A stretch of 64,000 nt of DNA from Pedinophyceae sp. YPF-701 (lineage: Eukaryota > Chlorophyta > Pedinophyceae), in contig CAJZHL010000029.1 of NCBI GenBank assembly GCA_916048055.1, positions 171,001 to 235,000 of the forward strand, given 5' to 3'. This document shows positions 1-64,000 of the stretch, one piece after another. How positions within the stretch are numbered: position 1 is the stretch's first letter; every line of letters starts with the position of its first letter. The notes beneath the pieces were generated by a model, which saw nothing but the letters and a program-made list of their open reading frames with translations, searched no databases and was not told the origin of the DNA. The position numbers were made by a program, and so were the translations under genes.

Positions 1-37
1 CGGTGCAGACCAGGCGCCGCAGCGGCGGGCGACCAGC

Positions 38-1090
38 ATGCTCGGGGACGTCCGCGAGGACACCCCCGCAGCCGCAGCCGCAGCCGGAGCCGGAGCCGGC
101 CCGCGGAAGCTCGGCACCGTGCCGAGCGCGCGGACGAAGAGCAGCGGCGGCGACAGCAAGCCGCCGCCGGCCCCGGAGCGCCGCACGCCGACCAAGCCGC
201 CCCAAAACACCCCCCCCCCAGAACCAGCACTGACTGACTTCGAGGTGCCTCTCGGGCACGGCGACGCGACGGCGGCGTACGGCACCAAGGGCGGGTACTT
301 CGTGCTGCGTTCGAAGCACCGCGTGTACCTCGCGGACCTCCGCGGCATCACCGTCCTGTGGCGCAAGGCCGCGCAGGAGTCGGGTGCGGGCCACATCCTG
401 CGGTCCGACGTCGCCAAGGTCGCGAACGCGCAGGGCCCGGACCGCCTCGGCTTCCGCAGCGGCGACGTCCTGCGCGAGCTCCTGCGGCGCCTCGCGGACC
501 GCGCGACGTCGAACCTGGTGACGCTGGCGGAGATCATAGGGGCGGCGTACCCCTACGCGCGCGCGGACGAGGTCACGCAGCTCGCGCGCGAGGCGCAGAC
601 GGTCGCGACGGACGGGCGCGTGCCGCGCGGGTTCGACGCCGAGGACTGGAAGGCGGTGCGCGCGCTGTTCTTCCTCATCAACAAGAACGCCAGCGGGCTG
701 CTGCCGCTGAAGCGCGTCGAGGCGCTCGTGTGCGCGATAGCGCCGGACACGGCCGAGAACTCCGCCGTCGGCACGCTCGTGCGGCAGCAGCTGCGGACCG
801 TCGACCAGCGACACCTCGGCAGCGGCGCGTTTGACCTGGAGGCGTGGGCGGACTGGTTCGTCAGCGTGAACCGGATCTCGGAGCGGCCGCTGAGCACGGA
901 GGAGGTGCACGCGCTGACGAAGCCGGGCTCGCAGGAGCTGCGGGGCCTGCTCGCGAAGATGGAGGACAGTGGCGGCGCGACGCCTCCAGTGCCGACCGTG
1001 CAGCAGCGCCGGAAGGCGTCGAGCGCGATCTTCATGGACGACTCGCTCACGCGCGCGATGCGCGACAGCCAGCACACGCGCCTGGCCTGA
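38..1090 (+). CDS. Unknown protein, possibly 5'-partial
   Basis: Open frame of 350 codons from the first ATG, ending in TGA at 1088-1090. The frame is also open upstream to the window edge, so the true start or earlier exons may lie outside. The first 75 residues are low complexity (Ala/Gly/Pro, Lys/Ser). From about residue 80 it looks like a folded, mostly helical protein; WRKAAQESGAGHI and LFFLINKNASGLLP resemble degenerate EF-hand or helical-repeat segments, but no calcium loop is convincing. The C terminus is basic and Ser/Thr rich. The C-run near 205-220 could hide a short intron. No family recognised. Confidence 0.6.
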   Translation: MLGDVREDTPAAAAAAGAGAGPRKLGTVPSARTKSSGGDSKPPPAPERRTPTKPPQNTPPPEPALTDFEVPLGHGDATAAYGTKGGYFVLRSKHRVYLADLRGITVLWRKAAQESGAGHILRSDVAKVANAQGPDRLGFRSGDVLRELLRRLADRATSNLVTLAEIIGAAYPYARADEVTQLAREAQTVATDGRVPRGFDAEDWKAVRALFFLINKNASGLLPLKRVEALVCAIAPDTAENSAVGTLVRQQLRTVDQRHLGSGAFDLEAWADWFVSVNRISERPLSTEEVHALTKPGSQELRGLLAKMEDSGGATPPVPTVQQRRKASSAIFMDDSLTRAMRDSQHTRLA

Positions 1091-2665
1091 CGCGGCGGTG
1101 CGCAGCAGCGCAACGCAGCGCGCGCGCGCCCGGCGGAGGACGGACGGTCTGGGCTGCCAGCCTTGGACCGAGACAGTCAGCTGGCTCGCTGCGCATGTGC
1201 CGCTCTCTCCCGGGATCGCTTCGTGCGCCCGGGCGTGCACCTTGGTGCAGCGGCGCAACACCCCCCCCCCCCACCTGTTGTTGTTCTTCTGGATTTTGCT
1301 CCTTTACCCCCCTCTTGACGCCCCCTCCCCCTCTTGACGCAACGGCACGGTTGCGCAACTGTTGAGCCGTCGACACGTTTTTTTCCGTCATCTCCTTGCT
1401 CTCCAGGACCGCGTCGTACGCCCAGGCGTGCACCTCGGTGCAACGGCACCCCCCCCTCCCCCCCAGTTGTTCTACCGACTCTTTCACGCGCCGTCGACGC
1501 ATTGCTGCGTCGTCCCCTGTCTTCCCTGCCCGCTGAGCCACAGAGGCCAACTCGCCAAGGCCTCGCCAGGCCAGCCCGAGATCAACGGAGCACCGGTCGC
1601 CGCAACGCAGCGTCCGCTGCGGGCGACGCAGGGCCACCGAGCGCGCGCACAACCCCTCCCCTCCCCCGCCCCCCCGCCCCCCTCTCCCTAACCCCCCCGC
1701 TCTTCTACTACATGCTGGTCGCAAACAACTCCCCCCTCAAATATACTCGCTACCTGTTTGGAACATAACTGCTGCCACTGTCACTGATATGACAGTGGCA
1801 GCACGGGGGCGTGGACGTATGCCGAAGCGCCACTCTACGCCAGGACCCTCTGGTCCTCTGGTCGCTTGACAGCCTTTCCATCCGCACGCACCGCATGCAC
1901 GAAATGCATGCACGCACATGGTGCGTCGCACCTGCGGCCCTGCCGCACTGGCGTGCGCGTGACGAGCCCCGCGAGGATGAAGCAGCTGCCTCCTCTCAGG
2001 ATCGCCCGCGCTGTCGCCGGCCGCCCACTGGGGCTGGGCCTCTGGCCTTGCCTCAGGCAGCAGCCTGCTGCATGAGGCGTTTTTGGGATTTCACCTCCCC
2101 CCGATCCGTCATCACGGATAATGCGAACGTTCTGGTGCGCTCGAGGTCCGTGAGTCAACTAGAAAGGCTCCGAGTACTGTTGGCCTCGTGCGCGCCTGGT
2201 CTCTCATCGCACCGGACGCCCAGGCGTCGCGACGCAACGTGTCAACCCCGATGTGACCTACTTGCGCACTCAAAGTAGTAATTGCCCACCCGCGCACGAA
2301 ACGAAATGCGGGTGTGCGATCGTCCCGATCAAGGCAGCAGCGTGCTAGGAGTACTCGCGCGAAATGCCACGTGAGCATGTCATCACTCCCGCTGAAGGGG
2401 CCTGATCACTCCACCTCGACACACTGCGCGCGAGTACAGGCCGGCTCCCAGCACGACGCCGCACCGTTGCGGGCGCCGCAACAGCGTCTGCAGGACGACA
2501 TCGACCAACCACCCTGGGACGTCGTGGCCATCAACGGCCGGCCGACAGCCAGCCCGCGCGCGCCCTACGCTCCCCCGGTGCGTCACGCGCCTCGGTCGCC
2601 GACTGCGGCCTCACAGTCGCTGCCGTCAGGGGGTATCCCGCAAATTACACCCCCCCTCCGAGTCC
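1091..2665. other. Intergenic, C-rich, with local duplication
   Basis: No convincing gene. It contains long C runs (1260-1275, 1446-1460, 1660-1690). A degenerate duplication is present: a GTGCACCTnGGTGCA block followed by C-runs occurs near 1235-1275 and again near 1425-1460. A perfect hairpin lies at 1770-1803 (separate entry). Converging genes at both sides make this a 3'-flanking region for both. Confidence 0.5.
1770..1803. repeat. Perfect 14-bp inverted repeat (hairpin)
   Basis: TGCTGCCACTGTCA (1770-1783) and its exact reverse complement TGACAGTGGCAGCA (1790-1803) are separated by six bases. It lies between two genes that converge, so it could sit in a 3' UTR or terminator region, or be a remnant of terminal repeats. 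The pairing is read directly; function is unknown. Confidence 0.7.
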
Positions 2666-3223
2666 CTACGCGGCCTCGTGCAGCTCGTCGCGCGCCGCGT
2701 CGCCCTCCTTGCTCGCGGCCGCCCTCCAGAGCGTCCCGAGCAGAACCGCCCGCAGAGCGTTGAACGTCCGCGAGTCAGGCCCCCCCCGCAGCGCCGCCGC
2801 CAGCGACTCCGCCGAAGCCTCGCCCTCGCGCTTCTCGCACTCGTCGTCCCACCGCCTGTTCAGCGCCGTGAGCGCGCTTTGCACGCGCGGCCCGCGCCCC
2901 GCGCCCATCACACACGAGCTCAGCTTGGCGCCGCACATCTGGCCCCTGTGCACCAGGTCCTTGCGCACCTCCTTGTCCGCGACGAGCTCCTTCAGGCGCT
3001 GCGCGGCCTCCTCGACGTCGTGGACGTCCTTCCAGACGAAGCAGATGGCGGCGAATGCCGGGAATATGCCGCTGATGTCGTCGGGGTCCTGGCCGTGGGC
3101 AAAGGCGTGGTCGTACGACGCCAGGAGGGCGCTCTGCATCGCGCTCGGGGTCGCCCCGACGCATTCCGCCATGAACGGGTACATCACGTCGAGCAGCTGG
3201 AGCCTGCGTGGCAGCGGGGCCAT
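2666..3223 (-). CDS. Unknown 185-aa protein
   Basis: Single-exon frame from ATG at 3223 to stop at 2666. The protein is predominantly helical (LQLLDVMYPFMAECVGATPS; FNALRAVLLGTLWRAAA), with charged stretches rich in Glu/Arg near residues 75-95 and 120-145. There is no obvious signal peptide or membrane span. It lies 45 bp downstream of the stop of the nucleotidyltransferase gene on the same strand, separated by an AT-rich island. Product length, codon pattern (GC-ending) and absence of frame breaks support a real gene. No family recognised. Confidence 0.6.
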   Translation of the reverse strand: MAPLPRRLQLLDVMYPFMAECVGATPSAMQSALLASYDHAFAHGQDPDDISGIFPAFAAICFVWKDVHDVEEAAQRLKELVADKEVRKDLVHRGQMCGAKLSSCVMGAGRGPRVQSALTALNRRWDDECEKREGEASAESLAAALRGGPDSRTFNALRAVLLGTLWRAAASKEGDAARDELHEAA

Positions 3224-3234
3224 ATACAGGATAC

Positions 3235-3295
3235 GTTTCTGTTGAGAAGTGACTATATTATTATATTATTAGAACGCAACACCGATGAGCACACA
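3235..3295. other. AT-rich island 3' of nucleotidyltransferase gene
   Basis: The stretch around 3250-3275 is almost pure A/T (TATATTATTATATTATT) in an otherwise about 70 % GC region. It overlaps the stop region of the gene ending at 3269, fitting a 3'-end or polyadenylation zone. Confidence 0.4.
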
Positions 3296-4953
3296 AACAT
3301 CTTGAGTCATGGCCGAACGCCGCGCGTTCGCTGGGCCGGCTGCCCGCAGGCGCTGCGGCGCGGCGACGGCGCGCCGCCACGTGCTGCGGGGGCGGGGCGC
3401 GCACTTCGACAGTCTGGCGATTCCCTGCCTCGCCGAGCCCTGCAGCATCCGCACCACCTCGAGCCGGACGCGGTCCGGAGACACCCGCGGCACCAGCGGC
3501 CGACACGCCGCGATCAGGTCCACCAGCTCCTCCGACGGCGACAACCCCGGGAACCGCGCCCACATGCGCGCGACACGCAGCGCGCGGACCGGGTCCTCTT
3601 CGATCCTCACGGCCGCGTCGCCGCACATCCGCAGCCGCCCCTCCTGCACAAGAGCGCCACAACAAAGCGTCGCGCTGTTGTTGTTGTGCCGCGAGCCCGC
3701 GCCCGCCTCGGACACAGCGCGCAGCGGCGGGCCCGCGCCGCCCGCACCTGCATGTCCCGCAGCCCGCCCATCGGGTCCAGCACCAGCCCGTCCCGCCCGC
3801 CGATGTGCCGATTGTACACCACCGCGTTGCACGTCATGTCGCGCGCAGCCAAGTCCGCGGCGATGGCCCGCAGCCACCGCGCCTCCCACTCCGCGCGCTC
3901 CCGCGCCTCCCTCGGTCCGCCGCGGCCCCCAAGCAGCGCGGGCTGCCCCCCGGAGCCGTTTCCGGTTTGCGCGTGCTCCAGTTTGCGCAGCTGCGTCAAC
4001 TCCACGGTCTCTCCCGACGGCAGCTTGATGTTCGCGAGCGGGATCCTGCGGCCCCACGTCATCACGGCGTAGTTGTGCTCCTTGCGCCGCAGAATCGCCT
4101 TCACCCGCGCGGGCCGCGCGGACGCCACGACGTCAAAGTCGCGCGGTCTCGCCCCGAGCGCGATGTCCCTCAGGCAGCCCCCGACGAGCCACGCGTCGAT
4201 GCCCTCGGCCAGCAGAACGTCCAGGAGCGTCAGCACGGGCCCCGGGACCTCGTGCCGCACCCGCCGCGCGAACCACGCGTGCGGCGCCCCCGCCGCCTCC
4301 AGCGCCGGCAGCGGCAGCGCGGGCGGCGGGTCGCCGCGCGGCGCGCGGCGCCGCTCGGCCTCGTCGCCGCTGTCGTCGTCGCTCCACCGCGCGAGCGTGG
4401 ACTTGCGCACAGCGACAGGTTCGACCACAACAATCTTCTTCTTCCGCTCGTCGCTCTTGTGTTGTTTGCCGGACTTCCGAGGGTTCGAGGGCCGGCGGCG
4501 GCGCGCGGGCGCGGCGGCCGCGTCCTGGGAGTACTCGCGCGTCGGCGGCGGCCGTCCGCGGCCCGGCGACGCCGTCCGGCGCCGGCCGCGCCTTGCGCCG
4601 CCCGCATGGGGCTGCGGACCGTGCCGCCGCGGCAGCTGGACGACGTCGGCGTGGATGAACGTGTCCCAGTCGTCGCGGGGCGCCTGCGGCCGGCGTCGCC
4701 GCTTCTTGGCGGCCGCGACGAAGGTTTCGCCACGCAGTGCGGTGCTGCCGAATCGGCACACCCAGCGCGGTGTGGCCGGTGCGAAGGCCGCGCGGACGGG
4801 AGCGGTCGGGACGTGACGCCAGCTGGCCAGGCCGAGCGGCATCGCCGCGGCGGCAGCGCCCGGGGCGCAGTGGCTGGCGGCCCGCGCAGAAAGCAGCGAG
4901 CTCGTGCCGCGCAGGAAGGCCGTCAGCAGCGACGCGCTCGGGCGCGGGGCCAT
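3269..4953 (-). CDS. CCA-adding / poly(A) polymerase-family nucleotidyltransferase
   Basis: Two exons, 4953-3748 and 3643-3269, joined in phase 0 over a 104-bp GT-AG intron (donor CAG|GTGCGG), give 526 aa. Residues about 255-275 carry the class II nucleotidyltransferase signature LVGGCLRDIALG followed by RDFDVV with the two metal-binding Asp. RDMTCNAVVYN (about 370) corresponds to the family's RRDFTINAL motif. EDPVRALRVARMWARF (about 418-433, after the splice) matches the EDPxRxLRxxRF motif. The first 240 residues are a basic, low-complexity leader whose start (MAPRPSASLLTAFLRG) looks like an organelle targeting peptide. After the last motif only about 90 residues remain, far less than the C-terminal domain of typical CCA enzymes. 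It could be a tRNA CCA-transferase, a PcnB-like polymerase or a shortened relative. Confidence 0.82.
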
Positions 4954-6103
4954 TTCACGTCAGTGTTCTTGCCGGAGCGCTGCCTGCAGCGCTGGTTGCG
5001 ACCATGGGTGGCGCCGCGCGGGAGGGACAGACTCCTAGAGGCCCGGCCGCGCCCGCCTGCTGGGGCAGCTGGCCCGCGCCGCGCGCGTCCGTGGAGCTCT
5101 TCGTGCCGTGTATCCGTGAACGCGGCCCGACAGCGTGGGAGACGCTGGCTCGGCGGCAACGGGATCGGAAGCACGCTTGCGGTGGTGCTCTCACGCTCGC
5201 GTCCCCGGGATCGTCGGCCAAGTCGGGTTTCCGGACGCTCGCTGCATGCACAGAGTCGCGTGCATGGCGCCCGCGGCGGGGCAACATTTCTGGGGCCCGC
5301 GCTGACCGCCTAGACGGACCTGACCGAAGCCTGGGGGGAAAAAGCTGAGACGTTGTGCTGAGGGCAAATGCGGGCGTTGCGCAGCGTCCGCACCACCTTG
5401 GCAAGCCGCCCGCGCACTCAGCTCTCGGCCACTGCAGTCACATAGGGCTGGGCGGCGTAGGGGGCGCACGGAGGCGCTCTCGCGCTCCAAATAGGGCTCG
5501 GCAGCTCGCTTCAGACAGGTGCGGAGCAGCCTTGCGCGTCGCATCGCAGCGCCTGCGCAGCGTATGAATTCCCCGTGCCTCCGCCGCCGGCGCGGAAGGC
5601 CGCTCGCGCGGCGTGCACGGCCCATCGGAGCAGCAGCAGGGCCCCCGCCCGGCGTGCTCCTCCCGGGGGCCCCGGGCGCGCCGCTGCGCGCCCCCGCGCG
5701 AGGAAATCGCGCGAAGGATCGCCCGCTGCGTCGGCGGCTGCCCGGGACGCCGCGCGCGCGCTCATACCGCGCGGTGCCGGGCATTTGCGCTCGGTAACGG
5801 CCAGCAAATTCGCGCGACAATTTCGCACCTGCGGCCGGCCCGCCCGCGCGACGCTCTGCGTCCCACTCTCCGTCCGCGCCGCATTCGCGCGCTGCGTAGC
5901 GGCCAGGCGGCGCGCGGGCAGCGCACACGAACGTCCACCGCTCGTCCGCGTTGACGTCGCCGCTCCGCCCGCGACCTGATCGTTGCAGGCGAAGGACGCT
6001 AACTCATCTACTACCAGCCAGCCCGGACGGCGCGAACGGGCGGCGCACCGCCGCAATCGTGCGACACGCACCCACCGCAGCTCGGCCCCACCTCCGCTCG
6101 CCC
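4954..6103. other. Intergenic region, divergent genes
   Basis: Extremely GC-rich 1.15 kb between two divergently transcribed genes, so it should hold both promoters. No TATA-like sequence or coding-like frame was convincing; the many open frames here have stop-poor GC composition and no family similarity. Confidence 0.4.
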
Positions 6104-9100
6104 ATGAACGGCTCTGCTGCCGGCCGCGCGGACTACGACATGGCTGGGGAGGACGGCGTCCCGACGGACCGCGCGGGCCCGCCCGGGGACCCTCCCAAGG
6201 GCGCAGGCAAGCGCAGCCCCACTCAGCCGCACTGCACCCCTGCCCAAGCCTCCGCGCCGGCCCCCCGCGGCCCCAGCGCGCCGCGCCGGCCGCCCCCGCC
6301 CCGCACTAGATCCCCCCCAGCCACCCACCGGCCCGTGCCGGTCCCGCTCGGCCTCTACGCGCCGCGTTCGCCCGCCAGCTCCCTTGCACAAGGACGCGCC
6401 CAAGGCTCTCCCGCGCCGCTCCGGCGCCGCCGAAGGCCGCCCGCGGGCAGCCTTGGCGGCTCCCAGCGCTGCCGTGCCGCCGCGGCCGACGCAGCCGCAC
6501 GGTGCTCCGCGCGCGCAGGCGGAGACGTGGCAGCAGTGAATCCCCAAGACCTGCAAAGTATGATCGAACAGGCGAAGAAGGAGAGCCAGCTCCTGCTCGA
6601 CCGCGTCCAGGGCCTGCTCGCCCAGCGCCAGGACAGCCAGGCGGTGCGTTCCCGGCCCCGCGCGCGCCCCCGCGCCTCCCCCGCTGCGCTGCCGGCCGCC
6701 CCGCCTGCGGCGCGCGCGCCGCCCCGGACCGCCCTCGTTCCGCGCCCACCGCGCTGCGCACTCCTGCGCGATCCTCGCGGCGCGCCCCGCGGCCGCCGCG
6801 CCGCGACGAAACGGCTTGCAGGCGCCACCTGCTAACATCCTGGCTGCTGGGTCTCTGCGTCGTCCCCGCAGGCCGCGCCGGCCCCGCAGCCCGCGGGGCG
6901 CCCGCGCCGGCCGCGGCGACCGCGCCCGCGACGCCCGGGCGCGGCAACCGCGCCGCCCTGCAGCGGCAGGTCTCGGAGCGGAGCGTCCAGCGCGCGCGCT
7001 CGTCGTCATCGCCGCGCGACTCCGGGTTCGCCGACATGGTCAGCCAGGAGCGCGCGCTCGAAGCAGAGCTCATGGGCTACGACCGCTCGGGCAAGGACGT
7101 CCCGGAGGACGTCAAACAGATCCTCCAGGACCGCGCAGAAGGTGCGTGCGCGCGCCGTGCGTGAGAAAAACCTCCCGCGTCCACGTGCGCGTTTCGGCCG
7201 CTTCCTGCGCGGGCGCCGGGCCGCCGCGCGGGTGTGTCCCGGCGCGTGCGGGCGCTCGCGGCGCTTGCGTCGCGCTGCCTGCGCGCCGCACGTGGCTGGT
7301 TGTTGTGTGTCGATGCTCACCGTGCCCCGCGCGTGCGCGTCGTGCCGTGCAGCCACCGCGGCCGCGAAGACCGCGCTCGGCATCCGCGGCGGCGTCCCGG
7401 AGGAGCCCGCGCCGGCCGCGCCCCGCCGCCCCGCGCCCGCGCCCGCCGACGCCCCCGCCGCCCGCTGCCCCGCGCGCGGCCGCCCCGCCGCCGAGCACGC
7501 CGCCGGCGACCGGGTACACCTCGGTCTCCGTCGACGCCGACGGCGCGGTCTACCGCACGACCGTCCCCGTGTCGGAGCCGCCCGCCGCCGCCGCCGCCGA
7601 CGCCGACGCCAGCGTCGGCCCCACGCTGCGCGCCGGCGGGCCGTCCCCGGCCGTCTCCCCGCTCAAGCACGGCCCCGGCGCCGTCGCCGCGGAGGGCTAC
7701 CAGGCGGGCTACGTCGGCAGCGCGGACCGCTACGGGCAGGCGCCCGTGACGGCCGCGACGCTCCCCGCGCACGAGCTCGGCGCGCACGACGAGCGGGCGC
7801 TCGAGGGCGAGGGCAGCGGCGCGGACATGTACGGCGAGGTCGAGTACGACGCCGGGCCGGGGTACGGCGACGGCAGCAACGCGGGCGCGATGCTGTACCG
7901 GCGGTCGGTGGAGTGGCAGAAGCTGAGGGAGGTTGGATACGACCAGAAACGCCAGGAGCGGCAGCGCGGCGAGATGACGGACTGCACGTTCTCGCCGAGC
8001 ATCAACCGGAAGAGCAAGGCGATCGCGAAGACGGGGGTGTCGTACCCCGCCGAGAAATGGTCGCGCAAGGCGCCGGTGACGACGCCGCCCAAGCCGCGGC
8101 CGCCGCCGCAGCGCGCGACGCCGACGCGGGCGCGGAACCTCGGCGGGCAGTTCAGCCGCGCCGCGCACTCCCCGCGCCGCGAGCTCGAGCCCCCGGACGA
8201 CGTCGCCACGGAGGCGTGCCTGCGCCTGTACGCCTACGCGCAGGACCGCGATCGGCGGATCAAGGAGCGCGCGGAGCGGCTGCACGCGGCCGAGGAGGCG
8301 GCGCTGCAGCGCGAGCACGACGAGCTCGTGCAGCAGTCGACGCGGCAGCTGCGCGCCGTGCCGTCGCGGTGGCGGCAGCCCACCGTCGCCTCGCAGGGCG
8401 GCAACGCGTCGCCCATGCGCCCGACGTCCGCGCCCGCGCCGCCGCCGTTCCGCCCGGACGTGTCCACCTCGCAGCGCTCGTGGGACCGGTTGCAGCGCAA
8501 GCAGGCCGGCATGGACGGCATCGACCTCGTGTCGCGCAACCTCGGCGACTTGGATCTGTCGGGGATGTCGTCGGGCGCGCCGCCGGAGCGCCGGAACGGC
8601 AACGGCGACCCGACCGTGCCCGGCAGCGTCATGCGCACGCCGCGCGGCACCGCCGTGAGCCCCGGCCGCGAGGACGTGTTCCGGGGCTTCCTGCAGCGGC
8701 AGTATCACTACCTGGACCAGACGTCGTCGCGGCGGAAGCAGCGGGAGGCCGAGGCGGAGCAGCGCGAGGGCGTGGAGCTCGCGCCCGGCACGAAGCGGAT
8801 CCTGCAGCGCCGGACGGTGTCGCCCGGGCGGCCGACGTCGACGCCGCAGGGCGGCGTGGGCGGCGGCGAGGCCGAGGCCGGGCGCACGACGCTCGAGCAG
8901 CTGCAGAACATCATCGACGAGGACGCGGTCACGCCGGCGCCGCGCGGCGTTCCGCTCGGGCTCGCGCGGTTCGAGCCGTCGCCGGGGCGCGCGCGCAGCC
9001 CCGGCCGGAAGACGGCGCCGGACGAGCCGACGTTCAAGCCGAAGATCAACGCGCGGTCGCAGCGGCTGCCCGGGCGGTCGCACCAGGAGCTGTACGAGCA

Positions 9101-9473
9101 GCGGAAGCGGCTCGAGCACAAGCGGGAGCTGCAGCGCGCGCACAGGGAGGCCGAGCAGATGGCGGGGGTTACGTTCTCGCCGCGGCTCATCCAGAGCCGG
9201 CAGCACAAGCACGTGTCGGGGCGGCTGCGGATCAACGAGGACCCGACGGCGTATCTGGAGCGCGCGACGGCGAAGATCCGCGCGGAGGAGCGCGCGCGTG
9301 ACGAGGCTGCGTTGCGCAAGTATAGGGAGGAGACAGCGGGGTGCACGTTCAAGCCGGTGACGACGGGGGTGCCGGAGTACGTGCTGCGCATTGCGCGGGC
9401 GCGGCACACGCGCGAGGCGGACGGCATGGCGCAGCTGGAGGACCCGGAGGACGACGGGCCGCGGTGGCGGTGA
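6104..9473 (+). CDS. Large low-complexity protein with TFxPxI repeats
   Basis: Probable exons: 6104-6643, about 6872-7141 (acceptor CCCCGCAG preceded by CTAAC), and 7353-9473. Exon 1 is Pro/Arg rich with a coiled-coil-like end (LQSMIEQAKKESQLLLDRVQ). Exon 2 has a Ser/Arg patch and PEDVKQILQDRAE. Exon 3 is disordered with charged helices (RIKERAERLHAAEEAALQRE; HQELYEQRKRLEHKRELQR). Four copies of a T-F-x-P motif occur: CTFSPSINRKSK near 7985, PTFKPKINARSQ near 9030, VTFSPRLIQSRQ near 9170, CTFKPVTTGVPE near 9345. Repeats of this style are common in ciliary and basal-body proteins, so a cytoskeletal role is possible but unproven. The phases of the three exons do not join cleanly: frame appears to shift near 6895-6910 and again near 7410-7480, both in GC repeats, suggesting indel errors or unresolved splicing. 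Confidence 0.6.
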
Positions 9474-10877
9474 GGGGGGATGTTGGGGGTGTCTTGGGGT
9501 TGAGGGTGGGCGGTGTGCGCGTGGGCGGTGTGCGCGTGGGCGTGTGTGGGCGTGTGAGATCGACGCTCGGAGGCGCTTGTTCCGTGCTGCGCGGGCGTGG
9601 GGTGGCGTTTGAGTGCTTACTACTACTTTGAGTGCTATGTGGTGGTGACGGTGACGGCGTGACGTTGTGCGTGTTCGAGAGAGCGGCGCAGCAGGGCCAC
9701 GGGGGCGCGTGCGTGGTACGCGCGAGGGGGTGGTCGAGGTGCGCCGCTCCGTGGCTCGCCGGCTCCGTGGCCAACATGCTGCTTGCTTGCTTGCTGCTCC
9801 TATATATATATATCCCGTGGCATGCTCTGCAACAACTCGGAAACGGACGGGGCGACCCGCGAGTCGCTCCTCGTTCCGACGAATGACACTCGAGGCAGGG
9901 GACGCTGGACGGCTGCACAACGGCAGAAGGGAGAGACTCGTTTGCAACACCGGGAGACTTTGCTGCCGTGGTCACAGAGCGCCTTCTTCGGCGTCACCGG
10001 CCAGCTACTGCTCTGGAGTCTTGAGTGCGCCCGGAGCGAGCGTGCGTGGCGAAAAACCGCCGCCATCGGCCGAGGGCGGCCGTGCGGGGTGAAGCTGCAC
10101 TGACGCGCTCCGTGTGCTGGGGGGATCGCGCGTCGACGACAGCGCTGCACGGTGGAGCTGCCCGCTCGTTCGAGAAGTAGAAAAAGACGTAGAGGACGGG
10201 ATCTAAAGGCAAGGGGGGTGTCAGTCGGGGCGGGGAGTAGGGGTCGGGGTGTCGCATGGCATCGCAAACATGCCCTGGTGCGCGGCGAGCGCTTCGCAGC
10301 AGGACAGCCTGTCGGCTGCCGCTGCTTGCGGTTGCTCGCCGCTTGGATTGGACCCCCCGGGAGTGGTTGAGGCTGAGCCTGACGTGGCGGCGGCGGTTGG
10401 AGGTGTGACAAACCGGACCGGCCGGCCGGTGCGCAAACGTGATCGGGATGAGCGGGAATCGGATGCGAACGGAAACACTCAGAGGCGGGATGTTGTTGCT
10501 GTAGTTGCGTGGTCGGCAAGGGACCTCCGCGGGATGCTACGGGCGCGCAGTGCGGCGCTGGGGGCAGCGGCCGGCCGGCGGCCCGTGCGGCGTGGAATGA
10601 GGCGGGACGGACGGACGGACGGAGAGTGGTCGGTGACGGGGGAACAAGGCGCAAAAACGTGGAGGTGGAATCGCAGGGCTCCTCCAGAGACGGGGAGCCC
10701 GCCGCGCCCTCGTAACGGTGCAAAAACGCACAGCGGTGGTGCTCACGAGAGCTGCGCGGTCGGGCGGAACGAGGCAGAAAACGGGGGGGTCGGGGAGGGG
10801 GGGGGGGAAAGTCGGTGTTGCCAAAACAAAAACACCAAGCGCCGCACAGCTGCGATCGCTCCGCAGCTCCGCGGCGC
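9474..10877. other. Intergenic, convergent 3' ends
   Basis: 1.4 kb between the TFxP-repeat gene (+) and the zinc-finger gene (-), both ending here. It contains a (TA)n tract at 9801-9813 and G-runs near 10785-10810. No coding frame with recognisable content. Confidence 0.45.
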
Positions 10878-12330
10878 TCACTCGCACGGCTGCAGGTGGA
10901 TGAGGTCGAGCAGCTGCCCGAACGACGACGGGCGCGGCAGGCTCTTGTCCTGCTTGTCCAGCGGCTCGGCGTAGCGCTCCAGGAGCCCGCCGAGCGTGTG
11001 GTCGTCGAGGCTCTCGATCCCGAACCCGAGCGGGTCGTCGTCGTGCTCCGCGTGCGCGGCCGCCGCCGGCGCCGGCAGCACTGAGGGGCCCGCCGTCGCG
11101 GGCGCGTGCAGGTGCGCCGCGGCGTAGTCGTACCCGCTCGTCGCGCGCGGCACGTACGGCGCGGGGCAGTGGCGCTTCGGGGCGCGCTCGTGGCCGTGCG
11201 CGTGCGCGTGGTCGTCCGGGCCGTGCAGGAGGTGGTGGGGTGTGTCGTAGGCCGGCCGCGCAGCGCTGGGGCGGCCCGGCGCGCAGCCCTCGAGGCGTTC
11301 GAGCTCCTCGTGCGTGAGGGAGGAGAGCGGGTAGCCGATGGCGGTGAAGCCGCCCTCGGCGTTCGGGTGGAGGGACCAGTCCCTTGGGGCGGGGGCTGCG
11401 TTGGTGACGCGGGGCGGGTGGGCCGCGGCGTCGAGGATGAGGGGCTCCGGGACGGTGTCGAGGTTGAAGTGCGGCAGCTGGGCGTCGTTGATCTCGTCGT
11501 GGCGCGCCGTGGAGCCCGCGGAGCCCGATCGCTCCTGGGAGGTGGCCAGTGGCTGCGGCGCGGCGGCCTCGGCCTGCACGAGCGGATTCGACGCCGTTGG
11601 AAGCGCGGAGGGTGAGGAATTGGGGCGTCGCGCGGCGGGTGCGCGGCGCGGCGGGGACCGTGCGCGCGGGTTCGGGCGACGTGACCCTCCCAAATGGGGC
11701 GCAGCGGCCCGCGCCGGTGCGGCTGGCGCGAATCCGGGGAATATGGCGCGCGGAATGCGTGGCTGGGAGTCGGGAGACGCTGAATTGCGTGGTGCGCGTG
11801 CGCGAGGCGGCGCGTCGAGGTCGCACGCGGGCGACCTAGGCTGCCGCGACAACGGCGCGCTGCGCGCGGGGCCGGGGGGGATGCGCGCGCACCTTCCGCT
11901 TGTTGTTCTTGCGAGACGCCGAGCATCCGATGTGGTGCTTGCCCGGCTTGAGCTCCTCAGCGCACTTGGGGCACCGGTCGAGCTCGCGGCCGTGGCCTCG
12001 CTCCTTACCGGAGCCGCGGACGTCCGGCGGGGCCCTGCGGCGCGACAGGAGCGACGAGGCGTGGAATTTCAGGCCCAAAGCGGGCTGCGACGCGCCCCCG
12101 CTGCGCCGGCGCGGGGGCTCGTGGGTGCCAGCTGGGCCCGATCGGCCGGACCGGCCGCGATCGCCCGGGGCCCGCCGCGGCGCCGCGGCGGGCCGAACGT
12201 TCGGAGGGCCGCCAGGGCGCGCGTACCTGAAGTGGACCTTCAGACGCCACAGCTCGGCGAACGAGCGCGTGCAGCCCGGGAACGGGCAGTGGAACCGGCT
12301 CGCGTCATCGCGCTGAGCCTTCTGCGGCAT
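10878..12330 (-). CDS. Zinc-finger protein, putative transcription regulator
   Basis: Proposed exons are 12330-12227, 12034-11893 and 11573-10878, all phase-compatible, giving 313 aa. Start at MPQKAQRDD. A C2H2-like unit, CPFPGC then HF after 12 residues, begins at residue 15, with the last His possibly supplied by exon 2. Exon 2 carries CPKCAEELKPGKHHIGC, a CxxC...HHxxC arrangement, followed by a basic patch SRKNNKRK. Exon 3 is acidic/His-rich and disordered (LDTVPEPLILD; HGPDDHAHAHGHE; PLGFGIESLDDHTLGGLLERY), as in activation domains. The acceptor of exon 2 could alternatively be 66 bp upstream in the same phase. Nuclear transcription factor is inferred; the family was not identified. Confidence 0.65.
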
Positions 12331-12838
12331 GGTGGTCGACGATCTCTCAAAACAGTCGACCGGAACGAAGCGATGCGCGATCTCTGCCCGCCTCGCACGC
12401 GCCGGGCCGGCCTTCATCTCCACACAGCGTTGTAGCATTACCAGGGGAGGTAGAACCCGAGCTCATGGCGCGTGCCATGAGTCATGCGAGCCCGCACCGC
12501 CCCCCGCGCCGCCCGCTCATTGCACACTCCTGCCCACAGCGCCTCCCCAGGCCGCGACGCCGCCCGGGGCGCCCCGCGCGAGGGCTTTACACATCATTCC
12601 AGACCGCACCACGGCCTTTCTGCCCCGGTCCCGCCCGTTCACGAGATCTCCTTCGCCGCAATCGCGAGACACGTAAACGCAGCGCGCATCCGAGGCGCTC
12701 GACGTCGCGCACACCCTCTCTCGACGCCCTGCCGTGAAACGAACAATTCATCAAGGGAATCACGCGCGCACCGGGACGTCTGCGCGCCGCCCAAGTTGGT
12801 TCCGCGCGGAACCTCGCGCAGTTTTGGTCGAGACCGCG
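12331..12838. other. Divergent intergenic region
   Basis: 508 bp separate the ATGs of the zinc-finger gene (-) and the YfiM-like gene (+), so both 5' regions must lie here. I see no clear TATA box or coding segment. Confidence 0.4.
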
Positions 12839-13306
12839 ATGGCCGACCCGTGGCTCGCGCGGGACAAAGTCGAGCACGTGTTGTCGTGCGTACTGGTCAC
12901 AGCAGTAACCGCGCTGGCGTGCCGGTCGTACAAGCCCGTGCGCGCGCGGCTCCCGGCGTGGGCGCTGCGGTGCCCCCCCGCGTGGCTCGGGGCCGCCGCC
13001 GGCGCCGCGGTCGGCGCGCTGAAGGAGCTGGGTGACGGTTTGCAGGTGCGTGCGCGCGCAGCCTTGCAAGTGGAATTGGCAGGGCGCCCTGTCCTCCCCT
13101 GCCGCGTCCGGGCGTCGACGAGCTCCGAATCGACTGTGTCGGCGCAGTGGTGGCCCGGGCGAGCGTCGATCCGCGACGGCGTCGCGGATGTCGTGGGTGT
13201 TGTGCTTGGGGTGGTTCTCGTGCGTGTCCTCGACGCCCGACGGGGCGAAAACGCGCGGCGCACGCCCGAGGTCGTGCAGCCGGCTGCGGGCGTCGAGCTC
13301 GTGTAG
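12839..13306 (+). CDS. DUF2279/YfiM-like small membrane protein
   Basis: Two exons, 12839-13045 and 13148-13306, phase 0 with donor CAG|GTGCGT, give 121 aa. The pattern DKVEHVLSC near the N terminus, KELGDG at the end of exon 1 and SIRDGVADVVGVVLG in exon 2 matches the D-K-x-x-H, K-E-x-x-D and S-x-x-D-x-x-x-x-x-x-G layout of the bacterial YfiM/DUF2279 family as I know it. Hydrophobic stretches around residues 12-25, 47-60 and 80-95 would span or dip into a membrane. The end is charged. Function of this family is not well defined; assignment rests on motif spacing only. Confidence 0.6.
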   Translation: MADPWLARDKVEHVLSCVLVTAVTALACRSYKPVRARLPAWALRCPPAWLGAAAGAAVGALKELGDGLQVRARAALQVELAGRPVLPCRVRASTSSESTVSAQWWPGRASIRDGVADVVGVVLGVVLVRVLDARRGENARRTPEVVQPAAGVELV

Positions 13307-13762
13307 CGCGCCGAGGAGTGTATCGACCGGCTACACGGCGCAGGTCCCGTGGATGCATTACGGTGCAAGCTGCGCACTGTGCGACGTGGCGATCCGCAGC
13401 GTGCTCTCCCGCCGTAGACATTCGTTCCCGCCGATTCGCTCACCCGGGCCCCGCGTCCCGCGCCGCGCCGCGCCGCCCTGCGCGGCCGGGACGCGCCGAG
13501 ACACGTCATGTTTGAAGACATGAAGTTATTATCTTAAAGAAGTTATGAATATGGATATATGAAGTTATTATCTTCAAGTCATTATTATCTTCAAGAAGCC
13601 GCGCCCGGCCAAGTATAGCAGACTAGCATCATCGTCGTTCGACTATCTCGTCGGACATGTGACCCGCGACCGCCGCGCGCGGATCACGCGCTCCGAACCG
13701 CCCCCACCGCCGCGCAACAAGTCACAGCGCTTGCGCGCATACACGCGCTCGCACCGACGCGC
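13307..13762. other. Convergent intergenic region with AT-rich repeat island
   Basis: Between the 3' ends of the YfiM-like gene (+) and TRM10 (-). At 13511-13600 the DNA becomes AT-rich and contains GAAGTTATTATCTT at 13522-13535 and again at 13561-13574, plus a third related copy (ATTATTATCTTCAAG) near 13581. No coding content. Confidence 0.5.
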
Positions 13763-15489
13763 TCACGCGCGCTTCGCGCTCCCCGGCACCCAGCTCGGCA
13801 GCGCCAGCCCGCGCCACCACTCCCCGATCGCCTCCCTGTTCCGCCACGCCACCGCCGCCGCCGCGCCGCCCACCACCGCCACCACGACACCCAGCACCGC
13901 CGCGTCCCCCGCCGTCCACCCCTCCTCGTCCTCGCCGCCCGCGCCGCCGCCGCCCGCGCCGTCGCCGCCCCTCCGACCCCCGCCTCGCGCAACGGGGACG
14001 ATTTCGGGCCTCTCCGGCGCCCCAGGCCCCGCCCGCGACACGCGTTTGGACCGCCCCTTGCGCTGGGGCAAGCCCTTCCCGCCGCCGAGCCCGGCGACGC
14101 CGCCGCTCGGCCCGGCCCCGGACGACGCCCCCGGCCCGGCCGTGGCCGCGGCTTGAGACCCCCCCGCGGACACCCCCTGCTCCACCTCCCGAATCAGGGC
14201 CAGCAGCGGGTCGGGGCCCCCCGGGACCTTCTCGGGCGCGCCGACGCGCGCGGCCGGGTCCGCTGGGGCCCGCTCCTGCGCGAGGCGCCTGTCGAGGTTC
14301 GCGAGCGCGTCTGCGAGCCCGGGCAGTGCGGCGAGCGCGGCGTCGTCCGCGGAGCCGTCGGTGCGCCACCCGGGCGGCTTGGCGGTGCCGGCCTGCGCGA
14401 CCTTGCGCGGCGGCAGCGCGGCGCGCACCGCGGCGTCCCAGGGCTCCCCCGCGAGCCGCGCGAGGAGAATCTCGACGACGGTGTTGACGTTGAGCACCAC
14501 GGTCGCGTCTTTGCCGAGCGCCGCGGCCGTGGGCAGCCGGCGCGTCTCCACGGGCACGGGCGACGTCGCCGCGACCTCCTCGGCCCACTTGAGCGTCGTG
14601 CCGGACCGCACGGAGCGATCGGCCATCCCGCCGACGACGTAGCACGTCGCGGGGTCCAGGGCGCCCGCGAGCTCGTCGGGGGCGTCGGGGGACAGCACGA
14701 CGAGGCGGGCGATGTCCGGGCGCGCGTCGGAGAGGACGTGCTCGACCACGGTCGCCGCCGCGAAGTTGCACGGCCAGGTCGCGGCGCCGATCTGCGGCAA
14801 ATACTCCCCCAGGGCCCCCCGGCAGCCTGCGGGGGAGTATTGCGGGGGGTGGAAGCAAAGCCGTGAGAACGCGTGGCCGGGGCGCGGGGCAGCGCGCTGG
14901 CGCAGGGGCGGGGCGGGGGCGGCTGCGGCGTGCCTGTGACTGTGAGCGCTGCTGGGACGGAAGCGCGGCGGTTGGCGACCATGGAGAGCTCGATTTGGCG
15001 GCCGAGGGACCGCATTTCGCGGTCGGAGGCGCCCTCGTTCAGGGAGCACTCGATCGCGATCATCACGCCGTCCTGCGCGGCGAGCGACGTGAGGTGACGC
15101 GGGTGTGGGTGCGTGGCCGGTGCAGGCGGCGGCGGGGCCGGGGACGCCGTGGCGGGTGCGGCGTACCTTGAGCGCGCGCTGGACCTTGTCCTGCTGCGCG
15201 AGGTGGGCTGCGACGCGCTGCTGGCGCGCGGCGTCGCTCGCCTCTTCGTGCTGGGCTCTTTCCTCCGGCGTGAGCGCTGCCAGGGCCTGCTCGTCCTGCA
15301 TGCGTTCGGCCTCGAGACGGGCCTTCCTCGCAGCGCGGTTCCGCTGGCGGCGTGCGCGGTTGCGCTCCCTCCTGCGCGCGGCGCGGGGGCAGGTCGCTCT
15401 GGCGCACGGCCCCGGGCACGCCACGACGCGAACCACGCGCGAGACGAAGCGGAACAGTCGCGCCGCGGGACGTCCGTCGACGAGATCAT
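13763..15489 (-). CDS. TRM10: tRNA (guanine-9) methyltransferase, Trm10 family
   Basis: Core exons: (5' part) to 15167, 15072-14934, 14826-13763. The N-terminal segment is a Lys/Arg helical region (RNRAARKARLEAERMQDEQ). Exon 15072-14934 encodes DGVMIAIECSLNEGASDRE and ANRRASVPAALTVTG, matching the Trm10 SPOUT start and NRRA...LTG motif. The last exon has LVVLSPDAP, YVVGGMADRSVRSG (Asp equivalent to the catalytic one), RRLPT and VLNVNTVVEILL, ending the fold at ALPPRK. Phase requires a GC donor (CAG|GCACGC) for the second core intron. Expected role: SAM-dependent m1G/m1A at tRNA position 9. After the SPOUT core comes an unusual 200-residue Gly/Ala/Pro-rich extension ending in one hydrophobic helix (AVLGVVVAVVGGAAAAVAW). 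No ATG opens the first core frame; ATG 15489 spliced from 15434 to 15371 fits phase but is tentative. Confidence 0.85.
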
Positions 15490-15550
15490 GCGAGACGGAC
15501 GACGTTCGCGGCCGATCACCGCGGGGGGGGCGCGCCGGGGGGACCTCCAA

Positions 15551-16358
15551 GGAGGTGCAGGGCAGGAGGAGCCGCGCCCCGCAGCACGGCGCGCCGTGAG
15601 CGCCGCGGGACCGCTCGCGAGCCCGCTACAGTCGCAGAGCGTCTGCCTGCCGCGGGAGAACGCACCTCGCCTCGTCAACAGCAGAGTCCGGCAATGACCC
15701 GTGGGAAGAGGACGCCTCGCTGCCGGCGCCCCCGGGCGCAGCCTGCATTCCCCGCGCCTCGCAGAGCGAGGGCGAGCTTGCCAGAGCAGACTCGCCGCGC
15801 CAGAGCCGACGCTGCAGCTCCCAGCCGGCGCAAACGCACGGCCAAGTGCACAAAACCTACCAGCAGCCACACGCGCCGGTGTGCGGTCGCCCGCCGCCTC
15901 ACACCGAATTCCAGAAGCTACACGCACACCGCGCCGCGCCGGCCACCTGTGCCGCGCTCGCGGCCGCGTCTGCCGGCCCCTAGCCTGCGTCAAGCCTCAG
16001 GCAGACACCGACAGGCCCGCCAACGCCCCCGGGGACCGCGGGCGCGCCGGCCCCGGCCGAGATCCGCCGCGCGGATCCACGCGCACGGCAGAAGCACAGC
16101 ACTGCGGTCGCTGGTTCGAAACTGACTCAGGCGAGCCCCCGTACCGCCCATATGCTACAACAGCACCCGCCACTGCCCCGCCCGCGCGCGCGCACCGTCG
16201 CGGTCCACGCCGCCCATTCCGCCCGCGCTGCGCCCTCCCCGCACCAACCGCGTCCACGCGAGCCGCAATCCGCGCCCGTTCCGCCGCCGGCCGCCGCACC
16301 TGCGGCCCGCTTCATCCGCCGGCATCACAGCCCCCGCCGCGCCCCGCAGGGTCCCGAG
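15551..16358. other. Divergent intergenic region
   Basis: About 0.8 kb between TRM10 (-) and dapL (+), presumed to contain both promoters and any unresolved 5' exon of TRM10. No recognisable coding segment or RNA gene. Confidence 0.4.
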
Positions 16359-18621
16359 ATGCACGCCGCCGCCTTCTCCATGAGCGCTGCGCCCGCGCGC
16401 AACGTCGCCGCGGGCGCCACGGGCGTCAAGCGCAACGCAAACTTCGGCAAGCTGCAAGCTGGCTACCTGTTCCCAGAGATCGCCCGGCGCAGGTACGGCC
16501 GGCGCACAGGACCCCGATCCGCGCGCGTGCGCCCTGGGAGCTCCTGCCGCGGCCCCGCGGTGCATTTTCCGCCAAATAGCGCGCCGTGTGGCGTGCGTGC
16601 GACGCGAGGGAGCTCGCGTGGTCTGAGACCGCGCTCCGGGGCTTTCGCGGCGGCGTGCGCGTTGCCAGGCGGCTGAGCGGCTACATCGGCTGCTTGCGAG
16701 CGCGCTGCGCGGCGAAATCGAATCGATGCGGCGGAAGAGGCGGCGTGTTCGCGGTCCAGCTGTTGCCTGGCTTGCATAGCAGGGCGGCGCGGGGGCTTCG
16801 TGACGCCCTGCTGCGCCCGCGCGCCCCCGTTGCCGCGCCCGTCGATGGGCGCGGTCAAGGAGGCCCGGGAGGCGGCCGTGCCGCGGCCCAGCGGCGCGGG
16901 ACAGTCGTGGCGCGCTGCATGCAGCACGCGGCGCACGGTGGCGTGTCATGGCGGCCGGCCGTGCGCGTGTTCCGCAGGAACGAGCACATGGAGCAGAACC
17001 CCGACGCGAAGATCATCTCCCTCGGCATCGGCGACACCACCGAGCCCATCCCCGGCCCCATCGTCGACGTAATACCCCCCCCCTCCTTTTCTCAAACACC
17101 GCCCTCCTCCCTCATCCCCCCCCCGCGCCCCACCGCCCACCCACGAGTGCCCGCCCGCCCGCGTCCTCCGCGCAGGGCCTCTCGAACGCCGCGAAGGGCC
17201 TCGGCACGCGCGAGGGCTACTCGGGCTACGGCATCGAGCAGGGCCGCCCCGAGATCCGCGAGGCGATCGCGAGCCGCATCTACGAGGGCATGCGCAAGCC
17301 GACGGAGATCTTCGTGTCGGACGGCTCGAAGTGCGACATCGGGCGCCTCCAGATGATGTTTGGCCCCGGCCACAAGGCGGCTGTGCAGGACCCTGCGTAC
17401 CCCGTGTACGTCGACACTTCGGTGATGTTCGGGAACACGGGGGACTACAACGGCGCGGGCTTCGACGGCATCGTGTACATGGACTGCACGCCGGAGAACG
17501 ACTTCTTCCCGGACCTGGCGGGCGCCGAGGACGTGAGTGCTCGTGGCTCGATTGCTTGTTTGCTTGCTCGTTTGCTGGCTTGCTGATTTGCTTGGTTGCT
17601 TGGTTGCATGTTTGTTTGTTTGTTTGTTTGTTTGTTTGTTTGTTTGTTTGTTTGTTTGTTTGTTTGTTTGTTTGTTTGTTTGTTTGTTTGTTTGTTTGTT
17701 TGCTTGGTTGCTGGTTTGCTTGGTTGCTGGTTTGCTTGTCTGCAAACTGTTTCGTGGACCACAGGCAACTGTCCTGTTCGTTGCAGCACGATGCCCTGTT
17801 CTTGAATCGTCGCCGCTGTCGTGTTGAGTGCTTTCCTCGACGGGAGTGCGTCCCCGTCGCTGCGCTCCTCGCCGCGCGTGCCAACCCCCCCGCTTCCCCA
17901 CCCGCCCCCGCAGGCGGACCTCATCTTCTTCTGCTCGCCGAACAACCCCACGGGCGCGGCCGCCACGCGCGAGCAGCTCACGCGCCTCGTCGACTTCGCC
18001 AAGGCCAACGGCAGCATCATCATCTACGACGCCGCCTACGCGCTCTACATCGACAACCCCGAGTGCCCCAAGTCCATCTACGAGATCCCCGGCGCCGAGG
18101 AGGTCGCGATCGAGACGTGCTCCTTCTCCAAGTACGCCGGCTTCACCGGCGTTCGCCTCGGTTGGACCGTCGTGCCGGAGGCGCTCAAGTTCGCCGACGG
18201 CACGCCCGTGCAGCAGGACTGGACGCGCGTCATGACGACGATGTTCAACGGCGCGTCGAACGTCGTGCAGGCCGGCGGGCTCGCCGCGCTGTCGGACGAC
18301 GGCTGGGCGGAGGTCCTCAGCATGGTGGCGTTTTACAAGGAGAACGCCAAACTGCTGCGCCAGGCGTTCCTGGACATGGGCTTCGAGGTGTACGGCGGGA
18401 CGGACGCGCCGTACGTCTGGGTGCGGTTCCCCGGCATGAAGTCGTGGGACACGTTCCAGGACATTCTGTCGAAGTGCAACATCGTGGTGACGCCCGGGTC
18501 CGGGTTCGGGAACGCCGGGGAGGGCTTCGTGCGCGCGTCCGCGTTCGGGCACCGCGAGAACGTGCTCGAGGCGATCGACCGGCTCAAGGCGGTGTACTCG
18601 AAGACGCCTGCTGCGGCGTAA
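16359..18621 (+). CDS. dapL: LL-diaminopimelate aminotransferase, plastid-type
   Basis: Four exons, 16359-16492, 16978-17068, 17176-17532 and 17914-18621, all in phase, encode 429 aa. The family is unmistakable: [90 protein letters not shown] (the Lys binds PLP), [12 protein letters not shown] and [20 protein letters not shown]. The enzyme (EC 2.6.1.83) makes LL-2,6-diaminopimelate from tetrahydrodipicolinate with glutamate as amino donor, the plant/algal route to lysine. The first about 40 residues ([19 protein letters not shown]) look like a chloroplast transit peptide. Intron 2 has donor GTAATACC; intron 3 (381 bp) holds a long (TTTG)n microsatellite. Confidence 0.96.
17610..17701 (+). repeat. 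(TTTG)n microsatellite in dapL intron 3
   Basis: About 23 uninterrupted TTTG units, flanked for 50 bp each side by degenerate TTGC/TTGG versions. It lies entirely in intron 3 of dapL and gives spurious Cys/Leu/Phe/Val open frames in all plus-strand frames. Confidence 0.95.
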
Positions 18622-19348
18622 GGGGGCGTAGAGCGCGGTGTTGTGTGTGTGCGTGTGTGCGCGCGGTGTGATGCCGTGAGCGGTCGTGGGTGCGGTGGAT
18701 GTGTCGAGGGGGCGCGTGCGGCGAAGGCGGGGCCGGGGGGGTGTGCGTTGGGCGGGGGGGAGGACAGGAGAGAGGGGGCAGGCATCGAGTATTGAAATGA
18801 ATATGAAACTGCACCGAAGAGGCCAGTGCGTGTTCAAGAAGCAAGCTGCCGTTGCCCGCGGTCGCCCGGACCGGTTGCCTTGTCAGCGGACACCGCCAGT
18901 TTCAGTCCGCACGTTTTCCCTCTGATTCGCTGCGACCTGATTCACTGCCAGTGCGGGCGAATGGATGTGTGTGCACGCGTGTACCACGTGGTACTGTCCC
19001 ACTGTTGTTGGTGCGTAGAGACCGCTCGGCCACCCCGTTTCGCGGTCGCTGCCGCCCGTGCCTGGCACGCGTCGCCTCTGCTGCGCGTGCGTCGGACTGG
19101 CGCGCGCCGCGAGGGCCGGAATAGCCGGTGAGACAGACTGACTGCAACAACAGCCCCCCTGCGTTCTCTCCGAGGGGCCGCGCGGCGCACGATGGGGCGC
19201 GCAGCGGCGCGGGCCGCAGACTTCGTGCGCTGCGCCCGTTTCGCGCAGCCAGGCGAGCGTGACGGGGCCCTGGCTTGCGTGTGCGCAGTATAGTGGCACC
19301 AGAGGAGGTCGCTGGGGCGCGAACGCGCGGGGGCCTGCCTGCGGCACG
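18622..19348. other. Intergenic region
   Basis: 3' flank of dapL and 5' flank of the next gene on the same strand. An AT-rich patch at 18790-18812 (ATTGAAATGAATATGAAAC) lies 170 bp past the dapL stop. Nothing else recognised. Confidence 0.4.
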
Positions 19349-22323
19349 ATGGGATCGAAGTCTTCGAAGCCCAAGAGGGCCAAGAGTGAGCGTCCCTCGC
19401 TGAAACTGCCCCGCATGCGCGCGAACGAGGCAGTCTTGCGCTGCCAGAGGAACAGCGCAACGACCCACGGAGATCCTGCGCGCAGCTCGGCGCCGCGATC
19501 CGCCGCGGCGGCGCAGTCTCATTCTGGGCCACGGTGTCTGCCTTTCAGGTCCCAAGCCGGGCAAGCGCGCCAGCAGGAAGGCGAGCAAAGGGCAGGCTAC
19601 AGAGCAACGGCCGCAGGCGGTTCCGCCTGCTGCGCAGGCGAGCGCGGCGCGGGATGCCGCGGCGGAGGTGGGCAGCTCGGTGGTGAGGGCCGACGCGGCG
19701 GACGCGTCCGCGCAGCCGCGGACGAGCACGAACGCCGCGACTTACGCGTCGGGTGACGTGTCCGCTGCCCAGCCGCCTTCGCTGGCGCTCCGCTCGGAGA
19801 TCCACGCGGGGAAGCTGCACTCGCCCAAGAGGGAGCGGATGCAGTCCGAAGTCAACAGCCCCAAGTCCAAGGCGAGCCCCCGCGAGGCGTCCGAGCTACG
19901 CCCGCAGCGGACGGGTCCGGGAGGGGCGGTCAGCGAGGCAGGCGTCGCGAGCGGCCACGTGCGAGTCGCTTCCGTCCAGGTCCGTCACCACGCCTCGCCC
20001 GCCAACCTCGAACGCGCGCCCACAGCACGTGCGAACCCCGAACCACCCCCACGCTCCCTTTCAACCCTCCGTGCCGCCGCGCCCGGGCCCCCACGACCAC
20101 GCTCTCCAGCGCCACGCCACCACCACATCTCGCACACCCCCGCACGCCGCACCTCGCCCGTCCACAGGACGCGGACAACGCGGGCGGCGTCCCCTCCCCT
20201 CTCGCGGCGTCGATCGCGGAGCCGGAGCTCCGCTCCCCGACTCTCCAAATCACTTCCAACCCGAGCGCGGTCCTCAGCAGCCGCCACAGCCTCAGCCCGA
20301 CCGGCGCCGACATCGCCGCGGCCTTCCCGCCCGCACCCCCGCCCGCCGCCGTCGACGACACCCCCCTCGACGTCGTCCCGGAAACACACCCCCTCCCCGT
20401 GCCCGACACCGACAACGCGCCCGCGCATGTCCCCGGCCCCGCGCCCGACACCGACAACGCGCCTGCGCCCGAGGTGGCCTTCGATGCCACCCCGGAGCGT
20501 CCCGCGACCGCTCCGCAGCAGGGAGAGATCGTGCCGGTCGCGGACGCGGCCCGGAGCGGCGCCGGGGCGGACGCGCGGCCGTCGAACCTCGTGTCCGAGA
20601 TGTCGGAGGCGTACTCGACCGCGGACGGCACGGGCGGGCCGCTGGTGGGCGACGCTATCACCCGCAACGCTACGATGCAGTCGGTGCCGGTGTCGACCGC
20701 GGAGGACGCGGCTGCGGCGGAGGACGACGCGGCGGAGGACGACCCGGACGCGGAGCTGCGCCGGGCGCGCGCGGCGGTGCTCGGGACGGTGCGCGAGCGC
20801 GCGTCGGAGGCTGCGCTGCCGGAGGAGACGCCGGCGACGACCGCGGTGGCCACGGCGTCGAACACGGTCGGCAGCGAGGACGGGGAGGGCGATGCGGAGG
20901 ACCGCGCGCCGCGGGGCTCCTCGGCGGAGCCGGTCCCGGCGCCGGTGACCGGCGAGGTGGCGCTGGTGTCGCTGGAGGGCGGCGGGGCGCCGGTGTCGCT
21001 GGGTGGGAGCGGTGCGCAGGCGCCGGTGACCGGCAGCGGGGCGCCGGCGTCGCTGGAGGGCGGCGGGGCGCCGGTGTCGCTGGGTGGGAGCGGTGCGCAG
21101 GCGCCGGTGACCGGCAGCGGGGCGCAGGCGTCTATGACCGGCGGCGGTGCGCAGGCGTCGATGACGGGCGGCGGGGCGCAAGCGTCGATCACCGGCGGCG
21201 GTGCGCAAGCGTCGATCACCGGCGGCGGGGCGCAAGCGTCGATCACAGGCGGCGGGGCGCAAGCGTCGATCACCGGCGGCGGGGCGCAAGCGTCGATGAC
21301 AGGCGCGAATGTCGAGGACATCGCGGTCGAGGTCCCGGCTGCCGCGACGCCGGCGGGGGCAGGCGAGCCGCGGCCGGTTCGGCCGGTGACGCTGCCTGGC
21401 GCGGCGCCGCCGGCGCGGCCCCCGCAGCGGCCGCCGCTGCCGCCGCTCGCGACGCCGGGGGGCCTCGCGGCGCTGCCGCGCGACGCGTACACGAGCGTGG
21501 CGCCGGCGGGGGCGGTCGGGCGCAGCACGACGGTGCCGTCGGGGCAGTGGTCGTCGCGCCTGACGGGGCAGCTGTCGAATCGGACGCGGCACCTCCTGCA
21601 GTCGCACCCGATCATCGACATGACGGTGTTCGACCTGCGGCTGTTCAAGACGGTGCGCGCCCCTGCGAGCGAAGTGCACGTCGCCCGCCTGGTCGGTCTC
21701 GCCCTCGCTCTTTGCTCCGCGACTGCGTGTTCTCCACGCACCATCCTACTTCCTATCTTACTATTACTCACGCACGTATCAAGTATCAGTTATGGTCGTA
21801 TTCGTGCACCCATCCATATGAACGACGCATCAGTCGAACGACGATCAATCATGACTATCTATCCGACACCATCTCTCTCAAATTGTCAACGAGCACATAA
21901 GACCACACTGGCACCACCTCTGAACGCACAGCGTAGCGCTTCCTTCCTCCCCTCGCGCACCGCCTCGTTCCCCGACCGCGCCCGCCCCGTGCGCCCCCGC
22001 CGCAGGTCCAGTACCACTGGTGGGACGGCAGCGTCATCGACGAGCAGCCACGCGCCAACCTCCAGTCCTTCCGCCTCCGCGACGTCGACCAGCTGCCCGG
22101 GTCCGGCGCCGTGTCCTCCGCGGGCGGCGACAGCGGCAGCGGCAGCGAGCGCAGCGCCACGGCGGGCCCCGGCGCGCAGGCGTGGGCCGGCGACGGCCTC
22201 ACGGAGCGCGACGTGGTGGAGCTGCGCGCGCAGGCGCTGATGGACGGAATGCAGCTGCGCAGCCGGCTGGGGATCCCGATCGAGGAGGCGATCATTCCGG
22301 AAGAGCAGCGCAGCGGGGCGTAG
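19349..22323 (+). CDS. Putative N-myristoylated repeat protein, unknown function
   Basis: Exons 19349-19385, 19549-19979, 20168-21652 and 22006-22323 join in phase to 756 aa. The N terminus MGSKSSKPKRAK has Gly2, Ser/Lys context and a basic patch, a plausible N-myristoylation and membrane-binding signal. Residues up to about 410 are disordered, Pro/Ser/acidic. A 27-bp tandem repeat (20946-21305, about 13 units) encodes GGGAQASIT-type nonapeptides. The only conserved-looking parts are near the C terminus: SNRTRHLLQSHPIIDMTVFD, then after the last splice VQYHWWDGSVIDEQPR and a helix ERDVVELRAQALMDGMQL. Intron 3 (353 bp) is AT-rich. The stop lies inside a 54-bp direct repeat shared with downstream DNA. 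No family recognised; a lipid-anchored scaffold is only a guess. Confidence 0.65.
20946..21305 (+). repeat. 27-bp coding tandem repeat (about 13 units)
   Basis: Units encode nine residues such as GGGAQASIT or GGGAPVSLG. A higher-order 81-bp period (three units) is visible: the block starting at 20971 recurs at 21052. Units after 21120 are nearly identical, indicating recent expansion; earlier ones are diverged. The repeat keeps the reading frame throughout. Confidence 0.9.
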
Positions 22324-22468
22324 CGCGGGGCGATCTATCGAACGAGGTTTGTGTGCGCTGCCGCTGCATGCAACGACATACAGGAAGGAGGTGCTCGCAC
22401 ACATGAGGTTGTGTCATTCCGGAAGAGCAGCGCAGCGGGGCGCAGCGCGGGGCGATCCATCAAACGAG
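22293..22468 (+). repeat. 54-bp direct repeat at the 3' end of the repeat-protein gene
   Basis: Copies at 22293-22346 and 22415-22468 differ at three positions. The first copy includes the last codons and stop of the upstream gene; the second is noncoding and has lost the stop (TAG to CAG). The offset is 122 bp. Confidence 0.85.
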
Positions 22469-22792
22469 CGAGGTGTGTTCGCGCTGGCTCTGCACAACAT
22501 AGATCAGGTGTGTCGGCCGGGGAGCGGCGCGCCCGGGCAGCGGTGGAGTCTCCGCGCGCGCGCCGGGAAGGCGGAGTGCAGGCTCGATGGCCAGAGACAC
22601 CCGGGCAGCTTGCGTGACGGTGGGGGGGAGTCGGAGGGCTGACGGGGCCGCGCTGCACACAAAGTCGGTGAATGTGAACAGCCCGAGTCGCAATCACACG
22701 TTCGCGTGCGTGTTGATTGATATTTATATTCATATATATGTGTGTGTGTAGTTCTACCGGGCAGAAACAACGATACATCCCGCGCGTCGAGG
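22324..22792. other. Convergent intergenic region
   Basis: Between the 3' ends of the repeat-protein gene (+) and murA (-). It contains the second copy of the 54-bp repeat and an AT-rich island at 22715-22750 (ATTTATATTCATATATATG) just beyond the murA stop. Confidence 0.45.
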
Positions 22793-24649
22793 CTACTGCA
22801 CCGTGACGCGCCGCACGTCCACCCCCAGCGCCGCGAGCTTCGCGTCGAGCCGCTCGTACCCGCGGTCGATGTGCTCGACGCCCCCGACCAGCGTCTCGCC
22901 CTCCGCCGCCATCCCCGCGATCACCAGCCCCGCGCCGGCCCTCAGGTCCCCCGCGGCAACACACCCCCCCCTCAGCCGCGCCCCGCCCGCGATCCGCGCC
23001 ACGCCCTCCGCCTCCACCGCGATCTCCGCGCCCATCCGCACCAGCTCCGCCGCGTGCCGCATCCGCGCCTCGAACACCGTCTCACGCAGCACCGACGGCG
23101 ACCCCGCCAGCGCCATCAACGCCATCACCTGGGGCTGCATGTCCGTCGGGAACCCAGGGAACGGCCCCGTGTCGATCTCGACGCCGCGCAGCCGCGCAGG
23201 GTCCCGCGGGCACCGGATCCCCACGACCGACTCCCCCCGCATGGCCACAATACACCCCATGCGCTCCAACGCGTCCGTCAACGGCCGGATGTGGCCGCGG
23301 ACGACGGGCGAGACGTCCAGGCGCGGCGAGCCCGTCGCGGCCGCGGCGACGAGGAACGTCCCGGCCTCGATGCGGTCCGGGATGATGCGCAGCTCCGCGG
23401 AAGAGAGCCCGCGGTGCGCGTCGGTGGTGGGCCCGCCCGCGACGCCGTCCACGGTGACCGTGCGCGTGCCCGCGCCGGCCACGCGCGCGCCCATCGCGGT
23501 CAGCAGCCGCGCGAGGTCCTCGATCTCGGGCTCCCGCGCCGCGTTCGCGATCACCGTCGTTCCGCGCGCCGCCGCCGCCGCCATCATTGTCGTCTCCGTG
23601 GCGCCGACGGACGGGTACCGCAGCGCGACGCGCGCGCCGCGGAGGCCGCCGGCGGGCAGCCGCGCGCGGACCTCGCGGCCCACGAGGTCCACGTCGACGT
23701 GCGCGCCGAGAGCGCGCAGGGAGGCGACGTGGAGGTCGACAGGCCGCGACCCGATGTCGCAGCCGCCGGGGAGCGGCACGCGCGCTTCGCCGAGGCGCGC
23801 GAGGAGCGGCCCGATGACGAGGAACGACGCGCGGAGGCGCGCGGCTTCGTGCGCGGGCGGCGCGGCGGACGCGAGAGCCGTGGCGTCGACAGAGAGGCAG
23901 CCGCTGGCTGTGGGGGACCGCGCCGGGGCGTACGAGGCCCGCGCGCCGAGGCTGCGGAGGATGCGCGCCATGACCTCGACGTCCGCGAGGTTCGGGACGT
24001 TGTGGAGGTCGACGGGCCCGCGCGCGAGGAGCGCAGCTGCCATGAGAGCCAGCGCCGAGTTTTTCGCCCCGGAAATCGTCGCGTGGCCCGCGAGGGGCCG
24101 TCCGCCGCGGACCTGCGCATGGTGGGGAGGTGGGGGAGCCGGGACGGTCGGGTTCGGGGCGCGAGGCGCGCGGGGCGAGCCGCACGCGCCGTGCTCCTGC
24201 TGGCGATGCATCATGTTCGGTGTTGTGGCGGGTGCGGTGGCGAGCGGGGGGGTCGCGCGGGGGGCGGGGCGGGCGGAGGGGCATGGAGACGGGCGGTGCG
24301 ACGCGGGGGGGCCGTCGGGCGGGAACGGGGCGGAGTAGCGGCGGCGGGGGAGCGGTTGGTTTTGGTTCCAGGAGGCGCGCACCTGGAGGAGCTGTCGTGG
24401 TTCAGGCCCGGCTGCGGCCGCGTCGGCGGGGTCGAGGCCGAGGAGAACGGGCTGCGCGCCGTGGTTTTCGTGGAAGAGCACGCGGCGGGCGCTGGGCCCG
24501 CGCCTGGCCGCACGCGCGCGGCGTGGCGGGGCGCGCGCTGCTGTCGAGGAGAGCGGGCGGCGCGTACCGGCCGCGCAGCGCGGCGCACAGCCGCCGGACG
24601 CGCGGGTCCGCGCCGCAGGCGCGGCCCCTGACGCAGCCCGGCCAGCCAT
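22793..24649 (-). CDS. murA: UDP-N-acetylglucosamine 1-carboxyvinyltransferase (MurA), plastid-targeted
   Basis: Exon 1, 24649-24383, and exon 2, 24112-22793, join in phase 0 over a 270-bp intron whose acceptor follows CCCCACCTCCCCACC; product 528 aa. The catalytic domain is complete: RPLAGHATISGAKNSAL (active-site Lys and Asn), RASFLVIGPLLARLG, LPGGCDIGSRPVDLH with the PEP-binding Cys (codon near 23760), SVGATETTMMAAA, EPEIEDLARLLTAMGA, IPDRIEAGTFL (catalytic Asp), GPFPGFPTDMQ, and DLRAGAGLVIAG, ending HIDRGYERLDAKLAALG. MurA performs the first committed step of peptidoglycan synthesis, transferring enolpyruvate from PEP to UDP-GlcNAc. Exon 1 encodes an Ala/Arg/Ser/Pro-rich leader of about 90 residues typical of a chloroplast transit peptide. 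Intron and leader argue against bacterial contamination. Confidence 0.95.
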   Translation of the reverse strand: MAGRAASGAAPAARTRASGGCAPRCAAGTRRPLSSTAARAPPRRARAARRGPSARRVLFHENHGAQPVLLGLDPADAAAAGPEPRQLLQVRASWNQNQPLPRRRYSAPFPPDGPPASHRPSPCPSARPAPRATPPLATAPATTPNMMHRQQEHGACGSPRAPRAPNPTVPAPPPPHHAQVRGGRPLAGHATISGAKNSALALMAAALLARGPVDLHNVPNLADVEVMARILRSLGARASYAPARSPTASGCLSVDATALASAAPPAHEAARLRASFLVIGPLLARLGEARVPLPGGCDIGSRPVDLHVASLRALGAHVDVDLVGREVRARLPAGGLRGARVALRYPSVGATETTMMAAAAARGTTVIANAAREPEIEDLARLLTAMGARVAGAGTRTVTVDGVAGGPTTDAHRGLSSAELRIIPDRIEAGTFLVAAAATGSPRLDVSPVVRGHIRPLTDALERMGCIVAMRGESVVGIRCPRDPARLRGVEIDTGPFPGFPTDMQPQVMALMALAGSPSVLRETVFEARMRHAAELVRMGAEIAVEAEGVARIAGGARLRGGCVAAGDLRAGAGLVIAGMAAEGETLVGGVEHIDRGYERLDAKLAALGVDVRRVTVQ

Positions 24650-25240
24650 GACGCCCCTCGGCGCGCCCGCCACTCCTGCGGCGACCGGGAGGCCCGCTGC
24701 GCAACACTCTCGATCGCCCGTGCGCCGATCAGACTCCGAATCTCGACTTCCGCGGGGCTGGCGGCACGGGACGGACTGCGGGAACGTCCACGGGGGCTGC
24801 TGACCGCCGTGCGACACGCCGGCGTCACGACGAGACCCGCTCGACGTATGTGTGTGGTGACGCACGCTAGATGTGCGCTGCGGCCGCGAATGTCGCGGGT
24901 CTTGCCTCCGCGTGTCGCCGCAGCGGCCGTGGCGCACCGGGGGCGTCCAGCGCGGCATTGGACGCGCCAAGCGACGGTTGCACGTCGCGCGGGGGAGAGT
25001 GGGCCTCGTTGTCTGTCTGGCGCTCCGCAGCGCGTGGTGGCGCAACGGCGGCGCGGCTCGGACGCCCGCCGCACTCCTCGCATCAAGGCTGACTCGCAGC
25101 GCGGTGCGCACGCACAAGCAGGCCTCAGGCGTCGTTCCCGGGAGAGCGGAAGGCGTCTCTGTGCTCCGGCGCTGCGCCAGGGGGCGCTGAGCGCGTCGCT
25201 CCGGTCAGGACCGGTCGCATGATCGCGTGAGCGTCCCGGG
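24650..25240. other. Divergent intergenic region (murA / RecQ)
   Basis: 590 bp between the ATGs of murA (-) and the RecQ gene (+). It must hold both promoters. No TATA-like element or coding segment stood out. Confidence 0.4.
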
Positions 25241-27977
25241 ATGGACCCAGCGGGGATGGCGTCCGACGTCAGGCTGCGGGAGGTCCTCAGAGCGAGGCTT
25301 GGGTACCAGGACTTCCGCGGCCCGCAGCTGGCTGCCGTGCAGGGCGCCCTCCAGGACCGAGATGTGTTCGTTATCGCCCCGACCGGCGGCGGAAAGACGC
25401 TCTGCTACACGATGCCGGCGCTGGCGTCGCACAAGATGGCGCTCGTGGTATCGCCGCTCGTCGCGCTCATGGCCGACCAGGTCCGCAATCTCGCGGCTCG
25501 CGGCGTGGCCGCGGAATACATCTCCTCGACGCGACCGGTCGCGGAGCGCGAGGCGATCCTGCAATCGCTCAAAGGTGCGGCAAACTTCTCCCCGTGCTCA
25601 CGTCAGCCCCGCGCCCCGCCCCGGCACGCTCCCGGCGAACCCCCTCGCTCGCACCGACCGCGAGCGACGCCACAGACCTCACACCCCCGCCGGGCCACCG
25701 CCGACGCTCCACGCGCCCGCCAGCCACCACAACACACATCGCGCTCCCAACGAGATGCACGTTCGGGGCCCAACGCGACGCCCCTGCGCCCCGGCGCGCG
25801 CGCAGACCCGGCCTGCCCGACGAGCCTCCTGTTCGCGGCTCCGGAGGCCCTGGACCACGACGGCCCCCTCCTGCAGGCCCTCCAGGAATACCACACGCAA
25901 CAGGGGCTGTCGCTCCTGGCCGTGGACGAGGCGCACTGCGTCTCGCAGTGGGGCCACGACTTCCGCCCCGCGTACCTCAAGGCGCGCCCCGCGGCCCGCG
26001 CGCGCCCGCAGCGCAACGCAAGCGCGCCACGGACCGTTCCCGCACGCGTACCGTCCGCATCGGCGCGCTGCCCCCGCCGCACCTCGCCCGTGCAGCGGTG
26101 CGCGGTCGAGCGCTCTGTGTCGGTGCGCGGACGGCGCGCGACACCAACAAACAATACTCCCCCCGTGCCGTTGCAGGTGTCGCGGCTGAAGGGGGAGTTC
26201 CCGGGCGTGCCGATGATGGCGCTGACGGCCACGGCGACGGAGCGCGTCCGCCAGGACGTCACGACGCACCTCGGCCTGACGCGCCCCCTCGTCGTGCGCG
26301 CGCCCTTCGACCGGCCCAATATCCGATACTCTGTCGTCTACGCGGACGATCTGGGCCCCGACGGCGCCGTTCCGGAGCTCGTCAAGCGCCTGGACCGCTT
26401 CCGCACCACCCCGCAGGCCGCCGCGGCCGCCGCCGACGCGTCGCAGGCCGCCGCAGCGCCGCCAACGGCCGACGCGGGTCCGTCGGGCGCTGCGGCCCCG
26501 CCTGGCGGGGCGGCGATTGTGTATGTGCGGCAGAGGCTGCGCACCGAGGAGATCGCGGCGGAGCTGCGGCTGTTCGGCGTGCCCGCCGCGGCGTACCACG
26601 CGGGCCTGCGCGACGGCGAGCGCGCGGCGACGCAGGCGCGGTGGATGGCGGGCGAGGTGCCGGTGATCGTCGCCACGGTTGCGTTCGGGATGGGGATCGA
26701 CAAGCCGGACGTGAGGATCGTGGTGCACATGACGGTGCCGCCGTCGGTGGAGGCGCTCTATCAGGAGGGCGGGAGGGCGGGGCGCGACGGGGCGCCGGCG
26801 GAGCACGTCGTGTTCTACGACTCGGAGGACGCGCAGCGGTGGCAGTACATCATATCCGTCGAAGAGAGGAAGAGGAAGAACAAGAACAAGGTGCGCTTTC
26901 GTGTGTTTTATGTTTTATATGTGTGCGAACAAGCGTTTGTGCGCCCCCGCGTGGAGGCCCAGGCACAGGGACACCGCGTTGTTGCTGCGCGATGGCTTGA
27001 AGCGCTTGCTCAGCGTCCCACTGCTGCCTCTGCGTGCCGCCCGATGTGGACATCTCCGCGCCCGCCTGTGCACGCGAATGCAGAGCCGCGCCAAGGCCCC
27101 GCACGCAGCCGGGCGCGACCCGGCCACGGCGCTGCAGTCCGTCCTCGACTGGTGCACGCGCGCCTCGGGCTGCCGCCGCGCCGCCCTGCTGGGGTACTTC
27201 GGCGAACACCCCCACGCGCGGCCGCCCGCCGCCCTCGCGCGCTGCTGCGACCTCTGCGCCGACCCCGCCGGCACCCGCGCCCGCGCTCTCGCCAGCTCCC
27301 TCCACCGCGCCCCCCGCGGCGCGGACAGGATCCGCGTCGCGCGCAGCCCCGCGCGGCGCCGCCGCGGCGACGACTCCGGCTCCTCCGACGACGACAACGT
27401 CCGCCACCGCGTCGACCCGCCCGGCGTCAGGACAGCCGCGCCGGCCGACGACGAGCCCGTCCTGGACTTCGCGGGCGCGAAACGCGCGGCGAAGGGCGAC
27501 CCAATGGTGATGCTTGATATTCTCATAGAACAGGAGAGGGCGTTCGAGCAGCGCCGGCCGCCGCCGCCGGACGCGAGCAAGCTCAGCGGGCGCGAGCGGA
27601 TGCGCGCGATCCTGCACGGGAAGCTCCGGAAGGGGCCGAGCGGGGCGCCGGCGGAGGCGACGGCGCGCGCGGGGGGCGACGGGGAGCGGGAGCGGGGGAT
27701 TGCGCGGGCGCTGTGCGGGGCGTGGGCGCGGGTGCAGATGAAGCTGGCGGGCGGGGCGGTGGAGGAGGCGGTGGGGGAGCTGAGCGCGATGGCGGGCGCG
27801 GAGTTGTCGGTGGCGGTGCTGCAGGCCGACGGGCTGGCGGGGGGGGTGTCGCGGGGGGTGAAAGGGCTGCGGAGCCACGCGGACGGGCGCGTCGCGGAGG
27901 CGGCGACGCGGGTGGTTCGGGAGTGGCGAGCGCGGCTGCTGGAGCTGGCCAGGAAGAAGCCAGGAGGGGGGAGTTAG
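25241..27977 (+). CDS. RecQ-family DNA helicase
   Basis: Exons 25241-25574, 25806-25981, 26177-26890 and 27084-27977 give 705 aa. In order: LGYQDFRGPQLAAV (motif 0), APTGGGKTLCY (Walker A), VSPLVALMADQV (Ia), VDEAHCVSQWGHDFRP (DEAH plus the RecQ loop), MMALTATAT (III), IVYVRQRLRTEEIA (IV), VATVAFGMGIDKPDVR (V), GGRAGRDG (VI), then after the last intron ALQSVLDWC...CRRAALLGYFGE...CCDLC, the RecQ four-Cys zinc site. Expected role is ATP-dependent 3'-5' unwinding in recombination and fork repair. The C-terminal about 230 residues are charged/helical and not recognised; no HRDC seen. Intron 2 needs a GC donor (AAG|GCGCGC) to keep YLK joined to the VSRLKGEFPGVP segment. Confidence 0.93.
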
Positions 27978-29280
27978 AGGGTGGAGCGGGGGAGTGATGC
28001 GTGCGTGGCCTGCGGGCCCGGGGAGGGCGCGTGCGGCGAGGGCGCGTCGCTGCAGCGCGTGTGTACATACGACAGTCGGCGCGGGTCTCGTGTGAACGGG
28101 AGACGACGTGCGTCGCCGCTCGCTTCGTCGTCAGAGTCCGACAATGGCCACTCGTCGTCCTCTTCGCGCAGGAGGAGCAGTGCAAGCAGGCCGACTTCTG
28201 GACCTTCGTAAACAAGTACAAGACGAGTGTGGCGGTCTGTGCGCCCGCGGACGCGTGGGCACGAGAGGAGACGGAGAAGTGCGCCGATAAGGAGGGCGCG
28301 GAGAAGCAGGGCCAACTCGCGAAGATCGAGGTGGCGGCGCGCAAAGCCATCCTGTATTTCTTGTACGGGTACGACAACGACACACTTCTTGACGCTACTC
28401 TGATGAGCTGCCTGACATTGCACCCTCGGACACGTCGCCGAGGATGTCGCGAGACAGAGACACTTGATGCGCCCCCTCGCGATGTCAGACGCGCACCTGC
28501 GCGGGTGGTGGGGACGGGTGTCTCGCGACATCCTCGGCGACGTGTCCGAGGGTGCAATGTCAGGCAGCTCATCAGAGTAGCGTCAAGAAGTGTGTCGTTG
28601 TCGTACCCGTACAAGAAATACAGGATGGCTTTGCGCGCCGCCACCTCGATCTTCGCGAGTTGGCCCTGCTTCTCCGCGTGCACACCGCGCCTGCTACAGC
28701 GCCCTCCATATCGGCGCACTTCTCCGTCTCCTCTCGTGCCCACGCGTCCGCGGGCGCACAGACCGCCACACTCGTCTTGTACTTGTTTACGAAGGTCCAG
28801 AAGTCGGCCTGCTTGCACTGCTCCTCCTGTGCGAAGAGTTGCCACATGGCCGATCGATCTCGCGAGTTGTGCTCTGTATGCTCTCAGAGGCACGGCGGCG
28901 GCGACACGGCTCCCCGGGGTCGCGCGTGCGCCGCGCGCAGGCCCGGCGCGGCGCCGCCGCGCCTGCAGCCGGCAACGTCGCCTCGCGCGCCGCACGTGGG
29001 GGGGGGGGAGTCGTGCTTGTTGAGAGGCCAGGAGACCCCCACGCTCCGCGCGCGCGCTTACGGGCCACGGCTGGCGTGTGTGCGGCGCAGAGACGGACGC
29101 CCGGCATCTGTAGGCGCCGCGCACAGCACGCAGCCCCCCACAGCGCCCACCGCCCGCCCGTTCGCGGCCTAGGTTGGTTGCACACCTCACATTGACGTAG
29201 GAGGTTCCGTGCGAGGTGGAAACTTCGCGAATCTCCGCCGGAGCGCGACGGTCTTGCGTGTCGCACGCGCGAGGCCCGCC
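27978..29280. other. Intergenic region carrying a fold-back element
   Basis: 1.3 kb between the RecQ stop and the ankyrin gene start on the same strand. Its centre is the large inverted repeat described separately; outside it I see no supported gene. Confidence 0.5.
28160..28838. repeat. Fold-back element: about 300-bp inverted repeat with coding-like arms
   Basis: The left arm, 28160-28456, and right arm, 28519-28838, are near-identical in opposite orientation with a 62-bp spacer. The right arm has a 20-bp insertion at about 28679-28698. Read outside-in, each arm opens a frame beginning FAQEEQCKQADFWTFVNKYK; the left continues uninterrupted (LAKIEVAARKAILYFLYGYD), while the right begins with an in-frame ATG (MWQLFAQ) but is frameshifted at the insertion. 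So a piece of a coding sequence appears duplicated head-to-head. It could be a non-autonomous fold-back transposon, an inverted gene-fragment duplication, or a hairpin small-RNA locus. The encoded fragment belongs to no family I recognise. Confidence 0.88.
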
Positions 29281-31616
29281 ATGGACGGCGTCCGCGTGCG
29301 CCAGTGCGCGGGCGCACCGGCCGTGTTGCGCCAGGCCACGCCTCCGATGCGCCGCGGCGCGCTCCCGCCGCCGCTCTGCACGGCCCGAGCGCCTCCGCCG
29401 GTCGTGCACACCGATGCAGACGCGTGCGCGGAGCGCCCGGCGAAGAGGGCGTCCGTGGCGACGCACGCGCGCCCGCGCCGGCGGAAGTACCGTCATGCGG
29501 CGCACAGCAGCAGCGCGAAGGCGCGCGAGGGGCAGACGCACGCGCCCGGCGACCGGCGGCGCGGGTTGGCGGATCAAAGGGCCGTCGATCCGGCGCTCTT
29601 CGGCTACCAGCGGCAGTTCGTGGACGCTGTGTCGCGCGATGTTGACGCGCCGGACCACAACGGCAACACCCCGCTGGTACGGGGCCCGCTCGCCGCGCCC
29701 ACGCCGTTTCCCTGTCCGGTAGATGGCAGACTGCACGCACGCGCGGCGCGACGCGGCTGGCACGCCCGGAAACGCGCGCGCCGGGCCCCTGTCTCCCTGC
29801 CCCCTCAGCACCTCGCACGCGGCCCCACGGCGCGATGCAGATGCGCGCGGTCCTCGCCGGCGACCGGGGGCTCGTCAAGGAGCTCCTCGAGCACCACGGC
29901 GTGCTCGTGAACGGCAAGCAGCCCGAGGGCTGGCCCAAGGCAAGCCCACCTCTCCCGCATCCTACCACCCCGCCTCTTGCTCCCCATTTCCGGCACGACA
30001 CCGCGCCGGCGCCGTCGCGGCCCGCCGATCCGCGCGCCTCTCCCCCGCGCCCGCCCCCGCACGGGCCCTTCGCGCCAGTCGACCCCTCCTCGGCCCGCCA
30101 CGACTCTTCGTATCTCGACTCCACGCCGCGCACCAACTCACGTCTCCGCGCCCGCGCCGGTTCCCCGCAGCACTGGGAGGCGCGGCGCACGACCGCGCTG
30201 CACATGGCCATCCTCATGCGCTCCGTCGACCTCACGCAGCTCCTCCTCCAGCACGGAGCCAATCCGAATGGCAAAGACGCACACTCCGTCCCGCCCATCA
30301 TGTATCTCTATCCCTGGGGGGAAGCATCCAGCGGCGGCGCCGGCCCGTCGAGCGGATACGCCTTCTCGACCAACGGGCCGCCTCCCGCGAGCGCCACGCC
30401 GCCGCCGGAGCGCCCCGCGCCCCTGTCGTCGCCCGCCGAGTCCCACGCGCTCGCGCACCTCGCGGAGGTCACCGCGCGGCGCTGGGGCGCGGCGTCCGCG
30501 GACGCCGCGCCGCACAGCCTCGAGGACGAGATGTACCGCACCGTGAGCGACCCGCTCGGCGCGTACGGCGAGCTTCTCGGCGAAATGGACCTCGTGGAGG
30601 CGACTGTGGTGCGGCAGCGCGAGGCGATCCTCGCGGCGCTGCTGCAGAGCGGCGCGAAGGCGCGCGGGATGGGCTGGACCGGCGGCACGCAGCCGCTGGT
30701 CTGGGCGGCCTCGCGCGCGCTCACGGGCGAGGTGGCGCTGCTCCTCGGCGCGGGCTGCGGACCGAACGCGCGCGACGCGGAGCTGCAGACGCCGCTGCAC
30801 ATCGCGTGCCGGCAGGCGAACGTCCCGCTCGCGATGCTGCTGATCGAGCACGGCGCGGAGATCGAGACGGAGGACGCGGGGCGGCGGACGCCGCTGCACT
30901 ATGCGGCGGCACACGCGCCGCCCGGGGTCGTCGCGGCGCTGCTGAGCCACGGCGCGCACCCGGCGCGGCGCGACGCGCAGGGCCGCACGCCGCTCGAGCT
31001 CGCGCTATCGGTCGGCGCCTGTCCGGAACGGACGGTGGAGTTGTTGCTACGCGCCGGCAGCGCGACGCGCGGGTCCGGCGGGCTGCTGGTCGCGGCGCTG
31101 CGGAGCGGGCGCGCGGACCTCGCGCGCATGCTGCTCACGGCGGGCGTCGCCGCGACGGGCCGCGCGGGCGCCGCTGCGCTGGCACTTGCGTGTGCGAGCG
31201 GCGACGCGGATGTCGTGCGCGAGCTGGTCGCGGCGGGCGCGGACCCGGCCGAGCCGGGTCCGGACGGCGTGAGCGCGCTCGAGGACGCGGCGTTCCGCCT
31301 CGAGCAGGCCCGGCGCGCGGGAACGCCTGCTGAGAGCGTCGCGGCGGCTGCGCGGCCGTGGGAGGTGCCGGCGGCGCGTGCGGGGGCGTCGCGGGCGGAG
31401 CGCGAGCACGCGGAGCACGTGCGGCGGCTGGAGGGCGTCGTGGAGGTGCTCGAGGCGAACAGGGGGCTCGTCGGCGGCCCCGTGCACCCGGAGCTGACGG
31501 ACGACATGAGGGTGGGGGGGGTGCGTGCGGAGGGGTACCGGCGCGCGCTGCTGGAGCACGACCACAGCGAGGCGGGCGTGCGCACGTTCTACCCCGACGA
31601 CCCGTGGGACGGATGA
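29281..31616 (+). CDS. Ankyrin-repeat protein
   Basis: Exons 29281-29676, 29841-29939 and 30171-31616 (phase 0 throughout) give 646 aa. The first splice joins VDAPDHNGNTPL to MRAVLAGDRGLVKELLEHHG, restoring one ankyrin unit exactly. Further units: TTALHMAILMRSVDLTQLLLQHGANPNGKD, TPLHIACRQANVPLAMLLIEHGAEIETED, TPLHYAAAHAPPGVVAALLSHGAHPARRD, TPLELALSVG and degenerate ones to about residue 510. Between the second and third units lies a 110-residue Pro/Ser/Ala insertion. The C-terminal 100 residues are helical, ending GVRTFYPDDPWDG. The N-terminal 100 residues are basic and disordered. The second intron uses donor AAG|GCAAGC, a classical GC-AG type. Role is protein binding; partner unknown. Confidence 0.88.
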
Positions 31617-31805
31617 GGAGCCGTCGGCAGGTTTCGTGGCGAGTTGCGCGTGCGTGCATCGCGACGCCGTGGTGGCCACGGGCGGCGGCGTTGTGATCAC
31701 CTCGTTACACGCGTACGCGTTTCATGCGTTTCAACAGGCAGGGAGCGCTATTGCAGTTGCATGCGTTGCAGCACGGCGGACCGATTGCACGTGGTGGCTC
31801 CAACG

Positions 31806-33208
31806 TCACCGCCCTCGCAGCCGCCGCCGCCGCCGCGCCAGCCACGCGTCGAACGCCGAGCCAGGCAAGCTCCCGCCGGAGCTGCTGTCGCTCGACGCGC
31901 TCCGCGCACGCTGCAGCGTCGGAACGGCGACCTCCGCCACCGCCACACACTCCCCCCCCGACTCGCTCCTGCGGTCGCTCAGCTCCCCACCTCCGTCGTC
32001 CGCGACGCCCCCCGCGCACACCGCCTCCGCCCAGCGCACGAAGCACGCCGCCGCGACCCGCCACTCGCGGAACGCCACCGCCACACCCCCCCGGCCTCTC
32101 CGCCGCAGCACCCCGTCGGCGTCGAGCGGCGCCCCGACGTACAGGTGCGACGCGCGGCCCCACGCGCGCGCCCGCCGCAGAATCCGCGCCCGCGCCGCGC
32201 CCCCGCCGCGCGACGCGTGCAGCGACGACGGCGACGCCATTGCAGCACGTCGCGCCGTGGGCTCGCGCTCCTGAGCGGCGCGGGGCGCCGCAGTTGCGAC
32301 CGAAGGCGTGGTAGTGGGGTGGTCCGCGTGGGCGGGCCGTGCGGGGGCGTCCGCGTGGAGGGCGACGGAGGTTTCCACGGCGGCGTCCGGCGGCGTGGGC
32401 CGCGGGGCGCTGACGCGCAGGGTGCTGAGGGAGACCTGGACGGCGGCGTCGGCGAGCGCGGCTTGCAGGCCGACGTCGCGCGTGGCCGGGCGTGCGCGGA
32501 CGATGCGTCGGCGTTGCCCGCAGGGTTCGTCGAGACGTGTCGCGGGGTGGGGCGCGGCGCTGGTGGCCGGGGAAACCGCGCCCGGCGGCTGGCGCGTGAA
32601 GCCGGTGGATGCTAGGGTGTCTACGCTCGCGGAAAGTGCGGGGTCGCGGGAGGAGGAGCGCGCGCGAGGGTGGCGGTGGCTGTGGCGGAGGTCCTCCGGG
32701 GCCCTGCGACGGGCCGCCTGCGGGCTGTCCGTGATGTCGAGCCGCGGCAGGTCCGCCTCGATCGACTGACGGTCGCGCTGCGCCGTCGGGAACGCCGAGC
32801 GGAGGGACAGCGCGGGCGTGTCCGGGAGCCGCGAGCGTAGCACCGCGCCCGCGATCACCGCGGCGCCCCCCGCCGCGTCCTGCCAGCCGTGCGACGCGAT
32901 TCGCGCCTCCTGCGTGATCGCAGCCGTCGCAGGCACCGGCGCTCGTCGGCACCCGTTGCGCGGAACGCGCCCGTTCCGCGGCCACAGCGCATCAAATTGC
33001 AGCCCAGGAACGCGCAGCTGAGCGGCACGCGAGGCGCCGCCGGGGCCGCAGGCAGCTAGCCACGCACCTCCTGCGCGATGAGCTCGTGGAGTTGCAGCTT
33101 GGCCTCGTCCAGCTTCCACAGCGCGCGCAAATACTCCTCCGAGGGTTCCAGCACCGCGGGACCCTCCAGAGGAGCCACGTCCGACGATCGGGCCGCCATC
33201 GCCGTCAT
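31806..33208 (-). CDS. Unknown protein, two exons
   Basis: Exon 1, 33208-33068, encodes MTAMAARSSDVAPLEGP through a helix LRALWKLDEAKLQLHELIAQE; donor GAG|GTGCGT. Exon 2, 32909-31806, continues in phase 0 with EARIASHGWQDAAGGAAVI, giving 414 aa in all. The middle is disordered and Ser/Pro/Arg rich. Residues about 310-360 look structured, with spaced Trp: RRARAWGRASHLYVG and FREWRVAAACFVRWAEAV. It ends in a basic tail. It converges on the ankyrin gene (189 bp between stops). No family recognised; a coiled-coil adaptor is possible. Confidence 0.6.
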
Positions 33209-33508
33209 GTCTGTATACCTATACGCCTCTGCGCCCTCCTACACGCCCGGTTCCGCAGCTGCACGAGCAGCAATTCAGCTCCTTTGCATGGCGCACAGTG
33301 CGCAAACGACGGTTTCGAGGCACCACGCGACGTCCCGACCCCGTCCTGCGTGGCCGGTCACGCAGGGGCGACAGCCCTACGATACCCGGGCGGCACGAGC
33401 CTGTCGTGACGCGGCCTCCTGCGTCAGGCACCCTCTCATGACCCCAGTATAACACGTTGACGGTTGCGGCCGGCGCCGCGCGCGACGCCGCACGCGACGC
33501 CCGCCGCC
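33209..33508. other. Short intergenic region
   Basis: 300 bp between the start of the two-exon unknown gene and the stop of the CobW-like gene, both on the minus strand. It includes GTCTGTATACCTATACG next to the upstream ATG. Nothing else recognised. Confidence 0.35.
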
Positions 33509-34393
33509 TCAGTGCACGCCGCCAGCGACCTCCCACGGCGGCAGGGGGTCTTCCATCTGCGCCCAGCACCCCTCCCCCTGACTCATCTCTGCGTCTGACA
33601 ACAGGCACCCGTCGAGGCGCGCCCGGAACCCCGCCTCGTCCATCCCCACGCCCACGAACACCACCTCCGTCTGCCTGTCGCCCCACACCGCGTCCCAGTC
33701 GCCCTCGAGCTCGACCCCCGGCTCCCGCGCGTCCGGCGGCAGCGTCGCCTGCCACGGCGCGACGGGCTCGCCGGACCACGCCTTCCCCGCGGTCTGCCAC
33801 AGCCCCGAGATCCTGCCGCGCGTCGCGAGCCAGAAGTAGCCCTTCGACCGCAGCAGCCCGTCCCACGGCAGCTCCAGCGCGTCCGCGAGCCGCGCCGCCG
33901 AGAACGGCCGGCGAGCGCGGTACACGAAGCTCTCGACGCCGCCGCGGCCGTCCACGCGGGCGGGCCGAGCGCGGCCGGCGTCGGCGCTGCTTGGTTCGGG
34001 CGTGGGCGCGGCCGCGGACAGTTCGTGCATCCATCCCGCGCTGTGGGCCGCGCGGTCCATGTCGAAGAGGCCCGTGCCGACGACGGCGGTCGGGTCGACG
34101 TGGCCGTGCGTCGCGAGGACGATTCTGGCGGTCGGGTTGAGTTTGCGCAGCACCGCGAGCACCTGCTGTGCCGTGACACTGTCGCCTCCGCCCGGGACCG
34201 TGTCAATCTTGTTCACGACGACGACGTCGCAGAACTCCACCTGCGACGCACGGGAGCGGCAGGCTTGCTCCGTATCGCGGCGGACGGCACGCAGGCGCTG
34301 CTTGACGCAGGCACGCAGCGACGCGGCGTCCGCGGGGGGGCGGGCGGGCGCCGCGCACCTGCGCAGCGAGCACCTCCGCGACCGTGCGGCCGC

Positions 34394-34429
<36 letters not shown>

Positions 34430-35156
34430 TTACTCCCCCCACCACCTCACCGACTTCCAAGTCCCCCGCGAGGTGTTCCAAAAACACCCCCGCGTCCACC
34501 ACCGTGACCATCGTGTCGATCGCGACTCCGTCCCCAGCCCCCGCGCGCCCCGCTCCTGCGTCGCCGTCGCCGTGGCCGTCGCCCACGAGCGCCTCCGCAA
34601 CCTCCTGAGGGTACGCCGAGCCCGCAGCCTCCACAAGCACGTAGTCCACGTCAGGCCGGGCCGCGAGGCGCGCGACCTCGCGCACGAGGTCCGCGCGCTT
34701 CTCGCAGCACGTGCAGCCGCGGCCGAGCGCCGCGACGGCCGGCGCGGCGACGTGGGGGGTCCCGGCGGGGAGGGCCATGCTCACGGCGGACGTGTCGCGA
34801 ACGACGACCCCGAGACGCTTGGGCCCCGGATTCGAGATGAGATGCTGGAGGACAGCGGTCTTGCCGGCGCCGACGAAGCCGCTGAGGACGGTGACGGGCG
34901 TGATGCCTAGGGAGCTGGAGGGCGCTTGGCTGTCCGCTGACGCGGGTGCGCGGGCTGCTGCGGAGCGGTTGGCGCGTGGCTGGGCTTGGCTGTAACTGGA
35001 GACCCGCGCGCGACCTTGCTGCGGGAGAATGCGTCCTGGAGCACGCCGGGCGGGGCCGAGGTGCGGCTGCGTGCTTCCGCGCGCCGCACACCGCTGCGAG
35101 GTGGGCAAGTTTCCGCTGAGAGCGCGGAGCCGCGCAGAGCGAGGGCACCACTTCAT
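33509..35156 (-). CDS. COG0523/CobW-family metal-chaperone GTPase
   Basis: Exons 35156-34359 and 34240-33509 (118-bp intron, phase 0) give 509 aa. ITPVTVLSGFVGAGKTAVLQHL is Walker A in the family's typical context; GRGCTCCEKRADLVREVARL carries the CxCC metal-binding motif; YVLVEAAGSAYPQEVAEAL and TMVTVVDAGVFLEHLAGD are the switch and Walker B region; FCDVVVVNKID supplies the guanine-specificity motif right after the splice. A CobW C-terminal domain follows (RRPFSAARLADALE; SKGYFWLATR). Such proteins deliver Zn or other metals to client enzymes. The first 70 residues, rich in Ser/Ala/Arg, suggest organelle targeting. An Asp-Ala run near residue 245 is encoded by a (GTCCGC)n hexamer repeat at 34394-34429. 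Confidence 0.9.
34394..34429 (+). repeat. (GTCCGC)n hexanucleotide repeat
   Basis: About six perfect units inside the CobW-family gene, encoding alternating Asp and Ala on the minus strand just before the splice donor. In-frame expansion is tolerated because the unit is six bases. Confidence 0.85.
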
Positions 35157-36227
35157 GCTTGCGGCAGCGGCGCGACCACCCGCTGCGGCCTCCCGCGGCT
35201 CTGTGCACCAGTCTCCTCACAGCCCCTGCAGTCGACCGCTGGCAAAGCAGAGACGCGCTCCTTCGCTGTCTGATCCCGAGAAGTACGCCGGGCACTCCAG
35301 GCCGAGCGCAATCGCCTTCCCGTGCTTCACAGCGCGCCAAGCGCGGTCAGTGCAGTCAGACTCGACCTCCGCCCGCACGCAGCCTTGTACCACGCCCGCC
35401 GAAAGCTCGAAACGCCGACTCGGCCGCGACACCGCCTCGGCCGGCCCCGCACACGCGCGGGGCGCTCCCACGGCGCACACGTGGACGGTACTTCACACGG
35501 GGGGCAGCAAGAGCGCAGACCCTCAGCCACAGGCAGGACCCCAGCGGACGTGATGTCAGGCGACCTGCCCAGCCAAGCGGGCCCTCCGATGCGAAGCCCG
35601 TCGGCGCACACGCGTCGCGCGGCCGCCCCGCCAGCACTGACGAGTTGACTCAAGTATGACTGAGAGTACATCCTGTTTCCCCGATCCGCGCACGTGCCGA
35701 CGGTGCGATGGAGCGAGGACGGCGCGGCACGCTGGGCGACTGGCTCCCTGTGCGGGCGCGACGCCTGAGCCGGCGGCAGGCGGCTCTTCGGATGCTCTGG
35801 CGCGGCGACGGTGCCGCGACGTGCCGTCGGAGCGTGTTGGCCGGCAACGCCGGCGGCGGGGGCGAGGCGCGGCGTCGAGGCCGGCGGCTGGCGCCGGCTG
35901 GGCGCTGGCGCGCCGGGGGGGTCTGCGGCGGGACGCCGCGGCGGAGGGCGCGGCGGCATGGCATTGTGGTGCGTGGTGGGGGTAGGGGGGTTTGTGCGTG
36001 CGAGCGCGGGGCTCGATCGGCGCCGTGTTGAAATCCCGGGCCTGAACGACCGGGTGCGACGCGGGCGCGGCGTCCCGCGGCGTGTGCGGCGCGGGGGCCG
36101 CGGTGGCGGGGCAGTCTGGTCGGTGGTAGGACAGACCGGCCGAGCGGGCGCGTCGGGGGGCGTGAAGGGCGTGCGGGCGCGGCGATGCGCGCGTCTTGCT
36201 TTCTTGCGTTCGGGAGTTCAGGGAAAG
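35157..36227. other. Divergent intergenic region (CobW-like / petN)
   Basis: 1.07 kb between the two ATGs, presumably both promoters and 5' UTRs. The half near petN is strongly G-rich on the plus strand. No recognisable coding segment, tRNA or known element. Confidence 0.4.
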
Positions 36228-37225
36228 ATGATCGCCGCCACCTCCACCTTCGCTGCCCCCAAGCTGGTTGCCGGCAAGGCCGGGTCGCGCCGCGCGGCGC
36301 GCTCGGCGGTCCGCGTGATGGCGAGCGCCGAGAAGAAGGTATGTTGCAGCGAGCTCGACCGTCCGGAGCCGCCACGCGCCCGCGTGCGCGCCCGGTCGAC
36401 CGTCGTCGCCAGGGCCAGCCTGTAGGGTGCTCGAGAGAGCAGCAGCGATTGCTGCGCCGACGCCGCGCGAGCGCCCCCGATCTCCACGCCACGCGTTTCG
36501 TCGTATATCGAGCTCTGCGGGCCGCCGCGGACACTGGCAGCCGTCCCGCACACGCCGCGCCTGCTGCCCTCCACAGCAGGCGCGAGCATCGCGCCGCGTG
36601 CGCGCAGCGCACACACGCCCCGGCCCCGCCAGCCGCCTCCTCGCGCGCGTTGCCAGCAGCCCCACCCCCGCTCACCGGCCAACGCCGCGCCCGCGCGCGG
36701 AAACGTCACCTACCACGCCCACGCAGGCCGCTGCCTCTTCCCGCCCGCCCGGCCCGCCGCAGCCCCGGCCCGCGCCCGCAATTCAACGCCGCCACGCGCC
36801 TGTTCCGTCCCGAATCCTCCCTGCAACCACAGCTCCCAGCGCTTTCACCCAAGAACGTAGCCGTTATCAGAAGATATTGCTGTCATGATGTTCACCCACC
36901 CCTCCGTGTCTCCCCTTCCCGCAGGCCGCCGTCGGCGCCGCCCTGGCCGCCGCCTCCGTGGCCCTGGCCCCCGCCGCCCAGGCCGCCACCGAGGCCATGG
37001 CCGTCGCTGAGGTGCGCCCCCGCCGCCCCGGACCCCTCGCGCTGCCTCTCCGCGTCGCCGCCCCGCCCGCCTCCGCCGCGATTGCCCCTCCCCGACGCCC
37101 GGACGCGCCCCGCTCCGATCTGCGCGCAGGGTGAGCCCGCGATCGTCCAGGTCGGCTGGGCGGCGACGTGCGCAATCTTCACGTTCTCCCTGTCGCTGGT
37201 TGTGTGGGGCCGCTCCGGCCTGTAA
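36228..37225 (+). CDS. PETN: Cytochrome b6f complex subunit 8 (PetN), nuclear-encoded
   Basis: Exons 36228-36338, 36925-37011 and 37130-37225, phase 0 throughout, give a 97-aa precursor. The mature end GEPAIVQVGWAATCAIFTF followed by SLSLVVWGRSGL is the PetN single-span subunit of the b6f complex, which in land plants is plastid-encoded. Exon 1 encodes a stromal transit peptide (MIAATSTFAAPKLVAGKAGS). Exon 2 encodes a hydrophobic Ala/Val segment ending LAPAAQA, typical of a thylakoid transfer domain. Thus each exon equals one functional module. The two introns (586 and 118 bp) are long for the region. PETN is also nuclear in Chlamydomonas. Confidence 0.93.
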
Positions 37226-37633
37226 GCAGCCTGTGAGCCCCTGAACCCCCGCGCAGCCGCCAGTCTCGCTCCCTCGCGGCTGCCGCGCGCCGGAACGCAT
37301 GTTGAAACGAGCGCGGGAGGCGGTGGAGGAGCGCTGAATGCCAGTGTTGCAAAAGAGTTCACTGACCACCCGCGGAAGGTAGCACACCGGCATTTCGTTT
37401 CTTCGTACTGCGCTGGTGGTCTCTCTTGCGCGGACGGTCGATTACTTCATTTGCGCGGGTGGTCTGTTCATTGATTACTGCTTTGGCAACAAACGAAACG
37501 AAATGTTGCGTGCGTTGCGCGTGAGGGCGCGGCGTGTCACAGGCGACGTGCGCAGCTGGCGCCGCGGTGTGCGGGGAGTCTCGGCGCGGTCGTGCGCGTT
37601 GCGCGGGGCGGCTACGCGGCCCCCGCGGCGCTG
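37226..37633. other. Convergent intergenic region (petN / SDH3)
   Basis: 408 bp between two stops. A lower-GC stretch at 37390-37510 contains two copies of a GCGC(T/G)GGTGGTCT block and TTCGTTTC-like sequence. No coding content. Confidence 0.45.
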
Positions 37634-38823
37634 TTAGATGCTCACGACTGCCATGCCTGCGGTGGCGAGCACGCTCGCCGCCATCAGCATGTTGGAGTTC
37701 CGCGAGATCGTCGACTTCTCCAGGGGCGAGTTGTGCTGCGCCTGCGGGCACGGAGCCTCACGGGACGGCCGTGGGGCGGCGCAAGGCTGGAGCAGACGAG
37801 GGGCCGGGACGCGCCGTGTGCGCGGGCGCGTCGGAGGGTTTCGCGCGCACCTGGTTGTCGTACTTCGCGTGGTCCCAGTAGAGGTGGCGGACGCCGGCCA
37901 TCCAGTGGTAGACGATCGGATACGCGAGAACGAACTTAGTGGGAAAGACCAGGACGGGCGCCGCGGCCCGGAAGCCCTCAATCATGCCGTTGACGTCCAT
38001 TCCGGCCAGGTTCGCGGCCCCCACGCCCGCGAGGAGGCCGTAGAGCGCCACGCCTGCGCAGGACAGGCCGCGAGAGCGGTGGGACGGGTGCGGCGGTGCG
38101 CAAACGCGGCCGTGGCGGGGCGTGCGTCCGCGGGGAGCACCTGTGACGCGGTTCGTGATGGAGGAGATGGCGGAGGCCGGCATCTTGTAGTGCGGCTTGA
38201 GGCTGCCGATGTCGAAAACGTGCGGAGAGATGGGTCGCTTCTTGTTGAGCTCGTCCTGGTTCGCTGGCGTGCCGAGGAACTCCGTGCCGCCCGTGTACGG
38301 ACGCACCGCGTCCGGGCGGTCCAGCGCAGCGTGGGAGAACCTGCGGAGGCGCGCGCGGGCGGCGGCGGTGAGCCCCGGGGCCGGGAGAGGCAGTTTGCGG
38401 AAAGGTCCTTCCGTGGGCCGCACGCGCGCTCGCGGCCCCTCGTGCGCGTGCGACGAGGTTGCTCTGATGGTTGTCGACCGCGGCGTGCGGCGGGCCCGCG
38501 GAAAGAGCGCCCTGGACGACCGCAACGCGCCGAAAGTGCCGCGAGGCGAAGAGCGGCGGGTTCGCGCTGCAACAGCGATTATCTTGCTTTGTTCCGCGGT
38601 GTGCGCACGGCTCGTTCGCGTGACATGACGGGGAGAGGCGAAACGGGGCCGAGGACGCCAGTGCTGGCCCGCGCGGTGGGTGAGAGGGGCACGGTGCGTT
38701 GTGGCCGCGCTGGGCGGGTGGTGCGACGTACATGCCGCCCCGCGACCCGAGCGCCGCGCCGAGGCCCTCGACCTGCGCGCCGTGCGCGCCCCTCAGCAGC
38801 GCGCCCGCCCTCCGGAGCGCCAT
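37634..38823 (-). CDS. SDH3: Succinate dehydrogenase cytochrome b subunit (SDHC/Sdh3)
   Basis: Four exons, 38823-38732, 38340-38141, 38053-37851 and 37741-37634, are phase-matched (2,1,0) and give 200 aa. Exon 1 encodes a mitochondrial presequence (MALRRAGALLRGAHGAQ) that only appears when the donor AT|GTACGT is joined to 38340. Exon 2 carries RPISPHVFDIGSLKPHYKMP and ASAISSITNRVTG, the family's quinone-site helix start. Exon 3 has membrane helices VALYGLLAGVGAANL and VLVFPTKFVLAYPIVYHWMAGVRHLYWD, the HxxxGxRHLxxD motif with a haem ligand. Exon 4 adds the third span (MLMAASVLATAGMAVVSI). It anchors complex II in the inner mitochondrial membrane. Confidence 0.92.
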
Positions 38824-39142
38824 GCTGCCTCCTGGCTCGTCAACCGACAGCTGCTCTGAAGCTGTTCCCGCGGACCCGGCGCACCACGTTGCCGCGACGT
38901 GCTCGCACGATCTTGCCTGCGCGGCGCGCGCGGGCTCGCGCGCCAAACTCGCGCGCAGGTGCGCGCTGGGGCCTGACAACAGTGGGGTCTGTCGCTCCCC
39001 GGCGCCGCACAGGGCCCGCGAGGCGCCGTCTTCGCGCGCGCAGGTGCGCAGCCGCCGCCACTCTCCCCTCCCGCGCCGGAGCACGCAGCACGCACCGGAT
39101 CCGCGGCGGCAGCGCGGCCGGTCTCAGCGCCCGCTTCCGTTC
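38824..39142. other. Short divergent intergenic region
   Basis: 319 bp between the SDH3 ATG (-) and the ATG of the small membrane protein ORF (+); a shared or bidirectional promoter is implied. No clear motif seen. Confidence 0.4.
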
Positions 39143-39367
39143 ATGTGGGGCGTCGTCGCGGGCATCGCAGTGGCGTCAGTGACGCTTGCGGTCGCGAAGG
39201 AGATCCTCAGGGACGAGGGCGCCCTCAGCTCGAAGCCCAAGACCCAGCACTCGGGGAAGCTCCTGCCCGAAGGTGATCGGGGCGGTGACAGGGGCGGTGG
39301 CGGCGCGCAGCGGCAGACCTGGAGCGCCGCGGTCTTCAAGAGCGCGCGACGCGGGCTCAGGAAATGA
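39143..39367 (+). CDS. Small single-span membrane protein ORF, overlaps next gene
   Basis: 74 codons from ATG 39143 to TGA 39365-39367. The N terminus MWGVVAGIAVASVTLAVAKE is one clear hydrophobic helix; the rest is basic and Gly-rich, ending SAAVFKSARRGLRK. Its stop overlaps the ATG of the downstream LRR ORF in the sequence ATGA (39364-39367). This could be a genuine two-ORF mRNA of the kind reported in green algae, an upstream regulatory ORF, or a short gene with coincidental overlap. Conservation was not tested. Confidence 0.5.
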   Translation: MWGVVAGIAVASVTLAVAKEILRDEGALSSKPKTQHSGKLLPEGDRGGDRGGGGAQRQTWSAAVFKSARRGLRK

Positions 39368-41971
39368 CCGCCACGCACGCGTGCGGCCGCCAGGCGCCCG
39401 GCACGGCCCTCGGGCGCCGCAACACTGCCCGCAGGAGAGCCTCACTGGCTCCCCCCGGGCGCTTCCTGGCGGCTCCGACGCGCAGACGCGCGGCGCACAA
39501 CGTCGTCGTGCACAACGGCCCTCCGAACAACGTGTCGGCGGGGTGGGTCACCGCGGCGGGTGCGGAGGCGGCGCCGGGGCCCTCTGCGGGCGAGCTAGCA
39601 GCGCGGGTATCTGTAGCGCGGTCCACGGGGAAGCTCGACCTGAGCGAGCTGGGGCTGACCCACGTCCCGGAGGAGGTCCTCGAGATCAAGGGTCTCGAAG
39701 ATCTGTCGCTCGCAGGCAACAGGATCACGTGAGTCCCTGCAACCCTCAACCCCCGCGTGATGCCTCCGGCCGGCCGCCGCAGCGCCGCCCGCCGCGCCTG
39801 CGCACGCGCCCTGCGCCGCCGGTGAGCTCGTGGCCGCCGGACGCGACCGCGCGCCGCCGCCCGAGCCGCCAACGCGCTTCTCTTGCACGTCGCTGCCGTG
39901 GCGCTCGCCCGCCGCGTGGCGTCCGCGGCGCCGAGCGTGAGATCGCGCACGCTCGCTGGCGGTGCGCCGCTGCTCCGAGCGGTGTCGTTCTGACACCCTC
40001 CCCCCTTCTCGACCGTCGCGGCGCTGTGCAGAAGGCTGCCGGATGAGCTGTGCACGCTGACCTCCCTGCGCCGCCTCGGCCTCGCTGGCAACAGCCTCAC
40101 GGCGCTCCCGGACGACATCGGCGCGCTCGCGCAGCTCGAGGGCCTCTGGGTCCACGGCAACCAGCTCGAGGCCCTCCCTGACTCAATTGGCAACCTGACG
40201 CAGCTCGACACCCTCAACGCCGCCGGGAACCGCCTGACCGTCCTCCCGGCCTCCGTCGGCAACCTCCGCGCCCTCGACGCCCTCGGCCTCGCCGGCAACC
40301 GCCTGACGGCGCTCCCGGAGTCGATCGGGGGGCTCACGCACCTGTCGGCGTTGCAGGCGCACGGCAACGCGATGTCGACGCTCCCGGCGTCCATCGGCGA
40401 CCTGAAGCGCCTCCGCACGCTGTCGCTTCAGGGGAACGCGCTCACGGAGCTCCCGGAGACCGTCGCGGGCCTCACGGCGCTACAGATGTTGAACGTCGCC
40501 GACAACTCGCTGCGAGCGCTGCCGGCGGGGATCGCGCGGCTGCCGGCCCTCGCGGCGCTCGTCGCGTACGGGAACTGCCTGGTCGACCTGCCCGCGGGGC
40601 TCGCGGACGCGCCGGCGCTGGTGCAGGCGTGGCTGGAGGGGAACCCGCTGTCAGGGGGGGGGGTGTTGGGCCTCCTGGACGGGCTGCGGGCGGCGGCGGA
40701 GCGCGGGGGCGGCAGGGTGCGGCGCGTGGGGCTGGACGAGGAGCAGCTGGCGGCCGCGGGGGCGCCGGGGCCGCTGCCGGCGCAGGTGCAGGTGTCGACG
40801 TCGTTCGCGGGAAACGCCCCCGGGTACTTCAAGAGGGTCCGGGGGGGTGTTGAGGGGGAGCGCGGGGCTGTGCTGGTCGTGGCGTTCGGGAGCGCGCCGG
40901 GGGAGCCGAACTGGGGCGGCCTGCTCAAGCGCGTGCGCGCCGGTGCGAGCCCCTGATATCTCAGGAAAGGTGTTCAATCGAGAATCCTCGACTGCCCTCA
41001 CCTCTTCCTCCTCTCTTCTCGCCACAGACGAGCGTTCTCCGTCTCTTTCCCCCGCGCAACTCCTCACCCCTCGCCGCCGCGGTGACCGCGGTAAACTCCC
41101 CCCCCAATACTCCCCCGCAGGGATGGAGGCGTCCAGCAGCCCGGTCGCGGACTTCGACACGCTCTTCGTCGTGGACTCGCAGCGGTCGTGGTACGGCGGC
41201 CTCGACGGCGGCTGGAAGTCCTACCGCTCGCGCCTGGCGCAGGCCGCCGCAGGGTACGACGCCGTTGTCCTCCTGGGGGACTCCATGGGGGCGTCCGCGT
41301 GCCTCATGTTCGCCGGGCTCGCGTCCCGCGCCGTGGCGTTCTGCCCGCAGGTCGACCTCGCTGAGTCGGCGATCCGCCCGGGCTCCAGCCCCGAGGTACG
41401 TCGCCTCGCTGCCTGCTATATATACAGCGCCTACATAAACACGCCCGCCGTTTCCCCGCACCGGCCGCGTACGCTCCAGGGAGCAAACTCCTCTCCTCGC
41501 CGCGCCCGTCTTCCCCTTTCCGCACGCAATGCTTTCTCGTCTTCAGTGCGCGCGGACGTGCGTTGCTCGGCGCTCGCGTGCGGCGCAAACACGAGGCTCC
41601 GTGCGGTTGCGGCGCCGCAGACGTGGGCGGCGCTGCGGGACGTGATCGCGGAGGGACTGAGCGAGGCCCCCGCGCTGGGGGCGGGCAAGGACGAGCGGCC
41701 GGGGAGCGGCGGCGACGGGGAGGGGTCTGTGGTGATCGACGCTGCAAGTCGGCGCGTGATGGTGCACACGGGGACGTGGGCGCACGACCTGAACCAGGGC
41801 AGGATGGTGGAGAGGTTCCCGGGGGTGTGTTTGAAGGTCCACGGGGTGGACTCGCACCGTCTAGCGTTCTTCCTCGATAAGCAGGGCGACCTGGCGCCCA
41901 TCGTGCAGGCCGCGGTGGAGGGCGCGGCGGGCCTCCGGGACGGGCCCGTGCGCATCGCGAACCTCCTGTGA
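39364..41971 (+). CDS. Leucine-rich repeat protein fused to an alpha/beta-hydrolase-like domain
   Basis: Exons 39364-39728, 40032-40942, 41121-41395 and 41621-41971, with phases 2, 1 and 0 all matching, give 633 aa. The N terminus (MTATHACGRQ, Arg/Ala/Pro rich to about residue 45) may be a transit peptide. About ten 23-residue LRRs of the LxxLPxxIGxLxxLxxLxLxGNxLT type fill residues 90-330, as in plant intracellular Ras-group LRR proteins. After AVLVVAFGSAPGEPNWGG comes FDTLFVVDSQRSWYGG and VVLLGDSMGASACLMFA, a GxSxG nucleophile elbow, then RAVAFCPQVDLAE and a C-terminal VCLKVHGVDSHRLAFFLDKQGD, with an acidic/His pair fitting a catalytic triad. Intron 2 ends in AATACTCCCCCGCAG. Substrate unknown. 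Confidence 0.85.
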
Positions 41972-42338
41972 AGGCCGCTCGGCGGACTGCGGCCACGCTG
42001 TCTCGCACGTGGGTCCTCCACCGTTGCTGCGGACCTGTTACCGGTCAATGCGCTCCCTGCCGCCCGCCTGTCTTGTTCGGCGGCACAGACGTAGATACGC
42101 ACGAGTATCCGTTCGTCTTTGTTTGTTGGTGGGACAAACAAACACAGCTGCGGGCGCAGGTGTGGTGGGTCCCACCATCTGCCGCTGCAGCGTGCTCTTT
42201 CTGCGAGCGGGTAGCTCTTCCTCCACCGCGTCGCTGCTCTCGGCCGCCCCCTTTTTTTTTCCTTGTTCAACGCGACCTCCCAGGTCCGCGGTCCGGTTCG
42301 ACGCGTTTGTCAGACTGAGTCAGTCACATGCACCATTA
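41972..42338. other. Convergent intergenic region
   Basis: 367 bp between the hydrolase-fusion stop and the stop of the calmodulin-like gene. It includes a T-run at 42250-42260 and a lower-GC stretch at 42305-42345 at the 3' end of the latter. Confidence 0.4.
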
Positions 42339-43645
42339 TTACATGAGCATCGCCTTAAACTCGGGGTACTCGAGGAGCCCGGAGTCGTCCTTGTCCAGTT
42401 CCCGGATCATCTTCTCGATGTCGATCGTCAGCCCGAACTCCTTGATCGTCTCCTTCAGCCGCGCCGCCGACACTGACCCACTCTTGTCCGCCGCGCCGCC
42501 CATGGCCACGAAGGCCGCCACGATCTCCGACTCGTCGTCCTTCCGCGCGTTCGCCTGCTTCTGCGACTCGATCACCTTGAGGAATTCCCGGAACTCGATC
42601 TGCCCGCTGTTGTCCTCGTCCACCTGCCACGGCGCACGCGGGGGGTGTGTTGACGCGTCAGGGGGGGTCGTATTGCGCGGGGAGGGGCGCGGCGCGTCGC
42701 TGCGGGCCGCGGGTGCGCGCGGTGCGGCGCTGCGGCGGACGTGGCGTGGCGTGGGCGGCGCTTGGGGGCCGACGAGCGTCTGTGCCGAGGTCGCGAGTGC
42801 GGCAAAGAGCGCGGGCGGCGGCGTAGGCGCGACGTGACGCGGCGGGGGCCGCGCGGAGGATGGAGACGCACGCGAGCGCCCGGCGGAGGCGCGGAGCCCG
42901 GCGTTTGCCGCGGCGTTGGCCGGGCGCTGCGCGGAGGCAGGCGCCGCGAGCAGGGCGGCCCGCGTGCGCCCGGGAGGGGCGCGGGAGCGTTTCGGGGAGC
43001 GCGCCTGAGCGATCATGTTGAAGAGCTCGTCCTCCGTGGGCTGCTGCCCCAGGGCCTCGAGCGCAGTGCGCAGCTCGGAGACGTCGATCGTCCCGCTCCC
43101 TGCAAACGCAATATCGAGATTTCGCGAGTGCTCGGCCGCGCGCGGCGGAATGCGGCCACGGGACGGCGCGGAGACGTATGCGAGGCTCAGGAAACTGCCG
43201 GAGACGCGCCGCCGGGCGCAACGCGTTCGCGGTGGTGCACAGGACACTGAGAGAGGGGCGGGCAGCCGTTACACTGCGTTGCCCGGCGGGGCGCGTGACG
43301 GGCCTGCTGGGCAGTTCGGGGGGTGTTCTCGCACGGGGGCTGCGTAAAGGTTGATTTTCGTGGCAGCACGCGCTGCTTTCCGGGGCCAGAGGGCAGCGAC
43401 GCATGGCAACGGGCGCCCGCGCGCGGGAGGGTGCGCGCGCGCCCGGGCCGCGCGGTCTCGGGATGGTGAAAATCATACGCCGTCGAACGCGGCCGAATTC
43501 CGCGGGCGCGGTTGCCTCGCGGCGACGAAACACGTGCCACGAGAGCGCAGCAGGCCCCTCGCTGCGCCTTGCGTCGCGTACCGTCGGCGTCGAACTGCGC
43601 GAAGGCCTTTCGGCACATCGTGATCTCGTCCGGTGACAGCCCCAT
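42339..43645 (-). CDS. Calmodulin-like EF-hand protein
   Basis: Exons 43645-43582, 43099-43005 and 42623-42339 (phases 1 and 0) give 147 aa, the usual calmodulin/centrin length. EF-hand 1, DADGSGTIDVSE, is assembled across the first splice. EF-hand 2, DEDNSGQIEFRE, follows the second splice. EF-hand 3 is degenerate (ADKSGSVSAARL, no good ligand set). EF-hand 4, DKDDSGLLEYPE, is intact. The order helix, loop, helix is preserved and the start MGLSPDEITMCRKAFAQFDA fits the family. Intron 2 needs donor CAG|GCGCGC (GC type). It may be a flagellar or signalling calcium sensor; the sequence alone does not separate calmodulin-like, centrin-like and dynein-associated members. Confidence 0.88.
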
Positions 43646-44185
43646 CTTTTCCCGCCACAACCAACACTCAGCCGCCCCGCTCGCTGCCCCTGCGCCCCTG
43701 GGTGATTGCGCGCACTCGACAACCCTCAACGAAGCTCTGAAAACGCGAAACCGTGCTTCCGATCACCTCTACGCCGCCTGCTACGCAAGTGCTGCCGCGG
43801 GCGGCCCCGGCGGCCCCGTTGCGCCCCTGCGGGCGCGGAACGCGGCCCGAGAGTGGCCCCGGGGGACTACCAGCGCGTGCGCGCTGCGAGAGGGGCGCTC
43901 CGGAGATTTGGGTGCGCGACGACGCGGGCAGGGCCGCTGCACCGCTGCGCACCGCGAGACCAGCCAAGCTCACTGCGGTTCGACGCGTGAACGGCGGCGA
44001 TAAAGCAGCTTGTTGGTAGCGGGCCGGGGAGCCCCATAGGCGCGATGATCGGCGCTCAGACGCACGCTGCGCGGTGCCCCGTACTAGTTTGCAAGGGCCT
44101 TGGGGCTGGCCGGCGACGCGGACCCCCTCCCGTGCCCGTGCGGCGCGCTATGTGCCCGCCAGTGCTCCGCCGCGGCGTTGCGTGC
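43646..44185. other. Divergent intergenic region
   Basis: 540 bp between the ATG of the calmodulin-like gene (-) and the preferred ATG of the TPR gene (+). Two further in-frame ATGs for the TPR gene lie at 44045 and 44150, so part may be coding. Confidence 0.4.
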
Positions 44186-45449
44186 ATGGGCGGCAACATC
44201 AAGTACCCGGCGGAGCTGGACGAGTTCAACCCGTTCGAAATCTTGCGCGTGGGGAAGGGCACCACGTTCGAGGTGCGCGTGCGGCGCGGGAATCGGCCTC
44301 TTTGTGCGCGCGATGCATCTGTGCGCCCGATCACGGGCACCCCGCGCCGAGATCCGCGCTTTTTCGCATCTTCTCCGATCACCTGTACTGATCTCTGGGA
44401 TTTGGCTCCGCGTTCGCGCAGGGGCTGCTGCGGGCGAGGGAGATAGCGGCACAGAATGCCCAGGGTGACGCGCAGAAGCTTGCCGACATCGAGAAGGCCT
44501 TCCGCGTCTTCGTCGACGGCGCGAAGGAGCGCTTCATCAAGCAGGTGCGGCCCGCGGCCTCGCACGGAGCCGCCGCGCGGCGCCGGTCGCGCACTCTCAC
44601 GCTGACACCGCGCCACGTCGTGCTGTTTCGAGCCGCCGTCAGGAGGTGACGCAAGCCCTCGCTGTTCAGCATCAGCGTGGGATCGCTGAGGCGCTTTTGC
44701 CGCGCGAACAGGGGCTGGCCAGCTCATCGCCAGCGTGGCCCCTGTTCGCGCGGCAAAAGAGCCTCAGCGATCCGACGCTGATGCTCAACAACGAGGGCTT
44801 GCGATTCAGCATCGCCGCCGCGCGCACCGCCCGGCCCGCGCCCGCGCCCGCGCGCAGCCGCGTGCTTTGCGGCCCGATGCTGCCGGGTCTGTGTGCGGCG
44901 GCGCAGGTGGCCCAGGCCCCGGACAGCCACCTGGCGCACTTCGAGCTCGCGAACTTCTACCAGACCGTCGGCGCGCTCGACGAGGCGGAGGAGTCCTACC
45001 GGCGGGCGATCGCACTGAACCCCAACCACGTCGACAGCCTCAACAACCTCGCCACGCTCCTGCAGGTCTGACGCAGCCCGCACCGACGCTCGCGGCCCGC
45101 GCAGACGCGTCCGGGACGAGCGAACATAGAATATCGATCTGATATCGATACTAAGCGAGGGGGGGGCTCGCGGCTGTGTGCGGGGGCGGAGAGAACGTTT
45201 CGCGGCCGTGCGCTCGCTTGCGTGCAGGAAGCGCGTGGGAGGCCGCAGGAGGCGGTGGAGCTGTACGAGCGCGCCGTGGCGGCCGCGCCGGAGGACGTCG
45301 ACGTGTTGTTCCAGTACGCGTTGTGCAAGCTGGCCCTGGGGGACTCTGGGGGGTATAGGGAGCTGGTGGAGAAGATCGTCGGGATCCAGCCGGAGCTCGC
45401 GGAGCACCCGCTGATCAAGGCGCAGGCGGCCCGGCTCGGCGAGAGCTGA
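44186..45449 (+). CDS. TPR-repeat protein
   Basis: Exons 44186-44272, 44422-44544, 44907-45065 and 45228-45449, phase 0 throughout, give 196 aa from MGGNIKYPAELDEF; in-frame ATGs at 44150 and 44045 could extend it. Exon 2 is a helix (REIAAQNAQGDAQKLADIEKA). Exons 3-4 hold two TPR units: HFELANFYQTVGALDEAEES then YRRAIALNPNHVDSLNNLATLL, and GRPQEAVELYERAVAAAPEDVDVLFQYALCKLALG. It ends LIKAQAARLGES. Exons equal repeat modules. Intron 2 contains a long hairpin (44650-44803). Function beyond protein binding is not evident. Confidence 0.8.
44650..44803. repeat. About 70-bp near-perfect inverted repeat inside an intron
   Basis: The left arm, 44650-44721, and right arm, 44736-44803, pair with only a handful of mismatches (for example CGCAAGCCCTCG against CGAGGGCTTGCG at the outer ends; TTTTGCCGCGCGAACAGGGG near the loop). 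The loop is about 14 bases. It lies wholly within intron 2 of the TPR gene. The size and shape are those of a small-RNA precursor or a tiny fold-back/MITE element. Confidence 0.9.
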
Positions 45450-45764
45450 GCGGCGGTGTGAGCGGGTGGCGGTGCGTGCAGCCTGGCCGGGGCCTGCGTG
45501 TGGCGCCGCGACGGTGCGCTGCGGCGGATGAGCGTGAGCGTCGCTCGATCTCGGGGAAGCACCGCCGTGCGGGTGCTCGTGAGCCCCGAATCACTCAACA
45601 CAGAAGATAATAATGAGAATAAGAAAAACATGATATCAAGTAGAAATTTGCAACAATGATAGGAATAACGAAGGAGATGAATGCGCCCTCCTCCTGCGCG
45701 ACGCCATACGGACGTGCGCCACCTCCCACGTCGCACCGCGTCACACCCCCCCCCACCCCTTGCA
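45450..45764. other. Convergent intergenic region with AT-rich island
   Basis: 315 bp between stops of the TPR gene (+) and the HAD gene (-). From 45593 to 45675 the sequence is strongly A-rich (AGATAATAATGAGAATAAG), as expected for 3'-end signals in both directions. Confidence 0.5.
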
Positions 45765-47352
45765 TCACGCCCCCTCCACCTTCACCTTCTTCCGCGCCGG
45801 CGGCCCCGCGCCCTCCTCGAGCGCCAGCACCAGCTGCACCGCCTCGAGCACATCCCCGCACACGTGATCCGCCGGGTCCCTCTCGTCGTTATCGCAACCC
45901 TCGCCGCCGTGCCACGCGCCCGTGCGCACCAGTATCGGCACGAACGCCGCGCCCGCGGCCCGCGCCCCGCGCACGTCGCTCGCGGGGTTGTCGCCCACCG
46001 CGTACACGCGCCGCATGTGCAGCGCGGGGTCCTCGTGCAGGTCGGCGTGCAGCTGCGCCTCCATCAGCTTCATCGCGTACACGTACGGCTGCGGGTGCGG
46101 CTTCCCGTGGCGCGTGCACGCGAGCTCCTGGCCCGGGCGGACGGCGCGGAAGAGCGCTGCGAGGGCGTCGTAGAAGGCGCCGGGGCCGAGGCGGGGCGGC
46201 GCGGTCGCGGAGGGGAACCTGCAAGACAAAGAGCGCGCGTCTCGTGAGTGCGGGAAACGGGCCGTGCCTCTGTGCGCGTGTGCGGTGCTCGTCGGCCGCG
46301 CGTGCGGCATGGTTCTGTGTGGTTTGCGCGGGTGCCGCGACGCACGATGCCTCGCGCACGTCGCTGTTGACACCAATCGCACCACGCGCAGCTGCGTGCA
46401 GGAGCGGTGCCGTTGACGGCTCGCGCTGCAGCCGGGCGGAGGGGGCGCACGTGAAGTCGAAGTTTGTGAAGAGGAGCTCCACGGGCTGCTCGCCCGGCGG
46501 CGCGGGCGATCCGGGCGTCCCCGTCGACGTCAGGAGGTCGACCATGACCTGCAGCTCCGCATGCCAGTCCTCGGGCATCTCGAGCACGACGATCGCGGCG
46601 ACGGGCTGCTTTCCGACCGCCGCGTACGGCGGCCGCGGGCCCAGATCCAGGTGCGGCACCTGCAAGGACCTCAGCCACCGAACACGGACGTCCGCGCACT
46701 CCTCGCGTGGCCAGCGCGGCGCGTCGTTCGCGCGCGGGACACCGACGCACCAGCTCCGGGCGGCACTTTGTGTACTCGAGCATGGACGCGACGTTCTGGA
46801 AGCCGTGTTCCCGCAGGATCTCCTTCGCGCCGCCCTTGGCCCGCGTGCGGCCCGAGACGAGCACGAGGCGCTTCCCGAAGCGCTGCGCCTCGTCCTGGAG
46901 CGCGGTATGACACATGACCATGCGCTCGCGCGGCCAGGGCAGCTGGAGGTCCCTGCTCAGTCGGGCGGCGCGGCCGGCCTCGAGCTCCGCGCCGTTGTTG
47001 GTGATGGCGCAGTAGGGCACGCCGGCCTTGTTGACCAGCTCGATCGCGTCCCTGGCGCCGGGAATCGGGTCCTTTCCCTGCAGCGAAGCCGCGCGCTGGT
47101 TGAGAGCGTGCTGAGGGCTCGCCTGTGAGAGAGACATTGGCTTTGCGGTGCGCGCTGCAATGCCTATGGGGCGAGGATTGGAAATCTAGCAAATTGCCGC
47201 CGTCGGGTGCCGTACAGACGCCTGGGCAGCGTGCAGAGAGCTGTGGGAGGCATCCTCCTCCTCGGGGGCGCTCGCACCTTCATGAGCACGCCGTCGATGT
47301 CGAAAATGAACCCGAAGCCCCCCTTCTTGATCTTCTCCTCCGCCTTGCCCAT
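45765..47352 (-). CDS. HAD-superfamily hydrolase, CECR5/HDHD5-like
   Basis: Exons 47352-47278, 47077-46751, 46659-46451 and 46218-45765 (phases 0, 0, 2) give 354 aa. GFGFIFDIDGVLMK holds the nucleophile and acid Asp (DxD). IPGARDAIELVNKAGVPYCAITNNGA is motif II with the cap start. The family-specific PVAAIVVLEMPEDWHAELQVM and VELLFTNFDFT follow. The last exon has GKPHPQPYVYAMKLMEAQL with the conserved Lys, YAVGDNPASDVRGARAAG (acidic motif IV), ILVRTGAW and a Lys-rich end ARKKVKVEGA that resembles a short nuclear-type basic patch. Human HDHD5 is mitochondrial with unknown substrate; here no presequence is visible. Confidence 0.88.
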
Positions 47353-47561
47353 CGCGACGACCCCGCCCCTCCAGCACCCGTCCCCAAGACTACCACCACC
47401 TCCCTTTCGATCTCTTACGGCGTCTCCCCGCTCCACCAAGCCTCAACGCCGCACCCCCGCAACTCACCGCGGGCCCCGCCCCACGAACCCACAAGCACCC
47501 GCCCCGGACACGCACCAGTCACACTCGCGTCACACCCCCCTCCAAACAACCCCACGCCCCC

Positions 47562-48401
47562 TCAGTCCGCCTCCGCGTACGCCTCCCGCTCCTCCTTCGC
47601 CATCTTCTCGTACAGCTTGTACAGCACCTGGCTCCTCCGGTACCGCGGATCCGACTGCAGCACCGCCGCCAGATCCTCCAGCACGATCCGCCGCTTGCGC
47701 TCCGCCTCCGCGGCGTACGTGTCCTCGATCGTCGCCATAATCGCCGCGTCCTCCTTCGCCTTCGCCTCCTCCGCCTCCGCGGCCGCCCCCGCCGCCGGCT
47801 GCGCACCCGACGACGGCCCGGCGCCCGGCGTGGACCTGCTGAGCTTCGGTGCGCCCGCGAAGGTCTTGGGCTTCGCGCCGGTGTTCTTCAGCGACAGGCT
47901 GGGCCCGCTGAACCACACGCCCGCGGGCCCGGCGGGCCGCGAGAGCTTCGCCTTCTTGTCCGCGGGCCCTGCGTCCGCGGTGTCGGCCTGCCGCCGCTTG
48001 CGCCTGCGGGGCGCGGGGGGGCGCGCGCAGGCTCGGTCGGGCGCGGAGGGTGGTGCGGGGTGCGGGAGCGGCGCGGGCGGGCCTGTGGCGGGCCCAGGGG
48101 TGTGATGGCGGGCGGGGGGCGTGAGGAGGGGGTGTGATGGCGCAGGAACGGTCGGGGTTGCGGCAGGGGTGGCGGTCGGGACCTTCGCGGAGCGATTCCG
48201 GCCACGATCGCGGCGAAAACACGTACAAGACACGTCGAACGTGCGACTTGCGGGGGCGAGGAGCAACGACACGACGTCTCCGTGGCTCCGCCACCGACGC
48301 CAGCAGCGGACCACGCGCGCGCCGCGCGTCAGCGGCGGCCACACTCCAGCCACGGGGCCGGAGACACCTCGCCGCTCAACGATCCTCAATCGAGAAACCA
48401 T
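47562..48401 (-). CDS. Unknown Lys/Ala-rich protein, 5' end unresolved
   Basis: The frame is open from ATG 48401 to stop 47562 (279 codons). The last 150 residues look real: RKRRQADTADAGPADKKAKLS (basic, nuclear-signal-like), GVWFSGPSLSLKNTGAKPKTF, and a helical C terminus IMATIEDTYAAEAERKRRIVLEDL and VLYKLYEKMAKEEREAYAEAD. Upstream of RKRRQ an excellent acceptor (CCCCGCGCCCCGCAG) suggests an intron, with a candidate donor after RNRSAK near 48178, but phases were not reconciled. It lies 49 bp beyond the TAF4 stop on the same strand. No family recognised. Confidence 0.5.
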   Translation of the reverse strand: MVSRLRIVERRGVSGPVAGVWPPLTRGARVVRCWRRWRSHGDVVSLLLAPASRTFDVSCTCFRRDRGRNRSAKVPTATPAATPTVPAPSHPLLTPPARHHTPGPATGPPAPLPHPAPPSAPDRACARPPAPRRRKRRQADTADAGPADKKAKLSRPAGPAGVWFSGPSLSLKNTGAKPKTFAGAPKLSRSTPGAGPSSGAQPAAGAAAEAEEAKAKEDAAIMATIEDTYAAEAERKRRIVLEDLAAVLQSDPRYRRSQVLYKLYEKMAKEEREAYAEAD

Positions 48402-48450
48402 AACTTGTCATCAACATTCAATATTCAGATATGTTGACGGGGGCGGGGTC
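48395..48450. other. AT-rich island 3' of TAF4
   Basis: A lower-GC stretch (CATAACTTGTCATCAACATT and following) fills the 49 bp between the TAF4 stop and the next gene's ATG. It probably serves as the 3' end signal of one and the start region of the other. Confidence 0.4.
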
Positions 48451-49672
48451 TCACGTCTTCAGCAGCAGCTCCATCTCCGCCTTGCGCTCCTTCCGCTTCG
48501 ACGCCGCCTCGCGCTCGTCCTTCACGACCTTGACCACGTACCGCCGCGCCTCGCTGCGCACCTCCACCTCCCACCCCCACTTGTCCAGGTCCAGCCGCAC
48601 GCGCGACATGTCCACCAGCCGCTGCAGCACGCCGCCCACGTGCTGCCCGACCGCGCTGTCCAGGAACGTCCGCGCGCTCACCGCGGGGTCCCCGGCCATG
48701 CCGCGGTCCCGCATCTGCGCCACCACGGCGCTCCGCGCGCCCTCGCCGAGCACCGACACCTTGGGCGGCCGGTACCTGCGCGCGTCGGGGCCGCGGGGCG
48801 CTGCGCGGCGGTGAGCGTCCTGGGCCGCGCCGTCAGCGACGTCGCGTAACAACACCGAGGCACACGCACACAGGGTTTGGCGGCGCGTGGGTTCGTGGGG
48901 GTTGGTTTCGCCGCGAGTGCGCTGCGCGGCGGTGCAGGGCGCAGGGAGGGGGCGGCGGGGGGCGCGCGCACCCGCTCGCGGCGAAGCGGCGCCCGTCGCC
49001 GGCCACCAGTTGTGCCTTCATGTCGTCCGTCATCGCAGGGGCCGCCTGGGCCATCTGGGCCTTCCTGCGCTGCGCCCAGTCTTTGCAGTATTTTTCGAGG
49101 ACCGGGTAGGCCTGGTCGCCCAGGTCCGGGCAGAGCTCCCGCAGCTTGACCGCGAGGTCAGCCTTCGTCACCCTCCCGGCCTTGACGCCGGGGATGAGCG
49201 GCTCGAGCTCCTTCAGCGCGGGTCGTTTCTGCGCCAAACTGACCCAGAACGTGACCATCTTCGCCAGCGTGTCCGCCGCGCTCCTCTCCCTGTCGCCCCC
49301 CCCCTGCTGCCTGTTCACGGGCTTCTGCTCGGCCTCCGCGAAGCCCTGCGCCTGCTGCTGCTGCGCCTGCGGTGGTCGCGCGGCCGCGCCCGGCGGCTGC
49401 TGCGGCGGCGGGCGCTGCAGGGTGGGTGCGCCGGGGTTGGCAGCGGCCAGGGCAGGCCTCTGGAGCTGCGCGTGGTCGAGCTGCCCGGGATGAATGTACG
49501 GGTTGCCCGCTGGACGCATCGCTCCCGGGTGCTGCGGAGCGCCTCCGGGCCCGGGGCCGCCGCTAGCGGGCTGCTGCTGACTGGCCGGGGCTTGGGCCGC
49601 TGCTGGGGCGGAAGACGGGGGTGACGGACCCCCTCCGCCCGTGCCCAGCAGAGCGAGCTCATCCTCGTCCAT
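48451..49672 (-). CDS. TAF4: TFIID subunit TAF4-like protein
   Basis: Exons 49672-48972 and 48775-48451 (phase 2) give 341 aa. The N-terminal 120 residues are Gln/Pro/Gly-rich (QQQPASGGPGP; PPQAQQQQAQGF). Residues about 130-195 form a helical domain (TLAKMVTFWVSLAQKRPALK, then TKADLAVKLRELCPDLGDQA) resembling TAFH/RST. The second exon has ARTFLDSAVGQHVGGVLQRL VDMSRVRLD, fitting the TAF4 histone-fold, then the charged C-terminal DEREAASKRKERKAEMELLL. Order and spacing match TAF4, though it is much shorter than plant or animal versions. It would pair with TAF12 in TFIID. Divergent from GluRS. Confidence 0.72.
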
Positions 49673-50165
49673 GCCCGCGCGGGGTCGCGCCGGTAGGGCC
49701 GCGGCGCACGGCGGTCGCCCGCGTCGTGTTGTGTGGGCAGCGGTGCGGCGTTGTCACCTCCGCACGTCCGAGGATGCGCGATCGAGCGCCGCGGCGGGCC
49801 TCCTGGTCGTGCGCGGGATCTGGTCGTGTTCGGTTCGTGCCCGCTCGGCCCCCGCGCGCTCGCAGAATGGCAGCAGGAAGCACCAAGGGTGCCTACGGGC
49901 TCCCGTGGACGCGGGGGGGGTTTCGCGTCGAAGCGTACGGAAGTTATCGCGAGATATGGAAATAAACGACGCGTTCTGGGCCGCGGACCTGAGTAACTCG
50001 GCCTGTGCGGCGATGTCCTGCGTCGACAAGGGGAGTGAACGAAGTCCGACCGCGCGCGGCCAGGGGCCCGCGGGCCGGCGAGCCGCCGGCGCGGCGGAGT
50101 GCCGGCCCCGCTGCGGCGCCGCCCGCACAACCCCTGAGCCCGCGCAGTCGACGGTTCTGGGCGCA
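49673..50165. promoter_or_regulatory. Bidirectional 5' region of TAF4 and GluRS, with possible uORF
   Basis: 493 bp separate the two ATGs. A 32-codon ORF (49867-49965, MAAGSTKGAYGLPW) ends upstream of the GluRS ATG and could act as an upstream ORF. No core promoter motif is obvious. Confidence 0.35.
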
Positions 50166-53100
50166 ATGAGCCCGGCGGTGATCCGGTGCTGGGAGCGGGC
50201 GCCCGCCCTGGGCGCCATCGCGGGCGCCCGGATGGCCGGCGTCGACGTCAAGGTCGAGAGCGACGCCAAGTACCCGAAGACCGACCCGCCCGTCATGGTT
50301 CTCCCCGACGGGTGCGCACGCGGCCCGCGCGCACAGCAGCAGCCCCCCGCGCGCCGCCCCCTCCGTCCCCGGCCGCCCGCGCCGCCCCGCGCGCGTCCGG
50401 CCAACGTCACCACAACTCACCCAACGCCGTCGCCATCGGCGCGCGGCCCGCCGCGCCCCACCGCGCCACCACGGCGGCCCTCCCCACCTCCTTCTGCCTC
50501 CGCGCACACACTCCGCGGCCACGCACCCCCCCCCCGTCCAGCGCCCCCTCCGCTCCCCTCCGACCCCAGCGCACCTCCGCGTCGCCCCGCCGCGCCGCCC
50601 GCGCGGCCTGCGCCCACGCACAGCCACCGCGCTCCCAGCGCACGCCACCTCCCGCCGCAACCGGCCCGGCGTCGGCGCTTCCCGCACGCAGGTTCGAGAT
50701 TTCGGGAGTCCCGATGATGCTCCGCTTCATCGCGCGCACCGCCGCCGCCCGCGCGGACGCCCCGGCCCTCTACGGCGCCCCGGGCGACGCACGCACCGCC
50801 GTCGAGGTCGACCTGTGGCTGGACGTGTGCGCGACCCTCGTCGCCGGCCCGACGTTCCAGCCCGTGTGCCACGCCCTGTCCGACTGCCTCGCGGCGCGCA
50901 CGTACCTCGTCGGCCACGCGCTGACGCTGGCGGACCTGGCCATATGGTCCCAGCTGGCCACTACGCCCATGTGGGACAAGGTCAAGTCGTCGCCCGGCGC
51001 GGTGCACCTCGCGCGCTGGTTCAACTTCATCGGCGACCACGCGGAGTGCGCCAGGGCCGCCGCCGAGTTCAAGAGCGCAGGTATGACACATACGACATAA
51101 AACCGCGACGACGACGTTGCCAACCGGCGCCCGCTCGCGCGCGGCGCCGCGTCACGCGCAAAAACGCCCCCGAAACGCCCCCGAAACGCCCCCCCCCGCG
51201 CGCGCGCAGGCAAGAGCAGCGAGACCGCGAAACGCGCGGCGGAGGTCACGGGGAAGAAGAAGGGCGAGGGCGGGACGTTCGACCTCGACCTGCCCGGCGC
51301 GGCGCCGGGCAAGGTGGTCACGCGGTTCCCCCCCGAGCCCTCCGGGTACCTGCACGTGGGGCACGCCAAGGCCGCGCTTCTCAACCACTACTTCGCCAAG
51401 ATCTACGACGGCAAGCTCATCGTGCGGTTCGACGACACGAACCCGACGAAGGAGAAGGACGAGTTCGTCGAGAGCATCCTGCGCGACATCAAGACGCTGG
51501 GCATCGAGTGGGACCGCATCACGTACACGTCGGACTACTTCGACAGGCTCCAGGAGGCGGCGAGGCGGCTGATCGGCGCCGGGGTGATGTACGGCGACAC
51601 GACGCCGGTCGACGTGATGCGCGAGGAGCGGCTCGCGTGCAAGGAGAGCCGGTGCCGCGGGCAGAGCGTGGAGGAGAACCTGCGGCTGTGGCGGGAGATG
51701 CTGGCGGGGAGCGCCGAGGGGCAGTCGTGCTGCATGCGGCTGAAGATCGACATGAAGAGCGAGAACGGGTGCATGCGCGACCCCGTGGCGTACCGGTGCA
51801 ACCTCGTGCCGCACCACCGCACGGGCACGCGGTACAAGGCATACCCGACGTACGACTTCGCGTGCCCGTTCGTGGACGCGTTCGAGGGCGTGACGCACGC
51901 GCTGCGCACGAGCGAGTACAAGGACCGCGAGCCGCAGTACTACTGGATCCTCAAGGCGCACCAGAGCGTGTCCCCGGGGCTCCCGGACGTGTGCATGTGG
52001 GACTTCGCGCGGCTCAACTTCCAGTACACCGTGCTGTCGAAGCGTAAGCTCCAGTACTTCTGCGACCAGGGGTACGTCCAGAGCTGGTTCGACGCGCGCT
52101 TCCCCACGGTGCAGGGCCTCGTCCGGCGCGGCCTCCAGGTCGAGGCGCTCAGGTGAGCACGCGGCTACATGCTGCTGGAGTACATAGACGGCTGGACGCT
52201 GCCGGACGCTCCGCGCGCGCGCCAGCCGTCGGTCACGCGCGTCTCGTGCTGGACACGCGCGGGCGGGCACGAGCTCGCGCCAGAGGGCGCGGCGGAGTCG
52301 GCGGCCGCGTGCACGTGTTCCGCCTCCGACCAAGTTCCGCCTCCGTCGCTGCGGGAGCGCGCGTGCAGGGATTTCATAATAAGCCAGGGCGCTTCGAAGA
52401 ATAACACGCTTCAGGAATGGGACAAGATCTGGTCGATCAACAAGCGCATCATCGATCCCGTGTGCCCGCGGCACACCGCGGTGGTCTCCGCGGACGCGGT
52501 GCCGATGGAGCTGACCAACGGCCCCGGGGGAGTCGAGTACGTGACGGTCCCGCGGCACAAGAAGCACCCACCGGCGGGCGTCAAGGCGAGCTACCGGGCG
52601 GCGCGGATCTTGCTCGACCAGGCCGACGCGCAGGTCGTCACGGAGGGCGAGGAGGTCACGCTGATGGACTGGGGCAACTGCTTCGTGCGGAAGATCGTGC
52701 GGGAGGACGCGAACGACGCCAAGTCGAAGGTCGTGCGGCTCGTTGGCGAGCTACACGTGGGGGGCAACTTCAAACAAACGAAGCTGAAGCTGACTTGGCT
52801 TGCAGACGTGCCGGACCTCGTCCCGCTGCGCGTGGTGGAGCTGGGGTGCGAGCCTACCGAGTGCCATGCGCGCTGTGGTTGCCACGGCGTCCAAAACGGT
52901 GTGGCATGCACACCTGCAAATACAACACCCCTGTTGTTTGCCACACCGCCGCCGCCGTCCCCGCCACACTTGCAGGCACCTGATTTCGAAGCCCAAGCTA
53001 GAGGAGGACGACGACTTCGAGGCGCTGGTGAACAAGGAGAGCTGGAAGGAGGTGGCCGCGCTGGGGGACCCGAACATGCGCACGCTGAGCAAGGGCGACG

Positions 53101-53207
53101 TGATACAGCTGGAACGCAAGGGATACTACATCGTGGACTCCCCCGCCACGCGCCCCGGGGAGGCCGTGCTGCTGTACAACATCCCGGACGGGCGCATGGC
53201 CAAGTGA
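50166..53207 (+). CDS. Glutamyl-tRNA synthetase, cytosolic (eukaryotic/archaeal type)
   Basis: Exons 50166-50311, 50692-51080, 51210-52152, 52369-52845 and 52976-53207 (phases 2, 1, 2, 2) give 728 aa. An N-terminal GST-like domain (MSPAVIRCWERAPALGAI; TYLVGHALTLADLAIWSQL) is followed by a Lys-rich linker. The catalytic core begins VVTRFPPEPSGYLHVGHAKA (HIGH box), with KLIVRFDDTNPTKEKDEF, RDPVAYRCNLVPHHRTG, YPTYDFACPFVDAFEGVTHA and NFQYTVLSKRKL (KMSKS box), then VEALRDFIISQGASKN assembled over a splice. The C-terminal anticodon-binding beta barrels (EVTLMDWGN; KLTWLADVPD; GDVIQLERKGYYIVD; IPD) are complete. Details such as FDDTNPTKEK match cytosolic GluRS rather than GlnRS. It charges tRNA-Glu in the cytosol (EC 6.1.1.17). 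Confidence 0.92.
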
Positions 53208-53270
53208 GCGAGCAGGGGACAAATCCGCGCGCAGCGCGTGTGATCAAGATCGACCTGTGATTGTGGTTGG

Positions 53271-53440
53271 TTCGCTGACCTACTGGCACCCTCGCCGCGA
53301 GGATTTGTTTGTACTTCGCTGACCTACAAGCACCCTCACCGCGAGGATGCCTGAGCGACCGAAATGGTACGGTTAGTACTTCGCTGACCTACAAGCACCC
53401 TCGCCGCGAGGACGCTTGAGCGACCGAAATGGTACGGCAG
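53271..53440 (+). repeat. 65-bp tandem repeat, 2.6 copies
   Basis: Units begin TTCGCTGACCTACAAGCACC and include CTCACCGCGAGGATGCCTGA. Full copies start at 53315 and 53380; a partial, diverged copy occupies 53271-53314. The array sits 65 bp after the GluRS stop and 150 bp from the stop of the LRR gene. An inverted relative is at 55383-55430. Confidence 0.88.
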
Positions 53441-53588
53441 GCGAGACTCGGCGCGTGCAACACGGGCGAAACCCGTCGCGCTGCGAACGCCGCCGCAGCC
53501 CAGCCCAGCCGCGAGATGCCGTGCAGCTTACACGCGCACACGGCGCGCTGCTCCTCGCGGGGGGCGCAAGCCGGCACCGTGCGCCGCG

Positions 53589-55033
53589 CTAGGCGTCGAT
53601 CACCTCGAGTGCGCCCCCGCGGGCCTCCACCGCCGCCTGCAGCGCCGCCCACCCGCGCTGGCCGATGCCCGGGCTGTTCACGAGCATGACGCGACGCAGC
53701 GTCGTGTTGGCGCGCAGGGCCTCCGCGAGGGCCTCCGCGCCGACGTCGCTGAACTTGTTGGAGGACAGGTTCAACTGCTCCATGTGCGTGTCACGGCGCA
53801 GCGCGTCCGCGAGCAAACCGAGGCCCTTGTCCGTCATACCGCACGAGTGCACGTTCACCCGTCTCGGTGTGGCGCCAGCGGCGATTCCGGCCGCGATCCC
53901 GGCCGCGGCGCCGTCCCCGCACCTGCGGAACGACGACGTGTGCGACGGCACTGCAGTGCGTCATCAGCGGCGGGCATGAACGCACTCCAGGTGTCGGCCA
54001 AGTGTGGCGCGGCTGCGGACTGTGAGCACAACAACAAGCGTGGTCGTGCCAGCGAGCGTGGTCGTGCGAGCGAGCGGGCGCCGCGGCACGGGCGGCGCCC
54101 CCCCCGGGCCAGCAACGGCGTTGCGTGCGCACCCCTCGTTCTGGCTCAGGCTGACCTCGACGACGTGCTTGCACCCCGCGAGGCACTCCCCCACGACGCA
54201 TGCCGTCTCACCGTCCAGCCCGCAGCCCGTGAGGTTGAGCACCTCCAGCATCGGCGCTCCGCCGCCTCGCAGCGCTTCCGCCAACGGGATCGCCCCGTCC
54301 GCCAGAGTCTCCGTGTACCGCAGATGCAGCTCCCGCAGCGACGTGTTGCTCCGCAGCGCGTCGGCGAGGGCTTGCGCGCCAGGACGGCCAAACGACGCGC
54401 CCCCCATGTCGAGGTTCGTCAGCGTGTTGTTGCACTGCAACGCGGCCGCAACGCCTCGCACGTCGCCGTCTGTCAGCTTCTTGTCCGCCAGGTAGATGCG
54501 ACAGCCCTCATCGTTTGCAAACAGGCGCTCCGCCGCGTTGCAGACCTTGAAATTCACCTGCGTGCCCAGATACACATGGGCGGGGGTTCCGGCGTCTGCA
54601 CACGCCGCCTCCGGACGCGCAGTGCCAGCAAGCGGCCACCCCTCCCACCCCGGCGACCAGCGCCGGTGCAGCCGGTCCCTCGACCCTGGGCTTTCGGCAG
54701 CCGGCGGTAGCGCAGCGACCGTCGGCGCTCTCGCGGGCCGTTCGGGAGTGCGGGGGGGGGGAGCTCGGCCGCCCCTGCCTCCGCAGGCCGCACGGGGCAC
54801 GTCTCCGGTCTGTAAGTCTCTCAACCGCCTGCCAAACCACGGCCGCGCTGACGCCGAACAGGGCGCGTCAGGCGCCCGCTCGACATCGGTTCCGTCATTG
54901 GTCGATGATGAGGGTGCGCAGGGTCGCAAGTTCGGCCAGGAAACACGGCGTGTGGGGACCGCAAACGCGTGCGAAGGGGCACCCTCGCCTGCGCGCTGAA
55001 CTGGGCCGACCATTGCTCGAACGTCGCCGCCAT
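53589..55033 (-). CDS. Ribonuclease-inhibitor-type LRR protein
   Basis: Exons 54557-54133 and 53922-53589 join in phase 2 (GAG GG|GTGCGC). A short first exon, 55033-54983, MAATFEQWSAQFSAQAR, fits phase 0 and is proposed as the start, giving about 269 aa. RI-type repeats of 28 residues are clear: LTNLDMGGASFGRPGAQALA, LRELHLRYTETLADGAIPLA, LEVLNLTGCGLDGETACVV, VVEVSLSQNEG, then VNVHSCGMTDKGLGLLADAL, MEQLNLSSNKFSDVGAEALA and LRRVMLVNSPGIGQRGWAAL. The first part (VNFKVCNAAERLFANDEG) is a non-repeat cap. Such horseshoe proteins bind partners; none is indicated. The gene lies between copies of a repeat in opposite orientation. Alternative upstream frame from ATG 55013 would give a long low-complexity leader. 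Confidence 0.75.
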
Positions 55034-55885
55034 CGCGCGAGCGACTCCTCAGATACAGTCACTTCTTCCGTCTAGGCCGGAACCCGCGGAATACGCACGC
55101 GCCGATCCGGAAACGCGCGTGCGTGGAGCACTGCAGGCACCCTCGGCACCGACTCGCAAGAGAAGTATTTTTGACCGCCCGCGCTAGAAACGCGACCAGA
55201 TGAACTCACACAGCCTCGCGCGCACTACCCGAACGTCTCCCGGCGCCCGCCCAACACCCACGCGACGACTCCTCGCCTCGAACCCCCCGGGAGGACCCTC
55301 CCAACACCCCCCCGCATCTCATTGGGCCCCACAGCCAGGTCCCGAGTCGCGCGCGGTCGACTTGCAAACCGATGTCGGTCGCGCTTCAAGCATCCTCGCG
55401 GTGAGGGTGCCTGCAGGTCGAAGTACAAACCAGGTTTCGTCTGCGGTTCGAGCGGAGGCTTGCTTGTGTGGCGGCGCCCCCGAACACGCCGAGTGTGCCG
55501 TCCCTGGGCAGCTGGGACCGACGCAAGGCCTATGCGACCGCGTGGGTCGCTGCCAAGGTCCTTGGAAAGCCGGTGTGCGCAGTCGCGGGCGAGGCGGCGG
55601 CGCCACTCAATTTCGGCCGATCGACGCGAGTGGGGACCATGATTTACTTGGGAAGTGGGGCATAATGTGTAATGAACTTCCAGTCTGACAAAAGGCGTCA
55701 AACCGGAGGTCACAATAAGGAAAGGGGTGGCCGAGAGCAACGACGCGGTGGAGTACCCGGGGCTGTTCGGCCTCCTAACACCTCCGCTACCACTACCCCT
55801 CGATTCGCCCCGGACATCGCTAGAAGCACGGCCAGTGTCTCCCCCGACCGTCCGTGAAAGTGGTTCCCTGGGAATTCCCGGACCG
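55034..55885. other. Intergenic region with inverted repeat copy
   Basis: 0.85 kb upstream of the RI-LRR gene and beyond the 3' end of the orphan exon. It holds the inverted copy of the 65-bp repeat (55383-55430). A plus-strand frame around 55450-55665 (WVAAKVLGKPVCAVAGEAAA) looks somewhat protein-like but has no ATG or family match. Composition is less GC-biased at 55650-55740. Confidence 0.4.
55383..55430 (-). repeat. Inverted copy of the 53.3-kb 65-bp repeat
   Basis: The reverse complement reads GGTTTGTACTTCGACCTG then CAGGCACCCTCACCGCGAGG and ATGCTTGA, matching the tandem unit including the preceding GTTTGTAC junction at 53306-53313. So the RI-LRR gene is bracketed by oppositely oriented copies about 2 kb apart. 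Confidence 0.8.
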
Positions 55886-56149
55886 TCACCGCGCGCCCTC
55901 CACGAACCTCGCGAACTCCGCAAGCCCCGCCGCCCCGTACAGCCGCACCAGCTCCGGCACCGTGCCCGCCCAGTCCGCGTCTGCGCTGTCGGGCGCCGCC
56001 GCCCCCACGATGTTCATCACCGCCGCCGCCTCCTCCAGCGCGATCTCCTCGGGCGTGCGCGGCTCCTTGTGCATCCCCTGCCGCATCTCCGCGACCTCCT
56101 TCTCCTCCTTGAGCCGCTTGATCACGTCCGCGGGCCCCGGACCCGCCAA
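55886..56149 (-). CDS. Orphan 3' exon of an unknown small protein
   Basis: An open frame of 87 codons begins exactly after an acceptor-like GCGCGCAG at 56150 and ends at stop 55886. It encodes a charged helix (ADVIKRLKEEKEVAEMRQGM), then TPEEIALEEAAAVMNIVGAA and a C-terminal VPELVRLYGAAGLAEFARFV. It has no ATG at its start; internal ATGs at 56086 and 56074 exist. The missing 5' exon should lie between 56150 and 56424, where an ORF from ATG 56375 (MLTDGAGARRFSRRPQ) is the only visible candidate. Family unknown. Confidence 0.5.
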   Translation of the reverse strand: MAGPGPADVIKRLKEEKEVAEMRQGMHKEPRTPEEIALEEAAAVMNIVGAAAPDSADADWAGTVPELVRLYGAAGLAEFARFVEGAR

Positions 56150-56424
56150 CTGCGCGCCACTCCGAACAATTAAATCGATTTATTTATTCGTCGGCGTCGT
56201 TGGGGTCGATCGCGCACCCGTGACCCGTCCGCTGCGGCGCACTGAGGGCTGGCGCGCGGAGGGCCCGCGCGCGGGTGAAGGAGAGGGGCCGGGGGGGCGT
56301 GCGCCCGACTACGTCGTGCGCCACTGGCTGAGGGCGCCGGGAAAAACGCCGCGCGCCGGCCCCGTCTGTGAGCATCAGATACCGGGCGGGGCGGCCTGCG
56401 CTCGGAGGAGCAACGCTCAGCTCG

Positions 56425-57762
56425 CTACGGCTGCTTCCCGTCCTTGGGTGTCTGACTCAGGATGCAGACCCGTGCCAGCCAGCCCGGCACGACAGGCGCG
56501 GTGAAAACGCGGCGCACCTTGGCGACCTCGATCCACGTCCCGAAGTCCCCGTGCAGCGTCCACCACGGCTGCATGTTCAGCGCCATCTTCATCGTGTCGC
56601 GCGCCTCGTCGTCGCGCCCCAGGCGGAGGTACTCCATCGCGTTGAACTCGAACGGGCGGCCCCAGCCGGGGAACTTGGCCCCGCTCTTCATGTACCTGCG
56701 GGCACGCGGCGCGCGGCCGCGGCGTGAGGCGGGGGGCGTGCGGCGGGCGCGGCGTGAGGCGTGAGGCGTGGTGGAGGGGCGGACGCGGACCATTCGGCGG
56801 CGATGAGGCCCGACATCTGGTCGCCGTTCGCGAAGTGGTGCGCCGCGAGGTTCTCGCACACGTCCGGGAAGAGTCCCACGCTGCAGGCGCGAAGACACCA
56901 CACGTTTGACTCATGACAAGATACGATCCATTGGTTGCGCGTTCGCAATGCGCTCGGTCGCCGGCCGAGGGCATGGAGGCGAGGCAGGGGCGCCAGGCGG
57001 GCGCGGGCCGCAGCGCGCGGGGCGTCGCGGGCGCGCCTGCGCGTCATGAAGGCGTCCAACCGGCTCAGTCCTGATTTCGCATAGTCTCCGGACTTGTACA
57101 GACTCAAACCGATGTTCCCCGCCGCCTCCTGCACACGACACACGCAGCCGCGCCTTCTGCCCCGCGTCGCTCGTCCGCGCGAGGCCGCGTGGCCCCGGAT
57201 GGCGCGCACACAGCGCCGACTCCTTCTGCCCCGCAGCGCCGCCGTCCGGGCGCGGCGGGCCTCGGCGCACCTGCAGCGCCGTGCTCTCGCCCTTGACATC
57301 CTCCTCGCACAGCTGCCGCTTGATCCACTCGTCCGCCGAGCGCGCACAGAGCCGCACCCTCGGCGCCCCCCGGGCCATCGCCACGATGGGCGACGTCATG
57401 TCCTTGTGCAGCTTCGGCTGCGGCCACACCAGCACCCCGATCACCTCCTTCGTGTCTCCCTTCTCCGCGAGCGGCACGATGAACGGGTGGAGGCCCGCGC
57501 GCGCCGCGGGGTCGCACTCCTGCCACCCCATCGCCGACAGCATCGCGAGGACACAGGGGAGGTTGTTCGGCGCCTGCGTCGCCGCGACGGACTCCAGGTA
57601 CGATGCGTGCTCGCGCTGGGAGTTGCAGCGCAGCGCGGGGCCGCCGGAGATCTTCCTGCGGGGCCCGCGCGGGGCGGGGGCGCGGGGGCGGCGCCCACGC
57701 CGCGCCGCCGCCGCCGAACGGCCGGCCGCGAGGGCCGCGCGGCACCTCGCGAGACGGAGCAT
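56425..57762 (-). CDS. TPR-like helical-repeat protein, probably organelle-targeted
   Basis: Exons 57762-57271, 57128-57037, 56880-56791 and 56695-56425 (phases 0, 2, 2) give 314 aa. The leader MLRLARCRAALAAGRSAAAA is Arg/Ala rich and suits a mitochondrial or plastid target. Paired helices follow: YLESVAATQAPNNLPCVLAM; EAAGNIGLSLYKSGDYAKSG; GLFPDVCENLAAHHFANGDQ; GRPFEFNAMEYLRLGRDDEA. The tail is RVCILSQTPKDGKQP. Continuity across exon 2/3 needs donor CAG|GCGCGC. It shares a 229-bp divergent 5' region with the THADA homologue. TPR assignment is by pattern; the exact family was not identified. Confidence 0.7.
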
Positions 57763-57991
57763 CGTGCGGGCGCGTGTGTGGACAGGGGCGCGCGATCGGA
57801 CGCGCGTTCGCTCGCCGCGGCGAGGGCGTGGGGTGTGTGACGGAGTGTGTCAGGCCGTCAGGCGGCGGCCCCTCGCGCGCCCGCGCGCGCGCGGTATCGG
57901 CGGCGGCACGCGCTGGCCGCGCGGAGTCTGTCGGCGCTATCGCGCGCGGGTGTGCGAGGGCCGCAGCGGCCGCCGGAGGGTGCTGCGCAAG
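57763..57991. promoter_or_regulatory. Compact bidirectional promoter region
   Basis: Only 229 bp separate the ATGs of the TPR-like gene (-) and the THADA homologue (+). It is very GC-rich with repeated GCGCGC steps; no TATA box. Both core promoters must overlap here. Confidence 0.4.
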
Positions 57992-60900
57992 ATGGCGTCA
58001 ACGAGCCGCTTTCGCAACACGCAGAAGCGGAAGAAGTGGGCCGAGACCGGCGTGCGGTTCAGTTTAGAGTACACGAAGCTGGTGCGTGCCGCGCGCTGCG
58101 CCCTCGCGCCTCGCAGCGGCGCGCCGCGCAGCACCCGCACACGGCACAGTCGCCCGCCGCGTGGGGCGCGCGCTTCCCCGCGCGGCCGCCCTGTGGCGGA
58201 GCCCTCTCCTTCGTACACGCGCGTACAACGTCGACACCACTCCACGTCCCGGCACCGCGCAGATTGAGCCGCTAGAAGACGCCGGCGGTCCCGAGGGGGC
58301 AGACGCCCTCGCGCGCGCGCTGCGCTCCTTCTGCGACCTCGGCAGCACCTACGCGGAGCTCGAGGACATCAAGACGCTCTCCTCGGCCTTCCACAAGGTC
58401 CGCGAAACACCCGCCCGCTCCGTACCTGCCCACGCCCCCCCATGCCGTCATCGAAACGCCCGGCCGACCCTCCCGGACCCGCTCGCAGGCCCTCGCGACC
58501 GCGCGTGCGCACGACGACGCCCAGGCCCTCGCGGCCCCGCTCGTCGGCCTCCTCTTCGAACGCAACAGCAAGCCCCTGCACCGCGCGCTGCTGCAGCAGG
58601 CCCTGCTTCCAAAGCTGCGCGATGCCGACGCGCAGGAGCGCGCCGAGGCCGCGATCGGCGCCGCGGTGCGCGCCGTCGCGTCCTCGCACGCCCGGCGCGC
58701 CGCGCACGCCCTCTCCGCCGGCGCCGTCGCCCCGGGAACGCTGCTGGTGGAGCCGCAGGCGTCGCTGGCGTCGAGCCACCTCAAAGCCCACCTCGCGCCC
58801 GTCGCGACGGACCTCGCGCTGTACTTCGCCGCGGCCGTCGACGCCGGCGTCCGCGCCGGCCCCGAGGGCGTCGTCGCGCGCGCGGCGGCGGGCGGCGGGG
58901 GCGGCCCGTCGCCGTGGATCGAGGACCTGCAGGAGTGCCTCTCGACGGCGTACTACTTGGTGCAGGCGCACGGCGAGACGATGTGCGCGGACCGCGACGG
59001 CGCGCGCGCGGTGGCCGCCGCCGCGCGCACGGCCCTCGCAGTGCTGCAGCGCACCGTGCTCCCGCAGGAGTCCTGCCTGACGGCGTCGGCGCTGCTGTGG
59101 GGCGCGGCTGCGCTGCCGCAGCTGCCCCCTGCGCGGACGGCGCGGCTCCTCGCCAGCGCGCTGCTGCCGCAGCTGCTGGGCGGCGACGACGCGAGCCCGG
59201 AGCCGGACAGCATCGTCGACGCGGCGCTGCGGGGCGACGGGACGTCGCTGGCGGCGGAGTTCGCGCGAGTCGGGCCGGTGGGGATGGCGTGCGCGGTGCG
59301 CGGCGCCGTGACGTCGCTCCCGGCCGCGGTCGTGACGTCGCCGGTGGACGCCGGGGGCCGCGAGGGCGTGCTGGGGCCGACGCTGATCGTGCGGTGGGCG
59401 GCGTGCGCGAGGGAGGCGGAGGAGGCGCAGGTGAAGTACCACGCGGTGGCGACGCTGCAGGCGGTCATCGCGCAGGCGCGGAAGGTCGCGGGCGCGCGGG
59501 GGGGGGTCCCGGCACTGGACGAGAGCGGGGTGGACACGGTGCTGGGGGCGATGTGGGCCGCGTTCGAGGACCCGCTGATGGGGCCGTCGAAGAACGCGCA
59601 GCTGGCGTTCGAGGACTTCGTGGACCTGCTGGACGCCACGGCGCCGTCGTCGTGTGCAACCGGCAGCTGGGGGCTGCGGATCGCGGAGCACCTGACGTCG
59701 CTGGACGAGGGCGGCGCGCGGTGCGGGAAGCGCGGGTTCGGCGGGCCGATCGGCGCGCGGGCGCGCTGCTGGCCGCTCAAGTCGCTGTGCGAGAAGTGCG
59801 GCGCCACGACGGTGCTGGAGCTGAAGCCGGCCTTGTACAGGGACACCGTCGCGGCGATGGTGGACAACTCGACGGCGACGCCGGCGAGCAACCTCCTGGG
59901 CTCGCTGCTGTCCGGGTCGATCGCCGGGAGCCTCGCGAGCTGCGCGGACGCCGCGGTGGACGCGCCGGCGCGCCGCGCGGCCGTGGAGGGCTGGTCGCGC
60001 GCGTGGCGCCCGCACGTCGTCGCGGCGCTGCTCGGCGACGACGCCCGCTTCCGCATCAACGTCGCGCAGTACGCGCTCCCCCAAATCTTCCGCCTGAAGG
60101 ACGGCCCCACGATCCTCGCGCTGCTCTTGCGCGACCTCGTGCGCGACGCACGCGCCGCGGACGGGCGCGCCTCGGACGAGACCGTGGTGGGCGCGGTGAT
60201 GTCGGCGCTGCGCATTGCGCGGCGCGAGGGACTGGTGTCCAGCCTCGAGGAGGTTGTGGGGCCCGGGAAGCCGCTTCCGGAGGGCGTCATGGTGTCCGCG
60301 CTGTGCCACCGCTCCGAGGACCTGCGGATCTCGGCGACGGAGCTCCTCGCGGTGCACGCCAAGCCCGCGGAGCTGCCGAGCGCTCTCGAGCTCTCGCTCC
60401 TGCGCCGCGGCGTGGCCGCCGCGCTGCGGTCCCCGGCGACGTCGGCGCGGAACCGCTGGCTGCCGCTGATCGGCAACAAGCTGCTCCCGCGCATCCAGGT
60501 CGCGGCGCAGGGGGCGCTGGGGCGCGCGGCGCGGGAGGAGCGCGCGTGGCGCAAGAAGGCGAAAGCACCCCCCGACGCGCAGCCGGAGCTGACGGCGCCG
60601 ACCGTGGCGCTGCTCGCCGGCGTCGGGGAGTGCGAGGGCTTCGTGCAGTGGCTCGCGGCGGCGAGCCTGACGTCGCTGTACCCCTCTGCGCCCTACACGC
60701 GCCGCATCGTTGCCATCGAGGTCCTGCGCGCGATCCTCGACCTGTGGCCGCCGCAGGGCGCGCCGCCGACGAAGATCTCGGAGGCGAGCGCGCGTGGCGC
60801 GAAGATCACCGCGAGCGCCGCGGCCGGCGCGCGGGCGTTCCAGGCGCTGCCGCAGGGCGCGCTGGAGCCCGCAACGTGCCGCGCGCTGCTGGGCGGGCTG

Positions 60901-63900
60901 ACCGACAGCTGGGACCGGTTCCGCGACTGCAGTCTCGCGGTGCTGAGCCGGCTCCCGCGGCCGCTGCCGGGCCTCGGGGCGGGCGGCGGCGCCACGCGGA
61001 CGGCGCGGTGGGCGTGCACGCTGCTGCGGAGCCCGCGCGCGAAGGACGGCGACGCCGGAGCGCGCGTGCTGCGCCTGCTCTACCTGTGCTACGCCCGGGG
61101 CCTCGGCTGGGACATGCGCGCCGGGGCGGACCCCGCGACGCAACAGTGCGAGCCACCGCCCCCGGAAGAGCAGGCGACGACGCGCGCGAAGCGCGACACG
61201 CTCGGGCTGTCGCAGGCCGACCCTTTGCGGGCGCAGCTGGCGGCGCTGTCGTCGATGGTGGGGGGGTTGGAGGCTGATGTGGCGCGCGCCGAGGATGATC
61301 TGTACGCGGCGTGCAGCGCGTGCCTGGCGCACGGCTCGCTGCTCGCGCTGCGGTACTGCGTGGAGGAGACGGACTGGGTGGCGGCGGGGAAGGCGGCGGG
61401 GCCGGTGCGGGCGGACTGGCGCGCGCTCGTGGTGCGGATGATGGACGCGATCAGGGGCGCGCTGCGCGTGGCGCTCCCGCCGACGGCCGAGGTGAAGAAG
61501 TACAACATCGATGCGGGGGAGGTGCAGCAGGGCGCGGGCGGCGGCGACGACGACGGCAGCGACGTGGAAATGGACGGGGACGGCGACGGGGACGGCGGCG
61601 GCGGCGGCGTGGCGTCGCTGGGGCCGCGCGCGCAGGTGATGGTGATCGGATCGTGGCTCACGATCAAGGAGGCCGCGCTGCTGGTCGCGGAGGTCGCCCG
61701 GCAGCTCCCCGCGCCCGAGGACCGCACAATAGACCCCCCAGGGGAGGGGGGGTCCGAGCCGCAGCGCAAGCGGCCCGCGGCGCCGGACGATCTGCTCCCC
61801 GCGGAGGTCCTGCTGTCCGTGGGCGAGATGCTGATGCACACGATGCGCGAATCGAAGCACCGCGGCGCGCTCGAGAAGACCGGCCTGGCGCTGCAGGTCG
61901 TCGCGACGTCGCTTCGGCGGTCGCGGTCGCCGGCGCTGTCGCGCGTGCCCGACGAGTGGGAGCGCGCGACGCTCGCGCACATTCGGCGGCCGGGCCAGGG
62001 CCTCGACGACGTCACGCGGCGCTCCGCGGGGCTGCCGTACGCCGCGCTGGCGCTCGTGCGGTCTGAGCCGCCGGGGGTGCCGCGCGCGGCGCTGCCGCGA
62101 TGCGTCGAGGCGCTCCTCGGCGTCGCGGAGGACGACGGGAGCGGGAGCGCCGCGGGGGCGTGGCCGCGGATCCACGCCTTCAATTGTTTGCGGGAGATCT
62201 TCCAGTGCGCGTCGATCACCGCGGACACCGCGGCGTACCACTCGCGGGCGCTGGCGACGTCGATCCGCGCGCTCGCGGCGCCGCAGTGGGAGGTGCGCAA
62301 CGCGGCGTCCCTTTCGTTCACCGCGCTGGCAATCAAGATTTTAGGGTTCCGGAACAACGCGTCCGACCTGGCCTCGCAGCGCGGGCCGGGGTACATCTAC
62401 GGCGCCGAGGTCGCAACGGGTGGCGGCCGCCGCACGCTCACGGCCGCGGAGTTCTTCGCCCGCTACCCGTCTCTGCACGGGTTCATGCTGGGGGAGCTGC
62501 GCGCGGCCGCCGCGTGGAGCGGGGGCGGGGCGCTGTCCGTGCACCCCTCGCTCTTCCCCGTCCTGGCCGTTCTGTCGCGCCTGAGGCCCTCGCACGCGTC
62601 CACCGCACCGGCGCCCGGCGGGAGCGCGGTGACGGCGGACCTGCGCGCGTTCCGCGAGACGTTGCTGCGCTGCGCTGCGCGCGCGCGGCACGCGCACGTG
62701 CGGAGGCTTGCGGCCATGGCGATCGCGGCGCTCGTCGGGCGCAAGGACCTGCGCGCGACGACGGAGGAAGCCGCGGCGGCGCTGGCCCCGGGCGCCCCGA
62801 ACGGACTCAATGCCGCGCACGCCGCGTTGATGATCCTCGACTGCCTGTGCGCCGACATCGACGCCGCGGGGGCGGCGTCCGTGATCGACGTGCTGCGCCC
62901 CGTGCTGCTGCGCGCGCCGTCGGGGCAAAACGCGTGGGTGCTCGACCCTCGGAGCGCCCCGCCGCTGCTCGTCGCGGCGGGCCTGCGCGTGCTGCGGTCC
63001 CTCGCCGGGGCGGTCGCGCGCGACCCCGACGGCGCACCGGACGGCCTCGAGGGCGCCTGCCTCGACGTCGCGGACGCGGCGAGGGCCGCGGTGCACACGC
63101 TGCTCGCGCACGAAGCACGCCGCGTCCAGAGCGCGGTGCGTGCGGGCGACACGGCTCCGGAGCGGCAGCCGGCGGACGGCGCCGCCGTCGGCGCGGGCCT
63201 GATGGTGCGCGAGGCGGCGGAGCTGTACCTGGGCCCCGAGCTGCGGCTGATGCTGCTGCGGTGCTCGCGACCATCCAACGCCGCTCACTACTGGCCCGTG
63301 GATGCATCCGAGGTGGTGTTCGTGGCCACGTCGGTGCCGGTGCCGCAGGACGCGCAGGCAGGGGCGCTGTCCGCGGTGCTCCGCACGCTGGCAGCGCCGG
63401 AGGCGCGAGACCCGTCGCTCCCTCTGGTTCGCAGCGCGGCAGACCTGTCTCGGTATCTGAGGACGCTGGTGACGGACCAGTCGCACTACGAGGTCGCTGG
63501 GCTCGCGATCGAGGTCGGCGAGGCCCTGCGGACGCTGCCCTGCGCGGCGCGCCCGCACGAGGAGGAGGCCGCTGCCGCCTGGGCGCAGCGTCTCGGGGCC
63601 CTGGCCAGCGGCCCCGCAGGGCAGCACCTGTGCGTGGGAGCCCCGGCGCTCATCGCGCGCGCTAGCGCGATCGCCGCGAGCGCGACGGTCCGCGGCTGGG
63701 ACGTCGCGGCCACGACGCAGTGCGTCGCGCGCCTCGAGCGCACCTCACGCCCGTCGGAGAGCGCGCAGGACCGCGAGGGCGCGGCGGCAGAGCTGCGGGC
63801 TCTGGCGCTGCTGAGCGCGCTCTTCCGGCCCGGACGTGAGCACCTCCAGCTGCGCGTTCTCGCGCTGCGAGCGTGGGGCGTGGCGCTGCGCCTCCTCGAG

Positions 63901-64000
63901 GACGACGATGAAGCTGTGCGCATGATCGCGGCAGAGGCCGTGGGGCGAGCGCTGGAGGCGTCCTCGGGGCAGGAGGCCGCGCCGTTCGACGCGCTCGCGG
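57992..64000 (+). CDS. THADA/Trm732 homologue (DUF2428), 3'-truncated by the window
   Basis: Exons 57992-58081, 58263-58397 and from 58489 onward (phase 0) stay open to the window end: 1,912 codons so far, and no stop. Start MASTSRFRNTQKRKKW. The body is an alpha-helical HEAT/ARM-like solenoid. The diagnostic DUF2428 block lies at about 62000-62480: DDVTRRSAGLPYAALAL, WPRIHAFNCLREIFQ, ALAAPQWEVRNAASLSFTAL, and LTAAEFFARYPSLHGFML. Yeast Trm732 partners the Trm7 methyltransferase for 2'-O-methylation of tRNA position 32, and THADA is its animal homologue. An acidic Asp/Gly stretch near 61540-61610 is lineage-specific. The 3' end of the gene lies beyond 64000. Confidence 0.88.

Follow-up and report, generated by a model that had tools for sequence, protein, structure and literature searches.

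A MurA gene in the nuclear genome of a green alga raises the question of whether the chloroplast of that alga still makes peptidoglycan. The gene considered here was described in an earlier note on a 64,000-nucleotide stretch of DNA from Pedinophyceae sp. YPF-701 (hereafter the window), which is part of a contig of 1.03 Mb (C29) in an assembly of 27.9 Mb and 32 contigs. The reading favored here, to which a probability of roughly 0.8 is assigned, is that this is a nuclear murA whose product, once imported, would start a plastid peptidoglycan pathway that serves division. The proposed function is modelled on the moss system and, for this alga, is read from genes alone. MurA imported into the plastid would move enolpyruvate from PEP to UDP-GlcNAc, yielding UDP-GlcNAc-enolpyruvate, and MurB to MurF would then build the UDP-MurNAc peptide, whose third residue would be meso-diaminopimelate. 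Lipid II would be made by MraY and MurG and flipped by MurJ, a class A PBP would polymerise and cross-link the wall between the two envelope membranes, and this plastid wall would serve plastid division. We infer that the transcript is spliced, that the protein is imported and active, and that the polymer exists and takes part in division. The features on which the analysis rests are collected in Table 1.

Table 1. Positions of the MurA gene, its neighbors, the other predicted pathway genes and selected further loci. Window positions count from the first letter of the window; other positions are those of the contig named.
Feature	Location	Strand	Remarks
dapL, plant-type LL-diaminopimelate aminotransferase	window, about 17167-18621	plus	intron by eye at ~17533-17913; neighbor, not in the MurA system
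MurA exon 2	window 22793..24112	minus	whole catalytic domain, one uninterrupted frame, ends in TAG
MurA probable spliceosomal intron	window 24113..24382	minus	270 nt, GTGCGC...GCGCAG (GT-AG), phase 0, no in-frame stop
MurA exon 1 (inferred)	window 24383..24649	minus	ATG, Ala/Arg-rich leader, then ...RVLFHENHGAQPVLLGLDPADAAAAGPEPRQLLQ, which joins the first conserved MurA strand
RecQ-type helicase	window 25241..27977	plus	pieces (DEAD, Helicase_C, RecQ_Zn_bind) lie in different frames, with introns by eye; divergent neighbor
Inverted repeat	window 28160-28838		arms 28297-28456/28519-28678 (160 nt, 100%) and 28160-28299/28699-28838 (140 nt, 99%)
Ankyrin-repeat protein frame	window 29835-31616	plus	593 aa
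EPSP synthase	C29:909827-911901		in pieces; one piece aroA, 234.5 bits
MurB	C30:867741		NCBIfam and motif check
MurC	C28:1396889		NCBIfam and motif check
MurD	C30:780374		247 bits, above the NCBIfam cut-off
MurE	C3:559374		DNPR, GDRDRSKR and DHLDYHG motifs
MurF	C3:386224		NCBIfam and motif check
MurG	C19:942795		NCBIfam
MraY	C28:2290943		NCBIfam
MurJ	C8:274518		Pfam profile positions 2-433 matched at 135.7 bits, nearly the whole profile, in one frame
Class A PBP	C31:1567069		glycosyltransferase part (EDRRF, GGSTITQQ) and transpeptidase part (KTGTS)
Pyruvate carboxylase (L012)	C3:58175-58639	minus	match to a DDL profile, ruled out
ATP-grasp protein (L040)	C3:1154539-1154754	minus	704-residue frame; not classed as DDL

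Identification of the MurA gene

The earlier note placed MurA at 22793..24649, and this placement held. The gene is on the minus strand, with its stop codon at 22793-22795 and a likely start ATG at 24649. A profile search of the genome's contigs showed that the MurA domain (PF00275) covers 24112-22838 in a single frame with no stop (E 2e-84), and the protein passed the murA cut-off of NCBIfam (TIGR01072, 445.3 bits against a cut-off of 392.7), while the aroA model scored 58.5 bits on the same protein. When compared with the PDB, the protein matched MurAs at 258-338 bits, a NikO protein at 134 bits and EPSP synthases at 41 bits or less. The active-site set that had been called complete was found in full, namely SGAKN, PGGC (in PGGCDIGSRP, with the active-site Cys), PDRIEAGTF (overlapping IIPDRIEAGT) and DLRA (in DLRAG), with HIDRGY in addition. 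The active-site residues are the Lys in SGAKN, the Cys in PGGC, the Asp in PDRIEAGT and the Arg residues in DLRA and HIDRGY. Alignment to 80 bacterial MurAs, all of which were retained, gave 70 columns with at least 95% identity among the bacterial sequences, and the algal protein matches every one of these 70. This is far beyond chance and argues that the enzyme is under selection. At the level of sequence, the window gene is thus confirmed as a true MurA of the nuclear genome of a green alga, and its product is a real, ordinary MurA of the plastid type that is probably functional.

Structure of the gene and its leader

The reading frame that ends at 22793 stays open to at least 25117, and the absence of an in-frame stop from the intron means that an unspliced reading of the MurA frame is open as well. 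The gene could accordingly be a single exon that begins at MMHRQQ (about 24213), with neither the intron nor the modelled leader, and its catalytic domain can be read without an intron. The codon bias of exon 1 as a whole is also only weak: its codon-position GC is 0.84/0.76/0.81, without the marked third-position preference seen in exon 2 (0.78/0.57/0.95), and its first half (24607-24518, 0.73/0.97/0.83) is not coding-like. Several observations nevertheless make the single exon unlikely and favor splicing. Codon-position GC is coding-like just upstream of the intron, in the second half of exon 1 (24517-24428, 0.87/0.57/0.90), and not coding-like over most of the intron (0.73/0.87/0.93 at 24337-24248). 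The splice join restores a hydrophobic strand residue, giving Leu where the unspliced reading gives Ala, at a site occupied by I, L, V, F or M in 71 of the 77 non-gapped bacterial rows; the alignment positions next to the join favor neither reading. The splice sites are similar, by eye, to those of the neighboring RecQ and dapL genes and of MurE. MurA is therefore likely spliced from two exons, with the intron at 24382..24113, and the spliced model (24649-24383 joined to 24112-22793) encodes 528 amino acids.

The gene had been described as spliced, with a transit-peptide-like exon. The first part stood insofar as there is a probable GT-AG intron of 270 nt near the 5' end, although the catalytic domain itself is unspliced and lies in one open frame. 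The second part was plausible but overstated. None of the first 56 residues of the leader is acidic, and the leader is a plausible, putative plastid transit peptide; the window has a GC content of 72.5%, however, which makes an acid-poor leader weak evidence for targeting.

Other peptidoglycan genes in the assembly

The earlier note had allowed for a genome without other Mur genes. Profile searches of the genome's contigs, with identification by NCBIfam models and motif checks, instead recovered nine further pathway genes in the alga's own assembly: MurB, MurC, MurD, MurE, MurF, MurG, MraY, MurJ and a class A PBP. With MurA the set comprises 10 genes on seven contigs (C3, C8, C19, C28, C29, C30 and C31). 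The search that the note had proposed, for murB-G, ddl, mraY and PBP genes, was thus successful for all but ddl. Eight of the 10 genes (all but MurA and MurD) scored under the curated NCBIfam cut-offs as exon pieces, and the best matches of each of these pieces were models of the named enzyme or of its close kin. MurJ, for example, reached 127.6 bits with TIGR01695 against a cut-off of 235.6, with 457 residues of a 723-residue frame tested. The same protein scored 37.1 bits as MATE in NCBIfam, and 134.6 bits as MurJ versus 20.8 as MatE in Pfam. Four further places matched PF03023 more weakly, at 27 bits or less. Extra matches to PF04101, in an ALG13-like (L019) and an MGDG-synthase-like protein (L020), and to PF00953, at an ALG7-like place with an internal TGA (L017), were set aside after their translations had been read. 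The predicted MurB has a Cys in its AGCVFRNP motif (L027:4975), a position at which Ser is usual.

The four best PDB matches of MurE were MurE-like/PAP11 chains (137.6, 110.7, 110.7 and 100.2 bits), which belong to the plastid RNA polymerase of plants, and other MurE chains scored 90.7 bits or less. The earlier note had looked to dapL, 4 kb from MurA, as a supply of diaminopimelate. The position was correct, at a distance of 4.2 kb. DapL in plants is an enzyme of lysine synthesis, and two successive pieces of the gene match TIGR03542, at 126.7 and 327 bits; because it encodes a plant-type aminotransferase of lysine synthesis, its nearness is no evidence for peptidoglycan. Better evidence for the use of diaminopimelate is the DNPR motif of MurE (L023:6673), which is given as D,L-DAP-specific in the excerpt available of one study (PMC12681378). 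By its sequence, the MurE is of the meso-DAP type.

The plastid in question is, on the gene evidence, green, although such a plastid could formally also belong to a secondary alga. Profile searches of the contigs found 24 LHC-matching pieces, and both of the two LHC loci that were fetched encode chlorophyll a/b binding proteins (Pfam). One of these proteins matched PDB chains of chlorophyll a-b binding or LHCII proteins with one LHC unit at up to 431 bits; its top two scores, 561.5 and 437.5 bits, were to chains with several LHC units. A search of the assembly with PF00223 (psaA/psaB) returned no photosystem I core gene of the plastid genome.

Search for a D-Ala-D-Ala ligase

Against a full pathway stands the D-Ala-D-Ala ligase, DDL, which was not found in the genome's contigs with PF07478, with TIGR01205 or with the pattern HGxxGEDG, leaving the source of D-Ala-D-Ala unaccounted for. 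The pattern occurred at six places, none of which encodes a Ddl-like protein when read in the pattern's frame; a control pattern occurred at two. Matches to the DDL profiles were traced to other proteins. A pyruvate carboxylase (L012/L037) was ruled out by its NCBIfam score of 1139.9 bits, and a biotin-carboxylase-like protein (L014/L038) and a carbamoyl-phosphate-synthase-like protein (L013/L039/L041) were rejected by reading of their translations. The ATP-grasp protein L040, scored over its whole length, reached 45.8 bits with the D-Ala-D-Ala ligase subfamily against a cut-off of 243; its best NCBIfam matches, all below cut-off, were an argininosuccinate lyase fusion subfamily (111.5 bits), a hypothetical family (75.9 bits) and alanine-anticapsin ligase (54.3 bits). 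With its weak similarity to amino-acid ligases, this protein would be a possible candidate for a non-canonical dipeptide ligase, should the alga have one.

How much weight the failed searches can bear may be judged from their behavior elsewhere. The TIGR01205 search reported ATP-grasp proteins down to 16 bits, and a long DDL exon should therefore have shown up. A profile search of the same type, on the other hand, picked up just the beginning of the Mur ligase domain in MurC and MurF, whose next exons became visible on reading the loci, so that DDL exons could have been missed too. The absence is accordingly treated as a lead and not as a result, which may reflect exons that escaped the searches, a divergent sequence or a gap in the assembly. 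The apparent lack of DDL is the sole unusual point of this gene set and needs checking; the titles, abstract openings and passages surveyed contain no account of a green alga that has the other pathway genes and lacks DDL.

Loss of DDL might have left only a partial pathway, ending in a lipid-linked precursor or a shortened peptide, with the enzymes serving another plastid role. Flowering plants, which have a reduced set of four genes, have already prompted the suggestion of another role, and three separate searches (PF07478, TIGR01205 and HGxxGEDG) failed to find the ligase. However, MurF, whose substrate is D-Ala-D-Ala, and the transpeptidase part of the PBP are both present with their motifs, loss of DDL alone with MurF kept would be odd, and profile searches can miss exons. 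This outcome is therefore considered improbable. A low probability is likewise given to the proposal that the canonical DDL was lost while MurA-G, MraY, MurJ and the class A PBP were kept, the dipeptide coming from another ATP-grasp ligase or the stem peptide having a different end. Were DDL truly missing, the pathway could run without the canonical D-Ala-D-Ala ligase, and the alga would be a useful natural experiment on the requirements of a plastid wall.

Comparison with other plastid peptidoglycan systems

The favored reading, an imported MurA at the head of a plastid wall pathway, gains most from comparison with mosses. The moss set, in the excerpts available (PMC12681378, PMC9434261), consists of 11 genes, MurA-G, MurJ, MraY, PBP and DDL, with a MurE that uses meso-DAP; moss knock-outs of Ddl, MurA, MurE, MraY, MurJ or PBP1A result in macrochloroplasts, as excerpted from PMC9434261. 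Ten of these 11 genes of Physcomitrium patens are also present in the assembly of Pedinophyceae sp. YPF-701, DDL being the exception, and the suggestion that this alga may still build plastid peptidoglycan is thereby supported as probable. Function in P. patens is known from knock-outs, click labelling and precursor analysis, whereas in YPF-701 it is read from gene content. By analogy, the chloroplast probably still makes a thin wall of the bacterial type, as has been inferred for related algae and shown for mosses.

Among green algae, the parts available of published surveys report complete pathways in Micromonas pusilla, M. sp. CCMP2099 and class III and VII prasinophytes (PMC4815162), and judge a peptidoglycan layer to be likely in Chloropicon primus and Ulva mutabilis (PMC10784329); in YPF-701, by contrast, DDL was not found. 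Prasinoderma coloniale, for which excerpts of its genome report (PMC7455551) give 25.3 Mb, 69.8% GC and all ten core peptidoglycan enzymes, is alike in being a small, GC-rich green algal genome with core enzymes of the pathway. It differs in having all ten, whereas DDL was not found in the YPF-701 assembly, and in the pyruvate carboxylase that the same excerpts report as absent there and that is present here. In another survey, MurA was found in 3 of 10 chlorophytes (PMC11588093, excerpt), which bears out, for the chlorophytes sampled, the earlier statement that most lack the Mur pathway. With complete sets published for several green algae (PMC4815162 and PMC7455551, as excerpted), the presence of MurA here is less surprising and would not surprise a specialist. 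With its almost full set of plastid peptidoglycan genes, YPF-701 joins the scattered green algae that have kept them. This set includes the lipid II flippase MurJ, which, to judge from an excerpt of PMC12681378, lay outside the wider surveys of Micromonas and the prasinophytes and of Chloropicon and Ulva.

MurA might alternatively be kept mainly for EPSP synthesis beside the EPSP synthase, with peptidoglycan secondary or absent. The MurA of Marchantia makes EPSP and contributes to glyphosate tolerance, and it also serves peptidoglycan (PMC11588093, in the portion available). A separate EPSP synthase is encoded on the same contig as MurA, so a second enzyme of this kind does exist in the alga. 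The alga has, though, kept most of the enzymes that act after MurA, MurJ and the class A PBP among them, and these would be needless for EPSP synthesis alone; the gap between the murA and aroA scores (445 versus 58 bits) also argues against a main role in EPSP synthesis, which is judged very unlikely.

Origin and genomic surroundings of MurA

The algal MurA is like bacterial MurAs in family and in active-site residues, and it differs in that its gene is nuclear, encodes a leader and probably contains an intron. Of 468 relatives taken from a scan of bacterial and archaeal genomes, the best 80 share 37-51% identity with it over the best segment. By title, these best 80 relatives were mostly Bacillota and Actinomycetota (Coriobacteriia), a few being named only "bacterium". 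The scan used patterns derived from the query, and its cyanobacterium-free titles are therefore no test of a cyanobacterial origin; plant MurA is called cyanobacteria-related in the excerpt of a review (PMC8227023). In the plasmid collection, all 135 of the 135 records had a MurA identity below 60%.

Bacterial contamination or a chimeric contig, for which one could cite the bacterial nature of the MurA family and the lack of any cyanobacterium in the titles of the best 80 of 468 bacterial relatives, has a next to negligible probability given the 1.03-Mb contig, the plant-type dapL and RecQ neighbors with introns, the lack of a bacterial match above 51% (best 80 of 468) or of a plasmid match reaching 60%, and a pathway set that is spread over seven contigs with most of its other genes split into pieces. 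Chimerism of the contig with bacterial DNA is thus unlikely on sequence grounds, and the adjoining intron-bearing helicase gene places MurA among eukaryotic genes. Further along the window, an ankyrin-repeat protein frame was noted, and just downstream of the RecQ gene lies a near-perfect inverted repeat, which is either an element that forms a hairpin or a fold-back artifact of the assembly.
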